Assembly (NCBI RefSeq): GCF_027912515.1
Contig: NZ_CP115464.1
Span: 868,001-932,000, forward strand
Origin: Brevundimonas sp. NIBR10
Lineage (GTDB): Bacteria; Pseudomonadota; Alphaproteobacteria; Caulobacterales; Caulobacteraceae
Direction of reading: 5' to 3'
Length of the DNA stretch: 64,000 bases
Shown here: piece after piece, positions 1-64,000 of the stretch
Position numbering within the stretch: the first letter of the stretch is position 1
How the letters are laid out: each line of letters begins with the position of its first letter
The notes under the pieces: model-generated
The model's input: the letters and a program-made list of their open reading frames with translations, nothing else
The model's database searches: none
What the model was told of the DNA's origin: nothing
Program-made: the position numbers and the translations under genes

Positions 1-476
1 GCGCAAAGCGCGATCGTATCCAGCGTCAGGCGGGTCATATTGTCCGGCACATCAATTACCGTGCCCGGGCCGAAGCGCTCCCAGCGCACGAACATCTGGT
101 CGGCGATATCGAGCATCTGGTCGAACATGCCGCGCACGCCGATGGGGCCGAAGGCGGGCATCAGGATGCGGTGCGCCTTGGCCCAGTTAGGCTCTTCGCT
201 ATAGGCGGTGAACAACCCGTCCTTTGCGAAGGCGCGGATCTCTTCGAGCGGCGGATGGACGCGCTTGTTGAACCGGGATTCGTCGCACAACTCGTTGACC
301 AGTTCCTGCGAGCTGGCGATGTACACCGTGCGATCGAATATCTGCATCTTGAAGAACGGGCCGTACTTGCGAGAAAGCTCCATGAAACCCTGGACCGGCG
401 CCCGAGCGTCGATCTGGGCGAGGTTGCCGACGATCAGCTTCACGGGAGGCTGGGGAACATTCTGCTGGCTGGACAT
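1..476 (-). CDS. Cytochrome P450, CYP102 (BM3-like), N-terminal part only
   Basis: This is the first 158 residues of a P450; the gene continues past the left edge. The protein starts MSSQQNVPQPPVKLIVGNLA and closely follows the N-terminus of the Bacillus P450 BM3 family. It shows a proline-rich entry, the KYGPFFKMQIF and ELCDESRFNK segments, the C-helix NWAKAHRILMPAF and MTRLTLDTIALCA. CYP102 proteins are self-sufficient fatty-acid hydroxylases with a fused FAD/FMN reductase. The haem-cysteine loop and any reductase lie outside the window, so the fusion is inferred. The ATG at 474-476 sits about 50 bases from a palindrome and is divergent from a TetR gene, an arrangement known for BM3-type P450s. 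Confidence 0.85.
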   Translation of the reverse strand, partial: MSSQQNVPQPPVKLIVGNLAQIDARAPVQGFMELSRKYGPFFKMQIFDRTVYIASSQELVNELCDESRFNKRVHPPLEEIRAFAKDGLFTAYSEEPNWAKAHRILMPAFGPIGVRGMFDQMLDIADQMFVRWERFGPGTVIDVPDNMTRLTLDTIALC

Positions 477-528
477 GGGCTCTCCTCAAGAAGCGGGTCG
501 GATTGACGGGACAGTCAGCTCGTTATAA

Positions 529-542
529 TTTACGAACGTAAA
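529..542. promoter_or_regulatory. Palindrome between P450 and tetR, likely TetR operator
   Basis: TTTACG and CGTAAA form perfect arms around a central AA, in the 92-base gap between the divergent P450 and TetR genes. The site lies 27 bases before the tetR GTG and 53 bases before the P450 ATG, so one bound repressor could control both. The operator role is inferred from position and symmetry. Confidence 0.55.
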
Positions 543-568
543 ATAGATACCAGAAGCGGATTTGTAAA

Positions 569-1210
569 GTGCCTGTCGCGAACCCACGCCATCCGCGAGA
601 AGATGACCCGCGTTTCCAGCGCAGCCTGAAGGCGCTTCACGTCGCCCTTCTCGAACTGGTCGACGCGCAGCCGGTGGAAGAGATTTCGATCACCGCGCTG
701 GTCCAGGCGGCGGGGGTGACCCGGCCGACATTTTACCAGCATTTCGCTGATATTCCTGACGCTGCGCGCCGGGTAGCGCTGGCGCGTCTGGACGAAGCCT
801 TCCCGATACCCGAGCCGTTTCCGGAGCAACTCGAGATCACCGCGCCGACCATCGTTGGGCATGTGGCAGAGGTAGCGTTGCCTGTGATTGAGCATCTGCA
901 CGGACACCGGTCATTCTACCTGCGGGTGCTCGACGGAGCCGGCAATGCGGCGTTTTTCGAAGAGATCGTCTCGTTCCTCTCCGGGCGCTTCCTGCCTGAC
1001 GCCTTCGAATTGGCCGCCCGCCGCCAGGCGGCTCGCAAGAGCGATCTCATGGCGGTCATGGCCGGCGGAGCGATGTGGCTCATGGTGCGCTGGCTACGTC
1101 ACGACAGGCCCACCGAGACAGCCGGGGAAATGGCGCAACGGATCGCCGCCGTGGCCGCCACGATGGTCGCGGCCCCGGAAAGGGAGACCCCCGACGAGAC
1201 ACGCTCATGA
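569..1210 (+). CDS. TetR/AcrR family transcriptional regulator
   Basis: A 213-residue regulator. An N-terminal helix-turn-helix (about residues 15-60) contains ISITALVQAAGVTRPTFYQHF, a typical TetR recognition helix. The ligand-binding C-terminal half is alpha-helical and not specifically recognised. The only in-frame start before the conserved region is a GTG at 569. The gene is divergent from the CYP102-like P450 with a palindrome between them, so it probably represses the P450 in a BM3R1-like manner and responds to a fatty acid or similar hydrophobic ligand. That ligand is a guess from the BM3 paradigm. Confidence 0.8.
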   Translation: MPVANPRHPREDDPRFQRSLKALHVALLELVDAQPVEEISITALVQAAGVTRPTFYQHFADIPDAARRVALARLDEAFPIPEPFPEQLEITAPTIVGHVAEVALPVIEHLHGHRSFYLRVLDGAGNAAFFEEIVSFLSGRFLPDAFELAARRQAARKSDLMAVMAGGAMWLMVRWLRHDRPTETAGEMAQRIAAVAATMVAAPERETPDETRS

Positions 1211-1752
1211 GACAGCGGCAACCGCCAAGGCGCTATCCTCACCTCCGCAGATCGTCTGCGGCGTCGGTATTTGAACGGATAGCAAGTTTGGGCGGGTGCG
1301 AGAGGATCGCGAGCGCAAGGGGTGGCCAAAGACACGGCGTTGAAGCCGGTCAGCGCACCTTGGCCATCCGGGCTGTGGAAGGAGCCCGGCGTCGAGACGT
1401 TTGTCCTCGTCAATCGGGTCTCACGAATCCCCTGCCTCGCGGACCGTAGCGATAGCATTCTCATCGTCATCTAGCTTCGCTTTCGCGCGTGGCTCTCAGG
1501 CCATGCTCCCGGCTGGATCAAGACTTCAGCGACGAGACGTCGACCGGATGTCTCAATCCCGCTATTCAGCCGCTTCTCGTACGGGGCGGAGCCCGACGCC
1601 GCACCGCGCGCCCCTTCCCTGGACGCCTGCCTCTGCACCGCTTTTTGCGCAGGGGCCAAGGATGGAAACGGCCAGACATCCGGTTGCCTATAGGGTTAAT
1701 CCGGGGTGACTCCGTGCAGGACGAAACCCTTCCGCCGCTTGGCCAGTTGAGC
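1211..1752. other. No recognisable gene (542 bases)
   Basis: Short open frames occur on both strands, but none has a convincing ribosome site, family motif or sustained codon bias. No tRNA, terminator or repeat was seen. It looks like decayed accessory DNA between two regulators. Confidence 0.4.
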
Positions 1753-2673
1753 TCAGGAGACCACAGCCAAGCCCGGCGAAGCGCGCAATCGGGAGATGTC
1801 GCGCGCGGGCGGTTCCCCAAAATGTCGTCGATATTCGCGACTGAACTGCGAAGGACTTTCGTAACCCACACGGAGGGCGGCCGTCGCGACGTCGATGTCC
1901 TCGATCAGCATCAGGCTGCGCGCGTCCTGTAGCCGGAGCTGCTTCTGGAATTGCAGCGGGGTCATCGCTGTCACGGCGCGAAAATGCTCGTGCAGGCCTG
2001 ACGGGCTCATGCCCACTTCCGCAGCAAGCCGGTCGATGCTGAACCGTTCCCGGAAGTGCTTCCCGATCCAGGCGATGGCGCGGCCGACCTGGGCCACCCG
2101 ACCTTGACTGGAGGTGATGTGGCGCATTCTGGCGCCGTTCGGGCCGGCGAGCAGGCGATAGAGAATTTCCTGCTCGGCAAGCGGTCCGAGAACGGCCAAA
2201 GCGACCGGATCGTCGAGAAGTCGCAGCAGGCGCAGCGAGGCCTCGAGCAGGCCGCCGCCTGCGTCGGATACTGTCTTGCCTATGGGCTGGGCAGGTGTTC
2301 CCGGGGGCGGAGGCACGCGCAACGCCAACTGCCCCAGCATGATCGGATCGAAGTCGAGGAACAGGCAGAGGTATGGCTTGTCTGGCGTCGCTTCGACGAC
2401 ATAGCCGGTCACCGGCAGGTCGTAGGTCACGATCCCATAGCGGCCCGGTGCATATCGAAACACGTGGTCGCCCAGCGTGACCTCCTTTTGCCCCTGCGCG
2501 ACCAGGCACATTTGCGGGCGGTAAACATTCGGCATCGGCATGGTCACCGTCGAGGATCGCGCAAGCGTCAACCCCGCGATCGGGGTGGCGTGGAAGCCGT
2601 CCCTCGAGGCGTGCCGGGCAATTAAGGAAGCGATTTCTCTAGTGGTTTCCAAATTTCTGGGCGGAATACTCAT
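1753..2673 (-). CDS. AraC family transcriptional regulator (YqhC-like)
   Basis: A 306-residue regulator counted from the ATG at 2671-2673 (MSIPPRNLETTREIA); a longer reading to 2805 adds low-quality sequence. The N-terminal ligand domain contains VYRPQMCLVAQGQKEV, typical of the AraC_N (YqhC-type) family. The C-terminal double helix-turn-helix spans about residues 205-300, with FSIDRLAAEVGMSPSGLHEHF and VGYESPSQFSREYRRHFG. It is divergent from an aldo/keto reductase, which it probably activates. In E. coli, YqhC controls the aldehyde reductases YqhD and DkgA, so an aldehyde-stress role is plausible here but inferred. Confidence 0.85.
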   Translation of the reverse strand: MSIPPRNLETTREIASLIARHASRDGFHATPIAGLTLARSSTVTMPMPNVYRPQMCLVAQGQKEVTLGDHVFRYAPGRYGIVTYDLPVTGYVVEATPDKPYLCLFLDFDPIMLGQLALRVPPPPGTPAQPIGKTVSDAGGGLLEASLRLLRLLDDPVALAVLGPLAEQEILYRLLAGPNGARMRHITSSQGRVAQVGRAIAWIGKHFRERFSIDRLAAEVGMSPSGLHEHFRAVTAMTPLQFQKQLRLQDARSLMLIEDIDVATAALRVGYESPSQFSREYRRHFGEPPARDISRLRASPGLAVVS

Positions 2674-2684
2674 CAGGCGAACTA

Positions 2685-2726
2685 TCGCATGGGTGCGACC
2701 AGAACGCGATGAGTGCGATGTGCGAT
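2685..2726. promoter_or_regulatory. Cluster of TGCGA motifs upstream of AraC gene and AKR
   Basis: TCGCA (2685-2689) and TGCGA (2694-2698) form an inverted pair. TGCGAT then recurs directly at 2714-2719 and 2721-2726. The cluster lies in the divergent gap between the AraC regulator and the aldo/keto reductase, so it is a candidate binding region for that regulator. Confidence 0.4.
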
Positions 2727-2846
2727 ATCTGGAGGATCGTGCAGTAATGCCGGTGCATCGGGCTGATGGTTCGGCGTCGCCGCGCATCATGATGTCAGCG
2801 CTCATGGGTCACAGCGGCCGAGCGGCGGAACAAACAAGGTGCGAAC

Positions 2847-3806
2847 ATGACAAGCGATAATCTGAACCTTCCCAGGATCGCACTGGGAACCTGGGCCTGG
2901 GGCGATAGCGGGGAGACTGGCGACGGTTATTTCGGCAGTTCCTTGACTCGAGTTGGCCTGCAAGAGATCGCAGACAAGGCGCACGCGGCTGGCTTCGCCC
3001 TGTGGGATACTGCCGTGGTCTACGGGATGGGCCGTTCAGAAACTGTACTTGGAGAGGTCCTGAAGCGCTTTGCGCGCAGCGACTACCAGCTCTCGACGAA
3101 ATTCACCCCACAGGCTGCCGGGGCCGGCGATGATCCGATGGGCGACATGCTGGAGCAGAGTCTGGCGCGCCTCGGCGCCGATAGCGTAGACCTCTACTGG
3201 ATACATAACCCGGCCGATGTCGCGCGGTGGACTCCCCGCCTGATCCCGTTGCTGAGGAGCGGGAAGGTCAAGCATGTCGGCGTCTCGAATCATAACCTGG
3301 GCGAGATCGGGCTCGCCAATCAGATTCTCGGAGAAGCCGGGTTCAGGATCGAAGCCGTCCAAAACCATTACAGCCTTCTCTACCGCAGCTCGGAGAATGC
3401 CGGCATCCTCGACTATTGCCGCAACCAAGGCATTCCGTTCTTCGCCTATATGGTGCTCGAACAGGGCGCCCTGAGCGGCAAATACAGCCGCGAAAACCCG
3501 TTGCCGGAAGGCAGCGACCGGGCGAAGATCTACAATGGCATCCTGCCGCAGCTGCAGGTGCTAACGGACAAACTCGCCGCGATCGGGCAGAACCACGGTG
3601 CGGCAGCGCCCGATGTCGCGGTAGCCTGGGCCATCGCCAAGGGCGCGACGCCGATCATTGGTGTGACCAAGCCCTCTCACGTCGATGCTCTGGTCCGCGC
3701 GACCCGCCTTTCCCTCTCCAGCGAAGATATTGCGGAGTTGGAAGCTCTCGCCGACGCCACGAACCTGAACACCCGAGGCTGGTGGGAAAAGGATATGCAA
3801 GTCTGA
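2847..3806 (+). CDS. Aldo/keto reductase
   Basis: A 319-residue (beta/alpha)8-barrel NAD(P)H-dependent reductase. The catalytic tetrad is visible: Asp in LWDTAVVYG (about residue 54), Tyr five residues on, Lys in LSTKF, and His in YWIHNP. A C-terminal PIIGVTKPSHVD segment fits the cofactor-phosphate loop. The likely substrates are aldehydes or ketones, but nothing fixes the substrate. It is divergent from the AraC regulator at 1753-2673, with TGCGA motifs between them. Confidence 0.88.
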   Translation: MTSDNLNLPRIALGTWAWGDSGETGDGYFGSSLTRVGLQEIADKAHAAGFALWDTAVVYGMGRSETVLGEVLKRFARSDYQLSTKFTPQAAGAGDDPMGDMLEQSLARLGADSVDLYWIHNPADVARWTPRLIPLLRSGKVKHVGVSNHNLGEIGLANQILGEAGFRIEAVQNHYSLLYRSSENAGILDYCRNQGIPFFAYMVLEQGALSGKYSRENPLPEGSDRAKIYNGILPQLQVLTDKLAAIGQNHGAAAPDVAVAWAIAKGATPIIGVTKPSHVDALVRATRLSLSSEDIAELEALADATNLNTRGWWEKDMQV

Positions 3807-4153
3807 ACGGCTCACGGCGCGGCGCACCTTGGATAGAGGGTGCGACCTTGCTCGGAGGGCGCTGCTGTTTTTCGGCCAGATCGCGCCGAAGACATCGACC
3901 TTTCAGGTCATCCCGGATCTAGCGCTCCGGCTTTCCTGGTGCGCTATGTCCGGTTGGGCCATGTCGATGCCGTTCTTCGACTGCGCAGTGCTGTTGCTCA
4001 GGCAAGGCAGTTCGGTCTGCCGCCGGTTATAGAGTGCGGGGATGGTCGTCGTTCGCCGAGGCGAAGGCGACAACGTCGGGCGCTCTGTCGCTCGCCTTGT
4101 CCCAAGGTGAAGCCCTTCGCCTCCAGGCGGCAAAGGCCGTCCCGGCCACGATG
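3807..4153. other. Non-coding or decayed stretch
   Basis: No intact gene is visible. On the minus strand, a frame-shifted continuation of the SprT-like relic may extend here (a segment resembling CDIVAGTAFAAW at about 4100-4150), but that match is weak. Confidence 0.3.
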
Positions 4154-4396
4154 TCACAGTTCACTTGCAGGCCGGATTTCGTTGGGCGCGCCGGCGTCGG
4201 AGGGCGCCAACGCGCCCGTGCGCATCTGCGCGGCCCCTCTCTTACCCTGGCAGCCGGCGCGCGAGGGCTTGCCGCAGTGGTGCTGCCCGCGGTGGGGCAT
4301 ATTGCGCAGGAGCGTCGAAAGACTTTGCAAGGCGTTATGCGCGCTGAAATGCGACGGGTTCAGTGCGATCTCGTCGGGGACGGTCGAGCCATCCCT
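4154..4396 (-). pseudogene. Relic of SprT-like zinc metallopeptidase-domain protein
   Basis: The reading frame gives DGSTVPDEIALNPSHF, then LSTLLRNMPHRGQHHCGKPS, then LAPSDAGAPNEIR. These segments follow, in order, the SprT-like proteins common on alphaproteobacterial plasmids and integrative elements (typically DEIALNP, LVHEMxHxWQHHxGKPSR, GLMPSDTGAPGG). The zinc-binding HExxH core has degenerated to RNMPH, the N-terminal third is missing, and a stop follows soon after. Its end abuts the intact AraC gene at 4396. The family call rests on motif order and was not searched. Confidence 0.6.
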
Positions 4397-5331
4397 TAAA
4401 CCCAAGCGGCCCCCAAGACTCTTGGTTTCTGTTGTCGACGACCGTATTGCCGCGGCGAGCAGTGCATCACCCGCTTGAACGCCGTGCTGAAGGACTTCTC
4501 GGATTCATAGCCGAGCGCCGATCCGATTTCGGCAAGCGACTGCCGTGAGGTGGTCAATCGGTCTGCCGCCTGCAACATGCGCCAGCGGGTCAGGTACTCG
4601 ATAGGGGTGATGCCGACCACCTCTTTGAAGGTCACCGCGAAAGCGGTGCGCGACATCCCCGCCACCTTGGCAAGGCTCTGGAGCGTCCACCGCTGTCCCG
4701 GCTCCCCGTGCATCCCGGCGATGGCCGCGCGCAACCGCTTGTCTGCGAGCGCGACGAGCCATCCAGCGCCTTCAGGCGGCCGTTCGGAAAGATAAAGCCG
4801 GAGCACCTGCACGAGCACGATCGTTGCCAGTTGCTGAGCGACAATGAAATCGCCGGGCTGGCCTTCGACAAGCTCTTGCCGCATGCGCTCGACGCACCAG
4901 CGTAAGGTCGCGCTGCCGGGCTCGTCACGGATGTGCAGCAGCGGCGGGAGGGCGTTCACAATAAACTCGGAGTGCCCGTCCAACAGCGTGAAATAGCCGC
5001 CGATGCTCAGATAATCCCCGCCGCCATTGTAGCTACGGATGCCGCCGTTGGGCTGTGGCGACACAATCGAGCTTACGGGCAGAGGCTCTACGGAGAGATC
5101 ACTCGCAATGCGGAACGGCCGCCCCCGGGGAAGCAAATAACATTCGCCAGCGCTTACCTGCGTCGGCAGTTCGCCATCGACCCACACCCAGCACGACCCG
5201 GTCAATACGGCGTGGAACTTGATTCCCTCATGCGGCCCGAAACTGATCGCCCAGTCTCCGCCCGCATCAAAGCCCCCCGACACGTAGCTGCGGAGCTTGA
5301 GGAGCGCGAGCACGTCAGAGAGTGGGTCCAT
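4396..5331 (-). CDS. AraC family regulator with N-terminal cupin
   Basis: A 311-residue regulator starting MDPLSDVLALLKLRSYVSGG. The N-terminal cupin (AraC_binding_2/cupin_6 type, about residues 10-190) contains GECYLLPRGRPF. The C-terminal helix-turn-helix pair has WTLQSLAKVAGMSRTAFAVTF and ALGYESEKSFSTAFKRVMHC. This architecture usually controls a neighbouring oxidoreductase. It is divergent from the SDR at 5437, with a 105-base gap, and that SDR is the probable target. Confidence 0.85.
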   Translation of the reverse strand: MDPLSDVLALLKLRSYVSGGFDAGGDWAISFGPHEGIKFHAVLTGSCWVWVDGELPTQVSAGECYLLPRGRPFRIASDLSVEPLPVSSIVSPQPNGGIRSYNGGGDYLSIGGYFTLLDGHSEFIVNALPPLLHIRDEPGSATLRWCVERMRQELVEGQPGDFIVAQQLATIVLVQVLRLYLSERPPEGAGWLVALADKRLRAAIAGMHGEPGQRWTLQSLAKVAGMSRTAFAVTFKEVVGITPIEYLTRWRMLQAADRLTTSRQSLAEIGSALGYESEKSFSTAFKRVMHCSPRQYGRRQQKPRVLGAAWV

Positions 5332-5436
5332 CTGATGAGATTCTGAACGATCAACAACGCTATCGGTGCTTTATGGCATGGCTAGTTCCGTGGTGACGAC
5401 CGAATTTGGGGAGGGGTCAGAAGAGGGACAAATGCC

Positions 5437-6327
5437 ATGCGCATATTCGTGACAGGCGCCACAGGATGGGTCGGCTCCGCCGTAGTTGAGGATCTCATCG
5501 CCGAAGGGCATCAGGTTTCCGGGCTCGCCCGTTCGCCTGCGGCCGCCGAAAAGCTCGGCCTCGCTGGCGCGCGGGCGGTCCCCGGCTCGGTTGAAGATGT
5601 TGAGGTGTTGCGGGATGCCGTGCGGGCGGCCGATGCAGTGATCCACACCGCCTTCAACCACGACTGGTCGCGCTTCGCCGAAAATTGCGCGGCCGACAAG
5701 CGCGCGATCGAGGTGTTGGGCGCGGAACTGAACGGGTCCTCCCGGCCGCTGATCGCCACCTCGGGCGTCGCTCTACTTGCACCCGGTCGCCTGGCCTGCG
5801 AGTGCGATGTGGCGCCGCCGGTGACGGAGAGTTTTCCGCGCGCATCCGAGGCCGTCGTCGAAGAGCTTCGCAGTTGCGGCGTCCATGCAACAACGGTGCG
5901 TCTTGCTCCGTCGGTGCACGGCGTCGGCGACCGTGGCTTCGTGCCGCGTCTCGCCGGGATCGCCCGCGACAAGGGTGTGTCCGCCTATATAGGCGCTGGG
6001 CAGAACCGCTGGCCGGCGGTGCATCGGCTCGACGCCGCGCGGGTCTTTCGGCTCGCTCTGAATCACACCGGTGACGGACCGTTCCATGCCGTCGCCGAAC
6101 AGGGCGTGTCGTTAAAGGACATCGCCCAGGCGATCGCGCACCGGTTCGACCTGCCCCTGGTCTCTATACCGGCCGGCGCCGCCGGCGAGCATTTCGGATG
6201 GTTCGCGCCGTTCGCGAGCCTCGACACGCCGACGAACAGCGACCGGACGCGCGCGATCCTGGATTGGAAACCCGAGCAGCCTTGCCTCCTTGCTGACCTT
6301 GGACAGCCAGATTACTTCGTGTTCTGA
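5437..6327 (+). CDS. SDR family NAD(P)-dependent oxidoreductase (epimerase-like)
   Basis: A 296-residue extended/atypical SDR. The Rossmann glycine motif is at the start (VTGATGWVGSAV), followed by GHQVSGLARS and AADAVIHTAFNHD, as in the family annotated as NAD-dependent epimerase or 3-beta-HSD-like. No classical YxxxK pair is obvious, so catalysis is uncertain. The purine-rich AGAGGGAC ahead of the ATG supports the start. It probably pairs with the divergent AraC gene. A broken paralogue lies directly downstream. Confidence 0.82.
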   Translation: MRIFVTGATGWVGSAVVEDLIAEGHQVSGLARSPAAAEKLGLAGARAVPGSVEDVEVLRDAVRAADAVIHTAFNHDWSRFAENCAADKRAIEVLGAELNGSSRPLIATSGVALLAPGRLACECDVAPPVTESFPRASEAVVEELRSCGVHATTVRLAPSVHGVGDRGFVPRLAGIARDKGVSAYIGAGQNRWPAVHRLDAARVFRLALNHTGDGPFHAVAEQGVSLKDIAQAIAHRFDLPLVSIPAGAAGEHFGWFAPFASLDTPTNSDRTRAILDWKPEQPCLLADLGQPDYFVF

Positions 6328-6359
6328 CGGGCAGGCATTCACATGACATCCAGGATGGA

Positions 6360-6560
6360 ATGCGGGCTTTGGCTACAAGCGCCACGGGCTCCGGAGCGTT
6401 CGCGAGTTCGTTGAGGCAGGTCATCAGAACGGTGGGCTCCCTCGGCGGAGGCTGTCGCACGGCTCAAACCCGCCGGCGTGACGCCTGGCGACGCGCTGGA
6501 GAACATGGAAGACGTGAGCCGGGCGGCGGCTTTAGCGGAGGGCGTCATCCACATGGGGCG
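6360..6560 (+). pseudogene. Frameshifted remnant of a second SDR gene
   Basis: Three frames, read in order, reproduce the N-terminus of the SDR just upstream. MRALATSATGSGAF matches MRIFVTGATGWVGS, REFVEAGHQNGGLPR matches EDLIAEGHQVSGLAR, and SAEAVARLKPAGV with AALAEGVIHMG matches the following strand and AADAVIHTAF. At least two frameshifts and a loss of everything after about 70 residues make it a pseudogene. It looks like a decayed tandem duplicate or a rearrangement scar. Confidence 0.65.
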
Positions 6561-6644
6561 CGCGGCGGGTCTAACCTGCCCAAGCAGACGCAGCCGGGCG
6601 CCGCCCGTCGCTCCCCGGCCATCACTTCCATGCTGATGGAAGTC

Positions 6645-7373
6645 CTAAACGGCGGAAAGGCGGTCCAGCAACTCCCCAAGTAGAAGCCGCTCTCCGGGTG
6701 TCAGCCCGCCCGCTTCACCAAGGCGATTGGCGAGCGCCACAGCGAGGGGGGCGATGCCGGCATCGCGTGGATGCATTGGCCCCCCTGCGACAATCGCGGC
6801 CAACACCGCGTCACATGCTGAGGTGGCAAGTTGCGAATCCCGCATGTTGACCGGCGTGGCGAGCAGCGTGGCGACCGTCCCTACCCCTGCAGCATGGATC
6901 AGGGCCACCGCCCTTTCCACGGGCATCCTCAGCTGGCCCTTTCGCGCGATGCGCTGGACTCGCTCGCGCAGGATCGAGATACCGGTGAGCATGGCTGGCG
7001 GCGCCGGTCCAGGCGCTCCGATCTCGTTCATGATAGCGAACACTGCGGGGTTGGCGAGGCCGAACGCGACAAATCCGTCCCAAGCGTTGCGTAGGTCTTG
7101 CACCGGATCGGGATGGAGTTTGGCTGACGCTTTCTGTGCGACAAAGGGCGCCAGGCCGCGCTCCGCCACAGCATTGAGCAGCCCCCGTTTCTCGCCGAAC
7201 AGGCGGTATAACGCAGGGGGCTGCACGGAAGCGGCCGCGGCGACGGCCCGGGTTGTAAGCGCCGCGATGCCGCCCTGGACTATCAGTTTGGACGCGGCGT
7301 CGAGCACGCGCTCGCGTGTGTCCTGTGTTGTTGCGTGTCGATCCGAACCACCAGCCATGAGGCACGATATCAT
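6645..7373 (-). CDS. TetR/AcrR family transcriptional regulator
   Basis: A 242-residue regulator. The helix-turn-helix lies at about residues 15-65 with ALTTRAVAAAASVQPPALYRLF, a TetR signature. The C-terminal ligand domain has no recognised subfamily. The start at 7371-7373 is preceded by an AAAGGCG-like ribosome site; an internal ATG five codons on is the alternative. It is divergent from the NmrA-like gene at 7484, and a perfect inverted repeat between them is its likely operator. Confidence 0.85.
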   Translation of the reverse strand: MISCLMAGGSDRHATTQDTRERVLDAASKLIVQGGIAALTTRAVAAAASVQPPALYRLFGEKRGLLNAVAERGLAPFVAQKASAKLHPDPVQDLRNAWDGFVAFGLANPAVFAIMNEIGAPGPAPPAMLTGISILRERVQRIARKGQLRMPVERAVALIHAAGVGTVATLLATPVNMRDSQLATSACDAVLAAIVAGGPMHPRDAGIAPLAVALANRLGEAGGLTPGERLLLGELLDRLSAV

Positions 7374-7410
7374 TGATCGCCTTTGGGTGATATCGCCGGC
7401 ATATATAGGC

Positions 7411-7444
7411 TATCGTTGATAATGCCTGTGTGTTATCAACGATA
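7411..7444. promoter_or_regulatory. Perfect 12-bp inverted repeat, likely TetR operator
   Basis: Arms TATCGTTGATAA (7411-7422) and TTATCAACGATA (7433-7444) are exact reverse complements separated by 10 bases. The site lies between the TetR start (7373) and the NmrA-like start (7484). Its symmetry and position fit a TetR-dimer operator controlling both genes. Confidence 0.65.
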
Positions 7445-7483
7445 CAAATTTGGGTCGGTTGGGCATAACGAAGGGGGTCAGCG

Positions 7484-8362
7484 ATGATCGTGGTGACTGG
7501 AGCGACAGGACAACTGGGTCGGGGCGTAGTCGAGGGCTTGCTGGACCGCGGCCAGGCGGGCGAGATCATTGCCAGCGTGCGGGACGCCACCAAGGCGACC
7601 GACCTCGCCGCCAGGGGCGTTGAGGTCCGTGTCGGTGACTTTTCCGATCCGGCAAGCCTTGAAGCCGCTTTCCGTGGCGCAAGCCAGGTTCTGGTGATCT
7701 CGGCCGACAAGCTCGGCGACGAAGCGCTGCGGCTGCACCGCAACGCGATCGACGCCGCCCGCAACGCCGGTGTCTGCCGTCGTATCCTCTATACGAGCCA
7801 TATGGGCGCGCGCGCCGGTTCGCCTTTCCTTGCAGCCGATCAACACGCTGGAACCGAGGCGGACCTTGCGGCCAGCGGAGTCGCTTACACCGCGCTCCGA
7901 CACGGATTTTATGCCGAAAGTTGCCTCTATATGATCGGGGATGGACTGCGCAGCGGCGAGTTGCGCGTACCCGAGGACGGACCGATTAGTTGGACGGCGC
8001 GCGCCGATTTGGCGGCCGCCGACGCGGCCATCCTGATGAACGAAGGCGCATGGGACGGCGTGACGCCCCCATTGACGGCTAGCGAAGCCGTGACCATGGC
8101 GGAGATCGCGTCCATCGCATCGGAGGTGACCGGACGTGAAGTTCGCCACGTCACCGTTACGGACGAGGCTTGGCGGAATGGGAAGATTGCCGATGGTATG
8201 CCTGCCATCTATGCCGAGATGCTGCTGGGCACATTCCGTGCTGCTCGCCGTGGCGATTTCTCCACCACCGATGCGACCCTGGAACGCCTGCTCGGTCGAG
8301 CACCACACACCATGCGCGACGTGCTTACCGTCACCCTTTGTGAACGAAACGATCAGCACTGA
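7484..8362 (+). CDS. NmrA-like NAD(P)-binding oxidoreductase
   Basis: A 292-residue atypical SDR of the NmrA/QOR2 type. It starts MIVVTGATGQLGRGVVEGLL with the GxxGxxG dinucleotide motif, then GDFSDPASLEAAFRGASQV and LYTSHMG. Family members include NAD(P)H:quinone oxidoreductase 2 (YtfG), so quinone or redox-stress chemistry is possible. AGGGGG ahead of the ATG supports the start. Control by the divergent TetR gene through the 7411-7444 repeat is likely. Confidence 0.82.
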   Translation: MIVVTGATGQLGRGVVEGLLDRGQAGEIIASVRDATKATDLAARGVEVRVGDFSDPASLEAAFRGASQVLVISADKLGDEALRLHRNAIDAARNAGVCRRILYTSHMGARAGSPFLAADQHAGTEADLAASGVAYTALRHGFYAESCLYMIGDGLRSGELRVPEDGPISWTARADLAAADAAILMNEGAWDGVTPPLTASEAVTMAEIASIASEVTGREVRHVTVTDEAWRNGKIADGMPAIYAEMLLGTFRAARRGDFSTTDATLERLLGRAPHTMRDVLTVTLCERNDQH

Positions 8363-8971
8363 CCCAAGGAAAAAGCTTGAAGGTCGTGCTGCATTCTCAT
8401 GTGGGGAGGCAGCGGCAACGCCGGCGTCGAGACAGTCAATCGGCTTTCACCTTCCGCGCTTGTTAGAGCCCACGGTGGCGACGTGCACTTGGGGACGGGA
8501 GACTGGTTGACCGCCGAGGTCCGGCTACCTCTCGCAGCCGTCTAGAATCGGGCGCTTGCTGCTACGAGATCGCCGTCCGTCCGGAGCGGCTTCTTTGAAC
8601 AGCGCTAGCGTCGGCCGAGGTGAACAGCAGGGGCCCGGCTTATATCATCAGCAGGCCCACACCGTCTGCGAATGTGGCCGATTTTATGGAGGAGAGCGGT
8701 GGCCGGAAGGGAGCGATGAGACAGGCGGCGATAAGGCCGGCGAGATTGCGTCGCCAGAAACAGGAGAGCGCAAACAGTTACTCGAGCTTGCGCGCCAGGA
8801 CGTCGTTCTGGCGGGTCATGCCCCTCAAGATGAAGAACGGCCAAAAGCCAACCGGTGCAAACAGCCCTCGCCGCCTGGGCTCGACGACGACGGGCGGGTG
8901 TCATTGCCGGAGCCGCTGATCATGGCGCGGTCTCCGGTCAGGGGCAGGCGGTCTGAAGGAAGGCGGTGATG
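8363..8971. other. No recognisable intact gene (609 bases)
   Basis: One minus-strand frame around 8700-8850 reads PVGFWPFFILRGMTRQNDVL and then, after a stop, a hydrophobic stretch including AGLIAACLIAPF. This could be a decayed membrane-protein gene, but I cannot assign a family. No RNA gene or terminator was seen. Confidence 0.3.
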
Positions 8972-10579
8972 TCAGGGCACGGCCTGCGCCGCGTCGGGCA
9001 TAGCGTCTGGATAGCGATCGAGCAGGATGCGGGAGACCCCGTTGGTCCAGCCAAAGCCGTCCTGCAGGGGATATTCGCCGCCTCCGCCCGGACGTTGATC
9101 CTCGACATTGTATTTCTCGAGCATCTTGCCGGTCTCGCGATAGACGCGGTCCACCGTGACCAGCCAGCGCGTGGCTATGGTCTTGGCCTCAGCGCTGTGC
9201 CCGTAGCGTTCAAGGCCCGCGACCCCGACCCACTGTAACGGAGCCCAGCCGTTGGGTGCGTCCCACTGTTGGCCAGTGGTCAGGGTGGTCGTCCGCAGGC
9301 CCCCGGGTGCGATCAGAATGGCATCGGTCTGGCGGGCGGTCGCGCGCGCCTGGGTGCGGTTCGCCCATCCCGTGAACAGTGGATAGAGGCCGGCGGCCGA
9401 GACATTCGATGTCAGTCGACCGGTCCGCCGGTCCCAGTCGCCGAAGCGTCGTTCCGAGGTGCTCCAGAGGTAGCGGTTCATGGCGCGCTTGCGGTCACCG
9501 GCCCGGCGGTCGAAGTCGCGGACGCAGGCTCGTTCGGCCAGAGCCCGGCAGTGGGCGGCGATGGTCCGCTCCAAGGTCCAGAGCAGGCTGTTCAGATCGA
9601 CCGGCACGATCTCGGTTGTATGCAGGGTGGCGATGTTTTGCGGATCGTCGAACCAGCGCGAACTGAAGTCCCAGCCGCTCTCGGCGCCGGAGCGAAGGTC
9701 GCGATAGACCTCGGCGGCCGGACGGCCCGCGGCTTCCCGGGCGGTGGTGACGTCCTCGGCCCAGCTTTCGTCGCGCGGCGTATCCCGGGCGTCCCAGTAG
9801 CGGTTGAGCAGGGAGCCGTCCGGCATCCGCACGACGTGGTCGCAGGCCCCGGAGGCCGCGACGCATTCCGCGCCCTTCATCCAGAAGGCGTACTCACCCT
9901 GCATCGCCGCCAGCTGACGGCGACGGCTTTCCGGGTCCGCGCGGTCCGACAGGCCAACCATCAGGGCGAAGAAGGGCGGCTGGGACCGGCTCAGATAGTA
10001 GGTCCGCGCTCCGTTCGGGATATGGCCGTGGTCGGCGATCAGGGCCTCGAAATTCTCAAGCATGGATTCGACGAGCGGCTGCTGGCCGTCGGCCTTCAAA
10101 CCCAGCATCGTGAAATAGGTGTCCCAGTAGTAGATCTCGCGGAAGCGGCCGCCCGGCACGACATAGGGCGCGGGCATGGCGAGGGCCGATGAGCCGGGCT
10201 CCGGCGCAAGGGCGGGCCGGGTGAGGATGGGCCAGAGGGCGGCGATGTGGGCCTTCAGATCGAGGCCCCGGGGCATGGGCGGGGTGTCTGGAACCGTAGT
10301 CCCGGGGATGATGAAGCGGGCGTCCACGAACGCCTTGAGCGCGGCGTCGTCGGCGGGCGGGGCGGCGGCGTACTCGGCCATGATGCGATCGACCGCGATG
10401 CGGGGGACGGCGTCGACGAAGGTCTTGCCATCCGGAAAGATCCGCTGCGCCTGAACCGCCTCGAACAGCGGGCCGTAAAGGTCGGCCGGGGTCTGGTCCG
10501 GCGCCCGGGCCGCCAGGTTCGAGGCGGCCAGGGCGACCAACAGAATGCGTGCGAGCGGCAGTGTTCTGAGGCGCATCAT
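8972..10579 (-). CDS. treA: Trehalase, GH37, exported
   Basis: A 535-residue alpha,alpha-trehalase that cleaves trehalose to two glucose molecules. Both family signatures are present: PGGRFREIYYWDTYF (about residues 142-156) and QWDAPNGWAP (about 438-447). The C-terminal GGGGEYPLQDGFGWTNGV carries the conserved end motif. A hydrophobic N-terminus (LARILLVALAASNLAARA) suggests export to the periplasm. The ATG at 10577-10579 was chosen because GGAG lies six bases upstream; ATGs further upstream read less well. It is the last gene of the locus that starts with the TonB receptor at 18402, 80 bases after the preceding esterase. Confidence 0.92.
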   Translation of the reverse strand: MMRLRTLPLARILLVALAASNLAARAPDQTPADLYGPLFEAVQAQRIFPDGKTFVDAVPRIAVDRIMAEYAAAPPADDAALKAFVDARFIIPGTTVPDTPPMPRGLDLKAHIAALWPILTRPALAPEPGSSALAMPAPYVVPGGRFREIYYWDTYFTMLGLKADGQQPLVESMLENFEALIADHGHIPNGARTYYLSRSQPPFFALMVGLSDRADPESRRRQLAAMQGEYAFWMKGAECVAASGACDHVVRMPDGSLLNRYWDARDTPRDESWAEDVTTAREAAGRPAAEVYRDLRSGAESGWDFSSRWFDDPQNIATLHTTEIVPVDLNSLLWTLERTIAAHCRALAERACVRDFDRRAGDRKRAMNRYLWSTSERRFGDWDRRTGRLTSNVSAAGLYPLFTGWANRTQARATARQTDAILIAPGGLRTTTLTTGQQWDAPNGWAPLQWVGVAGLERYGHSAEAKTIATRWLVTVDRVYRETGKMLEKYNVEDQRPGGGGEYPLQDGFGWTNGVSRILLDRYPDAMPDAAQAVP

Positions 10580-10659
10580 GATCATCTCCGGTAGAGGCAC
10601 GCCCGTCGTGTGAACGGACCAGGACGTCCTCCGTTCGACCGGAGGCGACGAAGCGAGGC

Positions 10660-11784
10660 TCAGGATCCGGAAACGGACGCCGGTCGCGCCGCACCGAGGT
10701 TTAGGTCAAAGAACCGGGCGATCAGACCATAGGCCTCCTTCGATTCCGGCAGGTCTGGCCAGACGAAGAAGGCGTGCCACAGGCCGTCGAACAGGTAGAG
10801 GTCGGACTTCACCCCGACCGCGGCAAGGCGACGGTGCATGGTCGTCAGTGTGGAGGCAGCGAAGTCGCGGCCGCCGGCCAGCAGCAGGGTGGGCGGAAAT
10901 CGAGCGATGACGGCGTCGTCAGTCGCCGGATAGGCCTCCGGGTTATCAAGCGGCACGCCCTCCATGTATGGGTTGGGGATGCCGATACGTTCAGCAGCGG
11001 CGGGCGGCGGAGCCGTACCGCCCGTCGTGGCCTGGCCGAGGAAGACGCTGTCGCCGCCATAGCCCGAGCCGGTGCCGCAGAAGGTGCCGATGGCGCCCGG
11101 AACGGGCAGGTTGTGGGTCTGAAACCAGGCTGTGGCCTGAGCCACCACCACCCCGCCCGCCGAACAGCCGTAGAGGCCGATGTTCTCGGGCCGGTAGGTC
11201 TTCAGGAGTTCGCGATAGACGGCTGCGACATCTTCGGACGCCGCAGGATATCGATGCTCGGGCGCGAGCCGGTAATCGATGGCCACGACCTTGATCCGGC
11301 CGACTGCGGCGATGGGTATGGCTTCCACAAGGGCGCCGCTGCCGGACCCCCACATCCAGGCGCCGCCATGGACATTGATCAGCACGCGATCCGCGTTCCG
11401 CTCCGAGACGCCTTGCGTTGGCAGCACGACGTCGACCGGCACGCCGCCCAACGTTTGTCGCTCGTCCCGGGTCGCATAAAGGGCTCTCACCTCCGCGAGG
11501 CGGTCGTCGTTGTAGCGACCATAGTGGGCGCGGGCCCTGGCGACGTCGTCGCCGAAGACGAAGGGCGGTTCGTGCATCAGCCGACCCGCCAGGGCGCGGG
11601 CCTCAGGGCTGGCGAAGTTGGAGTAGGGCATGACGATCGCCGGCAGGTGCGCCGTCGAAAGCTCAGTGCCCGTCACGGCGTCCGGAGCCTGCGACTGGGC
11701 CAGGACCGGCGACGTCGCCGTGACGAGAGCGGCCGCTAGGGCGGCGGACAGGAAACGGGTCGGCATGAAACGTGCGTCCTTCAT
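10660..11784 (-). CDS. Secreted alpha/beta hydrolase (esterase, HSL/BD-FAE type)
   Basis: A 374-residue serine hydrolase. The oxyanion motif HGGAW lies at about residues 139-143 and the nucleophile elbow GCSAGG at about 206-211. GGRDFA and GLWHAFF near the C-terminus supply the acid and histidine. A signal peptide follows MPTRFLSAALAAALV with cleavage near VLAQSQA. The start at 11784 overlaps the stop of the GH1 gene as ATGA, indicating translational coupling. The family covers carboxyl esterases that release acyl or acetyl groups from sugars and lipids. Next to trehalase and GH1, a sugar-ester substrate is plausible but not shown. Confidence 0.85.
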   Translation of the reverse strand: MKDARFMPTRFLSAALAAALVTATSPVLAQSQAPDAVTGTELSTAHLPAIVMPYSNFASPEARALAGRLMHEPPFVFGDDVARARAHYGRYNDDRLAEVRALYATRDERQTLGGVPVDVVLPTQGVSERNADRVLINVHGGAWMWGSGSGALVEAIPIAAVGRIKVVAIDYRLAPEHRYPAASEDVAAVYRELLKTYRPENIGLYGCSAGGVVVAQATAWFQTHNLPVPGAIGTFCGTGSGYGGDSVFLGQATTGGTAPPPAAAERIGIPNPYMEGVPLDNPEAYPATDDAVIARFPPTLLLAGGRDFAASTLTTMHRRLAAVGVKSDLYLFDGLWHAFFVWPDLPESKEAYGLIARFFDLNLGAARPASVSGS

Positions 11785-13121
11785 CGCGAGAGGTCCCGCC
11801 GGGCGATCCCGGCGAGAACCCGGGCGCTGGGTTTGACCGTGCGTTCGAACGTGGTCCGGTCCACCGACACCAGGCCGAACTTCGGCCCATAGCCGGCGAA
11901 CCATTCAAAATTGTCCAGCAGCGACCAATGCAGATAGCCGATCACCGGCACGCCTTCGTCACGCGCGGCGATGACGGCCGCCGTCGCCGCGGGGATGAAC
12001 CGCGCCCTGAGCGCGTCGTCCTCGGTCGCCAGTCCGTTCTCGGTCACGAGGATGGGGCGTCCGGTCTGGGCGTGGGCGTAGCGGATCGAACCGCCGATGG
12101 CCTGCGGGTAGAGCTCGTCGCCCATCTGGGTCCGGTCCGCGCCTTCGGGAACCGGCAGCGGGCCGTCGGATCCAATGAGGCTGCGGCTGTAGGTCTGGAC
12201 GCCGAGGAAGTCGTCGTGGCGGGCTTGGGCGAAGAAGGGGGCGTAGACAGTCGCCCGCTTGTCCTCCAGGCGGCTGTCGGGACCCACGGCCTGATCGTCG
12301 GGAAGGGCGATCGTCATGCCCACCGGCAGGTCCGGACGGATCCCCTTGATCGCCTGACGGGCGAGGCGGTGCGCCTCCAGCACGGGGGCGACCATGGCCG
12401 CCGCATCGCCCGTGTTCATCAGGGAAAAGCGGTCCGAACCGCTGGCCCGGGCCGCCGCGGCCAGCATGTCCGCCATGGTCTGGCGGACGACGGGATCGGG
12501 CGTGCGGCCCCATTCGCCCAGAAGCTGGAGATTGGGTTCGTTGAAGGTCACCACATGGCTGACGCCTTCGCCGAGGTGGCGGATCACGCGCTCGGCGTGG
12601 CGTGCGAAGGTCGCCGGCGCGTCCGGATGGAACCAGCCCCCCTTGGCGGCGAACCAGCGCGGGGAGGTGAAGTGGCTGAGGGTGACGACGGGCGCCAGGC
12701 CCGCCTCGCGGCAGGCGAGAACGATCCGGCGATAATGGTCGAGGGCCGCCCGCGAGACCTGACCCTCGGCCGGTTCGATCCGCGACCATTCGACCGAGAA
12801 CCGGTAGGCGTTCAGATCCAGCGAGCGGACGATCTGAAGGTCTTCTCGCCAGCGTTCGAAGCTGTCGCAGGCGTCGCCCGACGGTTCCCTGAACAGGGTC
12901 GGCCTGACCTGTTCCAGCAGCCAGATGTCGCTGGCGACATTGTTCCCCTCGACCTGATGGCCGGCGATGGCCGCGCCCCAGAGAAAAGGCGCCGCCCCCT
13001 CGCCGCCGACGCGGCGCGGTGGGGCTGGCGCGGCATGGGACTGGGTGGCGAGGGCGGCGGCGAGTGTCCCGGCCGTCAGGATGGAGCGCCGGCTCGGGCT
13101 CGGGGAAGGCTTGAGGCTCAT
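11781..13121 (-). CDS. Glycoside hydrolase family 1 beta-glucosidase, Tat-exported
   Basis: A 446-residue GH1 enzyme. The acid/base glutamate is in TFNEPN (E195) and the nucleophile in VTENG (E361). FLWGAAIAGHQVEG is the conserved sugar-binding N-terminus and GYLHWSLLDNFEW the aglycone-side motif. The N-terminus PSRRSILTAGTLAAALA looks like a twin-arginine signal, unusual for a family that is mostly cytoplasmic. The start at 13121 overlaps the ligase stop as ATGA; an extended reading to 13703 lies antisense-like within the ligase and was rejected. It should hydrolyse beta-glucosides or related glycosides in the periplasm. Confidence 0.9.
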   Translation of the reverse strand: MSLKPSPSPSRRSILTAGTLAAALATQSHAAPAPPRRVGGEGAAPFLWGAAIAGHQVEGNNVASDIWLLEQVRPTLFREPSGDACDSFERWREDLQIVRSLDLNAYRFSVEWSRIEPAEGQVSRAALDHYRRIVLACREAGLAPVVTLSHFTSPRWFAAKGGWFHPDAPATFARHAERVIRHLGEGVSHVVTFNEPNLQLLGEWGRTPDPVVRQTMADMLAAAARASGSDRFSLMNTGDAAAMVAPVLEAHRLARQAIKGIRPDLPVGMTIALPDDQAVGPDSRLEDKRATVYAPFFAQARHDDFLGVQTYSRSLIGSDGPLPVPEGADRTQMGDELYPQAIGGSIRYAHAQTGRPILVTENGLATEDDALRARFIPAATAAVIAARDEGVPVIGYLHWSLLDNFEWFAGYGPKFGLVSVDRTTFERTVKPSARVLAGIARRDLSR

Positions 13122-14767
13122 GAGGGGCTCCGGCTGTCGAGAACGTCCTCTCCGAGAAGAAGACGCAGCTGCTTCTTGTCGATCTTGCCGACGCTGGTCC
13201 GCGGCAGGGCTTCGACCAGGATCAGTCGGTCGGGCGCGGCCCAGCGGCTGAGCTGGCCGGCGGCCACCAGGGGCGACATCCGGTCTTTCAGGGTTTTCAA
13301 CACGGGCGTTCTGCCGGAACAGGCGACGGCGAATAGCACGGGCCGTTCTCCCCAACGCGGGTCGGGGGCGCCCACAACGGCGGCTTCGGCAATATCCGGA
13401 TCCCGTAAGGCCAGATCCTCGATCTCGGCGGACGAGACCCATTCGCCGCCGGTTTTGATCACGTCCTTCAGTCGGTCGCGGATAACGATGTCGCCTTGCG
13501 GTTCGCGGCTCGCGACGTCCTGGGTGTGGAGCCACCCGCCCTCCCAGAGTGTCGCCCCGGCCTCTGCGCTGTTCGGGTAGGACTGGGTCAGCCAAGGCGC
13601 GCGGACGACGATTTCGCCCTGGCTGTTGGCGCCGCCGGAGACCTCTTGGCCCATTTCGTCGTGGAGCCGTATCTGCACTAGGGGAAGCGGTCGACCAGCC
13701 CATCGGCGGACGCTCTCCGCCTGCCGGCTGTCGTCATACTCATGGCGCGACAGGGTCAGGACAGGTCCGGTTTCGGACATGCCATATCCGGCTACGGCGG
13801 TGATGCCTCGGGCGGCGGCGGCGCGCAGCAGGGTTTCCGGCAGGGCCGATCCGCCGATGATGATCGTCCAGGGGCCGAGTTGCGCGTCTGGCCCCGCTTC
13901 GTCCAGCATCATCTGCAGGATGGTCGGCACGCAATGGGAATAGGTGACCCGTTCCTCGCGCTTGAGCGCCAGGAGCCGCGCTGGAAAGTAACGTCCCGGA
14001 TAGACCTGTTTCAGCCCCAGCAGGGTCGCCACATAGGGCAGACCCCAGGCGTGGACATGGAACATCGGAGTGACGGGCATATAGACCGACTCCCGCCACA
14101 GGCCCTGTTCATAGGGCTGCTGCCCCATGGCGAAACCAACGGCCAGGGTGTGGAGCACGAGCTGACGGTGGCTGAAAGTCACAGCCTTGGGCTGGCCCGT
14201 GGTGCCCGTGGTGTGGAAGGTCGTCGCCAGGGCGTTCTCGTCGAAATCGACGAAGTCGAAGGTCGCGGTTCCGGCGGCCAAAAGCCGCTCATAATCCCCA
14301 GCGGCATCATCGATCGAGACGGGGTGACCGTCATGGCAGGTGATGATCGCGCAGTCCGGGCCAAGGGCGGGACGCAGGGCCAGGAGGTCCTCGATGAAGT
14401 CGGAGTGCACGATCACTGCGCGCGGCCGGGTGTCCTTGAGGGTGTAGGCGATCTGGTCCCGCGACAGTCTGACGTTCACGGTCTGCAACACCGCTCCCAT
14501 CATCGGGATCGCGAAATAGGCTTCCAGGTAGCGATGGCTGTCCCAGTCCAGGACCGCGACGACATCGCCCTGATCCACCCCGTGGGCGGAAAGCACGGCG
14601 GCCAGCCGCCCGATGCGGTGCGCCAGCGCCACGTAGTCGTGACGCCGACCATCGGATCCCACGATCTCCCGCCCGCTGCGTGCATCCAGGGCGCTTTGCA
14701 GCAGATGCCGGATCAGCAGGGGATAGGCATAGGCGTCCGGCGCCGGATCCGCGAAGCGAAGCGTCAT
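13118..14767 (-). CDS. Medium/long-chain acyl-CoA ligase (AMP-binding, AlkK-like)
   Basis: A 549-residue adenylate-forming enzyme activating a carboxylic acid to its CoA thioester. The phosphate-binding loop TTGTTGQPKAVTFSH is at about residues 186-200. AGYGMSETGP is the A5 motif, IKTGGEWVSSAEIED the A8 hinge, and TSVGKIDKKQLR contains the A10 catalytic lysine. The best general match is the AlkK/FadD fatty-acid ligase group. It sits between a lipoprotein esterase (3-base gap) and a GH1 enzyme (ATGA overlap), so it probably activates fatty acids released from the substrate of this locus. Confidence 0.87.
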   Translation of the reverse strand: MTLRFADPAPDAYAYPLLIRHLLQSALDARSGREIVGSDGRRHDYVALAHRIGRLAAVLSAHGVDQGDVVAVLDWDSHRYLEAYFAIPMMGAVLQTVNVRLSRDQIAYTLKDTRPRAVIVHSDFIEDLLALRPALGPDCAIITCHDGHPVSIDDAAGDYERLLAAGTATFDFVDFDENALATTFHTTGTTGQPKAVTFSHRQLVLHTLAVGFAMGQQPYEQGLWRESVYMPVTPMFHVHAWGLPYVATLLGLKQVYPGRYFPARLLALKREERVTYSHCVPTILQMMLDEAGPDAQLGPWTIIIGGSALPETLLRAAAARGITAVAGYGMSETGPVLTLSRHEYDDSRQAESVRRWAGRPLPLVQIRLHDEMGQEVSGGANSQGEIVVRAPWLTQSYPNSAEAGATLWEGGWLHTQDVASREPQGDIVIRDRLKDVIKTGGEWVSSAEIEDLALRDPDIAEAAVVGAPDPRWGERPVLFAVACSGRTPVLKTLKDRMSPLVAAGQLSRWAAPDRLILVEALPRTSVGKIDKKQLRLLLGEDVLDSRSPS

Positions 14768-14770
14768 CGA

Positions 14771-16153
14771 TCAGGGCGCCGGCGCCGCAGTCGGCATCAC
14801 GGGGGTGGGGCGCTGGCCTGTGGTTGTCCAGCTCTGCAAGGCGTCGAAGGCGGCGCCGAGTTGGGCCGGGGTGAAGCCGCAGTGGGCCAAACCGTCGAGC
14901 CCGGTGCCGGTCAGCGGCGTATTGATCTCCGGAACCGTGATGGCCAGCAGACGGTCGGCGTTTCCGGCGGCCTGGGTCTTGCGGATCAGACCTTCGAACT
15001 GACTGTAGGGCACCAGGGAATCTATGCGGTTGTGCATGGCCACGAGCGGAATGGAGAACCGGCCCGTCGATCGCCGCCAGCGATCGGCATAGGCGACGGC
15101 CGTCGGAGTGGCGCGCACCCGGCCGATGTCGCGGTTGAGGGCTGCGGCCTCTTCTGTCGAAAGCAGCGGGCTTGCGTAGACCCTCGCCGTATTGTCGTAG
15201 ACGCCGCCGCCGAAGGTGGCGTTCATGTCATCCATACCGAGCGACACAGTCATGATCGGCACGATCAGAGATGCGGGTTCCGGCGTCACACCGGCGATGG
15301 ACGCGATCTTGTCGATGATCTGCGCCTCGCGGCCGCCCGGTGTTTCGCGCGCCGCCTTGAACAGGGCGGCGATCGGATCGGCGATCCGCTTCATCTGGAG
15401 AAGGCGGAAGGGTTCGTTCAGGGCTCCGATAGCGTTCGGCGCGGTCGGGGACAGAGCGGACCGGTTGAGATCGGCCTCGCCGGGCAGGGCGTAGGGAGTG
15501 TCCCTGGTGTAGTAGGCATAGAGCGCTCGCAAATCGATGAGCAGTCCCACTTCGTCAGTCCAGTTATCAACCAGGCCGCAACCCGACAGGGCCCCCTTGA
15601 AGGCGTCCGGGTGGGTTTCAATGATGGCCAGAACAATGTTTCCGCCCATGGACCCTCCAGCCAGATAGGCGTCGCTCACTCCCATGCGGCTGAGGAAGGC
15701 GCGCAGTCGCAGGGTGTTCTCGACGGCCGACTCGACGCCGACCCCAGCCTTGTCGAAGTCGCTGTGGGCGACGGCGAAACCCTGCGCATAGGCGCCCTTC
15801 ATCAGCCCGCCCGAAGGATCCTTGTCCGCCGGGTCTTCGGATACCGCGACCGAACTGCCGGGCACGGAATAGCCGTGGGCGAAGACCAGGGCCCGGCCGT
15901 TCCAGTTCGCGGGCACGGCCATGGCGAAATGGTCGCCCTCCAGCTTGCCGTTGACGGTGAAGCCGCCGTCCTCGCGCGCCTTGACCTTCACGTCTGTCGC
16001 TTGCTGGGCCGAGGCTCGAGCGCCGAAGGAGGCCTGGGCCGGTTGCAGGTCGACGTTCGCCGGGGTGCTGCAGCCGGCGCCAGCAAGGATAGCGGCGACG
16101 GCGAGGGCGGCGACGGACGCTCTCTTAAATCGAGGGGGCGGCTTCATTGACAT
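14771..16153 (-). CDS. Lipoprotein alpha/beta hydrolase
   Basis: A 460-residue putative esterase. The N-terminus is hydrophobic (VAALAVAAILAGAGCS) with a cysteine suitable for lipidation, although glycine at -3 is atypical. The fold is shown by LVFAHGYSVPG (oxyanion loop) and YLAGGSMGGNI (Ser nucleophile); VAMHNRIDSLVPYSQF probably holds the acid, and GLAHCGF the histidine. The GGAGACGACAGA run before the ATG supports the start. It lies directly downstream of the TonB receptor (11-base gap), as expected for an envelope enzyme processing the imported substrate. Confidence 0.8.
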   Translation of the reverse strand: MSMKPPPRFKRASVAALAVAAILAGAGCSTPANVDLQPAQASFGARASAQQATDVKVKAREDGGFTVNGKLEGDHFAMAVPANWNGRALVFAHGYSVPGSSVAVSEDPADKDPSGGLMKGAYAQGFAVAHSDFDKAGVGVESAVENTLRLRAFLSRMGVSDAYLAGGSMGGNIVLAIIETHPDAFKGALSGCGLVDNWTDEVGLLIDLRALYAYYTRDTPYALPGEADLNRSALSPTAPNAIGALNEPFRLLQMKRIADPIAALFKAARETPGGREAQIIDKIASIAGVTPEPASLIVPIMTVSLGMDDMNATFGGGVYDNTARVYASPLLSTEEAAALNRDIGRVRATPTAVAYADRWRRSTGRFSIPLVAMHNRIDSLVPYSQFEGLIRKTQAAGNADRLLAITVPEINTPLTGTGLDGLAHCGFTPAQLGAAFDALQSWTTTGQRPTPVMPTAAPAP

Positions 16154-16164
16154 TCTGTCGTCTC

Positions 16165-18402
16165 CTACCAGCTGTAGCGCAGGGTCACGCCGTACTGGCG
16201 TGGGTCGCCGAAGGCGGCGCCGACCAAGCCCGTGGTGTTGTAGGTCGCGTTGGAGGTGACGCGGTATTCCTCGTCGGTGACGTTGGTCCCGTACAGCGAC
16301 AGGGCGACGTCCGAGCCAGCGATATGCTCCCAGTCCAGACGAACGTTGAGCAGCCCGTAGGCAGGAATGACGCCGAAGGGCTGCAGATCCGACGACACCT
16401 GCTGGTCGTCCTGCCAGGAGTACGAAGCTCGCACGCTGACGTCGCCGACGGTCGACGCGACCGGGAGGTAGAGTTTGGCGTCCACACTGTACTTGTTCTC
16501 AGGCACATACTGGAACGGGAAGCCGCTGCGATCGACGCCGAGGCCGTCGACGTATCTGTCGTAGCTCGCGTCGTTGTACGAATAGGTTGCGGTGAGCGTC
16601 AGCGGCGCGATCGGCTGGATCACCCCCTCGAACTCAAAGCCCTTCACCGTGGCCTCGGCGGCGTTGGTGATGAGCTGGGTATTGAAGCCGCCGATGAGGG
16701 CGTAGTCGCTGCGCTGGATGTCCTCATACTTCATGTAGAAGGCCGAGAAGTTCGTCCGCGCCTTGACACCTGACGCCGACCAGTCGTGCTTCAGGCCGAT
16801 TTCGCCATCGGTAACGGTCTCGGGCCGGACCCGGAACAGAGGGCTGGTGGCGCTGACCAGCAGCACCGAAGGGTTGATCCCGCCGCTCTTGTAGCCGTGG
16901 CGGCTCACGCCGTAGATCAGGGTGTTCGGCGTGGCCTGCCAGTCCAGGCCCAGTTGCCAGGTGTCGCCGTCGCTTTCGCCGTCGAAGGCGCGGCTGCAGT
17001 TGGGAAAGAAGAAGCCGGGGTTTGTGCCACAGGTATTGGCGAATTGCGGGATGTAGATGCTGATGTCGCCGCCGAATTCGTCCCAGGTGTAGCGGTAGCC
17101 GGCGTTGGCGGTCAGGGTGTCGGTGATCGCGTAGGTGAACTGGCCATAGATCGCCTTTGAGCTGTCGTTGGCGTGGGCGCTGTCCTGCAGCAGGGTGACG
17201 GCGCCGAGGTTGGCGCGCTGGACGAATGTCAGGGGCGTGACCGTCGAGGTGTCCGAATAGAAGACACCGGTCTGGAAGGTGAGTCGACCGAGCGCGATCC
17301 GCGCCTGGAGTTCTTCGGTCCAGGTCTCGTTATCGACGTTCCAGCGGCCGGCGATGGCGCCGTTCAGGTCGTTGATCACGAGGATGGAGGCGTCGCCGTC
17401 AGAGCCGAAGTCGGCCCGGGTGCGGGTGTAGCTCAGGACGTTCTTGATCGTGACATTGTCACTGAGCTGGAAGGTGATGTTGTTCAGGGCAAGCAGGGTC
17501 TGGCTGACATTCTTGGTATCGGCGCTCAAGGCGATCCGGTCGTTGCCGCGCGCCTGTTGGGCCGCCAGCAGCGGGTTCAGCAGAGCGGCCGCCGGACCGG
17601 CGGGATTGACGGCGAGCAACACGGTTCCCGGACCATTTTCGTCGATGTCGACATAGTTGATCGCCGTGTAGCTGCTGAGCCGGTCGTTCGGCTGGAAGAG
17701 CAACCCGCCGCGCAGACTGAAGTTGTTGCGGTCGTTATAGTCCTTGCCCGTGTTGACGTCGGTGACGAAGCCTGCGCGCTGGTCGAACTGGCCGGCCAGA
17801 CGGAGCGACAGGCTGTCGCTGAGCGGCAGGGTCACGGCCGCGCGGGCCGATCGGCGATCCAGGTCGCCGATGGTGGCTTCGATGTAGCCATCAGGCTCGA
17901 AGCCGGGCTTGACCGGATCCAGCAGGACCGCGCCGCCGGTCGTGTTGCGTCCGAAAAGCGTTCCTTGGGGACCTTTCAGGACCTGAATGGACTGCAGGTC
18001 GAACAGAAGCCCCGGGCCGCTCGCCGTCGAGGGCACTTCGGCGAAATAGGCGACCACGCCCGGGCCGCCGCCTGTGCCCAGGCTGCCGATGCCGCCGATG
18101 CCGCGGATCGTGTAGTTCTCCTGGTTGCGGTTGGTGTTGCCCACGACGCTGAGCGAAGGCGTGAAGTTCTGTAGGTCCGTCCCGGTCTCTATACCGCGTT
18201 GACGCAGACCTTCCTGGCTGAAGGCGGTGACGGCCACGGGCACGTCCTGGATATTTTCCTCGGTCCGTCGGGCTGTGACGACGACTTCGTCCAACGTTGT
18301 CGCCTGCGGCTCGGATTGAGGCTCGGCGGTCTGCGCCAAGGCCGTCGATGCGAAAAGCGCGAAGGCGAGCGCGCTTACGCCCGTCATGATGGTCTGCCGC
18401 AT
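16165..18402 (-). CDS. TonB-dependent outer-membrane receptor
   Basis: A 745-residue receptor. The signal peptide (MRQTIMTGVSALAFALFAST) is followed by a TonB-box region TTLDEVVVTARRTEENIQD, the plug with NYTIRGIGGIG and VLKGPQGTLFGRNTTGGAV, and the barrel ending RQYGVTLRYSW with terminal aromatic. It belongs to the broad group without a siderophore-specific label, typical of Caulobacterales nutrient receptors. The ATG at 18402 has AAGGGA upstream; an upstream extension to 18507 lacks a signal peptide. It is the first gene of a six-gene minus-strand locus and is divergent from a TetR gene. Confidence 0.92.
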   Translation of the reverse strand: MRQTIMTGVSALAFALFASTALAQTAEPQSEPQATTLDEVVVTARRTEENIQDVPVAVTAFSQEGLRQRGIETGTDLQNFTPSLSVVGNTNRNQENYTIRGIGGIGSLGTGGGPGVVAYFAEVPSTASGPGLLFDLQSIQVLKGPQGTLFGRNTTGGAVLLDPVKPGFEPDGYIEATIGDLDRRSARAAVTLPLSDSLSLRLAGQFDQRAGFVTDVNTGKDYNDRNNFSLRGGLLFQPNDRLSSYTAINYVDIDENGPGTVLLAVNPAGPAAALLNPLLAAQQARGNDRIALSADTKNVSQTLLALNNITFQLSDNVTIKNVLSYTRTRADFGSDGDASILVINDLNGAIAGRWNVDNETWTEELQARIALGRLTFQTGVFYSDTSTVTPLTFVQRANLGAVTLLQDSAHANDSSKAIYGQFTYAITDTLTANAGYRYTWDEFGGDISIYIPQFANTCGTNPGFFFPNCSRAFDGESDGDTWQLGLDWQATPNTLIYGVSRHGYKSGGINPSVLLVSATSPLFRVRPETVTDGEIGLKHDWSASGVKARTNFSAFYMKYEDIQRSDYALIGGFNTQLITNAAEATVKGFEFEGVIQPIAPLTLTATYSYNDASYDRYVDGLGVDRSGFPFQYVPENKYSVDAKLYLPVASTVGDVSVRASYSWQDDQQVSSDLQPFGVIPAYGLLNVRLDWEHIAGSDVALSLYGTNVTDEEYRVTSNATYNTTGLVGAAFGDPRQYGVTLRYSW

Positions 18403-18508
18403 GGCGGTTCCCTTATCCCTATGTGAACGGCCGGCTTGGCGTCGGCTCATTGATGTCCGTCGATCGGACGCCGGAACTAAAGCGGACGTCATGTGGGGCG
18501 TCAACAAA

Positions 18509-18530
18509 CTTTATTGGCGTTAAAATAAAG
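18509..18530. promoter_or_regulatory. Inverted repeat between TonB receptor and tetR
   Basis: CTTTATT (18509-18515) and AATAAAG (18524-18530) are exact reverse complements separated by eight bases. The site is AT-rich in a GC-rich setting and lies in the divergent gap (18403-18615). It is a candidate operator or promoter element for the locus. Confidence 0.5.
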
Positions 18531-18615
18531 AAGTGAAAGCGGCTGGTTTCCCCGGATTGATCCTCCTATCAATCAGACTGATCCGGTTTCCGCCGGCCCC
18601 GGTTGCAGCACCCCG

Positions 18616-19329
18616 ATGACAGACACTCTCGCCCAGTCCCGCAAAATTCGCCCCGGCGCTCGCACCGCGACCAGGCGTCCGCCGAGGCGGGCCCAGGCGG
18701 ACCGCCGGGAAGAGGCGACCAACACGATCCTCGATGCGGCGGAGAAACTCTTCGCCCTGCACGGGCGTGACGGCGTGACCCTGAAGGCGATCGCGACGGG
18801 CGCCAAGGTCGACGCCTCCCTGATCCATTACTATTTCGGCGACAAGGATCGGGTCTTCCGCGCCGTCTTCGCCCGACGTTCCGTCGAGGTGAACGCGGTT
18901 CGCGTCGCGGCCATGGACGCCTATGAGGCCAGGGTTGGTACGTCCATGACGATAGAAGGCGTCCTCGATGTCTTCCTGCGGCCCATTTATGAAGTAGTTA
19001 TCGAGAAGGGCGAGGGGTGGGTGTATTTCGCCGCCATCGTTGGTCACGCCAACGCGTCCCATTTTGGCGGCAAGGACGTCATGGCCGAGAACTTCGACCC
19101 CATCGTCCAGCGATTTATCGGAATGCTCAAGGCCTTGGCGCCGGACGCCCCGCCGGAGAGGATTTATTGGTTCTTTGATTTGGTCTCCTCCAGCCTGACC
19201 CACGGTCTGGCCCAGACGGGACGTATCGATGACATCTCGGGCGGCCTATGCAAATCCTCAGACCTGGCGGCCGTCCTGGAGACGATGATCGCAGTTTTCA
19301 GCCACGGATTCCGGTCCGTTACCGACTGA
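18616..19329 (+). CDS. TetR/AcrR family regulator of the glycolipid-like locus
   Basis: A 237-residue regulator with a basic N-terminal tail. The helix-turn-helix at about residues 35-85 contains VTLKAIATGAKVDASLIHYYFG. The C-terminal domain (GWVYFAAIVGHANAS...) resembles the TetR_C subgroup of fatty-acid or CoA-ester responsive regulators, but I cannot fix the ligand. It is divergent from the TonB receptor, with an inverted repeat between them, so it likely represses the 18402-8972 locus. Confidence 0.85.
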   Translation: MTDTLAQSRKIRPGARTATRRPPRRAQADRREEATNTILDAAEKLFALHGRDGVTLKAIATGAKVDASLIHYYFGDKDRVFRAVFARRSVEVNAVRVAAMDAYEARVGTSMTIEGVLDVFLRPIYEVVIEKGEGWVYFAAIVGHANASHFGGKDVMAENFDPIVQRFIGMLKALAPDAPPERIYWFFDLVSSSLTHGLAQTGRIDDISGGLCKSSDLAAVLETMIAVFSHGFRSVTD

Positions 19330-19678
19330 AAAACCTCATCGGTGGCCTTCGACCCTGCCGCAGCTTCCGGCCCGCCCCGGCGAGGTCGGTATCGGGGCGC
19401 TCGCCGCGGGGGTTCTCCTCGGGTGCACGTCGCGGGCGCCGTCGCCATAGCTGGTCAGGACCGGAACGCCGGGCGATGTTCGCTGTCGGGCTTGCGAAAA
19501 GGCGACGGGCCGGCCGGCTCAGGGGAGCCGGCGCGCAGGACGCCCGGCCTTCACCGCCGGTTAGCGCGGCGGGCCAGCAGTGGTCGATCAAAAGCGATTG
19601 AGGCCGACCCCGGAGCTCTGATCTGACGACCGGCGAAAGCCCTTTCAGGCGGATTGTCGGGCGCCGGGGTCGCCGACC
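19330..19678. other. No gene seen (349 bases between convergent genes)
   Basis: GC-rich sequence between the 3' ends of tetR (plus strand) and the siderophore receptor (minus strand). Short frames lack motifs and ribosome sites. No clear terminator with a T-run was found. Confidence 0.4.
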
Positions 19679-21754
19679 TCACCAGCGCTTGCGCAGGGTG
19701 AGGCGGGCCGTGCGCGGCGCCTGCGGATAGATCTGGGAGAAGCCGCCGGTGATGTAGATCGTCTCGTCGGTGACGTTGTCGACGTTCAGACCAATCTCGT
19801 AACCTTGGCCGAAGGCCCAGACCGCGTTCAGGTCCAGTCGCGTATAACCCGGCAGGTCGAGGGTGTTGGAGGTGGTTGCAGCCTGGCTGGACGCATAGAA
19901 AACGCCGCCCCCGAGGGTGAGGCCGTCCAGTTTGCCGCCCATGGCCCATGAGGTCCAAAAGGCAGCCTGGTGGTCAGGAACGCCGGCAAGGCGATTGCCC
20001 ACAATGAAGGTGTTGCTGTCGCGGCTGATTTCACTGTCGCTGAAGGCATAGGAGGCGACGATCGTCCAGGGATCGACAGGGCGGGCGGAGACCTCGGCCT
20101 CGATCCCTCGAACACGAAGTTCGCCCGCCTGGATGACCAGGTTGAAATCGACAGGGTCGGACACCACAGCATCGGTCTTGGTGATTTCGAACCCAGACAG
20201 GGTTGCTTCCGCCCGGCCGCCAAACAGCAGGGCCTTGGTCCCGATCTCGAACTGCTCGCCGCGCGTCGGCTTGGGCGTCAGTCCGCTTTCGAGCAGACCT
20301 GCGTCGCCTTCGTTGCGCGAAGAGCGTGACCAGCTGCCGTACAACGACCAGTCAGGCGTGAGCATATAGGTCAGGCCGGCGCGCGGCGAGAACGGGTGAT
20401 CGGTTCGGCTGACGCCGGGGTCGAGGAAATCAGCGCTGAAGGCGTAGGTGTCCACGGTCTCATAGCGGCCGCCGATGAGGAGCCGCCAGCGATCCCAGGT
20501 CATCTCGTCCTGCACATAGAGACCGGTAGAGACATAGTCATAGTGACTGTCGCCAACCGGCAGATAGGCGGCAGGGCGCCCTGACTGGACGGGCGTGTTG
20601 AGGTCGATCGGCTGGCCATAGGCGATCCGCCCGTCGAGGTAGGCCAGTTCGTCGCGGCTGTGATCGACCCCGATCAGGACGCGATGGGTGATGGCGCCGG
20701 TCACGATCCGACCGTAGAGCTCCGCCTGAAGGGTGACATCGTCCTGCGTCTCGGCATAGCTGACGAAGCTGCGGTTGACTGTAGCCCCGGACAGGGGCGG
20801 GAAGCCGTAGTTGAAAAACTGCTCTTCCGGTACGTCGACCTTCGACAGAAAAGCGCCCAGTCGCAGACGCCAGTCCGGCGCCAGGCGATGGTTGTATTCG
20901 AGCCCGCCGACCCATTGCTCCTTGCGCACCCGCATGAAGTCTTCGCCGTAGTTGCGGCTGATCGGCTGTGAAAGAAAGGCGGCGTTGTTGCCGAATCCGC
21001 GATCAAAGGTCGCGTCACGATCGATGTATTCGAGGCGGGCGAGGAGGCTGGTGTCCTGGTCCGGTCGCCATTCGATCACCGGCGAGATGAACAACTGCTT
21101 CCTGTCGACGAAATCGCGGAAACTGTCGGCGTTCTCATAGCCGATGTTCAGTCTTGCCAGCACGGTTTCGTCGCGGCTCACCGGTCCGGTGACATCGAGC
21201 CCGCCGCGCCAGTAGTCGTAGGAGCCCGCGACCACGAAGGCCTCGCCGCCGAAGGTTTCGCGAGGGCGTTTCGAGACGAAGTTAATGACGCCGCCGGGTT
21301 CGAAACGGCCGTAGAGCGCCGACGACGGTCCCTTGAGAACCTCGATGCTCTCAACGCCCTGCAGATCGATCTCGGGCTGGCTCACCGACTGTCGGAAGCC
21401 GTCGCGCAACGTGGAAATGTTCTGGAAGCCGCGAATGCGGAAGCGTTGATTGCCCGAAAACCCGATGGTGCGCTGGACGCCGCTGACGGTTTCCGCAGCC
21501 TCGCCAATGTTAGAGACATTGCGCAGATCCAGGAGATCGCGCGGGACGACGTTGATAGTGAAAGGGGTCTCGATCACCGGCGATCCGGTCTTCGTCGCGG
21601 TTTCGCCGGGGCTCCGTCCCAAGGGGCGGCCGTAGACAGTCACGGCCGCGACTTCGGTCGCTTGGGCGTCGTCTGCGACAATCGGTCCTTCCTGGGCAAA
21701 CGCCGGCGAAGCGAGCAGTGCGGCCAGTCCAGCGGTGGCGAAAAGCGGTTTCAT
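19679..21754 (-). CDS. TonB-dependent siderophore receptor
   Basis: A 691-residue receptor. The signal peptide MKPLFATAGLAALLASPAFA is followed by a TonB-box region EVAAVTVYGRPLG and the siderophore-receptor plug with SPVIETPFTINVVPRDLL, FRIRGFQN and VLKGPSSALYGRFEPGGVIN. The barrel ends RTARLTLRKRW. SPVIETPFTINVV and RFEPGGVINFVSKRP are typical of the ferrichrome/hydroxamate-type receptor group. It is divergent from an iron ABC transporter with a palindrome between them, so it probably supplies that transporter. Confidence 0.92.
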   Translation of the reverse strand: MKPLFATAGLAALLASPAFAQEGPIVADDAQATEVAAVTVYGRPLGRSPGETATKTGSPVIETPFTINVVPRDLLDLRNVSNIGEAAETVSGVQRTIGFSGNQRFRIRGFQNISTLRDGFRQSVSQPEIDLQGVESIEVLKGPSSALYGRFEPGGVINFVSKRPRETFGGEAFVVAGSYDYWRGGLDVTGPVSRDETVLARLNIGYENADSFRDFVDRKQLFISPVIEWRPDQDTSLLARLEYIDRDATFDRGFGNNAAFLSQPISRNYGEDFMRVRKEQWVGGLEYNHRLAPDWRLRLGAFLSKVDVPEEQFFNYGFPPLSGATVNRSFVSYAETQDDVTLQAELYGRIVTGAITHRVLIGVDHSRDELAYLDGRIAYGQPIDLNTPVQSGRPAAYLPVGDSHYDYVSTGLYVQDEMTWDRWRLLIGGRYETVDTYAFSADFLDPGVSRTDHPFSPRAGLTYMLTPDWSLYGSWSRSSRNEGDAGLLESGLTPKPTRGEQFEIGTKALLFGGRAEATLSGFEITKTDAVVSDPVDFNLVIQAGELRVRGIEAEVSARPVDPWTIVASYAFSDSEISRDSNTFIVGNRLAGVPDHQAAFWTSWAMGGKLDGLTLGGGVFYASSQAATTSNTLDLPGYTRLDLNAVWAFGQGYEIGLNVDNVTDETIYITGGFSQIYPQAPRTARLTLRKRW

Positions 21755-21785
21755 AAAGCCCCCTTAGGCAGATTTGGGCGGCCTT

Positions 21786-21803
21786 GTTATGGTATAACAT
21801 AAC
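21786..21803. promoter_or_regulatory. Near-perfect 18-bp palindrome in siderophore locus
   Basis: GTTATGGTATAACATAAC differs from a perfect palindrome at one symmetric position. It lies 32 bases upstream of the receptor gene, in the divergent gap before the ABC transporter. It could bind the local AraC regulator or an iron regulator. It does not match the classical GATAATGATAATCATTATC Fur box closely. Confidence 0.45.
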
Positions 21804-21959
21804 CATTAGTAACCCCTCGTTGGAGATTTTTGCGAGGGATTGCGAATGAGGGGGCGAGCGATACGGCGACCGGTGGCGGTGACGCCTGTGCCTGGCTCCC
21901 GGACGACGTCCGATCTCCCCCATGAGGCGGAGCTGCCCGATCTGATCTGCGGGGTTCGC

Positions 21960-23156
21960 ATGGGCTTGCTCATGAAACGACGCGGATTCCTGGCATCGGC
22001 GGCTAGCCTCGCTCTGGTCGGCTGTGGCTCGCAAACGTCCCCGTCGGCTGATGATGCAGCGCCGGGCGAAAACCTGGGGCTTCGGCACGCGCGCTATCTG
22101 ACACTGGAACGTCACGACGGCTTCATTCTGGCCCGCATGAAAGCGCCCGTCGCGGACCAGAGCGGCGGACAGGTCGAGGAACGCTCGGATCTTGTCGTAC
22201 TGGCGCCGCGGGACGGTCCCGAACCTCGCCTGCCGGCCGCTCTCGCCCATGCCACCGTGGTCCGGACCCCGGTCGCCCGGATCGCATCCAATGCAGCGTC
22301 GGACGAGGCCTTTCTCGGCCAGCTCGAGGCGAAAGATCGACTGGTCGCAGTCGGCGGTCTGGGGTCCTATGACGACGAGATCCGCGACGCCGTGGTGGCC
22401 GGGCGGATTGGCCAGATCGGCTACAACTGGCACTCGCCGCCCAACCTTGACGTCCTGCTGGCCAGCCGCCCGGATGTCTTCCTCATGCGCCTGTCCGATC
22501 TGGCGCATACGCCTGTCCTCGACCGGGCAAGGGCCCTCGGTCTGACGGTTGTTCCCACGTTTGCGGAAGACGAGCCCTCCTATCTGGGGCGGGCCGAATG
22601 GGTCCGGCTTTACGGCGTCCTGACAGGGCGCGAGGCGGAGGCGGACCGTCTTTTCAACGGAATCGAACAACGGGTGACATCGCTCAAGTCTGCCGCGGCG
22701 GCGCGCCCGCAGTCTCCGGTGCTCTGGGCCTATCCCAACGGCGGTGACCGCTGGGTCGCGACAGTCCGCGGCGCAGAAGCGAGTTATCTTTCTGACGCCG
22801 GCGGGCGCAATCTGCTCCAGCGCGCGGAGGATGCGCGCAAGTGGTCGTCGGAGACCCTTTCGACCGAGCAGATCCTTCCGGTCGCCGATAAGGCCGAAGT
22901 GTGGATCATCGGCGATATGCACATGGCGCCGCCGAGATCGACGGCGGTGGAGGCGGCGTCGCCCGCATTCCGCAACGATCGGCTGTTTTCGAATACCGGC
23001 CGCACCAATCCGCGGACCGACGCCTATGACTGGTATCAGCTCGCCCTGGTGAGACCGGACTGGGTGCTCGCCGATTTCGTGAAGGCGATTCATCCGGATC
23101 TCGTCGACGAGCCCTTCCGCTATCTCAAACCCGTCCCGCGAGGCGTTTACCGATGA
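21960..23156 (+). CDS. Iron-siderophore ABC transporter substrate-binding lipoprotein
   Basis: A 398-residue FecB/BtuF-type periplasmic binding protein. The signal MKRRGFLASAASLALVGCGS ends in a lipobox cysteine. The body has the two-lobe features VVRTPVARIASNAASDEAF, LVAVGGLGSYDDEIR and LASRPDVFLM. The start is at 21960 or 21972; a GGGG run favours 21960. Its stop overlaps the permease start (ATGA at 23153), so it is the first gene of the transporter operon. It delivers the siderophore brought in by the receptor at 19679-21754. Confidence 0.85.
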   Translation: MGLLMKRRGFLASAASLALVGCGSQTSPSADDAAPGENLGLRHARYLTLERHDGFILARMKAPVADQSGGQVEERSDLVVLAPRDGPEPRLPAALAHATVVRTPVARIASNAASDEAFLGQLEAKDRLVAVGGLGSYDDEIRDAVVAGRIGQIGYNWHSPPNLDVLLASRPDVFLMRLSDLAHTPVLDRARALGLTVVPTFAEDEPSYLGRAEWVRLYGVLTGREAEADRLFNGIEQRVTSLKSAAAARPQSPVLWAYPNGGDRWVATVRGAEASYLSDAGGRNLLQRAEDARKWSSETLSTEQILPVADKAEVWIIGDMHMAPPRSTAVEAASPAFRNDRLFSNTGRTNPRTDAYDWYQLALVRPDWVLADFVKAIHPDLVDEPFRYLKPVPRGVYR

Positions 23157-24193
23157 ACGGCCCCGCCCGCCCTCTTCTTGTCGCGGGCGTCAGCTTGGCG
23201 GCGCTTGTCGTTGTGGTCCTCGCCAGCCTTATGGTGGGACAGGTGATGCTGACGCCGGCGGAGGTCCTCTCGGGGCTGGCGTCGGCCGGGTCCGGCTCGA
23301 TCGAGAGCCGTATCGTCATCGACCTGCGACTGCCGCGCGTTCTGGCGGCGATAATGGGCGGTGGGGCGCTCGGGCTCGCTGGCCTGCTGCTGCAGACCCT
23401 GTTCCGCAATCCGCTGGCTGACGCCTGGTCCCTGGGACTGATGGCCGGCGGTCAGTTTGGTGCGGCGCTCGTCGTTGTGGCGGGGGCGGTCGTGGGGCCG
23501 GGAGTGTTGATGGTGCTCACCGGTTTCGCCGGCCTGGGCTTGGTGGCCGGATCGGCCCTGGGCACCCTCGTTGTAGCCCTGGCGATGACCGCCATGGCGA
23601 GGCGTGTGGGCACCGTCTCGCTGTTGGTGCTTGGCCTGATGCTGGGGTTCCTCGCCCAAGGGCTGATCAGCGTGTTGTTGCACTTCACCAACCGAAGCCA
23701 GAACCGTATCTTTGCCGCCTGGAATGATGCGACCTTCGCCAATGTCGTCTGGGGCGACTTTCTCACCTTCGCACCCTTGTTGGCGCTCGGAGTGCTCGGC
23801 GCGATCCTTCTGGCGAAACCGCTGACCGCGCTGCTGCTCGGGGACGCCTATGCCGAAAGCCTTGGCGTCAATGTCGCGCAGCTTCGGCGCCGCGTCCTCG
23901 CAGCGGCGATACTCCTCGCCGCTCCGGTCACGGCCTTCTGCGGTCCCGTCGCCTTCGTCGGCCTGATCGTGCCCCACCTGGCCCGTGGCCTCGTCGGGTC
24001 GGCGCGTATCGGAGTGTTGATCCCCGCGACCGTTCTGGCGGGCGCCGTACTGGCTTTGGCGGCGGACCTCATTGTCCACCTGCCCTGGGACCAGCATTTC
24101 CTTCACCTGAACGCCATCCTGGCGATCGTCGGCGCGCCGCTGGTTATGGTGCTGCTGCTGCGCGCCAGAAGCCTTCGTGGCGGGGAGGGCTGA
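23153..24193 (+). CDS. FecCD-family iron ABC transporter permease
   Basis: A 346-residue polytopic permease with about nine or ten membrane segments. Family hallmarks are LRLPRVLAAIMGGGALGLAG, LQTLFRNPLADAWSLG, and near the C-terminus FVGLIVPHLARGLVG, the contact to the ATPase. A single permease of this type forms a homodimer. The start overlaps the binding-protein stop and the stop abuts the ATPase start, so the three genes are translated together. Confidence 0.93.
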   Translation: MNGPARPLLVAGVSLAALVVVVLASLMVGQVMLTPAEVLSGLASAGSGSIESRIVIDLRLPRVLAAIMGGGALGLAGLLLQTLFRNPLADAWSLGLMAGGQFGAALVVVAGAVVGPGVLMVLTGFAGLGLVAGSALGTLVVALAMTAMARRVGTVSLLVLGLMLGFLAQGLISVLLHFTNRSQNRIFAAWNDATFANVVWGDFLTFAPLLALGVLGAILLAKPLTALLLGDAYAESLGVNVAQLRRRVLAAAILLAAPVTAFCGPVAFVGLIVPHLARGLVGSARIGVLIPATVLAGAVLALAADLIVHLPWDQHFLHLNAILAIVGAPLVMVLLLRARSLRGGEG

Positions 24194-25231
24194 ATGTTCG
24201 CCATCGACAAGCTCGAAATCGGCTATGGCGGCCGCGTTCTTTCCACCCTCGCCGACGTCTCCGTCGACGCCGGCGAGTTCATCTGTCTGCTGGGGCGCAA
24301 CGGCCAGGGCAAATCGACCCTGCTACGAACACTGGCCGGCTTTATCGCGCCTGTCAGCGGAAACGTCCGTCTGGAGGCGCGACCGGTGCGCGACTGGCCG
24401 GCGTCCGAGCGGGCGCGCAAGGTAGCGGTCGTTCTGACCGATCGTCCGCAGGTCGGGTCGCTTCGGGTCTGGGAACTGGTCGAGATGGGCCGCCAGCCTT
24501 ACACGGGCTGGTCTGGGGCGCTGTCGGCGGAAGATCGCCGGATAGCCGCAGAGGCTCTCGGTCGCGTCGACGGGGCGCATTTGCGGGAGCGTTTCGTCGA
24601 CAGCCTGTCCGACGGCGAGCGCCAGCGAGTTATGATCGCCCGCGCCCTCGCTCAGCAGCCTCACGTCATGTTGCTCGATGAGATCACAGCCTTCCTTGAC
24701 CTTCCCAGTCGCGTCACCATCACCGCGACCTTGCGGCAGATCGCGCACGACGCCGGCGTGGCGATCATCCTGTCCAGCCATGACCTGGAACTCTCGCTCA
24801 ATGCGGCGGACCGGATATGGCTGTTGCCTGGCGACGGCCGGTTCGTGGATGGTGCCCCGGAAGATCTCGCCCTTTCCGGGGCCATCGGCGAGGCCTTCGA
24901 CCAGAGCAATCTCGTGTTCTCACTGGAGACGGGACGGTTCGAGACGCGTTCGACGCCACGAGGATCGGCTTACGTGGCCGCGACGGGGGCGACAGCCATC
25001 TGGCTCGGGCGAGCGCTGGAACGGCTCGGCTTCGCGCTTGTCTCGTCTGCGGAGGACGCCGCATTCACTGTGGGTTACGAAGACCCCGTATACCGTATCG
25101 ATGATCGGCCTTACCCGACCCTGACGGCGCTGACGCGGGACTTGGCTCGCTTTCGGAAAAATGGGCCGGACACGACTATGGGGTTGGTTTTTGGCGATAG
25201 TCACGTGGCGAACGTCCCGAGACTCGCTTGA
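24194..25231 (+). CDS. Iron ABC transporter ATP-binding protein with C-terminal extension
   Basis: A 345-residue FecE-like ATPase. Walker A is in LLGRNGQGKSTLLRTL, the signature is DSLSDGERQRVMIARAL, Walker B is HVMLLDEITAFLDLP, and the H-loop is ILSSHDLELS. The Walker B motif reads LLDEIT instead of the usual LLDEPT. After about residue 245 comes a further 100 residues (from LETGRFETRST to PTLTALTRDLARF) absent from standard 255-residue FecE proteins. The last 18 codons overlap the 3' end of the opposite-strand AraC gene. Confidence 0.9.
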   Translation: MFAIDKLEIGYGGRVLSTLADVSVDAGEFICLLGRNGQGKSTLLRTLAGFIAPVSGNVRLEARPVRDWPASERARKVAVVLTDRPQVGSLRVWELVEMGRQPYTGWSGALSAEDRRIAAEALGRVDGAHLRERFVDSLSDGERQRVMIARALAQQPHVMLLDEITAFLDLPSRVTITATLRQIAHDAGVAIILSSHDLELSLNAADRIWLLPGDGRFVDGAPEDLALSGAIGEAFDQSNLVFSLETGRFETRSTPRGSAYVAATGATAIWLGRALERLGFALVSSAEDAAFTVGYEDPVYRIDDRPYPTLTALTRDLARFRKNGPDTTMGLVFGDSHVANVPRLA

Positions 25232-26153
25232 AGGCGGCAGTGAATGCGCTGTCGGACTGATAACCGAGCGAGCGCGCCACGACTCCCACCGGTCGCGTGC
25301 CCCGCGCGAACTCCGCCTTGGCCAGTTGCATTCGCCAACGCGTGACATAGTCGAGCGGCGCCTGGCCGACGAGCCGCTGGAACCGCTGGGCAAAGCTTGA
25401 TCGCGACATTGAGGCGGCCGATGCCAGGCCCGCGATCGTCCAGCGTCGCGCAGGTTCGGCATGGATAAGCGCGATTGCACGACCGATCCGCGGATCCGCC
25501 AGGCCGCTGACCAGGCCGTAGCTGACCTCGGGAGACGCTTCCAGGTGAGCCCGCAACGCCTGAACGAACAGGATCTGGGCGAGGCGTTCCACCATCAGCG
25601 ACGTCCCGATGCCGGGGGTCGTCAGTTCAGCGTCCAGAACGTGAAGCGTGCCGGCAAGCACACCAGCGGCCGGCAAACGGGCAGGCACATGGATGACTGC
25701 GGGCAGCAGGCCAAGTAGCTGGCCGGCAAGACCCAGATCGAACAGGAAGCCGCCGCCGATCAGGACAGTCTCACCGTCGCCGATGCGTGCGGTGGACTGA
25801 CCTCCTGCGTAGAGGGCCGTTCCGTCCGAAGAGGGCGCGGCGGGGGCGCTGGCGAGCGTGTAGTCGGCGGGCTTGGTCAGAAGATAGCAATCGCCTTGTC
25901 GAAGATGCAGCGGAGCCTGATCGTCAACAATCAGCCAGCACTCGTTCTGCAGAACCGCGCCGAACTTGACATGCGAGTGAGCGGCGAAACGCAACGCCCA
26001 AACCCCTCCAGCCTCAAGTCGGGACGATCCGGTCGTCTCGACATGCATCATTCCGAAGATCTGGGACAGGGGATCGATGAGAGCATTCTCCGGACGATCG
26101 CGACGATATGTCGGCGAATCCCGGCTGGCGCAAGCGTGTTTGTCGAGCGACAT
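25176..26153 (-). CDS. AraC family regulator with N-terminal cupin
   Basis: A 325-residue regulator. The cupin-type ligand domain (AraC_binding/cupin_6) begins near DPLSQIFGMMHVETTG and includes HLRQGDCYLLTKPADYTL. The helix-turn-helix region has WTIAGLASAASMSRSSFAQR and SLGYQSDSAFTAAFKRVSG. Its 3' end overlaps the iron ATPase gene by 56 bases in convergent orientation. It could control the siderophore module or the NTF2/aldo-keto reductase pair that starts just upstream in the opposite direction; the latter is the more usual arrangement. Confidence 0.82.
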   Translation of the reverse strand: MSLDKHACASRDSPTYRRDRPENALIDPLSQIFGMMHVETTGSSRLEAGGVWALRFAAHSHVKFGAVLQNECWLIVDDQAPLHLRQGDCYLLTKPADYTLASAPAAPSSDGTALYAGGQSTARIGDGETVLIGGGFLFDLGLAGQLLGLLPAVIHVPARLPAAGVLAGTLHVLDAELTTPGIGTSLMVERLAQILFVQALRAHLEASPEVSYGLVSGLADPRIGRAIALIHAEPARRWTIAGLASAASMSRSSFAQRFQRLVGQAPLDYVTRWRMQLAKAEFARGTRPVGVVARSLGYQSDSAFTAAFKRVSGRSPRDYRQKPTP

Positions 26154-26188
26154 GGATGACTTGGCTCAGGGAGTTCGACTTTACCGAC

Positions 26189-26596
26189 ATGACTGTTTCG
26201 GATCAGACCCGCGCTGATCTCAATCACGCCGCTGACGCCTTTATTCAGGCTTGGGCGACCGGTGATTGGGCTCCGTTCACCTCGATGTTCGCGGACGACT
26301 TTGTGTTCCAGTTCCCGGCGGGTCCGCATAGCGGCCGGCGTCATGGTTCAGAAGCGCGACGCCATATGGAGCAGTGGAGCACCGACGCGGCGGTCAACGC
26401 CCGCATCGCGGCGAACGAAAATCTGCGGCTCATCGACGGCGACTGGCTGGTGCTGGCCATGAGGGGCGAAGGCCAGATGGCGGGCAGGCCGTACCGTGGA
26501 GTCGAGACGGTGTTCCTGCGCATGCAGGCCGGCCGTATCGTCGAATACCGCGAATACCTCAGCGAACTGGGCGATTTGAATGATCAACGGAAATAA
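26189..26596 (+). CDS. SnoaL/NTF2-like domain protein
   Basis: A 135-residue protein starting MTVSDQTRADLNHAADAFIQ. It contains WATGDWAPFTSMFADDFVF, FLRMQAGRIVEYREYLS and the overall pattern of the SnoaL-like cone fold, a family of small enzymes or ligand binders of broad function. Upstream ATGs (26108, 26156) would extend it over the divergent AraC gene, so the shorter start is preferred. It lies immediately before the aldo/keto reductase and is probably co-transcribed with it. Confidence 0.7.
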   Translation: MTVSDQTRADLNHAADAFIQAWATGDWAPFTSMFADDFVFQFPAGPHSGRRHGSEARRHMEQWSTDAAVNARIAANENLRLIDGDWLVLAMRGEGQMAGRPYRGVETVFLRMQAGRIVEYREYLSELGDLNDQRK

Positions 26597-26600
26597 CCCC

Positions 26601-27614
26601 ATGCAGTACAGAGTTCTCGGTCGGACAGGTGTGTTCGTGTCGCGCATCTGCCTCGGAACGATGACGTTCGGCGGACGTGACATGCCGCCCTACGACAAGG
26701 TGGGCGGGCTCGATCAAGGCGAGTCGCAAGCGATCATCGACGCCGCCCTCGATGCGGGCGTGAACTTCATCGACACCGCCAATGTCTATGCGGGCGGGGA
26801 GTCAGAGACGATTGTCGGAAACGCGATCAAAGGTCGCCGCGACGACATCGTCCTGGCCACCAAATTCCATGCGCGTATGGGACCCGGTCCAAACGACACC
26901 GGCCTGTCCCGACTACACATGATGAATGCGATCGAGGCGAGTCTGAAGCGTCTGCAGACCGACCGGATCGACTTGTACCAACTTCATAGTCTTGATCCTT
27001 TGACGCCGGTCGACGTCACGCTGAGAGCGCTCGATGATGTGGTGCGCCAGGGTAAGGTGCGGATGATCGGGTGTTCGAACCTGGCGGCTTGGCAGATCAT
27101 GAAGGCCTTGGGCATTTCGTCGGCTGCAGGGCTCGAACCCTTCGCGTCTGTACAGGCCTACTACTCCCTGGCCGGTCGCGATCTTGAACACGAACTGGCT
27201 CCCATGATCGAGGATCAGGGACTGGGCTTGATGGTCTGGAGCCCTCTCGCGGGAGGTTTTCTGTCGGGCAAGTACGGCCGCAGAGTAGAGCAGGGCGTTT
27301 CACGTCGGGACAAGGTCGAGTTCCCGCCGATTGATCGTGAAAAGGCCTATGACATCATCGAAGCGCTCACCTTGGTAGGGGAGGCGCACGGTGTCAGCGC
27401 CGCCCAGGTTGCGCTGGCCTGGCTGCTGGACAAGGACGTGGTCACCTCCGTGATCGTCGGCGCGCGTCGGCTGGACCAAATCAATGACAACATTGCAGCG
27501 CTCAGCCTGACTTTGAGCGCTGAGGAGTTGGCGGCGCTTGATCGGGTGAGCGATACCGGCCCGCATTACCCAGGCTGGCTGCACGCCTTTGCCGGCCATG
27601 GACGGGCGCCATGA
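26601..27614 (+). CDS. Aldo/keto reductase (Kv-beta/Tas-like)
   Basis: A 337-residue reductase from MQYRVLGRTGVFVSRICLGT. The catalytic residues are Asp in NFIDTANVYAGGESE with its Tyr, Lys in LATKF, and His in YQLHSLD. SVIVGARRLDQINDN fits the cofactor-binding loop. GGAA lies eight bases before the ATG at 26601; an earlier ATG at 26580 overlaps the SnoaL-like gene. It is probably co-transcribed with that gene and controlled by the divergent AraC regulator. Confidence 0.85.
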   Translation: MQYRVLGRTGVFVSRICLGTMTFGGRDMPPYDKVGGLDQGESQAIIDAALDAGVNFIDTANVYAGGESETIVGNAIKGRRDDIVLATKFHARMGPGPNDTGLSRLHMMNAIEASLKRLQTDRIDLYQLHSLDPLTPVDVTLRALDDVVRQGKVRMIGCSNLAAWQIMKALGISSAAGLEPFASVQAYYSLAGRDLEHELAPMIEDQGLGLMVWSPLAGGFLSGKYGRRVEQGVSRRDKVEFPPIDREKAYDIIEALTLVGEAHGVSAAQVALAWLLDKDVVTSVIVGARRLDQINDNIAALSLTLSAEELAALDRVSDTGPHYPGWLHAFAGHGRAP

Positions 27615-28039
27615 CAGAGTGGCTTTGAGGGTGAGGTCAGACGATCAGGTCAGCCGCCAATGGCGAGCCAGCTGACCGGATGCGACTTGCAAAAGTCCGC
27701 GCTTCAAAACTGTCGGATCGGTCCGGGGGCCGGTGCTCACCGCAACGGGCGGAAGGTGTCTGATGCACTGCTCGCACGTCTGGACAGTGAAGGCGGTCTT
27801 GGTGCTCTTCAGCGAGCGTCAGGGTCCATCGTGCGAGAAAATGCGGCTGTTTCGCGTGAACGAAAAGGAAAGACAACAAGAACTGAGTGCACTTAATTTG
27901 CACACGCCTCCCCGTAACGCGTTGAAATCGCGGTAAAATCAACCTAGTCCATCATCGGAGCGACGGACAGGGTGCGGGACACATTGCTGGACGGGGCGTC
28001 GGCCATGGCCGTCCCTATGGCGACCCAGTGTGACCGCGT
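27615..28039. other. No gene seen (425 bases)
   Basis: Lies between the aldo/keto reductase and rppH. Base composition is less GC-rich around 27820-27950, and no motif-bearing frame, tRNA or terminator was found. It marks the change from regulator/oxidoreductase cassettes to core chromosome genes. Confidence 0.4.
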
Positions 28040-28522
28040 CTAGGCCGCGAACTCCGCAAAGGCCGCCACCACCTGCTCATAGGCCGCCCGCTTGAACGGC
28101 ACGATCAGGTCGCAGGCCTCCGACAGCGCTCCCCAGCGCCAGGCATCGAACTCGACCTCGTCGTGCTGGTTCAGGTCGATCTCGGTATCCTCGCCGGTAA
28201 AGCGATAGGCGAACCACATCTGGCGCTGACCGTCCCACGGCTTGCGGCCCTCGCGCAGATGCCGGGCCCTCAGCTCGGCCGGGAAGTCATAGAGGACCTC
28301 CTCCACGGTCCGGCCCAGCGGCTCGACCGAGGTGACGCCCGTCTCCTCGTGCAACTCGCGCAGGGCCGCCGCCTCCAGGGCCTCGCCCTTGTCGACACCG
28401 CCCTGCGGGAACTGCCAGTTGTGGGGACCATCGACGCCCGCCCGACGGCCGTACCAGACCAGGCCCTCGCGGTTGAACAGCACGACGCCGACATTGGGGC
28501 GATAGAGGGTCAGGTCAGGCAT
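28040..28522 (-). CDS. rppH: RNA pyrophosphohydrolase (Nudix)
   Basis: A 160-residue Nudix hydrolase that removes pyrophosphate from 5'-triphosphorylated RNA and starts mRNA decay. The Nudix box is GGVDKGEALEAAALRELHEE followed by TGV. YRPNVGVVLFNREGLVWYG and the WQFPQGGVDKGE context are typical RppH. Length matches the family. No operon partner is evident; the next minus-strand gene upstream is 86 bases away. Confidence 0.93.
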   Translation of the reverse strand: MPDLTLYRPNVGVVLFNREGLVWYGRRAGVDGPHNWQFPQGGVDKGEALEAAALRELHEETGVTSVEPLGRTVEEVLYDFPAELRARHLREGRKPWDGQRQMWFAYRFTGEDTEIDLNQHDEVEFDAWRWGALSEACDLIVPFKRAAYEQVVAAFAEFAA

Positions 28523-28608
28523 CGTGTGGCTTCGTGCTGTGTGATTCGATAGGCGCCGTTAGTGGTCGATCTGGACCCCGACCGCCAGCGTCGCCGCAGA
28601 GGTGCCGG

Positions 28609-29451
28609 TCAGCGCGGCCCGGTCAGCCGGATCTCGAAAAGTTTCGGCCAGTTCTTGCCGGTGACGAACAGGCGTTTGCCATCGGCGTCCCAGGCGATGC
28701 CGTTGAGGACGTCGTCGGCAGGGTCGGCGCGCTCGGATGCGGGCAGCAGGCCGGTCAGGTCGATCACGCCTGTGATGTTTCCGGTCGCCGGGTCGATGCG
28801 GACGATGATGTCGGACTGCCAGACATTGGCGAAGACCTCGCCCTCGACCCATTCCAGCTCGTTCAGCTTGCCGATCGGCCGGCCCTGCCAGGTCACGGGA
28901 ACGCGGCCGGTCTCGACGAGGGTCTCGGGATCGAGGAACCGCAGCGCCGCCGTGCCGTCCGACAGGATCACCCGGCTGGCGTCATGGGTCAGGCCCCAGC
29001 CCTCGCCGGCATAGGCGAACTCGCCGCGCGGCTCGAGGTCGTCCAGGTCCCAGACGAACCCCTTCCGGTTCCGCCAGGTCAGCGACAGGATCCGGTCGCC
29101 GACGACGGTCAGCCCCTCCCCGAAATAGGTCTCGTCAATCTCGCGGCGGTCCAGCACCTCGCCGGTCTCCAGCCGGACCTTGCGGATGGTAGAGGGGAAC
29201 CGGCCGGTGCTCTCGATCAGCACGCCGTCATGGAACTCGAGGCCCTGGGTGAAGGCAGTCGGGTCGTGCGGATAGGTATTGACCACCTCGTACCCATAGA
29301 CCGGCGGGCGGGCCGGTGCAGGCACGGTGGGCGACGCCGGAGCGGCCTGCGGAGAGACCGGAGCCGGCGTCTGGGCCAGACAGGTTCCGGCGATCAGAAG
29401 GGCCGAAAGCCCCGCGACCGCCGAAAGCCTGCGCAGGCCGGGCCCTGGCAT
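28609..29451 (-). CDS. Glutaminyl-peptide cyclotransferase, exported
   Basis: A 280-residue plant/bacterial-type glutaminyl cyclase (beta-propeller), which forms N-terminal pyroglutamate on exported peptides. A signal peptide (LSAVAGLSALLIAGTCLAQ) and a proline/alanine-rich linker precede YPHDPTAFTQGLEF, LTWRNRKGFVWDLD, GKLNELEWVEGEVFANVW and DVLNGIAWDADGKRLFVTGK, all family hallmarks. Its ATG overlaps the terC stop by one base (TGATG), so the two are coupled. Confidence 0.88.
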   Translation of the reverse strand: MPGPGLRRLSAVAGLSALLIAGTCLAQTPAPVSPQAAPASPTVPAPARPPVYGYEVVNTYPHDPTAFTQGLEFHDGVLIESTGRFPSTIRKVRLETGEVLDRREIDETYFGEGLTVVGDRILSLTWRNRKGFVWDLDDLEPRGEFAYAGEGWGLTHDASRVILSDGTAALRFLDPETLVETGRVPVTWQGRPIGKLNELEWVEGEVFANVWQSDIIVRIDPATGNITGVIDLTGLLPASERADPADDVLNGIAWDADGKRLFVTGKNWPKLFEIRLTGPR

Positions 29452-30281
29452 CAGTGGGTGGGGTCCAGCGCCGCCTCGGCCTCGGCCTCCCTGGCCCGCG
29501 CCTCGGCCTGATCGGCCGTTTCGCGCGCCCTTTGGGCCTTCTCCTGTTTGGTCTGGGACCGTCGGCTCAGCATGTTGAGCGCCTCGACCCCCGCGGAGAA
29601 GGCCATGGCGGCGTAGATGTAGCCCTTGGGCACATGGAAGCCGAAGCCGTCGGCGATCAGCACCAGACCGATCATCAGCAGGAAACCCAGGGCCAGCATG
29701 ACCACGGTGGGGTTCTTGGCGATGAAGTTGGCCAGGGGGTCGGCGGCCAGCAGCATGACCGTCACGGCGGCCAGGACGGCGACCACCATGATCGGCAGGT
29801 GCTCGGTCATGCCGACGGCCGTCAGGATGGAGTCGATCGAGAAGACCAGGTCCAGGATGATGATCTGGAAGATCGCGGCCCCTGCGTTGGAAATGACCAC
29901 ATCCTTCTTGTCCAGCACGTCATGGCTCGGCGTGGGATCGACCGTGTGGTGGATCTCCTTGGTCGCCTTCCAGATCAGGAACAGGCCGCCTGCGATCAGG
30001 ATCAGGTCCTTCCACGAGAACTCGTTTCCGAACACCGTGAAGACAGGCTGGATCAGCCCGACCAGCCAGGCGATGATCGACAGCAGGGCCAGACGCATGA
30101 CCAAGGCCAGGCCGATGCCGATGCGGCGGACGCGGGTACGGTGTTCCGGCGGCAGCTTGTTCGACAGGATCGAGATGAAGATCAGGTTGTCGATCCCGAG
30201 CACCACCTCCATCACCACAAGGGTGACGAGCGCGGCCCAGGCCGCTGGGTCGGTCAGAAGAGGGGCGATGGAGTCGAACAT
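29451..30281 (-). CDS. TerC family integral membrane protein
   Basis: A 276-residue TerC-type protein with about seven membrane segments. The conserved acidic membrane motifs are [15 protein letters not shown] and [16 protein letters not shown]. Family members take part in metal (manganese) export and metallation of secreted proteins. The C-terminus (about residues 238-276) is a charged, alanine-rich, probably coiled-coil tail beyond the usual TerC end. It is divergent from the ATP synthase operon and followed without a gap by the cyclotransferase gene. Confidence 0.88.
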
Positions 30282-30405
30282 GCGGGTTCCTGATCAGCTT
30301 TGCCGCCTTCTAACGCAGGACAGGCCTGTCAGGCCATAGGGGCCGCGCGTCGGATTGTCGCCGCTCCGACACGCGCCGGGTGCGACCAATGGGGTCGATC
30401 ACGAC

Positions 30406-30435
30406 TTGTTGCGACCGGCAAAAGCCCATGCTATC
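30406..30435 (+). promoter_or_regulatory. Possible promoter of the atp operon
   Basis: TTGTTG (30406-30411) and GCTATC (30430-30435), spaced by 18 bases, resemble an alphaproteobacterial housekeeping promoter upstream of atpH. The remaining 290-base gap from terC holds nothing else recognised. Confidence 0.3.
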
Positions 30436-30571
30436 AGGCGCCCGGCTTCCAGGGGGCGTTTCGCACGAAACGGCCCTTGGCGTGCTTTCCTAAAGCATTT
30501 CAGGCCTTTGGCTGTCGCGGACCCTCGCGAACGGTCGCGAACACTCGAAGCTGATCCGGACGGACCCGACC

Positions 30572-31126
30572 TTGGCAGACGATTTCAGGACGACGGAAGT
30601 CGGCGCACGCTACGCACAGGCGCTGTTTGATCTCGCGCTCGAGACCGGAAAGCTGGACCTCGTCCGCGCCGACCTCGCCTCGCTGAAAGCCGCCTGGATC
30701 GAAAGCGCCGACCTGCGCCGTCTGGCCACCTCGCCGGTGATCGCCGCCGAGGACCAGTCCAAGGGTCTGGCCGCCATCGCCGTGAAGGCCAAGTTCCACC
30801 AGACGACCCAGAATTTCCTCGGCCTGCTGGCCCAGAACGGCCGCGCCCGCGATCTGGCCGCCGTCATCACCGGCTTCGAGGCTCTGTACGCCAGGCACAC
30901 GGGCGTCGTCGCCGCCGAGGTCGTCTCGACCCAGGCCCTGACGACGGCCCAGCTGACCCACATCCGCAACGCCATCCGCGAGGCGGTCGGCAAGGCCCCC
31001 GAACTGACTGCGCGGGTCGATCCGTCGATCCTGGGCGGCCTCAAGGTCAAGGTCGGGTCGAAGCTGTTCGACGCCTCGCTGAAGACCAAGCTCGACCAGA
31101 TGAAGTTCGCCCTTCGCCGGGCCTGA
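30572..31126 (+). CDS. atpH: F1 ATP synthase delta subunit
   Basis: A 184-residue subunit linking F1 to the peripheral stalk. RYAQALFDLALETGKLDLV is the family N-terminus and VDPSILGGLKVKVGSKLFDAS the family C-terminus. Translation appears to start at TTG (30572); no ATG or GTG precedes the conserved part in frame. It is the first gene of atpHAGDC, and the F0 genes are not in the window, the usual split in alphaproteobacteria. Confidence 0.95.
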   Translation: MADDFRTTEVGARYAQALFDLALETGKLDLVRADLASLKAAWIESADLRRLATSPVIAAEDQSKGLAAIAVKAKFHQTTQNFLGLLAQNGRARDLAAVITGFEALYARHTGVVAAEVVSTQALTTAQLTHIRNAIREAVGKAPELTARVDPSILGGLKVKVGSKLFDASLKTKLDQMKFALRRA

Positions 31127-31178
31127 TACACACCGCCAACCACGATTGACTGCCGGGCCTTGCGAGGTCCGCACCTGA

Positions 31179-32738
<1,560 letters not shown>

Positions 32739-32770
32739 GCCTGACCCGGAAGCTGAGAGAGTAGCGCCCG

Positions 32771-35222
<2,452 letters not shown>

Positions 35223-35225
35223 TCC

Positions 35226-35495
35226 ATGGCCGGCAAGCTCAGCTTCTCGCTGGTGTCGCCTGAACGCGAGGTCTTTTCCGGCCTCGTGGATCAGGTCGAT
35301 GCGCCGGGCGTCGAGGGCGACTTCGGCGTCCTGCCCGACCATGCGCCGTTCATGACGGCCCTGCGCGAAGGCACGGTCACCGTGTTCGACGGCTCGGCCC
35401 GTCGCGTGTTCGAGGTCCACGGCGGCTTCGCCGACGTGACCCCCGCCGGCCTGACCATCCTGGCCGAACAGGCCTCGGAGGTCGCGGCGGCCTAA
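35226..35495 (+). CDS. atpC: F1 ATP synthase epsilon subunit, short form
   Basis: An 89-residue subunit containing only the N-terminal beta-sandwich: KLSFSLVSPEREVFSGLVDQ, PGVEGDFGVLPDHAPFMTAL and VHGGFADVTPAGLTILAEQA. The C-terminal two-helix domain, which makes typical epsilon subunits about 130-140 residues and gives inhibitory control, is absent. Position and the terminator downstream show that this is the natural end of the operon and the gene is not broken. Confidence 0.95.
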   Translation: MAGKLSFSLVSPEREVFSGLVDQVDAPGVEGDFGVLPDHAPFMTALREGTVTVFDGSARRVFEVHGGFADVTPAGLTILAEQASEVAAA

Positions 35496-35520
35496 GCCTC
35501 GCCTTCCATTTCCGCGTGAT

Positions 35521-35555
35521 CCGGGCCCCGTGTTTCGACACGGGGCCCGGTTTCG
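35521..35555 (+). terminator. Rho-independent terminator of atpHAGDC
   Basis: A perfect 13-base-pair stem, CCGGGCCCCGTGT with ACACGGGGCCCGG, closes a TTCG loop (35521-35550) and is followed by TTTCGTT. It lies 26 bases after the atpC stop. Confidence 0.9.
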
Positions 35556-35664
35556 TTCCGGCCGGGTGACCCGTGGCCTTGGCATCCCCGTCGGGTCATC
35601 AGCTTTCGACGCTGGTACCGTGCACCGCGACCGGCATGATGGGACGATCCCTTCGGAGCCGCCC

Positions 35665-36114
35665 GTGTCCCTCCTGCCCGCCCTCATGGCCAGTCTCGCG
35701 CTTCAAACCGGCGTGGCCGAGGCCGTCGGACCTGCCCTCGATCGCGTGTGCATGATTCCGGCTTCCGCCTCGGCGCGGACCAGGCAGCGGCGGGCGCGGG
35801 CGGCGGGGTTCGAGTTCTGGGGCGACTTCTACGAGCTTGCCCGCGCCGATGGATCGATCGCGGCTCGCGTCACCGGTGACAGCTGTACCCTGGACATGAT
35901 GCTTGAGCGAAACGCGCAGGATGGCGTGGATCGTGCGCTTCAGGCCTGGGCCGCCGCACAGGGGCTGACCCAGGCGCTGGACCAGACTGCCGAGGGCGTG
36001 GCGGAGCGGGATCGCTACCGCCTCAACGGCGGCCGGCTGAGATGGAGCGTGACCCGGTCTCAGGCCGATGACGAGCCGGCCCTGATCCTTGTCACCTGGC
36101 GGCCGCGCGGCTAG
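35665..36114 (+). CDS. Hypothetical exported protein
   Basis: A 149-residue protein from the GTG at 35665, which has GGAG ten bases upstream. The N-terminus MSLLPALMASLALQTGVAEA looks like a signal peptide. The rest includes ARAAGFEFWGDFYELARADG, two cysteines (Cys in RVCMI and SCTLDM) and a C-terminal DEPALILVTWRPRG. I do not recognise the family. It lies 47 bases before the CoA-transferase gene and could be co-transcribed. Confidence 0.6.
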   Translation: MSLLPALMASLALQTGVAEAVGPALDRVCMIPASASARTRQRRARAAGFEFWGDFYELARADGSIAARVTGDSCTLDMMLERNAQDGVDRALQAWAAAQGLTQALDQTAEGVAERDRYRLNGGRLRWSVTRSQADDEPALILVTWRPRG

Positions 36115-36160
36115 GCCTGCGAAGCGTCGCGACCGGCGCACTTCGCTAGGGGATGCCGTC

Positions 36161-37291
36161 TTGACCCTCCCGCCCGGGCCCCTAGCGGGAGTCCGCATCG
36201 TCGAGTTCGACGCCATCGGCCCGGTGCCGCTGGCGGCCATGCTGCTGGCCGATCTGGGGGCCGAGATCGTGCGGATCGCGCGAGCCCCGAACTCGGGCCA
36301 GGCCTGGGACGACACAGGCGGGGCGGTGCTGAACCGCAACCGGAAACACGTCCATCTGGATCTGAAAGTCCCGGCCGACCGCGATCGGGCCCTGTCCCTA
36401 GTCGCACGTGCCGATGCGGTGATCGAGGGCTTCCGGCCAGGCGTCATGGAACGGTTGGGCCTCGGGCCGGACGCGTGTTTGACCGTCAACCCCCGGCTGG
36501 CCTTCGTGCGCATGACCGGCTGGGGTCAGACCGGGCCACTGGCCGAGCGGGCCGGGCACGACCTCAACTATATCGCGGTGACGGGCGTGCTGGAGGCCAT
36601 GGGCTCGCCGGACCGGCCGCCGCCCGTGCCACTGAATCTGGTCGGGGACTATGGCGGCGGGTCGATGTTCGCGGTCATGGGGCTGCTGGCTGCCATCATA
36701 TCCGCGCGGGCCTCGGGTCGGGGACAGGTCGTCGATGTGGCCATGACCGACGGGGTCGCGGCCCTCTCCAGCCTGTTCCACGGGCTGGCGGCGTCGGGTC
36801 TGTGGATGAACGCGCGTGGGCTGAACCTGCTGGACGGCTCCAAACCCTTCTACCGCTGCTATGCCTGTGCCGACGGGCGATCCGTCGCGGTCGGGGCGCT
36901 GGAGCCGGCCTTCTTCGGCCGATTGCTGGCCGGGCTGGACCTCGATCCCGCCGCCTTCAACCAGTTCGATCCGTCCGGTTGGCCCGCGATGGCCGAGACC
37001 TTCGCCGGGGTCTTTGCCACACGGACCCGCGACGAATGGGCCGCGCGGTTCGAGGGCACCGACGCCTGCGTGTCGCCGGTGCTCGATTTCGCCGAGGCGG
37101 CCGACCATCCGCACAACGCCGCGCGCCAAACCCTGATCGAGGTCGATGGGGTGCGCCAGCCGGCCCCGGCGCCTCGGTTCTCCGATACCCCTGCCGCCAT
37201 CGACCCGGCGCGACGCGGCCTGATCGACATCGACCACGCCCTCGCCGCCTGGAGCGATCAGGCGATGCCCGCGCCGCCCGTCACGCCATAG
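36161..37291 (+). CDS. Family III CoA-transferase / alpha-methylacyl-CoA racemase-like
   Basis: A 376-residue CaiB/BaiF-family enzyme. GVRIVEFDAIGPVPLAAMLLAD is the family N-terminus, followed by LNRNRKHVHLDLK, GFRPGVMERLGLG and AGHDLNYIAVTGVLEAMG. The aspartate in GHDLNY fits the racemase catalytic residue. The best sub-assignment is 2-methylacyl-CoA racemase, acting in branched-chain fatty acid metabolism. A TTG at 36161 with AGGGG upstream is the preferred start. Its 3' end overlaps the convergent SDR gene by 34 bases. Confidence 0.85.
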   Translation: MTLPPGPLAGVRIVEFDAIGPVPLAAMLLADLGAEIVRIARAPNSGQAWDDTGGAVLNRNRKHVHLDLKVPADRDRALSLVARADAVIEGFRPGVMERLGLGPDACLTVNPRLAFVRMTGWGQTGPLAERAGHDLNYIAVTGVLEAMGSPDRPPPVPLNLVGDYGGGSMFAVMGLLAAIISARASGRGQVVDVAMTDGVAALSSLFHGLAASGLWMNARGLNLLDGSKPFYRCYACADGRSVAVGALEPAFFGRLLAGLDLDPAAFNQFDPSGWPAMAETFAGVFATRTRDEWAARFEGTDACVSPVLDFAEAADHPHNAARQTLIEVDGVRQPAPAPRFSDTPAAIDPARRGLIDIDHALAAWSDQAMPAPPVTP

Positions 37292-38151
37292 ACCTCACCG
37301 GTCGTAAAGCTGGATTCTTGGGACGCCAGCAGCACATAGACTGGCGCGATCTCCACCGGCTGACCCGGACGGCCGAAGGCGGACTGTTCGCCGAAATGCT
37401 GGACCTTCTCCTGAGGCTGGCCGCCCGAGGGTTGCAGCACGGTCCAGAACGGACCGGGGGCTACGACATTGGCGCGGATGCCCTTCTCGATCAGCTGCTT
37501 GGCCAGGGCCTTGGTATAGGCGACGATCCCGGCCTTGGTGGTCGCATAGTCCAGCAGGATGGCCGAGGGCTCATAGGCCTGGATCGAGGCCGTGGTGATC
37601 ACCGAGGCCCCCGCCGGTAAATGCGGCACTGCCGCCTGGACGATCCAGTGCAGGGCGTACAGGTTGGTCTTCATGGTCACGTCGAAATCGGCGGTGGAGA
37701 CCTGGGACACGTCTTCGCGGAACTGCTGGTGGCCGGCATTGATCACCAGGATGTCGAGCCCGCCCAGACCCTCGACCGCCTTTTCGACCATCTGGCGGCA
37801 CCAGGATTCGTCGGTGACGTCGCCGGCCAGGGCGACGGCGGTGCGGCCCTCCGCCTCGATCAATTTGATCACGTCGTCGGCGTCGTCGGCTTCGGACGAC
37901 AGATAGCCGATGGCCACGTCGGCACCTTCCCGTGCATAGGCGATGGCGGCGGCGCGACCGATGCCAGAATCACCGCCGGTGATCAGGGCCTTGCGACCGG
38001 CCAGCCGATCCGACCCCTTGTAGCTGGTCTCGCCGTGATCCGGCTCGGGCGTCATCCGCTCGGCCAGGCCCGGTGCGGGTTGCGGCTGTTTCGGAAAGGG
38101 CGGGCGCGGATACTGTTCGCGCGGATCCTGCATCGTCAGGCGATCGGTCAT
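37258..38151 (-). CDS. SDR family oxidoreductase (YghA/YhdF-like)
   Basis: A 297-residue classical-fold SDR with a long N-terminal leader (PREQYPRPPFPKQPQPAPGL...), typical of the stress-associated YghA/YhdF group. The cofactor motif is ALITGGDSGIGRAAAIA and the active site includes DYATTKAGIVAYTKALAKQL (Tyr and Lys four residues apart). The C-terminus VLLASQESSFTTGEVYGVTGG is standard. The substrate is unknown. Confidence 0.88.
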   Translation of the reverse strand: MTDRLTMQDPREQYPRPPFPKQPQPAPGLAERMTPEPDHGETSYKGSDRLAGRKALITGGDSGIGRAAAIAYAREGADVAIGYLSSEADDADDVIKLIEAEGRTAVALAGDVTDESWCRQMVEKAVEGLGGLDILVINAGHQQFREDVSQVSTADFDVTMKTNLYALHWIVQAAVPHLPAGASVITTASIQAYEPSAILLDYATTKAGIVAYTKALAKQLIEKGIRANVVAPGPFWTVLQPSGGQPQEKVQHFGEQSAFGRPGQPVEIAPVYVLLASQESSFTTGEVYGVTGGAGIA

Positions 38152-38211
38152 GGGAAGGCTCTCGGCTGGGAGTGAGCCGAATGAACACCGCCGGGCCGAT
38201 TGGGTTCTGGC

Positions 38212-38883
38212 TCAGCTCGCGCGGAAGGCCGCGATGGCATCGACGGTGGCCCGGACCTGGGTCTCGATCCCGGCCCAGTCGCCGGCCTTGACCGCCGCAT
38301 CGGTGATCAGCTTGGAGCCCATGCCTGCCGCCACGATGCCCGCGCCGAACCACTTGGCGATGGACGCTGCGTCCGGATCGACGCCGCCGGTCGGCATGAT
38401 CTTGGTCCAGGGCATGGGCCCCAGCACCGCCTTGACGAAGTCCGGTCCGCCGACCGAGGCCCCGGGGAACAGTTTGATGATCTCGCAGCCCAGCTCCTGC
38501 GCCTCGCCGATGTCGCGCACCGAACCGCAGCCCGGGAAGTAGGCGACCATGCGCCGGTTGCAGACCCGCGCCACGTCGGGCACCAGACAGGGGCTGACCA
38601 CGAACCGCGCGCCGCGATTGAGGAACTGCGCCGCCGTGCCCGCATCGATGATCGAGCCGATGCCGAGAACCACGTCCGGGTCGGTCTTGATCATCTCGCG
38701 ATTGATTTCGCCGAACAGGTCGCAGGCGAAGTCGCCGCGATTGGTGAACTCAACGGCCTTGGCTCCGCCGCGCGCACAGGCCCGGATCACGTTCAGACAG
38801 ACCTCCGGGTCCGAATGATAGAAAACCGGCGCGACGCCCTGGGTCTGGAGGGCGGTCAGGACGCTGAGGCGATCGATGGGCAT
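38212..38883 (-). CDS. eda: 2-dehydro-3-deoxyphosphogluconate aldolase
   Basis: A 223-residue class I aldolase splitting KDPG into pyruvate and glyceraldehyde 3-phosphate, the last Entner-Doudoroff step. The Schiff-base lysine is in CEIIKLFPG, and MPTGGVDPDAASIAKWFGAG closes the barrel. GGAGAG precedes the ATG. The gene stands alone about 4 kb from glk, the nearest member of the zwf-pgl-edd-glk operon that makes its substrate. Confidence 0.9.
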   Translation of the reverse strand: MPIDRLSVLTALQTQGVAPVFYHSDPEVCLNVIRACARGGAKAVEFTNRGDFACDLFGEINREMIKTDPDVVLGIGSIIDAGTAAQFLNRGARFVVSPCLVPDVARVCNRRMVAYFPGCGSVRDIGEAQELGCEIIKLFPGASVGGPDFVKAVLGPMPWTKIMPTGGVDPDAASIAKWFGAGIVAAGMGSKLITDAAVKAGDWAGIETQVRATVDAIAAFRAS

Positions 38884-39033
38884 GGGGCTCTCCGGAAGAT
38901 GCGATCTGCGTCGCCGCTGGGGCCGTGCGCGTCAAGGGCGAGGGCGGTAAACCGGTATCAATCCGTGTGACGAGGCTCCCGGCCCCTTGACCTCGCCCGC
39001 CGCGGCCTCCCTTGTCTTCACAGGGGGCACGGC

Positions 39034-40743
39034 ATGAGCACGGACGGCGATCTGGAGGTGGCGGCGGGGTTTGCGACGGCCCTGGGGCCGCGCGCGGACA
39101 ACCAGGATTTCGGCGGGGTCCATATCGGATCGCCGACGGAGCAGCGGCTGCACGGGATCGTCGCGGTGGTCGCCGACGGAGTCTCGGGGTCCAAGGCCGG
39201 GCGGGTGGCGTCCGAACTGGCGGCCCGCAGCTTCATCGACGGCTATCTGAGCCAGAACCCGCTGGGCGGGATCGCGGCGGCGGGGGTGGCGGCGCTGCGG
39301 GGGTTCAACCGCTGGCTCCATGCGCGGGGCAAGGCCGACCCGGCCATGGCGGGGGCGGCGACGACCTTCACCGCCCTGGTGCTGCGCGGGCGCGAGGCGA
39401 CGGCCCTGCACGTGGGCGACAGCCGGGCCTGGCATTTCCGTGACGGCGTCCTGACCCGGCTGACCGAGGATCACACCTTGTCGCAGCAGGGCCTGAACCA
39501 TGTGTTGTACCGCGCCGTCGGCATCGAACAGGACGTCAAGCTGGACGTCCGGGTCCAGCCGCTGAAGGCCCACGACCGGCTGTTGCTGACCAGCGACGGA
39601 GTCCACGGCGTGGTGGACGATGAGGCCCTGTGCCGCCTGTTGGCCAGGCGTGCCTCACCCGATGCGGATGCGCAGGCCATCGTCGAGGCGGCGACGCTGG
39701 CCGGGACGCGCGACAATGCGACGGCCATCGTGCTGGACGTGGTTCGCATCGCGGCCCTGGACCGCGACGCCATCGGTGCAGAGGCGCAAGGCCTGCCGAT
39801 CCTGCCGACGCCCAAGGTCGGCGACAATGTGGATGGCTATGCGCTGGAGCGGGCGCTGTCGGACGGGAAATACACGCGGCTGTTCCTGGCGCGGGACGGC
39901 AGCGACCCGACGCCGGTCGTGGTCAAGTTTCCGAAACCCACCCTTTTGTCCGAACAGGGCGCGCGGGCGGCCTTTCTGCGCGAGAGCTTCATCGGGCGGC
40001 GCATCGACAGTCCCTTCGTCGGCAAGACCCTGGCGGTCGATGCGGGGCGCCAGAGCCGGCTCTATATCGTCCAGCCCTTCTATGACGGCCAGACCCTGCA
40101 TGGGCGGCTGGCGGGCGAAGGTCCGCTGGACATCCAGTCGGGGGTCTCCACGGCGATCCGGCTGGCGCGTGGGGTGGAGGCCCTTCATCGCCAGACCATC
40201 ACCCATCGCGACATCAAGCCCGACAATGTCATCCTGGAAAAGGGAGGCGGACTGAAGCTGATCGACCTCGGCGTCGCGCGCCTGCCCCGGATCGAAGGGT
40301 TCGGCGCGGAGGATTTCTCCGAGAACGAGGCACCGGGGACGCCGGGCTATATGGCACCGGAGCTTCATTCAGGTGCGGCCGGCGACGCCCTCAGCGACCA
40401 GTTCGCCCTGGGCGTGACCCTCTACCGGATGTTCTGCGGGCCCCAGTATCCGTGGGGCCAGGCCGAGGGTCGCCCCCGTTTCGATCGGCTGACGCGGCCG
40501 ACGACGCACCGGCCCGACATGCCGGCCTGGCTCGAGGCGGCGATCGTGCGGGCCGTCGCGCCCGACCCGGACGACCGGTTCGCCGACGTTCAGGAACTGA
40601 TCCATGTGCTGGAAAGCGGCAGCGCCACGGCGGCCCCGATGGCCGACAGCCTGTCGCTGATGGAACGCTATCCGGTGCGCTTCTGGCAGGCGGTTTCGGC
40701 GGTGCTGGCGGTGCTGCTGTTCATCGCCGTGGTCACGCGCTGA
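39034..40743 (+). CDS. PP2C phosphatase - Ser/Thr kinase fusion, membrane-anchored
   Basis: A 569-residue two-enzyme protein. Residues 1-240 are a PP2C phosphatase with metal-binding motifs RADNQDFGG, VAVVADGVSGSKAG, LHVGDSRAW, LLLTSDGVHG and DNATAIVL. Residues 265-520 are a Hanks-type kinase with VVVKFP (Lys298), catalytic loop HRDIKPDN (391-398), DLG in place of DFG (411-413) and GTPGYMAPE (435-443). One membrane helix near residues 545-565 ends the protein. Such fusions are often found beside nitrate-assimilation genes; none is here. AGGGGG precedes the ATG. Confidence 0.88.
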   Translation: MSTDGDLEVAAGFATALGPRADNQDFGGVHIGSPTEQRLHGIVAVVADGVSGSKAGRVASELAARSFIDGYLSQNPLGGIAAAGVAALRGFNRWLHARGKADPAMAGAATTFTALVLRGREATALHVGDSRAWHFRDGVLTRLTEDHTLSQQGLNHVLYRAVGIEQDVKLDVRVQPLKAHDRLLLTSDGVHGVVDDEALCRLLARRASPDADAQAIVEAATLAGTRDNATAIVLDVVRIAALDRDAIGAEAQGLPILPTPKVGDNVDGYALERALSDGKYTRLFLARDGSDPTPVVVKFPKPTLLSEQGARAAFLRESFIGRRIDSPFVGKTLAVDAGRQSRLYIVQPFYDGQTLHGRLAGEGPLDIQSGVSTAIRLARGVEALHRQTITHRDIKPDNVILEKGGGLKLIDLGVARLPRIEGFGAEDFSENEAPGTPGYMAPELHSGAAGDALSDQFALGVTLYRMFCGPQYPWGQAEGRPRFDRLTRPTTHRPDMPAWLEAAIVRAVAPDPDDRFADVQELIHVLESGSATAAPMADSLSLMERYPVRFWQAVSAVLAVLLFIAVVTR

Positions 40744-41530
40744 GGGCCAGATCGGCGATGCGGGCGACCAGGGTGCTGTCCGGATCGGCCAGAGGGCCCA
40801 GCACGGTGAAATGATCGAGGGTGCCCAGCGCCTCGAACCGGGTCTGCGCGCCGCCTGCACCCCAGACCTCGGCCATCGTCCGGCTCTGACGGAGGAACTC
40901 CGAGGTCTCGCCGCCGCCGACGATACAGTCGAGGACCGCTCCCTCAGGCACGGTCCAGCCCAGCGGGCTGAGGCGGGCGACTTCGGGTGGGTCGAGACGC
41001 AACGCCGTGTTGATCGAGGTGTGAACCAGCGGCCGTAGGTCGAAGACGCCGGAGATGGACACCGCGCGCTCGGCCCGGCCCTCGCTGAGCAGACAGGCCG
41101 CCAGATGGCCGCCGGCGGAATGGCCAACGAGGACCGGGGGCCCGCCGGCGCGCTCTGTCAGCAGGGCCGTCGCCGTGCGCATCTGATCGACGATGGTGGC
41201 CAGCGACACCTCCGGGCACAGGTCGTAGCCGGGGATGGCCACGCTGATCCCGTGGGCCAGCAACGGCGGGGCGATCCAGCTGAACCAGGACGGATCCAGC
41301 GCCTGCCAGTAACCGCCGTGGATGAAGGCGACGATCGGCGTGCCCGGCCCGGCCTCGAACAGGTCGATCGTTTCGCGCGGGCCGGGACCGTAGCGCAGGA
41401 CGGTCGGCGGATGGGCTGCCCGGGCGGCCTGGGCCTCGGCCTTCCAGCGGGCCATGACGGCGGGGTGGTCGGGACAGGCGGCGCGGTTGTTGTAGCCCGC
41501 TTCGAGATCCGGTCGGCTCTTACCCGTCAC
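40733..41530 (-). CDS. Alpha/beta hydrolase (kynurenine formamidase-like)
   Basis: A 265-residue serine hydrolase. IHGGYWQALDP carries the HGGYW oxyanion motif, LVGHSAGGHLAACL the nucleophile, and a histidine in TLDHFTVLGPL closes the triad. HGGYW plus NNRAACPDHPAVM at the N-terminus fits the arylformamidase (KynB-like) group of this fold, but tryptophan-pathway genes are not nearby. A GTG at 41530 is the preferred start; a longer reading would run through the opposite-strand gene at 41576. Its 3' end overlaps the kinase gene by 11 bases. Confidence 0.75.
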   Translation of the reverse strand: MTGKSRPDLEAGYNNRAACPDHPAVMARWKAEAQAARAAHPPTVLRYGPGPRETIDLFEAGPGTPIVAFIHGGYWQALDPSWFSWIAPPLLAHGISVAIPGYDLCPEVSLATIVDQMRTATALLTERAGGPPVLVGHSAGGHLAACLLSEGRAERAVSISGVFDLRPLVHTSINTALRLDPPEVARLSPLGWTVPEGAVLDCIVGGGETSEFLRQSRTMAEVWGAGGAQTRFEALGTLDHFTVLGPLADPDSTLVARIADLALSA

Positions 41531-41575
41531 GTTCGCATCCGCTAGGAACGGCTCCAGACACGGGAGCCTTCGGCC

Positions 41576-41833
41576 ATGATGACCGCCATCTTCGTCTTCA
41601 TCAAATGCGAGCTGGGCCACGCCAACGACGTCGCCGCCGACATGGTGGACAATGTCGAGAACGTCTCGGAGGTCTATTCGACCTCGGGCCAGTACGACCT
41701 GCTGGCCAAGTTCCAGCTGCCGAAAGAGATGGACATCGGGACCTTCGTGACGAAATCGGTCCAGACCCGGCCGCATATCCGCGACACCTTCACCGTCATC
41801 ACCTTCTCGCCCTTCCTGCCGACCGGGAAATAG
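41576..41833 (+). CDS. Stand-alone Lrp/AsnC ligand-binding (RAM) domain protein
   Basis: An 85-residue protein consisting only of the RAM effector domain of Lrp/AsnC regulators: AIFVFIKCELGHANDVAADM, VSEVYSTSGQYDLLAKFQLP and IRDTFTVITFSPF. No DNA-binding helix-turn-helix is present. Such domains assemble into rings and bind amino acids or similar small ligands, and may modulate a full-length Lrp. Two adjacent ATGs (41576, 41579) could start it. Confidence 0.8.
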   Translation: MMTAIFVFIKCELGHANDVAADMVDNVENVSEVYSTSGQYDLLAKFQLPKEMDIGTFVTKSVQTRPHIRDTFTVITFSPFLPTGK

Positions 41834-41905
41834 CCCACCGAGACGGGTGATGGTCATGCAACGGTCGCGAACGTCGCCCAGTCAGGGCGAAACGGAGTTT
41901 CGACC

Positions 41906-42268
41906 ATGCGCCTGATCCTCATCGCCGCCGCTGCCGCTCTTCTGGTTTCCGCCTGTACGCCGATGGCCGACAGTCCCGCGCCGTCCGGGCCGGTCCAGAG
42001 CGCCGACGCGGCCTCCTGTGCGGCACGAGGCGGCGAACTGCGGCGGGTCGGCCGGATGCAGAGCCAGCAGTGCATCCTGAAATACGCCGACGCCAACAAA
42101 CCCTGCACCGACAACGGCCAGTGTCAGGGCGATTGCCGGGTCGAGGGCTCGATCAGCACGCCGGCCGGGGCGTCCGTGGCGGGACGCTGCACGGTGGATA
42201 GCGATCGCTTCGGCTGTCACACCACGATCACGGGCGGCAAGGCCGATCCGACGCTGTGCATTGATTGA
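41906..42268 (+). CDS. Small cysteine-rich lipoprotein, hypothetical
   Basis: A 120-residue protein. RLILIAAAAALLVSAC is a lipoprotein signal with a clear lipobox (LVSAC). The mature part has eight further cysteines, in segments such as SCAARGGELRRVG, QQCILKYADANKPC, GQCQGDCRVEG and RFGCHTTITGG, suggesting disulfides in the periplasm. GGAG lies about nine bases before the ATG. The function is unknown. Confidence 0.75.
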   Translation: MRLILIAAAAALLVSACTPMADSPAPSGPVQSADAASCAARGGELRRVGRMQSQQCILKYADANKPCTDNGQCQGDCRVEGSISTPAGASVAGRCTVDSDRFGCHTTITGGKADPTLCID

Positions 42269-42282
42269 TATCAGCAACCACG

Positions 42283-42313
42283 AAAAAGCCCCCGCCGCTT
42301 CTGCGACGGGGGC
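42283..42313 (-). terminator. Terminator for the minus-strand lipoprotein gene
   Basis: GCCCCCGCCG and CGACGGGGGC form a ten-pair stem with one mismatch around CTTCTG. Read on the minus strand, it is followed by TTTTT (42287-42283). It lies 25 bases past the stop of the gene at 42339. Confidence 0.75.
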
Positions 42314-42338
42314 CTGATCGTATCGGTAGAGAAGCGGC

Positions 42339-42623
42339 TTAGTGCTTCGGCGCCGTGTCGCCCGGAGCCATCGCGCCGGTCGAGGGCGAGGTGTTCGGGG
42401 TGTTGGCGGTGGTCATGCCGCCGTCGGCGTTGCCGGCTTGCTGCTCGATCACGTCGGCCTGGGCGTTGAGGGCCTTTTCCTCGGCTTCGTTCGGGGTCGC
42501 GGCGGCCTGGGCCTCCAGCGAGTCCGCCTGGACCTCGGCGGCCTTGTCGGCGGCGCTTTCGCCGCAGGCGGCGACGCCGGCCAGCATGGCGACGGCAGCG
42601 GAGGCGATGATCAGTTTACGCAT
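42339..42623 (-). CDS. Small lipoprotein, hypothetical
   Basis: A 94-residue protein from the ATG at 42621-42623, preceded by AGGAAGGGAAC. KLIIASAAVAMLAGVAACGE is a lipoprotein signal with lipobox VAAC. The rest is low-complexity Ala/Glu/Gln (KAAEVQADSLEAQAAATPNE, KALNAQADVIEQQAGNA), probably helical, then a Thr/Pro-rich tail. It resembles the abundant alanine-rich lipoproteins of Caulobacterales. The function is unknown. Confidence 0.75.
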   Translation of the reverse strand: MRKLIIASAAVAMLAGVAACGESAADKAAEVQADSLEAQAAATPNEAEEKALNAQADVIEQQAGNADGGMTTANTPNTSPSTGAMAPGDTAPKH

Positions 42624-42757
42624 GGGGTAGTTCCCTTCCTGTTGGAAAGACCCAAACGGTGCCGCTTCAGATTGGTTCACGTGCCCGTGATGATTATTTG
42701 ATGGTGCAGCGCACTGTTATTGCTAAGCTTTAGGGCGTTCCCAGCATAACGGCGGTC

Positions 42758-43735
42758 TCAATCCGCCACCGCGAAGGCCACGCGGGCCGCCCCCAGCAGG
42801 GCCGCATGCTTGTGCAGGATCACCTTGGTGGGGATGGCCGCCATATAGTCCTGGAACCGGCCCTTGCGTTCGAAACGCTCGCGGAATGGGCTGGCCTGGA
42901 GGAAGGGCAGGATGCGTGGCGCGATGCCGCCGGCGATATAGACTCCGCCACGCGCGCCCGTCGTCAGGGCGATGTCGCCCGCCACCGCCCCCAGGATGGC
43001 GCAGAACCGGGCCAGGGTCGCGCCGCAGTGACTGCGCGGATCGTCCAGCGCTTCCTGGGTGATCTGGGCCGGGTCGTCGATATGGGTCTCGCGCCCGTCG
43101 ATCTCGGCCAAGGCGCGGTGCATGTTCAACAGGCCGGGCCCGCAGATCAGCCGCTCGATCGAGACCCGGGTATAGCGTTTGCGCAGGATCCTCAGGATCT
43201 CGTCCTCGATCGGATCGCCGGGGGGGAAGCAGGCGTGGCCCCCCTCGGACGGCATGGCCATCTCGCCGCCGCGGCCGTCGCGGACCAGGGCCGAGACGCC
43301 GAAGCCGGTGCCGGGGCCCAGGACTGCGACCGTGGCGTGCTCCTCGCCCTCGTCGGGGCCGCCCAGCGAGGCCAACTGATCGGCCGGTACGACCGGTGCC
43401 CCCCAGGCCAGGGCCTCGAAATCATTGATCAGGCGTGCGGGCTTGAGCCCCAGTGTCTCCAGCTCGGCCTCCGATACCCGCCAGGGCGAGTTGGTCAGGT
43501 CGATCTCGCCGTCGGTCACCGGCCCGGCGACCGCCAGGACGCAGGCCGTGGGCTTGATCTCACAGCCGTCCAGATAGGCCCTGATCCCGCCCAGGAAGGT
43601 CGGGTGTTCGGCCGCCGGAAAGCTCTGATGGTTCTCCAGCACAGGCCTGCCCTCGACCATATGGGCCAGGGCGAAGCGGGCGTTGGTGCCGCCCACATCG
43701 CCGACGAGCAGGGTCTTGTCCCATTGAACAGTCAT
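42758..43735 (-). CDS. glk: Glucokinase
   Basis: A 325-residue proteobacterial-type glucokinase converting glucose to glucose 6-phosphate. LVGDVGGTNARFALA is the phosphate-binding motif, LAVAGPVTDGEIDLTNSPW the glucose-binding region, and LGPGTGFGVSAL the second ATP-site motif. It is the last gene of zwf-pgl-edd-glk, 72 bases after edd, and feeds the Entner-Doudoroff route. Confidence 0.95.
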   Translation of the reverse strand: MTVQWDKTLLVGDVGGTNARFALAHMVEGRPVLENHQSFPAAEHPTFLGGIRAYLDGCEIKPTACVLAVAGPVTDGEIDLTNSPWRVSEAELETLGLKPARLINDFEALAWGAPVVPADQLASLGGPDEGEEHATVAVLGPGTGFGVSALVRDGRGGEMAMPSEGGHACFPPGDPIEDEILRILRKRYTRVSIERLICGPGLLNMHRALAEIDGRETHIDDPAQITQEALDDPRSHCGATLARFCAILGAVAGDIALTTGARGGVYIAGGIAPRILPFLQASPFRERFERKGRFQDYMAAIPTKVILHKHAALLGAARVAFAVAD

Positions 43736-43807
43736 AAGCGTCCTCCGATGGGCCCTGTGCTCGCCACGCGGTGGCTCGCGAGGTGAGGGCCGTTTTTCTT
43801 GTTGTTC

Positions 43808-45715
43808 TTAAGCGTCCACGGCCCGATCGACGAGATTGGGTTCGGGCGGCGTGTCGGTGTGCCGCGCGGAACCGGGCACGGGCAGGAAGCAGACCGAGGC
43901 CCCTTCCTCCGCCGTCCCGACGACGTGGCGGAAGGCGGCGAACAGTTCGCGGCCATAGCCCCAGGATGCACCCTCCGAGTGGGCGGCGGCACGCTCGACC
44001 CCCGGGCGCGACGTCAGATCGACCCCCCCGACCGTGGACAGGACACCGGCGTCGGCGTCCAGACGGATGAGGTCCCCGGTGCGGACGTGGGCGAGCGGAC
44101 CCCCGGCCAGGGCCTCGGGGCTGACGTGGATGGCGGCGGGCGTCTTGCCCGACGCGCCCGACATCCGGCCGTCGGTGACCAGGGCGACCTTGAACCCCTT
44201 GTCCTGAAGCACGCCGAGCGCGGGCGACAAGGAGTGAAGTTCCGGCATCCCGTTGGCGCGCGGCCCCTGGAAGCGCAGCACCACGATGACGTCGCGGTCC
44301 AGCTTGCCTGCCTTGAAGTCGGCCAGGACGTCTTCCTGGGTCTCATAGACCTCGGCCGGAGCCTCGACGATGCGGTTCTCGGGCTTGACGGCCGAGACCT
44401 TGATGACCGCCCGGCCGAGGTCGCCCTTGACCAGCCGCAGTCCACCCTCGACGTCGAACGGGTCCGATGCGGGGCGCAGGATGTCGCGATCCAGGCTTTC
44501 GGCCACGCCGTCGCGCCAGACCAGTTCGCCGTCAACCATGGACGGTTCCTGGAAATAGGCCTCGATTCCCTCGCCCATGATGGTGGTGACATCGGAATGC
44601 AGGATGCCCGCGCCCGCCAGTTCGCGGGCCACGAAGGCGACCCCGCCGGCCGCCTGGAACGCGTTCACATCGGCCGAACCATTGGGATAGACCCGCGCCA
44701 GCAGGGGCGTCGCCGACGACAGCTGGTCCATGTCGGTCCAGTCGATCAGGACCCCGGCCATCCGGGCCATGGCGACCAGATGGATGGCGTGGTTGGTCGA
44801 TCCGCCGGTGGCCAGCAGCGCCACGATCATGTTGACGACCGACTTCTCCGACACGACGTCGGCCATCCGGCACTCGCCGCTGCGGGCCAGTTCGACCGCC
44901 CGCTTGGCCGCCGCTGCCGTCAGGGCGTCGCGCAGGCCGGTCTCCGGGTGGACGAAGGCGGTGGAGGGCATGTGAAGCCCGCCCAGCTCCATCATCATCT
45001 GGTTGGAGTTGGCGGTGCCGTAGAAGGTGCAGGTGCCGGGCGAATGATAGGAGCCGATCTCCGAGTCCAACAGGGTCTGGCGATCGACCTGGCCTTGGGC
45101 ATAGAGCGCCCTGACGCGGGCCTTCTCGGCATTGGGGATGCCGGACGGCATGGGCCCTGCGGGGGCGAAGACGACCGGCAGGTGGCCGAAGGCAAGTGCC
45201 CCCATAAACAGGCCGGGCACGATCTTGTCGCAGACCCCCAGCATCATGGCGGCGTCGAAGGCGTCGTGGGTCAGGGCCACACCGACCGACATGGCGATGG
45301 CGTCGCGGCTGAAAAGGCTCAGCTCCATCCCGGGGCGGCCTTGGGTGACCCCGTCGCACATGGCGGGCGTGCCCCCGGCGACCTGAGCCGTCGCCCCGAC
45401 CGTGCGCACGGCCTCGCGGATCACGGCCGGGAAACGCTCGAACGGCTGATGGGCCGACAGCATGTCGTTATAGGCGGTGACGATGCCGACGTTGGGCCGG
45501 GACCCGTCCATGGCGGTCAGCTTGTCGGCGATGGTCTGGCCGGCGAAGGCGTGGGCCCAGTTGGCGCAGGACAGTTTGGCGCGTCCGGTCCCGGAATCAC
45601 GGGCGGCGTCCATGCGTCGCAGATAGTCGGCGCGAAGCTCGGCCGAGCGGGCCGTGATGCGGGCGGTGACCTCGGCGACGACCGGGTGCATCGGCGGGCG
45701 ATTGAAGTGGGGCAT
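43808..45715 (-). CDS. edd: 6-phosphogluconate dehydratase
   Basis: A 635-residue iron-sulfur dehydratase of the IlvD/Edd family making KDPG from 6-phosphogluconate. Hallmarks are [69 protein letters not shown] and [21 protein letters not shown]; the first three carry the likely cluster cysteines. It is somewhat longer than the usual 600-610 residues because of its C-terminal tail. Its ATG overlaps the pgl stop by one base. Confidence 0.96.
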
Positions 45716-46422
45716 CAGTTCGCCTCCGTCCAGACGACTTCGAGGGGGACCTTGGCCGCGATCAGGGCGGCGATCGGCTGGAGGGCGGGATCGCCCGCTG
45801 CCTCGCGCTCGAACACGGCGCGCTTCTCGGCACCCTTCAGGCCCAGGATGACCCGGCCCGCCGTCATCAGATAGGGCAGATTGATCGACAGCCTCTCCAG
45901 GCTGGGGGCCATGCCGTCGCGGCCGTGGGGCACGCCCAGAACCGTGGGCTTCAGCGTCGGGGACAGCAGGGTCTTCAGCGTCGGCGAGTTGGGGAACATG
46001 GAACAGATGTGTCCATCCTCGCCCATGCCCAGCAGGACGGCGTCGAACCGGCCCCCGGCCTGGGCCAGAGTATGGGCGGCGAGCGCAGCGGCCCGGTCCA
46101 CCGTCACGGCGGCATGATAAAGGGGCAGGAACCGCGCGGCGGCGGCCGGACCTTGCAGCAGCACCTCGCGGATCAGCCGCGCGTTCGACTCCGGCGAGGT
46201 CTCGGGCACATAGCGCTCGTCCACCAGGGTCACGGCGATCCGGTCCCAGCCGATGTCGGCCTGGGCCAGGCGGGCATAGACCGGCGCGGGCGTCGATCCG
46301 CCCGGACCGGCGAACAGGGCCCAGCCGGTCTCGAGCACGGCGGCGCCCAGGGTCTCCTCGATCCGTCCCGCGATGGAGGCGGCCCAGGTGTCGAGAGTGG
46401 GGAAGGTTTCGATCTCTACCAT
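45715..46422 (-). CDS. pgl: 6-phosphogluconolactonase
   Basis: A 235-residue DevB-type lactonase hydrolysing 6-phosphogluconolactone. FAGPGGSTPAPVYARLA, VTLVDERYVPETSPESNARL and LLGMGEDGHICSMFPNSP are family motifs. It overlaps zwf and edd by one base at each end (TGATG), so the three genes are translated together. Confidence 0.94.
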   Translation of the reverse strand: MVEIETFPTLDTWAASIAGRIEETLGAAVLETGWALFAGPGGSTPAPVYARLAQADIGWDRIAVTLVDERYVPETSPESNARLIREVLLQGPAAAARFLPLYHAAVTVDRAAALAAHTLAQAGGRFDAVLLGMGEDGHICSMFPNSPTLKTLLSPTLKPTVLGVPHGRDGMAPSLERLSINLPYLMTAGRVILGLKGAEKRAVFEREAAGDPALQPIAALIAAKVPLEVVWTEAN

Positions 46423-47885
46423 CAGTCGCGCACGTCGATCGTGTTCCAGTCGCGCCCGGTGCGGGCCATCAGCATGTCGGCCGTGTCGGGACCCCAGGTG
46501 CCGGCGACATAGTCCTGGGGCTTCACATTTCCGTCGGACCAGGCCTGGGAGACCTCATCGACCCATTTCCACGCCTGTTCCGCCTCGTCCCGGCGCACGA
46601 ACAGGGTCGAATCGCCGTTCAGGGCGTCGAGAAGAAGCCGCTCATAGGCGATGCGGCGGCGCGGCGGGGTCTCGGTCTTGTCGCGGAAGCCCCAGCTCAG
46701 GCTCATCTTGATTGGCTGGAGCTGCATCTGGGCATCCAGACCGGCCTTCTTGTTCATCACCGTCAGGGAGATGTCTTCCTCGGGCTGAAGCTCGATGATC
46801 ATCCGGTTGGCCTGGGGCTCGCCCTCGCGACCGTCGAAGATCGAATGGGGCAGGGGCTTGAAGGCGATGACGATCTCGGTGCGCTTCTCCGGCAACCGCT
46901 TGCCGGTGCGCATGAAGAAGGGCACGCCGGCCCAGCGCCAGTTGTCGATGTCGGCCCGGATGGCGACGAAGGTCTCGGTGTCCGACGGCTGGCCGCGTTC
47001 CTCGTCATAGCCCTTGACCGTCTCGCCATCGACGATGCCGCCGACGTACTGGCCGCGCACCGTGACCCGCTCGGCCTCCTCGTGGGTGATCGGGCGCAAG
47101 GACCGCAGAACCTTGACCTTCTCGTTGCGCACCGACTCGGGATCGAGGTCCGACGGCGGCTCCATCGCCACCAGACACAGCAGCTGGAGCATATGGTTCT
47201 GCAGCATGTCCCGCAGCGCGCCGTATTCGTCATAGTAGGGCCAGCGGTCGCCGACCCCGACCGTCTCGCCGATGGTGATCTCGACGTGATCGATGTTCTG
47301 GGCGTTCCACAGGGGCTCGAACACCGTGTTGCCGAACCGCAGGGCAATCAAATTCTGGACCGTCTCCTTGCCCAGATAGTGGTCGATGCGGAACACTTGG
47401 CTTTCCGAAAATGCGTCCGAGACCGCGTCGTCGATCTCGCGGAAACTGTCGAGGTCGCGCCCGACCGGCTTTTCCAGAACCACCCGGTCGTTGGCCTCGG
47501 CCAGACCCGCCGCGCGCATGGCCGTGACGATGCGAGCATAGAGGGACGGAGAGACAGCGAGGAAGGACGTCACGTCCCCGTCCCCGACCTTGTCCTTGAG
47601 GGGTTTCAGGCTCTCGGCACTGGTGGCGTCGACGGCCAGATAGTCGAGGCGGGCCTTCATCCGCGACCAGGTCGCCTCGTCCCAGACGTCGTCGGCCCTG
47701 GCCTTGCTCTCGCAGGCGGTGCGAACCTTTTCGATATATTCGTCGGCCGTCTCTTCGGAGCGGGCCGCGCCGATGATCTTCAGGTCCTCGGGCAGGCGGC
47801 CTTCATGGTCGAGGAAATAGAGCGAAGGCAGCAGCATCCGCATCGCCAGATCGCCACCGCCGCCGAACAGCACGAGTGCCGCCAT
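46422..47885 (-). CDS. zwf: Glucose-6-phosphate 1-dehydrogenase
   Basis: A 487-residue NADP-linked dehydrogenase starting the Entner-Doudoroff/pentose phosphate route. The nucleotide-binding N-terminus reads LFGGGGDLAMRMLLPSLYFL (the usual GATGDLA is GGGGDLA), the active site FRIDHYLGKETVQNL, and MRTGKRLPEKRTEI is a family motif. AGGAAGGAC precedes the ATG. It is the first gene of zwf-pgl-edd-glk and lies 69 bases downstream of hisIE on the same strand. Confidence 0.96.
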   Translation of the reverse strand: MAALVLFGGGGDLAMRMLLPSLYFLDHEGRLPEDLKIIGAARSEETADEYIEKVRTACESKARADDVWDEATWSRMKARLDYLAVDATSAESLKPLKDKVGDGDVTSFLAVSPSLYARIVTAMRAAGLAEANDRVVLEKPVGRDLDSFREIDDAVSDAFSESQVFRIDHYLGKETVQNLIALRFGNTVFEPLWNAQNIDHVEITIGETVGVGDRWPYYDEYGALRDMLQNHMLQLLCLVAMEPPSDLDPESVRNEKVKVLRSLRPITHEEAERVTVRGQYVGGIVDGETVKGYDEERGQPSDTETFVAIRADIDNWRWAGVPFFMRTGKRLPEKRTEIVIAFKPLPHSIFDGREGEPQANRMIIELQPEEDISLTVMNKKAGLDAQMQLQPIKMSLSWGFRDKTETPPRRRIAYERLLLDALNGDSTLFVRRDEAEQAWKWVDEVSQAWSDGNVKPQDYVAGTWGPDTADMLMARTGRDWNTIDVRD

Positions 47886-47954
47886 GCTTGTCGTCCTTCC
47901 TGCCTTGCCTGATCTCGTTCGCGGTCCCGAATGACGGTAGCGCGGCCGGACAGC

Positions 47955-48589
47955 TCAGGTTGCGTCTTTGGCTGGTTGTGCCCGCCGGGCCAACACGTCG
48001 AGAACGTCCTGAAACGACATGTGACGCGCCCGTAACAGAACCAGCAAGTGGTAGATCAGGTCCGCGCCCTCGCTGGCCAGTTCTTCGTCGGGCCCGGCGA
48101 CCCCGGCCAGGGCCGTCTCGACGCCTTCTTCCCCGACCTTCTGGGCCAGGCGTTTGGGTCCTTCAGCGATCAGGCGGGCGGTGTAGCTGACGGACGGGTC
48201 CTGCGCCGCGCGTTCGACGATGGTGCGTTCAAGCGCCGCGATCCGACCCACGCCGGGAGCCTCGTCGTTCCCGAAACAGCTGGTCGTCCCCAGATGACAG
48301 GCCGGCCCCATCGGCCGCACGCCCAGGACCAGGGCGTCGCCGTCGCAGTCGGGGGTGATCGACACCACCGTCTGCCGGTTGCCGCTCGTTTCGCCCTTGC
48401 GCCACCGCCCTCCACGCGAGCGGGAATAGAAGGTGGCCTCGCCGGATGAAATCGTCTCCTCCAGCGCGGCGCGGTCCATATAGGCTAGCGTCAGCACTTG
48501 AAGTGTATCGGCGTCCTGCACGATGGCCGGGATCAGGCCGTCGCCCTTGGCGAAGTCGAGGGTGTCGGGATCGAGTGTCATTGGAACAG

Positions 48590-48593
<4 letters not shown>
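47955..48593 (-). CDS. hisIE: Bifunctional HisI-HisE: phosphoribosyl-AMP cyclohydrolase / phosphoribosyl-ATP pyrophosphatase
   Basis: A 212-residue fusion catalysing steps 2 and 3 of histidine synthesis. The HisI part (about 1-115) has [44 protein letters not shown] and the zinc cysteines in [10 protein letters not shown]. The HisE part (about 120-212) has [13 protein letters not shown] and LIYHLLVLL. In many alphaproteobacteria these are two genes. The GTG at 48593 overlaps the hisF stop and has GGAGG seven bases before; an ATG four codons on is the alternative. Confidence 0.93.
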
Positions 48594-49353
<760 letters not shown>

Positions 49354-49357
<4 letters not shown>

Positions 49358-50088
49358 CGGGTGGCCTCGATGGCCTGACCGGCAGTGAACCGGCCCTCGT
49401 AGATGGCGCGGCCGACGATGGCCCCGTCGCAACCGATGGCGGCGGCGGCCGTCAGGTCGTCCAGCGACGACACCCCGCCCGATGCCTGTATCTTCAGGTC
49501 GGGCCTGCGCCGCCGCGCCTCGCCCAGCAGGTCGAGGTTGGGACCGGTCAGGGCGCCGTCGCGACCCACGTCGGTGATCAGGACGTGACTCAGCGTCCCG
49601 GCGGGATAGCGGTCCAGCGCGCTCCACAGGTCGAACCCGGCTGCCTCGGTCCAGCCCTTGAGCGACGGCGTCGGAACTCCGTCCTCGCCGACGCGGACAT
49701 CGAAGGCCAGCGTCAGCCGCTCGGGTCCGAACCGCGCCAGCCAGGCCGCGACCTCATCCGGCTTCGTCACCGCCAGCGATCCGACGACGACGCGCGTGAC
49801 ACCGGCGTCCACCAGCCGCTCGACATCCTCGGCCGTGCGCACCCCGCCGCCCGACTGGATCGAGGCCGTCGTCCCGGCGGCCAGCTTGCCGATCAGTTCA
49901 TGCTGCACGGCTTTGCCCGCCTTGGCCCCGTCCAGATCGACGATGTGCACCCAGGTCGCGCCCTCGGCCACGAAACCGGCCAGCCGGTCGGCGGGATTGT
50001 CGTCGTACTGCGTCACCTGATCGAACCGGCCGTGCATCAGCCGGACGCAGACGCCCTCCCTCAGGTCGATGGCGGGATAGATGATCAT
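49354..50088 (-). CDS. hisA: ProFAR isomerase
   Basis: A 244-residue barrel isomerising the ring-opened sugar in histidine synthesis. [19 protein letters not shown] carries the catalytic Asp, [17 protein letters not shown] and [13 protein letters not shown] the phosphate sites, and [12 protein letters not shown] the second catalytic region. It overlaps hisH and hisF by four bases at its two ends. Confidence 0.96.
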
Positions 50089-50681
50089 GTCAGGCTCAGG
50101 AAATTCTTCAGGATACGCGCGCCGGTCGCCGCCGAACGCTCTGGGTGAAACTGGCAGCCCCAGCGATTGCCCGAGCGGACCACGGCAGGGACATCGGTCC
50201 CATAGTCGGCGCAGGCGATCGTCGCGTCGCTGTCGGGACAGACGAAACTATGGACGAAATAGGCATAGTCGCCGTCGTTGACCCCCTCCAGCAGCGGGTC
50301 GGGCTGACCCCGGTCCAGCTGGGTCCAGCCCATGTGCGGCACGGTCAGGTCCGGCCGGACGTTCAGCCGGGTCACGGTTCCGGGGATGAAGCCGAGCAGA
50401 TCGACGCCGTTGCCTTCCTCGCTGCGCTCGAACAGCAGTTGCTGGCCGAGGCAGACGCCCAGCAGCGGCCGCTCGAACGACCGGATCGGGTCGATCAGGC
50501 CCAGTTCGGCCAGCCGCGCCATCGCATAGCCCGCCGCGCCGACGCCGGGCAGGATGACCTTGTCGGCCGAGGCGACAACTTCAGGGTCCGAGGTGATGAC
50601 GGCCTCGCACCCCAGCCGCTCCAGCGCGAACTGCACCGAGGCGGTGTTGCCGGCCCCGTATCCGATGATGGCGACGGTCAC
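50085..50681 (-). CDS. hisH: Imidazole glycerol phosphate synthase, glutamine amidotransferase subunit
   Basis: A 198-residue class I amidotransferase supplying ammonia to HisF. The nucleophile is in LLGVCLGQQLLFERSEEGN, and the His-Glu pair in CQFHPERSAATGARIL. VAIIGYGAGNTASVQFAL is the family N-terminus. It starts with GTG at 50681, overlapping the hisC'B stop (GTGA), and its stop overlaps the hisA start. Confidence 0.95.
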   Translation of the reverse strand: MTVAIIGYGAGNTASVQFALERLGCEAVITSDPEVVASADKVILPGVGAAGYAMARLAELGLIDPIRSFERPLLGVCLGQQLLFERSEEGNGVDLLGFIPGTVTRLNVRPDLTVPHMGWTQLDRGQPDPLLEGVNDGDYAYFVHSFVCPDSDATIACADYGTDVPAVVRSGNRWGCQFHPERSAATGARILKNFLSLT

Positions 50682-52102
50682 AGGACACCCTTTGTCGATG
50701 GAACGGCGTCGCCTTCGATGCGGATGGCCTGTCTCAGGGCGCGGCCGAAGGCCTTGTAGACGGCCTCGGTCTTGTGGTGGTCGTCGTCGCCGGTGACCTT
50801 GACGTGGATCGCGGCGCCCATAGCCTCGGCCAGCGAGCGGAACACATGGGCGGTCAGGTCGGTACGGTATTCGCCGATCATGGGGGTCGAGAAGCTTCCC
50901 TCGAACAGTGGATAGGGACGGCCCGACAGGTCGATGGCGATATGGGCCTCGGCCTCGTCCATGGCCAGGACGAAGCCGTAGCGGGCGATGCCGCGCCGCT
51001 CGCCCAGCGCCTGTTTCAGGGCCTGGCCCAGGGCGATGGCGCTGTCCTCGATGGTGTGGTGGGCGTCGGTGTGCAGGTCGCCTTCGCAGGCCAGCCGGAT
51101 CGAGAAGCCGCCGTGGGCCGCGACCTGTTCTAGCATGTGATCGAAGAAGCCGACGCCGGTGTGGATGGCGACGGGACCGGGGCTGTCCAGATCGACGGCG
51201 CAGACGATCCGCGTCTCCTTCGTATCTCTCACGGCCTGGCCGAGACGGGCCGGGCGACTGCGCGGCGGGGTCAGGCCCAGCGCCAGCAACAGCCGGTCGT
51301 TGACCTCGGGCTTCAGCGAGATCGGCAGGCGCAGCCGGTCGCCGGAGCGGTCGGCGGCCACGCCGTATTTCGCAAACTCGGCCAGCAGGGCTTCCGGATC
51401 GGTGGGCCGGGCCATCAGGATGGGGCCGACGCCGGTCTCGACCGTCATCAGCCGTGACACTTCGCGGGCGATGCGGGCGCGCTCGCGCTTGACGCCTGTG
51501 ATCCGTTCGGCGGTCTCGATCATCCGCGACGGGTCGAGCGCCTGTTGCGCCAGTCGGACCAGCGGTTCGGGCAGGGCATAGGGCTCGAGCATGGCCGACA
51601 GCCGGGCCAGGGTTGTCGCCTGGGCGAGCGCGGCACCGACGCGGGCACCGGCCAGCCCATAGGCCAGGGACAGGCTGCGCAGGACTACGAGGTTGGCGTG
51701 GGCGTCGAGGATGGTGGCGGCCGACGCCGTGTCGGCGAACTCGATCAGGCCTTCGTCCACGACTAGCAGAGCCGGGGCGACGCGGGCGGCCATCTCTGCG
51801 ACCGCCTCGGGCGAGCCGAGGGCGCGGATGACGACCGCAGCGGTGTCGCCCTTGCGGCCATAGATGGCGTCGAGGCGGGTATAGGGTTCGGCGTCGGGGG
51901 CCTGAACACTCTGGTTCGCTTGCGCGGCCAGACGCCAGACCAGTTCCAGCCCGTGGGTCAGGCCCCGGATCGGCAGCACCTGCTCGGGGGGCACGCGGTA
52001 AATCTGGGCCATGCGCGCGGCCAGCGCCGACGGATCGGCCGGATAGCGGTCGAGGCCGTCGCCGCCTGCGACCAACGGGGGATAGGGAGCGGGCAGGGTC
52101 AT
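50678..52102 (-). CDS. hisB: Fusion of HisC-like pseudo-aminotransferase and HisB (IGP dehydratase)
   Basis: A 474-residue protein in two parts. Residues 285-474 are a complete imidazoleglycerol-phosphate dehydratase with GVGFFDHMLEQVAAHGG, TDAHHTIED and DDDHHKTEAVYKAFGRAL, keeping the manganese histidines. Residues 1-280 follow a histidinol-phosphate aminotransferase: RYPADPSALAARMAQ, VLPIRGLTHGLELVWRLAAQ, VVDEGLIEF and LRSLSLAYGLAGARVG. The PLP-binding lysine of the usual LSKAYGLAG motif is leucine (L146, codon 51665-51667), DEAY has become DEGL, and the NNPTG segment is missing. The N-terminal half therefore cannot be a normal PLP enzyme. Overlaps with hisD and hisH show it sits in the operon. 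Confidence 0.88.
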   Translation of the reverse strand: MTLPAPYPPLVAGGDGLDRYPADPSALAARMAQIYRVPPEQVLPIRGLTHGLELVWRLAAQANQSVQAPDAEPYTRLDAIYGRKGDTAAVVIRALGSPEAVAEMAARVAPALLVVDEGLIEFADTASAATILDAHANLVVLRSLSLAYGLAGARVGAALAQATTLARLSAMLEPYALPEPLVRLAQQALDPSRMIETAERITGVKRERARIAREVSRLMTVETGVGPILMARPTDPEALLAEFAKYGVAADRSGDRLRLPISLKPEVNDRLLLALGLTPPRSRPARLGQAVRDTKETRIVCAVDLDSPGPVAIHTGVGFFDHMLEQVAAHGGFSIRLACEGDLHTDAHHTIEDSAIALGQALKQALGERRGIARYGFVLAMDEAEAHIAIDLSGRPYPLFEGSFSTPMIGEYRTDLTAHVFRSLAEAMGAAIHVKVTGDDDHHKTEAVYKAFGRALRQAIRIEGDAVPSTKGVL

Positions 52103-53421
52103 ACCGCGCTCCTCAGATCCGCCGCCCGCGCGTGGGCTTCCAGGCCTTCCAGCCGCGCCAGTCGGGCCGCCACGGGGGCCAGCACCGCCGCGCCCGCTTC
52201 CGTCACCGTCTGGACCGACATGGTGGTCATGAAGCTCGACGTCGTGATCCCGCCCAGAGTCCGGGCCCCGCCGTCGGTGGGCAGGACGTGGCTGGGGCCC
52301 GCCGCGTAGTCCCCCAGGGTCTCGGCCGCGAAACGGCCGACGAAGACGGCGCCTGCGGCGGTGATGGAGGCGACTAGGGCCTCGGCGTCCTCCGTCTGGA
52401 TGGCTAGGTGTTCCGGTCCGTACAGGTTGGTCACTTCACAGGCGGTCGCCGTATCGCTCACCTTGATGATCCGGGCTTCCGCGAGCGAGGCGCGCGCGAT
52501 CTCGGCGCGGGGCAGGGTCTCGAGCTGCTCCTCGACGGCTTCGAGGATGGCGTTGATCGTCGCGGTCGAGTCGCAGACCAGGATGACCTGAGCGTCGGCG
52601 TCGTGTTCGGCCTGGCTGAGCAGGTCGGCGGCGGCGATCTCGGGATCGGCCGACCCGTCGGCGATGACCAGCAGTTCCGACGGTCCCGCCGGCATGTCGA
52701 CCGACGGACCGCCGGGCAGGGACGAGGCATATTTCTTGGCCTCGGCGACATAGGCGTTGCCGGGTCCGAACAGCTTGTCGCAGGCCACGATCTCGCCGTC
52801 GTCGAAGGTCGCGCCGAAGGTCATGGCCGCAATCGCCTGGGCCCCGCCGACAAGCCACAGGGCGTCCAGCTCGGCCTCGGCGGCGGCGATGATCATCGCC
52901 GGGTGGACCCCGCCGTCCTTCGACGGAGGCGTGACCGCCACTCGCTGGCGCACCCCCGCGACCTGAGCCGGGATGGCCAGCATCAGCAGGGACGAGAACA
53001 ACGGCGCCGAACCGCCGGGCACATAGAGGCCCGCCGCGCCGATGGGGCGCCAGACCAGTTTCGAGCGCACGCCCGGTGTGGTCTCGACGAACGCGGTGTC
53101 CTCGGGCCGGGTCGCCTGGTGGAAGACGCGGACATTCTCGGCGGCGATGCGGATGCAGCGCGTGTCGGCGGGCGGCAGGGCGTCGCGCGCGGCCGCCACG
53201 ACATCCGGCGTGATCGCGATGCGCCGGGGCGGGGCCTTGTCGAGCTTGATCGCCCAGTCGGCGACGGCGGCGCCGCCCCTTGTCTGGACGTCGTCGAAGA
53301 TCTCCCGGACCACGTCGGTGACGCGGCCCTCCGTTCTCTGGCGCGGGCGAGCGAGAGCGGCCTTGCGCCCGGCGGCATCTAGCGACGCCCAGTCAATGCG
53401 TTTGAAGGCGGTCGTGGCCAT
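52099..53421 (-). CDS. hisD: Histidinol dehydrogenase
   Basis: A 440-residue zinc enzyme performing the last two oxidations to histidine. VPGGSAPLFSSLLMLAIPAQ, DKLFGPGNAYVAEAKKYAS, DMPAGPSELLVIADGSADPE, AEHDADAQVIL and NLYGPEHLAIQTEDAE are family motifs with the zinc and catalytic His/Glu residues. The ATG at 53421 shares one base with the hisG stop; a GTG one codon upstream (53424) is the alternative start. Confidence 0.96.
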   Translation of the reverse strand: MATTAFKRIDWASLDAAGRKAALARPRQRTEGRVTDVVREIFDDVQTRGGAAVADWAIKLDKAPPRRIAITPDVVAAARDALPPADTRCIRIAAENVRVFHQATRPEDTAFVETTPGVRSKLVWRPIGAAGLYVPGGSAPLFSSLLMLAIPAQVAGVRQRVAVTPPSKDGGVHPAMIIAAAEAELDALWLVGGAQAIAAMTFGATFDDGEIVACDKLFGPGNAYVAEAKKYASSLPGGPSVDMPAGPSELLVIADGSADPEIAAADLLSQAEHDADAQVILVCDSTATINAILEAVEEQLETLPRAEIARASLAEARIIKVSDTATACEVTNLYGPEHLAIQTEDAEALVASITAAGAVFVGRFAAETLGDYAAGPSHVLPTDGGARTLGGITTSSFMTTMSVQTVTEAGAAVLAPVAARLARLEGLEAHARAADLRSAV

Positions 53422-54302
53422 CACATCATCTTCTCGATCGGCAGCACCAGGATAGCGGAGGCTCCGGCCGCCTTGAGCTTCTCCAGCGTCTCCCAGAACA
53501 CCGCTTCCTGGCAGACGGCGTGGACGGCGACGGCGTCGTCGCGGCCCATCAACGGCATGACTGTCGGCGCGCCGGCGCCGGGCAGGATGGCGGTGATCGC
53601 GTCGAGGGCCGAACGTGGGGCGTTCAGCATCACATATTTGGCCCCCTGCGAGGACACCACGCCCGCCATCCGCTCGACGATCGAATCCAGCAGGTGTTGC
53701 AGGGCGGGCTCCGGCGGGGTCGGAGACTTGATCAGGACGGCCTGGCTTTGCAGCACCGTCTCCTTGGCGATCAGGCCGTTGGCCTCCAGCGTCGCGCCCG
53801 TCGAGACCAGGTCACAGATCGCGGCGGCGAGCTTCAGCCTCGGCGCCACCTCGACGGCACCACGCATGGTCACGATCTCGGCCCCGATGCCCTGGTCGTC
53901 CAGATAGCGTTGCAGGATCTTGGGATAGGAGGTCGCGATCCGCAGTCCGGCCAGCGAGCGCGGGCCCGCATAGGTCATGGTCGGCGGCACCGCGAGCTTC
54001 AGCGTGCAGCGGCCGAAGCCCAGCGGCATGACGACCTCGGCATGGCTGCCGCCGTTCTTGTCCTCCTCCAGCACGTTCTCGCCGACGATGCCGAGATCAC
54101 AGACGCCGTCGGCGACAAACGTGGGAATGTCGTCGTCGCGGACCCGCAGCAGGTCGATCGGATAGTTCTCGACCTTGTACAGCAGGTCGTTGGCGCCTTT
54201 GACCCACTTGAGACCCGCGTCGCGGATCAGGTCGAGGCTGCGTTCGGACAGGCGGCCGGATTTCTGGATGGCGATGCGAAGTCGCCCCTGGACGGTACTC
54301 AT
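53421..54302 (-). CDS. hisG: ATP phosphoribosyltransferase
   Basis: A 293-residue enzyme catalysing the first, committed step of histidine synthesis. LRIAIQKSGRLSERSLDLIR, DDIPTFVADGVCDLGIVGEN and ICDLVSTGATLEANGL are catalytic-core motifs. Length and the C-terminal domain (from about residue 215) fit the long form that carries its own histidine-feedback domain. It is the first his gene, starting 8 bases after the stop of the YerC-type regulator. Confidence 0.95.
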   Translation of the reverse strand: MSTVQGRLRIAIQKSGRLSERSLDLIRDAGLKWVKGANDLLYKVENYPIDLLRVRDDDIPTFVADGVCDLGIVGENVLEEDKNGGSHAEVVMPLGFGRCTLKLAVPPTMTYAGPRSLAGLRIATSYPKILQRYLDDQGIGAEIVTMRGAVEVAPRLKLAAAICDLVSTGATLEANGLIAKETVLQSQAVLIKSPTPPEPALQHLLDSIVERMAGVVSSQGAKYVMLNAPRSALDAITAILPGAGAPTVMPLMGRDDAVAVHAVCQEAVFWETLEKLKAAGASAILVLPIEKMM

Positions 54303-54309
54303 GGAAATG

Positions 54310-54642
54310 TCAGGCTTTCGAGTTCAGACGATCGAGCACCAGGCGATAACCCTGATGCGGCATCTCTTTCAGGAACCGCGCGACGCGCACGACGGTGGTG
54401 GGGCTGGCCCCGGCCTCCAGCGCGATCTCGCGATAGGATTTGCAGTTCTGCGCCAGCAGCCGGGCGACGGCCCAGCGTTCGGCGAAGGCGCGGACCTCGG
54501 ACGGGGTGCAGAGGTCGGCCAGGAAGGCATCGACCTCGTCGCGCGTCTTCAGCGACAACAGGGCGTCGAACAGCGCCGCCCGATCGGCATCCGCCGATCG
54601 TGAGGCCTTGTCGGGGGCCGGGTTGGGAAGGGCATCGGTCAT
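54310..54642 (-). CDS. YerC/YecD-type TrpR-like regulator
   Basis: A 110-residue DNA-binding protein of the TrpR superfamily: ALFDALLSLKTRDEVDAFLA, DLCTPSEVRAFAERWAVARL and KSYREIALEAGASPTTVVRV, the last being the helix-turn-helix. The ATG at 54642 was chosen; an extension to 54822 lacks homology-like sequence and crosses the argD start. It lies 8 bases upstream of hisG on the same strand, so it is probably the first gene of the his transcript and a candidate histidine regulator. An inverted repeat covers the region just before its start. Confidence 0.85.
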   Translation of the reverse strand: MTDALPNPAPDKASRSADADRAALFDALLSLKTRDEVDAFLADLCTPSEVRAFAERWAVARLLAQNCKSYREIALEAGASPTTVVRVARFLKEMPHQGYRLVLDRLNSKA

Positions 54643-54648
54643 TGCGGG

Positions 54649-54676
54649 CGTTCCACTATGCTGTAACACTGGAACG
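54649..54676. promoter_or_regulatory. Inverted repeat upstream of the YerC-his operon
   Basis: CGTTCCA (54649-54655) and TGGAACG (54670-54676) are exact reverse complements 14 bases apart. The site begins 6 bases before the YerC-type ATG and lies in the 165-base gap to argD. It is a candidate operator for self-regulation of the his operon. Confidence 0.5.
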
Positions 54677-54807
54677 GTCAAGGCGTTTCGATGTCGCGAT
54701 TCGGAGCCGTGAGTTGACTCACCTCGTCTCGCGTCCGACAACGTCGCTTTAGGAAAGTCCCGCCGCGCCCGCGTCGGGGCTTCATTGCTTTTGGAGGTAC
54801 AGGTCCC

Positions 54808-56007
54808 GTGTCCACAAGCCATCTGATGGGTGTCTACAATCGCGCGCCGCTGGAAGTGGATCGCGGGCGAGGCATGCGTCTGTGGTCGGTGGACGGCACG
54901 GAATACCTAGACTGCGTTTCCGGCATCTCGACCAACGCTCTGGGTCACGCCAATCCGATCCTGGTCCAGGCGGTCAAGGACCAGGCCGAGAAGCTGTGGC
55001 ATGTGTCCAACATCTTCCGGATTCCGGACCAGGAAAAGCTGGCCGACATGCTGTGCGAGCATTCGTTCGCAGATGCCGTCTTTTTCACCAACTCGGGCAC
55101 CGAGGCGGTCGAGTGCGCGATCAAGACCGCGCGCAAATACCACCACCACGCCGGTGCGCCTGAGCGGATCGACATCTACGGCTTCGACGGATCCTTTCAC
55201 GGCCGTACCTATGGCGCGATCAACGCGGCGGCCAACCCCAGCTATACCAACGGCTTCGGTCCGCCGATGGAGGGCTTCCACCAGCTGACCTGGGGCGACC
55301 ACGAGGCGCTGAAGGCCGCCATCGCCGCCCCGACGACCGCCGCCATCATCGTCGAGCCGGTCCAGGGCGAGGGCGGTTGCCGCGCCATGCCGGACGTCTG
55401 CCTGCGCGGCCTGCGCGAGCTCTGCGACCAGCACGGCGTGCTCATCATCTTCGACGAGGTCCAGTGCGGCATGGGCCGGACCGGCAAGCTCTGGGCCCAC
55501 GAATGGGCCGGGATGGAGCCCGATATCATGGCCATCGCCAAGGCCCTGGGCGGCGGCTTCCCCATCGGGGCCTGCCTGGCGTCGGAGAAGGCAGCGTCGG
55601 GCATGACGGTCGGAGCCCACGGCTCGACCTTCGGCGGCAATCCCCTGGCCATGGCGGTTGGCGTTGCGGCCTTCGGCGAACTGGTGAAGCCCGCGCTGAT
55701 CCAGAACGTCAACGAGATCGCCGGCTACCTGAAGCAGCAGCTGCACGGGCTGAAGGAACGGTTTCCCGACGTGATCGCCGATGTGCGCGGCAAGGGTTTG
55801 CTGATCGGGGTCAAGCTGATCCCCAACAACCGTGACTTCATGGCCCTCGCGCGCGATGAACAGCATCTGCTGATCGCCGGCGGCGGCGACAATTGCTGCC
55901 GCATCCTGCCGCCGCTGAACATCACGCTCGATGAGGCGCGCGAGGCCATCGAGAAGTTCGAGGGTGCCTGCGAGGTGGCCCGAGCGCAGATGAAGGCGGC
56001 GGCGTAA
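54808..56007 (+). CDS. argD: Acetylornithine aminotransferase
   Basis: A 399-residue class III PLP aminotransferase making N-acetylornithine. FFTNSGTEAVECAIKTARKY, FDGSFHGRTYGAI, VEPVQGEGGCRAMP, IIFDEVQCGMGRTGKLWAHE and AIAKALGGGFPIGACLA (PLP lysine) are all present. Translation starts at GTG (54808) after TTTTGGAGG. It is followed by argF, from which it is separated by an inverted repeat. Confidence 0.93.
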   Translation: MSTSHLMGVYNRAPLEVDRGRGMRLWSVDGTEYLDCVSGISTNALGHANPILVQAVKDQAEKLWHVSNIFRIPDQEKLADMLCEHSFADAVFFTNSGTEAVECAIKTARKYHHHAGAPERIDIYGFDGSFHGRTYGAINAAANPSYTNGFGPPMEGFHQLTWGDHEALKAAIAAPTTAAIIVEPVQGEGGCRAMPDVCLRGLRELCDQHGVLIIFDEVQCGMGRTGKLWAHEWAGMEPDIMAIAKALGGGFPIGACLASEKAASGMTVGAHGSTFGGNPLAMAVGVAAFGELVKPALIQNVNEIAGYLKQQLHGLKERFPDVIADVRGKGLLIGVKLIPNNRDFMALARDEQHLLIAGGGDNCCRILPPLNITLDEAREAIEKFEGACEVARAQMKAAA

Positions 56008-56018
56008 GTTCACCACCT

Positions 56019-56147
56019 CCGCTCATCCCGGCGAAAGCCGGGACCCAGTGTTTTGGGCGATCGGAGTTCAATATCCACCACGGCTGCTCATCCCAGCCGC
56101 TCTGCCACACTTAAGAACTGGGTCCCGGCTTTCGCCGGGATGAGCGG
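56019..56147. repeat. 31-bp inverted REP-like repeat between argD and argF
   Basis: The segment 56019-56049 (core CATCCCGGCGAAAGCCGGGA) and the segment 56117-56147 are exact reverse complements over 31 bases, 67 bases apart. Each arm itself contains a CCCGGC...GCCGGG hairpin, typical of dispersed REP elements. A degenerate single copy lies at about 57970-57999 (GCTCATCCCGACAAAGGCCG). Confidence 0.8.
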
Positions 56148-56152
56148 AAATC

Positions 56153-57067
56153 ATGGTCAGACACTTCCTCGACATCCACCGTCTCTCCGCAGAAGACCTG
56201 CGCGCGATCCTCGACGACGCCCATGCCCGCAAGGCCGCCCGCAAGGGCTGGCCCAAGGGTCGCGCCGATGCCGACGCACCGGCCAGGGACCGCGTCCTGG
56301 CCATGATCTTCGAGAAGAACTCGACCCGCACCCGGTTCAGCTTCGACGCCGCCATCCGCCAACTCGGCGGATCGTCGATCATCGCCACCGCCTCGGACAT
56401 GCAACTGGGTCGCGGCGAGCCGGTCGAGGACACCGCCAAGGTCCTGTCGCGCATGGTCGATGCCGTCATGATCCGCGCCAATTCCCATGAGGACGTCGAA
56501 CGGTTCGCCCGCGTCTCGACCGTGCCCGTCATCAACGGCCTCACCGACCGATCACACCCGTGCCAGATCCTGGCCGACATCATGACCATCGAAGAGGCCA
56601 AGGGTCCGATCTCGGGCAAGACCATCGCCTGGGTCGGGGACGGCAACAATGTCTGCCATTCCTTCATGCATGCGGCGCCCAAGCTGGGCTTCCACTTCAA
56701 CGTCGCCTGCCCCGCCGAGTATCACCCCGACCTCCACGACCTGGCCAGGGGCGGCAACGCCGTCACCCTGACGTCCGATCCGAACGAGGCGGTGCTGGGC
56801 GCCGACGTCGTGGTCACCGACACCTGGGTGTCGATGGGCGACAGCGACTATGAGCAGCGCCTGCATGCCTTCGAGACCTATGGCGTCGACGAGGCCCTGA
56901 TGAACAAGGCCGATCCCGCCGCCGTCTTCCTGCACTGCCTGCCGGCCCACCGTGGCGAGGAGGTCACCGACGCGGTCATCGACGGACCGCGCTCGCTGGT
57001 CTGGGACGAGGCAGAGAACCGCATCCACGCTCAGAAGGCGGTTCTGGCCTGGTGCTTCGCCGGCTGA
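56153..57067 (+). CDS. argF: Ornithine carbamoyltransferase
   Basis: A 304-residue enzyme making citrulline from ornithine and carbamoyl phosphate. The carbamoyl-phosphate loop is [12 protein letters not shown], followed by [23 protein letters not shown] (ornithine side) and [13 protein letters not shown]. The N-terminus [20 protein letters not shown] is standard. The start lies 5 bases past the right arm of the REP-like repeat. Confidence 0.96.
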
Positions 57068-57175
57068 CGGTTCGCGTCGTCCGAAGTGAGCGGTGGATGA
57101 CATTTCGGGATTGACGCCGGGGTGCGACGCCGTAGCTTGGCCGCAGTCCGACAGGACCCATCCAAGGAGGCCCCC

Positions 57176-57352
57176 GTGGCGCACAAGTTCGAAGTCTACA
57201 AGGACAAGGCGGGCGAGTTCCGCGTCCGCTTCAAGTACAATTCAGAGGTGATTTTCGCGACCGAGGGCTATTCCGACAAGTCGGGGGCCAAGCGGGCGAT
57301 CGAGTCGATCAAGAAATATGTCGGCGACGCCGAGACGGTCGAGATCGAGTAG
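57176..57352 (+). CDS. DUF1508 (YegP-like) small protein
   Basis: A 58-residue protein holding a single DUF1508 repeat: [40 protein letters not shown]. coli YegP has two such repeats. Function is unknown. A GTG at 57176 is preceded by a strong AAGGAGG (57164-57170, 5-base spacing), which decides the start. A terminator follows. Confidence 0.9.
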
Positions 57353-57375
57353 TCGTACCTGCACCATTTTGATCC

Positions 57376-57412
57376 CGGGCCTCGCGACCTTGTCGCGGGG
57401 CCCGTTTCGTTT
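57376..57412 (+). terminator. Rho-independent terminator after the DUF1508 gene
   Basis: CGGGCCTCGCGAC and GTCGCGGGGCCCG pair over 13 positions (one G-T) around a CTT loop (57376-57404), followed by TTTCGTTT. It lies between the convergent DUF1508 gene and rimM. Confidence 0.8.
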
Positions 57413-57421
57413 CAGGCACCC

Positions 57422-57952
57422 TCAGTCCGGCTCGCGTTCGCCAACCTCTACGGGCCGCTCGGCCAGGAGCCAGCCGTCGGCGAGATGAAGCTCGGGCGTC
57501 GTCGCCTTGGTGAAGGGCAGGAACCAGGTCGGGCCACCGGTCGCGGGCGAGATCTCGAGCATGTCGTCGGCACCGAAATTCTGCACCGCCCGCACCGTGC
57601 CCAGCACGACGCCTTCCGGGTCGCGGGCCTCGACGCCGATCAGGTCGGCCAGATAGACCTCGTCTTCGTCCGGCTCTGGGAACCGGTCGCGCGGGACGTG
57701 CAGCTTCAGCCCGCGCAGAGCGTCTGCCTCTTCTTTGGTCCTGATTTCGCTGGCCCGGCCGATAAGGCCGTCCTTGGTCGCCCGTGTGGCCGTCAGGGTC
57801 AGGCCCGGTGATCCATCGGCGCGCAGCAGCGGGCCGTATGCGGTCAGCGCTCTGGGGTCGGCGGTATAGGCCGTGACCCGCACCTCCCCCTTCACACCGA
57901 ACCCGCCGGCGACCTGGCCGACGAGGATGAGTTTGGGCTGTGCGTCCGTCAT
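57422..57952 (-). CDS. rimM: Ribosome maturation factor
   Basis: A 176-residue 16S processing factor for the 30S head. ILVGQVAGGFGVKGEVRVTA is the N-terminal RimM motif; ADLIGVEARDPEGVVLGTVR and LEISPATGGPTWFLPFTKA belong to the C-terminal PRC-barrel. It lies downstream of rpsP as in most bacteria, but trmD does not follow. Confidence 0.93.
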   Translation of the reverse strand: MTDAQPKLILVGQVAGGFGVKGEVRVTAYTADPRALTAYGPLLRADGSPGLTLTATRATKDGLIGRASEIRTKEEADALRGLKLHVPRDRFPEPDEDEVYLADLIGVEARDPEGVVLGTVRAVQNFGADDMLEISPATGGPTWFLPFTKATTPELHLADGWLLAERPVEVGEREPD

Positions 57953-58011
57953 GTCCGTGAACCCCAGGCCCGCTCATCCCGACAAAGGCCGGAATGAGCG
58001 GAGGTTGAGGC

Positions 58012-58590
58012 TTAGGCCTCGGTCTTTTCGTCTTCGGCGGTGCCTTCGGCCGGAGCCTCTTCGACGGCGACCTCGGCCGAACCTTCAGCTTCAGCGGCCG
58101 GAGCCTCTTCGGCCGGGGTCTCTTCGACGACCGGAGCGTTCTTGGCGGCTTCGGCAGCGGCGGCGGCGTCTTCCTTGGCCTTCTGGGCGGCTTCGGCGGC
58201 CTCGATCTTGGCGGCGGCTTCAGCCTCGGCGCGGTCGGCTTCGCGCTGGGCGCGTTCGGCCGAACGCTCCTGGGCCTTCTTGCCCGGGGCACCCTTGGTC
58301 GGGTTATTGGATTGCGTCCAGGCGACCTTGCCGACCAGGGCTTCGTCGGTGCTCTGCGAGATGAAGCGGGCCACGCGGTCGGTCGGCTGGGCGCCCTTGG
58401 ACAGCCACTCCGAGATCCGGTCGGCCTTCAGGGCGACGCGGGGCTTCTCGCCGTCCTTGGGCAGCATCGGGTTGTAGCTGCCGACCTTCTCGATGAACTT
58501 GCCGTCGCGGGGCGAGTGCGAGTCGGCGATGACGATGTGATAGTAGGGGCGCTTCTTGGCACCACCGCGGGCCAGTCGAATCTTCAGCAT
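58012..58590 (-). CDS. rpsP: 30S ribosomal protein S16 with long C-terminal tail
   Basis: A 192-residue S16. The first 80 residues ([57 protein letters not shown]) are the ordinary ribosomal protein. From about residue 95, an Ala/Glu/Lys-rich tail ([20 protein letters not shown], then acidic [16 protein letters not shown]) doubles the length; it is probably helical then disordered. Tails of this kind are known in alphaproteobacteria. It lies 25 bases after ffh. Confidence 0.95.
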
Positions 58591-58615
58591 TTTCAGTCTC
58601 TTTCGTTAAGTCGGA

Positions 58616-60154
58616 TTATTTCTTGATGGGAAGTCCGGGCAGGCCCGGAAGCCCTCCCGGCAGTTGTCCGCCGCCCAGACCGGCGAGCCGGTCCTGAATG
58701 GCTTTCATCTCGTCGGCCGAGGTGTCGGGCAGCTTGCCGCCCCCCATGGCCTGAAGGCGTTTCATGTCGGCGCCCGAGCCCATGCCGGGGACACCGGTGG
58801 GGCCGCCGAGGCCGCCCAGCATGGCGGCCATCTGCTGCATCTTGCGCGGGCCGCCCCTGGACATGGACTTGACCATGTCGGCCATCTGGCGGTGCTGTTT
58901 CAGCAGGCGGTTGATGTCCTGGACCTCGACCCCGGCACCCGCCGCGACGCGCTTCTTGCGGCTGGCGTTCAACAGGTCCGGCTTCTTGCGCTCGGCCTTG
59001 GTCATGGAGCTGATGATGGCTTCCTGGCGCGCGATCGATTTGTCGTCGACGCCGCTCTCGGCCATCTGGTTCTTCATCTTGGCGACGCCGGGCAGCATTC
59101 CCATGATGCCCTGAAGCCCGCCCATCTTCTTCATCTGCTGGAACTGGGCGGCCAGGTCGTTCAGGTCGAACTGGCCCTTGGCCAGCTTGCGGGCCATGGC
59201 CTCGGCCTTGGACTGATCCAGTTCCTGGGACGCCTTCTCGACCAGGGCGACGATGTCCCCCTGGCCCAGGATGCGGCCGGCGACGCGGCGGGCGTCGAAC
59301 ACGTCGAGGGCATCGACCTTCTCGCCCGAGCCCATGTATTTGATCGGCAGGCCGGTGACCGCCCGCATCGACAGCATGGCACCGCCACGCCCGTCGCCGT
59401 CGGCGCGGGTCAGGACCAGGCCGGTCAGCGGTAGCCGCTCGTGGAAGGCCTTGGCGGTGCGCACCGCGTCCTGGCCGGTCAGGCTGTCGGCGACCAGCAG
59501 CGTCTCGACCGGATTGGCGACGGCGGCCACCTCGGCCACCTCGGCCATCAGGGCCTCGTCCAGAGTGATCCGCCCGGCGGTGTCGAGGATCAGGACGTCG
59601 AAGCCCTGGAGTTTCGCGGACGTCAGGGCGCGCCGGGCGATCTGGACCGCGCTCTCGCCCGCGACGATCGGCAGGACGGCGACCTCGATCTGCTTGCCCA
59701 GCTGGGCAAGCTGCTCCATCGCGGCCGGACGGCGCGTATCGAGGGATGCAAGCATGACCTTCTTGCGATCGAACTTCGTCAGACGCAGCGCCAGCTTGGC
59801 CGAGGTCGTGGTCTTGCCCGAGCCCTGCAGGCCGGCCATCAGGATGACGGCGGGCGGCGCGGCGTTCAGGTTGATCGGGGTCGGCTCCTCGCCGCCCAGC
59901 ATCTCGATCAGGCCGTCATAGACGATCTTGACCACCTGATCGGCCGGCTTGACCGAGCGGATGACGTCTTCGCCGGTGGCGCGTTCGGTGGCGAAGGCGA
60001 TGAAGTCCTTGACGACCGGCAGGGCGACGTCGGCCTCCAGCAGGGCCACGCGAACCTCGCGCATCGCCTCGGAGACGTCCTTCTCGGACAGGGCTCCACG
60101 ACCGGTGATCCGGTCGAAAACGCCTGTCAACCTTTCGTTCAGAGCCTCGAACAT
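58616..60154 (-). CDS. ffh: Signal recognition particle protein Ffh
   Basis: A 512-residue SRP54-type GTPase targeting membrane proteins to SecYEG. The N domain starts MFEALNERLTGVFDRITGRG. GTPase motifs are LMAGLQGSGKTTTSAKLAL (G1), SLDTRRPAAMEQL (G2), LILDTAGRITLDEALM (G3) and LVLTRADGDGRGGAML (G4). The methionine-rich M domain follows (MKKMGGLQGIMGMLPG), with a Gly/Pro-rich tail. The ATG at 60154 follows GAGGTGCTC; an extra 9 codons upstream lack support. Confidence 0.97.
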   Translation of the reverse strand: MFEALNERLTGVFDRITGRGALSEKDVSEAMREVRVALLEADVALPVVKDFIAFATERATGEDVIRSVKPADQVVKIVYDGLIEMLGGEEPTPINLNAAPPAVILMAGLQGSGKTTTSAKLALRLTKFDRKKVMLASLDTRRPAAMEQLAQLGKQIEVAVLPIVAGESAVQIARRALTSAKLQGFDVLILDTAGRITLDEALMAEVAEVAAVANPVETLLVADSLTGQDAVRTAKAFHERLPLTGLVLTRADGDGRGGAMLSMRAVTGLPIKYMGSGEKVDALDVFDARRVAGRILGQGDIVALVEKASQELDQSKAEAMARKLAKGQFDLNDLAAQFQQMKKMGGLQGIMGMLPGVAKMKNQMAESGVDDKSIARQEAIISSMTKAERKKPDLLNASRKKRVAAGAGVEVQDINRLLKQHRQMADMVKSMSRGGPRKMQQMAAMLGGLGGPTGVPGMGSGADMKRLQAMGGGKLPDTSADEMKAIQDRLAGLGGGQLPGGLPGLPGLPIKK

Positions 60155-60198
60155 GAGCACCTCAAGAGGCGGTCGAACCACACTCCATACGAAAACGG

Positions 60199-60226
60199 CC
60201 TCTGGCGACGCTCACGTCGGCAGAGG
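60199..60226 (-). promoter_or_regulatory. Hairpin in the ffh leader, terminator-like
   Basis: CCTCTGGCGACG and CGTCGGCAGAGG pair over 12 positions (one mismatch) around a four-base loop. Read on the minus strand it is followed by CCGTTTTCGT and lies 44 bases before the ffh ATG. It could be an attenuator or the terminator of a short upstream transcript. No gene lies between it and the antitoxin. Confidence 0.45.
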
Positions 60227-60367
60227 GTTCTCGCCTGCCTCGTCCATCGCGATGATGGGGACGTGCAGGTGGAGACGCAGGTTCAATTGCGCCGGAAGGC
60301 GCGGCTTATGGCGGAAAAGGGAGGTGGAGGCAAGGTAGGCGATCTGTAACCGTCTGCCTCACTGGAC

Positions 60368-60394
60368 GCGGATCCGCAAAATCCGTATGATCCG
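60368..60394. promoter_or_regulatory. ATCCG repeats before the toxin-antitoxin pair
   Basis: ATCCG recurs at 60372, 60381 and 60390 with a 9-base period, and the first copy is inside the palindrome GCGGATCCGC (60368-60377). The cluster ends 18 bases before the antitoxin ATG, which has AGAGGAGG ahead of it, and is a candidate site for antitoxin self-repression. Confidence 0.45.
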
Positions 60395-60411
60395 CATCAG
60401 AGGAGGCCCCC

Positions 60412-60678
60412 ATGATCGAAGTATCCGCCACCGACTTCGCCAAGAAGATGGGCCAGTATCGCCGGGCTGCGCATCGGGAGCCTGTCGCGGTCAGTGATCG
60501 GTCGGGGATCACCGAGGTTCTGATCTCCAAGGCCGATTTCGATCACTATCAGGAATTAAAGGCGCGCGAGACCAAGGCCTATTTCGTCTGGGATTTGCCG
60601 GACGATATCGTTGAGGCAATCGGCAAAGCGGAAATGGACCCGCGTCACGCTCACCTCGACGCCCTACTGGACGAATAG
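60412..60678 (+). CDS. Type II antitoxin, Phd/YefM-like
   Basis: An 88-residue antitoxin. IEVSATDFAKKMGQYRRAAH and AVSDRSGITEVLISKADFDH match the Phd/YefM DNA-binding N-terminal fold; the C-terminal half (KAYFVWDLPDDIVEAIGKAE) would wrap the toxin. A GGAGG-like site precedes the ATG. It lies three bases before the toxin gene. Confidence 0.8.
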   Translation: MIEVSATDFAKKMGQYRRAAHREPVAVSDRSGITEVLISKADFDHYQELKARETKAYFVWDLPDDIVEAIGKAEMDPRHAHLDALLDE

Positions 60679-60681
60679 AGC

Positions 60682-61107
60682 GTGGCCTTGCCGAGGCCGG
60701 AGCCCGGGCTCGTGATTGCCCTGAACTATCTGTGGCGTCGCGAGGCGGATACTGGTCGCGAAGAGGCCCGCTATCCGCGTCCATGTGTGATTGTCTTGGC
60801 GCTTGAAACGAGGGCTGTTGGTCCGAACACCGTCGTGACGGTTCCGGTCACCCATTCTGCTCCGCGTGACAGCACATCCGCGATCGAACTTCCGCCGTCG
60901 GTGAAGAAAAGCCTTGGACTGGATGATCTTCCATCATGGATCGTTACGGACGAAGCCAACATCTTCCAGTGGCCCGGTCACGATCTGGCACGAAGGCGCG
61001 ACGGTACCGTCGAATACGGATTTCTGCCGCCCGGCCTGTTCGCCCGTGTACGGTCGAGCGTTGAGGACACCATCAAGCAGGGTCGGTTGAAACGCGTATT
61101 GCGTTGA
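60682..61107 (+). CDS. PemK/MazF-like toxin
   Basis: A 141-residue protein of the plasmid-maintenance PemK-like group: PGLVIALNYLWRREADTGRE, YPRPCVIVLAL, TVVTVPVTHSAP, IVTDEANIFQWPGHDL and GFLPPGLFARVR. The fold predicted is the SH3-like barrel of MazF mRNA interferases, though the exact nuclease activity is not shown by the sequence. It starts with GTG at 60682, right after the antitoxin stop, and is followed by ppc. Confidence 0.72.
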   Translation: MALPRPEPGLVIALNYLWRREADTGREEARYPRPCVIVLALETRAVGPNTVVTVPVTHSAPRDSTSAIELPPSVKKSLGLDDLPSWIVTDEANIFQWPGHDLARRRDGTVEYGFLPPGLFARVRSSVEDTIKQGRLKRVLR

Positions 61108-61166
61108 CGAAACACGGTCAGCCGACGTCACATGATCCTCCGGCCTCCCCGCTGAAAGACGTTACC

Positions 61167-63872
61167 ATGCCTGCATCCGCTCCCGTCGCCGACGATCGCT
61201 TGCGCGAGGAGGTTCGCCTGCTGGGCGGGCTGCTGGGCGAGGTGATCCGGGATGAGGGCGGTCAGGATCTGTACGACCGGATCGAGGCGGTGCGTCAGGC
61301 CTCGGTGGCCTATCACCGCGATCCGCAGTCGCATGGGGCGTCAAAGCTGGAGGCCCTGCTCAAGGACCTGTCGCTGGATCAGGCGGTGGGGCTGGCGCAC
61401 GGGTTCGCGGTCTTCTCGCTGCTGGCCAATGTCGCCGAGGACCGGGCGGGCAAGCGCCGCGCCCAGACCCAGACCGCCGAGGGGGCCCGGCCCGACACGC
61501 TGGAGGGGGCGCTGGCCCGGCTGAAGGCGGCGGGTCAGACGCAGGAGGACGCCCGGGCCCTGTTGTCCGACGCCCTGATCTCGCCGGTCCTGACCGCCCA
61601 CCCGTCGGAGGTGCGGCGCAAGTCGGTGCTGGACCGGATCGCCTCGGTGTCCGACCTGCTCGACGCCTGCGACCGCGACGACCTGAGCTGTGCGCCCGAG
61701 GTCATGACGCGGGGCCTTCGCCGCCAGACGACCATCCTTTGGGCCACGCGTCTGGTGCGGATGAGCGGACTGGTGGTGCAGGACGAGATCGACACGGTGG
61801 TCTCCTTCCTCGAGCGCATCTTCCTGCGGGTGGCCCCGGCCCAGCTGGCCGAGTGGCGCACCGCGCTGGATGCGCCGGACCTCGCCCCCTTCATCCGCAT
61901 CGGAGCCTGGGTCGGGGGCGACCGGGACGGCAATCCCAATGTGGACGGACAGACCCTGTCGGCGGCCATGGCGACGGCCGCGCGCGCCGTGCTGCGGTTC
62001 TATCTGGATGAGGTCCATGCCCTGGGGGCCGAGCTCAGCCTGTCGGGGACCCTGGCCACGGTAACCCCGGCCCTGAAGGCCCTGTCCAAGGCGTCGGATG
62101 ACGACAGTCCGCACCGCACGGACGAACCCTATCGCCGCGCCCTGACCGAGATCTACGCCCGGCTGGCCGCGACCCACCTGCATCTGACCGGAATGGCGGC
62201 GCCGCGTCCGGCCCGGTTCGAGGCTCCCGTCTATGACGGCCCCGAGGCCTTCCGGGCCGAGCTGGCCATCCTGCAGGACAGTCTGGTCGCCAGCCACGGC
62301 CAGGTGTTCGCCGACGACAGCCTGTCGCGGCTGATCACGGCGGTGGACATCTTCGGCTTTCACATGGCGACCCTGGACCTGCGCCAGAACTCCGACGTCC
62401 ATGAGCGTGTCGTCGCCGACCTGTTCAAGGTCGCAGGAGTAGAGGCCGACTATGCATCGCTGGACGAAGAGGCGCGCATCGCCGTCCTGTCGGCCGAACT
62501 GGCCTCGGGCCGTCTGCTGTTCAGCCCCTATGCGACCTATGCCGAAGAGACGCTGAAGGAGCGCGCCATCCTTCAGGCCGCCGCCCGGGCCCTGGCCGCC
62601 TACGGCCCCCAGGCGATCCGCACCCATATCGTGTCCAAGACGGATGCGGCGTCCGACCTGCTGGAGGTCTATCTGCTGCTCAAGGAGGTCGGGATCTATC
62701 GGCCGTCCGACCCCGGCGCCTGTCCGATCCAGGCCGCGCCCTTGTTCGAGACGATCGATGACCTTCGCGCCGCAAAGCCGACGCTGGAACGGCTGCTGGC
62801 CGAACCCTCCGCACGCGCGGTGGCGGCCGCGCGCGGGGTTCAGGAAGTCATGATCGGCTATTCGGACTCCAACAAGGACGGCTCCTACCTGACCTCGACC
62901 TGGGAGCTGCACGAGGCGTCGCGCGCCCTGCTCGACGTCACCCATGCGGCGGGGCTGAAGCTCCAGTTGTTCCACGGACGGGGCGGGGCGGTCGGTCGCG
63001 GCGGCGGGTCCAGCTTCGCCGGGGTGATCTCGCAACCGACCGGGACCGTGGCGGGCCGCATCCGCATCACCGAACAGGGAGAGGTCATCGCTAACAAATA
63101 CGGCGAGCCCGACGTGGCGCGGCGCAACCTCGACGCCCTGACCGCCGGCGTCCTGATCGCCTCCCTGGCCCCACCGCCGGACGACGCCCTGACCGCGCGC
63201 CATGGCAAGACGGCTTCGGCCCTCAGCCAGGCCTCGATGAACGCCTATCGTGCCTTGGTGTACGAGCATCCCGGCTTCGTCGATTATTTCCGCGCCGCCA
63301 CCCCGATCGCCGAACTGGCCGAGCTGAAGATCGGCTCGCGCCCGGCCTCGCGCACGGCCTCCACCGCCATCGAGGACCTGCGCGCCATTCCGTGGGTGTT
63401 CAGCTGGTCGCAGAGCCGCGTGATGCTGCCGGGTTGGTTCGGCTTCGGCAGCGCCGTCGCCGGCGCGGACATGGGCGAGCTTCAGGCCATGGGCCGCGAA
63501 TGGCCATTCTTCCGCACTCTGCTCCAGAACATGGAGATGATCATGGCCAAGTCGGACATGACCATCGCGCGGCGCTATGCCCGGCTGGTGCCGGACGCGA
63601 ACCTGGCCGCCACCATCTACGGAGAGATCAGGGCCGAGTGGGACCGGACCCGCGACGCCATCCTGACCATTACCAGCCAGTCCGACCTGCTGGGCGGCCA
63701 GCCCGAGCTGGACCGGCTGATCCGGCTGCGGATGCCCTATGTCGAGCCGCTGAACCATGTCCAGATCGAGCTGATCCGCCGCCGCCGCGCCGGCGACGAC
63801 GACCCCCGCGTCCGCGAAGGCATCCTTCTGGCCGTCAACGGCATCGCGGCGGGCCTCAGGAACAGCGGCTGA
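61167..63872 (+). CDS. ppc: Phosphoenolpyruvate carboxylase
   Basis: A 901-residue anaplerotic enzyme forming oxaloacetate. Motifs are LTAHPSEVRRKSVLDRI (catalytic His; the usual HPTE reads HPSE), GAWVGGDRDGNPNV, MIGYSDSNKDGSYLTSTWEL, LFHGRGGAVGRGGGSS and IPWVFSWSQSRVMLPGWFG. The C-terminal GIAAGLRNSG keeps the conserved final glycine. The ATG at 61167 is preferred; a TTG at 61104 overlaps the toxin gene. A full-length functional enzyme is expected. Confidence 0.95.
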   Translation: MPASAPVADDRLREEVRLLGGLLGEVIRDEGGQDLYDRIEAVRQASVAYHRDPQSHGASKLEALLKDLSLDQAVGLAHGFAVFSLLANVAEDRAGKRRAQTQTAEGARPDTLEGALARLKAAGQTQEDARALLSDALISPVLTAHPSEVRRKSVLDRIASVSDLLDACDRDDLSCAPEVMTRGLRRQTTILWATRLVRMSGLVVQDEIDTVVSFLERIFLRVAPAQLAEWRTALDAPDLAPFIRIGAWVGGDRDGNPNVDGQTLSAAMATAARAVLRFYLDEVHALGAELSLSGTLATVTPALKALSKASDDDSPHRTDEPYRRALTEIYARLAATHLHLTGMAAPRPARFEAPVYDGPEAFRAELAILQDSLVASHGQVFADDSLSRLITAVDIFGFHMATLDLRQNSDVHERVVADLFKVAGVEADYASLDEEARIAVLSAELASGRLLFSPYATYAEETLKERAILQAAARALAAYGPQAIRTHIVSKTDAASDLLEVYLLLKEVGIYRPSDPGACPIQAAPLFETIDDLRAAKPTLERLLAEPSARAVAAARGVQEVMIGYSDSNKDGSYLTSTWELHEASRALLDVTHAAGLKLQLFHGRGGAVGRGGGSSFAGVISQPTGTVAGRIRITEQGEVIANKYGEPDVARRNLDALTAGVLIASLAPPPDDALTARHGKTASALSQASMNAYRALVYEHPGFVDYFRAATPIAELAELKIGSRPASRTASTAIEDLRAIPWVFSWSQSRVMLPGWFGFGSAVAGADMGELQAMGREWPFFRTLLQNMEMIMAKSDMTIARRYARLVPDANLAATIYGEIRAEWDRTRDAILTITSQSDLLGGQPELDRLIRLRMPYVEPLNHVQIELIRRRRAGDDDPRVREGILLAVNGIAAGLRNSG

Positions 63873-63881
63873 GCCCCGTCG

Positions 63882-64000
63882 TCAGGCGACCAGCATCCAG
63901 TCGCCGTGGGTGGGATGCAGCCAGGGTGCCACCGCGTCCGGGACGCCTGCGTCTTCAAACATCGGAGCAGACTCCGGCTCGATCGGGGCGGCCGCCGGCT
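63882..64000 (-). CDS. C-terminal end of an unidentified protein
   Basis: A minus-strand frame open to the right edge ends with PAAAPIEPESAPMFEDAGVP and then DAVAPWLHPTHGDWMLVA before a stop at 63882. It is convergent with ppc. The tail gives no family assignment. Confidence 0.5.
   Translation of the reverse strand, partial: PAAAPIEPESAPMFEDAGVPDAVAPWLHPTHGDWMLVA

Follow-up and report, generated by a model that had tools for sequence, protein, structure and literature searches.

The histidine biosynthesis operon of Brevundimonas sp. NIBR10 contains a fused gene whose product, judged from its sequence, is a HisB preceded by a HisC domain lacking the residues that a PLP transaminase needs. The lost catalytic residues, together with the purifying selection that still acts on it, class this N-terminal domain as a pseudoenzyme, an idea put forward in an earlier, sequence-only reading of the same DNA. 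Comparison with relatives and predicted structures favours, with a probability of about 55%, the dead domain being a non-catalytic N-terminal partner that HisB would need for its folding, assembly or expression. The window analyzed here is a stretch of 64,000 nucleotides, and the positions in Table 1 are given in its coordinates.

Gene structure and operon context

The sequence-only reading had described the gene as a HisC'-HisB fusion, and profile matches agree, with HisC-like residues 1-277 followed by HisB at residues 292-474. In a Pfam scan, PF00155 matched residues 99-271 and the IGPD family PF00475 matched residues 315-456, with 189.8 bits against a cut-off of 27; no phosphatase family was present among the three Pfam matches with E <= 1. 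The HisC model TIGR01141 matched the whole fusion protein with an E value of 3.3e-26 and 92 bits, its best stretch being residues 99-222, and the fused domain falls far short of the NCBIfam HisC threshold of 276.55. Only positions 166-355 of model NF003937 were matched (268 bits, against a cut-off of 443). The HisB half is intact, as had been claimed: the IGPD domain is above its cut-off and both HHxxE motifs (HHTIE and DHHKTE, which we take to be the HisB metal-site motifs) are present. HisB enzymes in general are IGP dehydratases that form a 24-mer.

Table 1. Positions of the fused gene, its parts and the other his genes in the window
Feature	Coordinates	Strand	Remark
HisC'-HisB fusion gene, 474 aa	50678..52102	-	ATG start; one of 45 full-length copies read in the genus
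Dead HisC-like domain, residues 1-277	51272..52102	-	
Linker, residues 278-291, without conserved internal start	51230..51271	-	
HisB (IGP dehydratase) domain, residues 292-474, stop codon included	50678..51229	-	
Leu146 (CTG), site of the PLP lysine (E. coli Lys214)	51665..51667	-	
Former lysine loop, residues 137-160, most constrained part of the domain	51623..51694	-	dN/dS
DEGL (116-119), formerly DEAY; Tyr lost, Asp kept	51746..51757	-	
Residues 64-111, about 30 aa shorter than in intact fusions, NPTG lost	51770..51913	-	Alignment, count by eye
HHTIE, HisB motif, residues 348-352	51047..51061	-	
DHHKTE, HisB motif, residues 441-446	50765..50782	-	
hisG, long form with C-terminal domain	53421..54302	-	TIGR00070 and TIGR03455
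hisD	52099..53424	-	TIGR00069, 442 bits
hisH	50085..50681	-	TIGR01855
hisA	49354..50088	-	TIGR00007
hisF	48590..49366	-	TIGR00735
hisIE fusion	47955..48593	-	NF002747, 245 bits, above cut-off

The operon is compact and resembles that of gammaproteobacteria, and its gene order in the window is hisG-hisD-hisC'B-hisH-hisA-hisF-hisIE, with zwf and pgl downstream of the operon. The fused gene overlaps hisD (ATGA) and hisH (GTGA), in line with the earlier description of a domain held in frame inside an overlapping operon, to which purifying selection can now be added. Directly upstream of hisG lies a YerC/YecD-type gene related to TrpR (54310-54822, minus strand; TIGR02531, 66 bits), a possible regulator of the operon; HisR is described in passages of PMC9413887 as a regulator of histidine metabolism. 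On the opposite strand, an acetylornithine transaminase gene (PRK01278) begins beside the operon and is followed by an ornithine carbamoyltransferase-like gene, recognized by eye, both within 54808-57067 (plus strand). The window has no tRNA and no Rfam match above the gathering score.

Loss of catalytic residues

Full-length homologs of the fusion are found throughout Brevundimonas. Leu146 occupies the alignment column of Lys214 in E. coli HisC (1fg3), which upholds, now genus-wide, the assignment of this CTG codon to the PLP lysine: the column is Leu in all 45 full-length Brevundimonas copies read and in the single g19 copy, and Tyr (7) or Phe (11) in the 18 Asticcacaulis copies read. A second set of 80 named loci, with many genomes in common with the first (45 + 18 + 1), gave Leu in 60 and Met in one of 61 Brevundimonas-type copies, Phe in nine and Tyr in five of 14 from Asticcacaulis, and Lys in 5/5 intact fusions. 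The one Met belongs to L165, from a Brevundimonas MAG. The change of DEAY to DEGL and the absence of NNPTG noted earlier were also recovered, the DEAY Tyr being present in 0/45 Brevundimonas copies and the NPTG column being an alignment gap in 45/45.

A sequencing or assembly error has next to no probability as the source of the missing lysine, since lysine is absent from every one of the 45, or of the overlapping 61, Brevundimonas-type copies, named isolates included, and the CTG of Leu146 is two base changes away from a Lys codon.

Other parts of the old active site persist. Asp116, of the DEAY motif, and Ser145, which precedes the lysine position, are conserved in 45/45 Brevundimonas and 18/18 Asticcacaulis copies, and Arg154, of the GLRxG motif, in 45/45 and 17/18. 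Tyr is found at Tyr20 (the E. coli Tyr55 column) in 43/45 Brevundimonas copies and Arg at Arg258 (presumably E. coli Arg335) in 44/45; neither occurs in any of the 18 from Asticcacaulis, and the g19 copy has no equivalents of Arg154 and Tyr20. We take these five columns to be PLP or phosphate contacts of HisC. The pocket might accordingly bind PLP, histidinol phosphate or the HisB product non-covalently and so regulate or feed HisB, and besides the near-invariant contacts in Brevundimonas, the former lysine loop is the most conserved part of the domain. The contacts missing from Asticcacaulis and g19, and the remnants in family f4 (see below), which lack most of the pocket domain, argue that ligand binding is not the common reason for retention. 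A ligand-sensing or hand-off role fits Brevundimonas, and neither Asticcacaulis nor f4, and we regard it as improbable.

Selection, predicted fold and translation

The substitution rates indicate that the dead domain is under purifying selection. For Brevundimonas, the domain without the lysine loop has a dN/dS of 0.286 (0.227-0.332), and HisB one of 0.113. The loop itself, at 0.119, is about equal to HisB, and the 24-codon stretch beginning two codons earlier (135-158) gives 0.118 (0.061-0.183), 22 disjoint pairs being used for each stretch. The corresponding values in Asticcacaulis are 0.193 for the domain, 0.072 for the loop and 0.064 for HisB. By this measure the constraint on the domain, which has also become shorter, is two to three times weaker than that on HisB. 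In structure predictions both dead versions take on the HisC fold, which places the N-terminal domain with the fold type I aminotransferases, although the AlphaFold alignments contain five intact fusions each and these may pull the models toward the HisC fold.

We found no general way for HisB to be translated apart from the N-terminal half. The commonest in-frame start-like codon near the boundary is GTG at residue 291, in 29/45 copies. In the 44 copies for which the codon before the HisB core was counted (one of the 45 rows was missed by the pattern), it is GTG in 29, GTC in 11, ATC in three and GTT in one, with a Shine-Dalgarno-like stretch in only three. An internal start that frees HisB was rejected as a general feature on these counts. 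The GTG share at codon 291 (window 51230-51232, minus strand), 29 of 41 Val codons against 34% of Val codons, has a naive p of 3e-6 that ignores kinship, and kinship could be the source of the excess.

The same facts agree with a more modest account, in which HisB merely has no start and ribosome site of its own and the N-terminal half is translated but idle, selected only against misfolding. Such a passive leader would be consistent with the four-base overlaps on both sides, the lack of a conserved internal start, the shrinkage of the domain in several lineages and its replacement by HisD in f4. It does not account well for a fold predicted to be kept across some 277 residues, for the HisB-like constraint on the former active-site loop (dN/dS 0.12), which is more than a bare leader needs, or for the approximately 284-316 residues that still lie ahead of HisB in the tree rows from Brevundimonas and Asticcacaulis. 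Overall, we consider the passive leader rather unlikely, and keep a partner required by HisB as the preferred reading.

Separate HisC and the rest of the pathway

The genome containing the window is a single contig with a completeness of 99.99%. Outside the fusion it encodes one HisC above the cut-off (G000:C1:694038-695087, 290 bits), as had been anticipated from the state of the fused domain, and one IMPase-type HisN above the cut-off (297 bits). The pathway can therefore be complete without the fused HisC. Relatives have a separate HisC as well: one above the cut-off was identified in all 44 dead-fusion genomes tested in the family of the window (23 Brevundimonas, one g19 and 20 Asticcacaulis, the lysine column having been read in 17 of these 20), and in three of the seven intact-fusion genomes of that comparison. 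A separate HisC was always present where the fused copy is dead and a separate copy was sought. This full-scoring HisC in 44/44 genomes, and the joint loss of the lysine, the NPTG Asn and the DEAY Tyr, make it very improbable that the domain retains transaminase activity or some other, lysine-independent activity, despite the strong conservation of the pocket loop.

The separate HisC probably serves another pathway too, because G140 and G015, two Brevundimonas genomes with a stated completeness of 100%, contain a HisC above the cut-off with no HisB or HisD match; they are perhaps natural histidine auxotrophs. Two further genomes, G189 and G023, have HisD and no HisB match. The HisC relative HisHb is described, in parts of PMC1173090, as serving widely as an aromatic aminotransferase, the hisHb-tyrA pair being found throughout the alphaproteobacteria. 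Directly downstream of the separate hisC of the window genome there is no tyrA-like gene of at least 90 codons, which goes against this hisC being part of the usual aromatic pair. In g19 (G068:C6:66636-71642), a full-scoring HisC lies approximately 2.7 kb downstream of the dead fusion, which has 414 aa as trimmed, and another is on contig C19.

Intact fusions and origin of the fused HisB

Intact HisC-HisB fusions were identified in order-mates, Peiella sedimenti (G148, which has the same genus code as the window), Sphingomonas parva, Blastomonas marina and metagenome genomes. The lysine is kept in all 54 alphaproteobacterial intact fusions aligned, and also in the eight gammaproteobacterial HisC sequences aligned. 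Among 385 alphaproteobacterial genomes searched at E <= 1e-70, a threshold that would miss eroded fusions, 12 match: three Brevundimonas, eight with full-length fusions and one with a fragment. A search of 398 Pseudomonadota at E <= 1e-65 matched 55, with fusions in G040 and six Brevundimonas; in G856 the match spans the whole query and crosses stops, and the other 47 have only separate HisC or HisB matches among the matches listed. The dead domain is homologous to the HisC of these intact fusions and descends from such a fusion.

In HisB trees the fused HisBs group with gammaproteobacterial HisNB and apart from the free HisB of alphaproteobacterial type, with support from 100/98 to 100/100, the long-branch fusion i_L178 being unplaced in the first tree (100/98) and excluded from the later two (100/100). 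Both groups also lack five residues of free HisB, in three places. Trees and shared gaps assign the fused HisB to the gammaproteobacterial HisNB type. In the eight gammaproteobacterial genomes read, HisC and HisB are separate ORFs and HisB starts at least about 180 residues into its own, a lead that, judged by ORF position, is the expected place of HisN. In the fusions, HisC seems to occupy the former position of HisN.

HisB of this type was not seen alone. In family f4 it was preceded by another part in the best match (183 residues) of all 72 genomes that have it. In 274 gammaproteobacterial genomes, all 17 high-scoring HisB matches lie in frames of 354-419 codons and so count as not free, a rule that depends on open-frame length rather than on a domain test and on a score threshold chosen after the gap was seen. 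The other 108 gammaproteobacterial matches are mostly in short frames, and for the majority of them the matched span is longer, at 188 codons.

Within the family of the window (Brevundimonas, Asticcacaulis), the lysine was lost once or twice. The dead copies are united in the full-length tree (100/99) and not in the tree based on HisB only, and a single clade of them is not rejected by the AU test (p 0.241).

A second loss in family f4

The order-mate family f4 contains intact, eroded and replaced versions of the domain. HisNB-type HisB is present in 72 of its 79 genomes, of which 40 have intact fusions, 23 have stubs in front of HisB, eight have HisD-HisB and one is cut by a contig end. The stubs have approximately 190-220 residues, counted from putative start codons, and lack the lysine motif. 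A single open frame joins HisD to HisB in L223, L224, L233, L235, L237, L239, L243 and L244, and these HisD parts score 293-379 bits against HisD of the window. The profile of the 23 stubs matches the C-terminal portion of HisC, the one adjoining HisB, with a score of 56, against 17.5 at most in 60 column shuffles. The match of a single-sequence stub is weak, at 7.9 bits against the all-HisC profile (best of 200 shuffles, 5.5), and with the gammaproteobacterial profile it does not rise above the best shuffles.

The separate HisC follows the state of the fused one in f4 as well, being present in 31/31 genomes with an eroded or replaced domain and in 9/40 with an intact one (Fisher p 2.5e-12, too small a value because the genomes are related). 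Of the 19 stub or HisD rows included in the HisB tree, 18 group together in one clade (100/98), separate from the dead copies in the family of the window; the intact Peiella fusion falls among the latter (97/90). This separation implies at least two losses of HisC and disfavours a single erosion event for all dead copies. One f4 genome, G969, has an intact HisC-HisB fusion (G969:C10:2388-4979) and, on another contig, a separate HisC near a distant HisB (41% identity); perhaps it carries two his systems.

Role of the dead domain

The comparative data suggest the following course. HisC would have taken the place of HisN in front of HisB, and the fused HisC could then die because the separate HisC covers its step. 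The dead domain would be kept because HisB of this lineage needs an N-terminal partner to fold, to assemble or to be made. It may now serve as a folded scaffold with no catalytic role, the collapsed active-site loop having become structural core, and the product of HisB would be handled by the separate HisC.

Of the roles proposed in the sequence-only reading (structural, regulatory or substrate-sensing), the comparison favours a part in structure or assembly, since the erosion in f4 removed most of the pocket-bearing domain and kept the portion adjoining HisB. Three points weigh against the scaffold. The domain is shrunken and less constrained than HisB, a HisB that has no start site of its own explains a constant N-terminal part equally well, and in 8/72 f4 genomes HisD stands in the place of the domain, which makes this particular domain replaceable. 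A wider hypothesis, which we offer tentatively and hold to be possible rather than probable, is that an N-terminal partner is obligate for HisB of the HisNB lineage, yet interchangeable: HisN in gammaproteobacteria, HisC in certain alphaproteobacteria, a dead or eroded HisC once a second HisC had taken over, and HisD after the loss of HisC. The Brevundimonas domain would then be a captured assembly factor.

Comparison with known systems and significance

Histidine biosynthesis is a classic model of gene fusion. In passages of Fani et al. 2007 (PMC1963479), HisNB is described as having arisen in gammaproteobacteria and having been passed on horizontally together with the operon, one alphaproteobacterium included. 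The five his fusions treated there are hisA/F, hisIE, hisHF, hisNB and hisIED, and neither HisC-HisB nor HisD-HisB is among them; likewise, hisC is not one of the seven fused his genes in the corresponding portion of a 2023 review (PMC10138114). We found no report of a HisC-HisB fusion in the open-licence literature searched, which does not prove its absence. The present fusion and HisNB share the HisB subtype, as seen in the trees and the five missing residues, and the operon order hisGDC[B]HAF[IE] (compare the passages of PMC1963479), and in both the N-terminal domain is drawn from the same pathway. They differ in that the partner here is a dead HisC and not the phosphatase HisN, which is a separate gene of the IMPase family. 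Compared with the known HisC enzymes (E. coli 1fg3/1gex, K. pneumoniae 7szp), the fused domain lacks the PLP lysine, NPTG and the DEAY Tyr, is shortened and is joined to HisB.

Dead enzymes are also retained elsewhere in this pathway. HisZ is described in parts of PMC10795190 as an inactive paralog of histidyl-tRNA synthetase that regulates HisG. It resembles the fused domain as a dead enzyme kept in histidine biosynthesis as a non-catalytic partner; in contrast, it has another fold, is a separate subunit and has a known allosteric role. Dead proteins of the PLP fold include SPTLC1/LCB1, of serine palmitoyltransferase, and antizyme inhibitor. These too are PLP-fold proteins without the lysine that are kept as partners, but they are paralogous subunits or regulators of their own enzyme, not fused to a pathway neighbor.

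Annotators should not expect HisC activity from the dead fusions. Because live, dead, eroded and replaced versions of the domain exist side by side, the reason for its retention and the dependence of HisB on a partner can be tested. The whole range of states, live fusion, dead domain, stub and HisD replacement, is the more interesting finding. If HisB of this lineage does depend on an interchangeable partner, the passage from live fusion through scaffold and stub to replacement would be a natural record of an enzyme becoming a structural part, at least twice.
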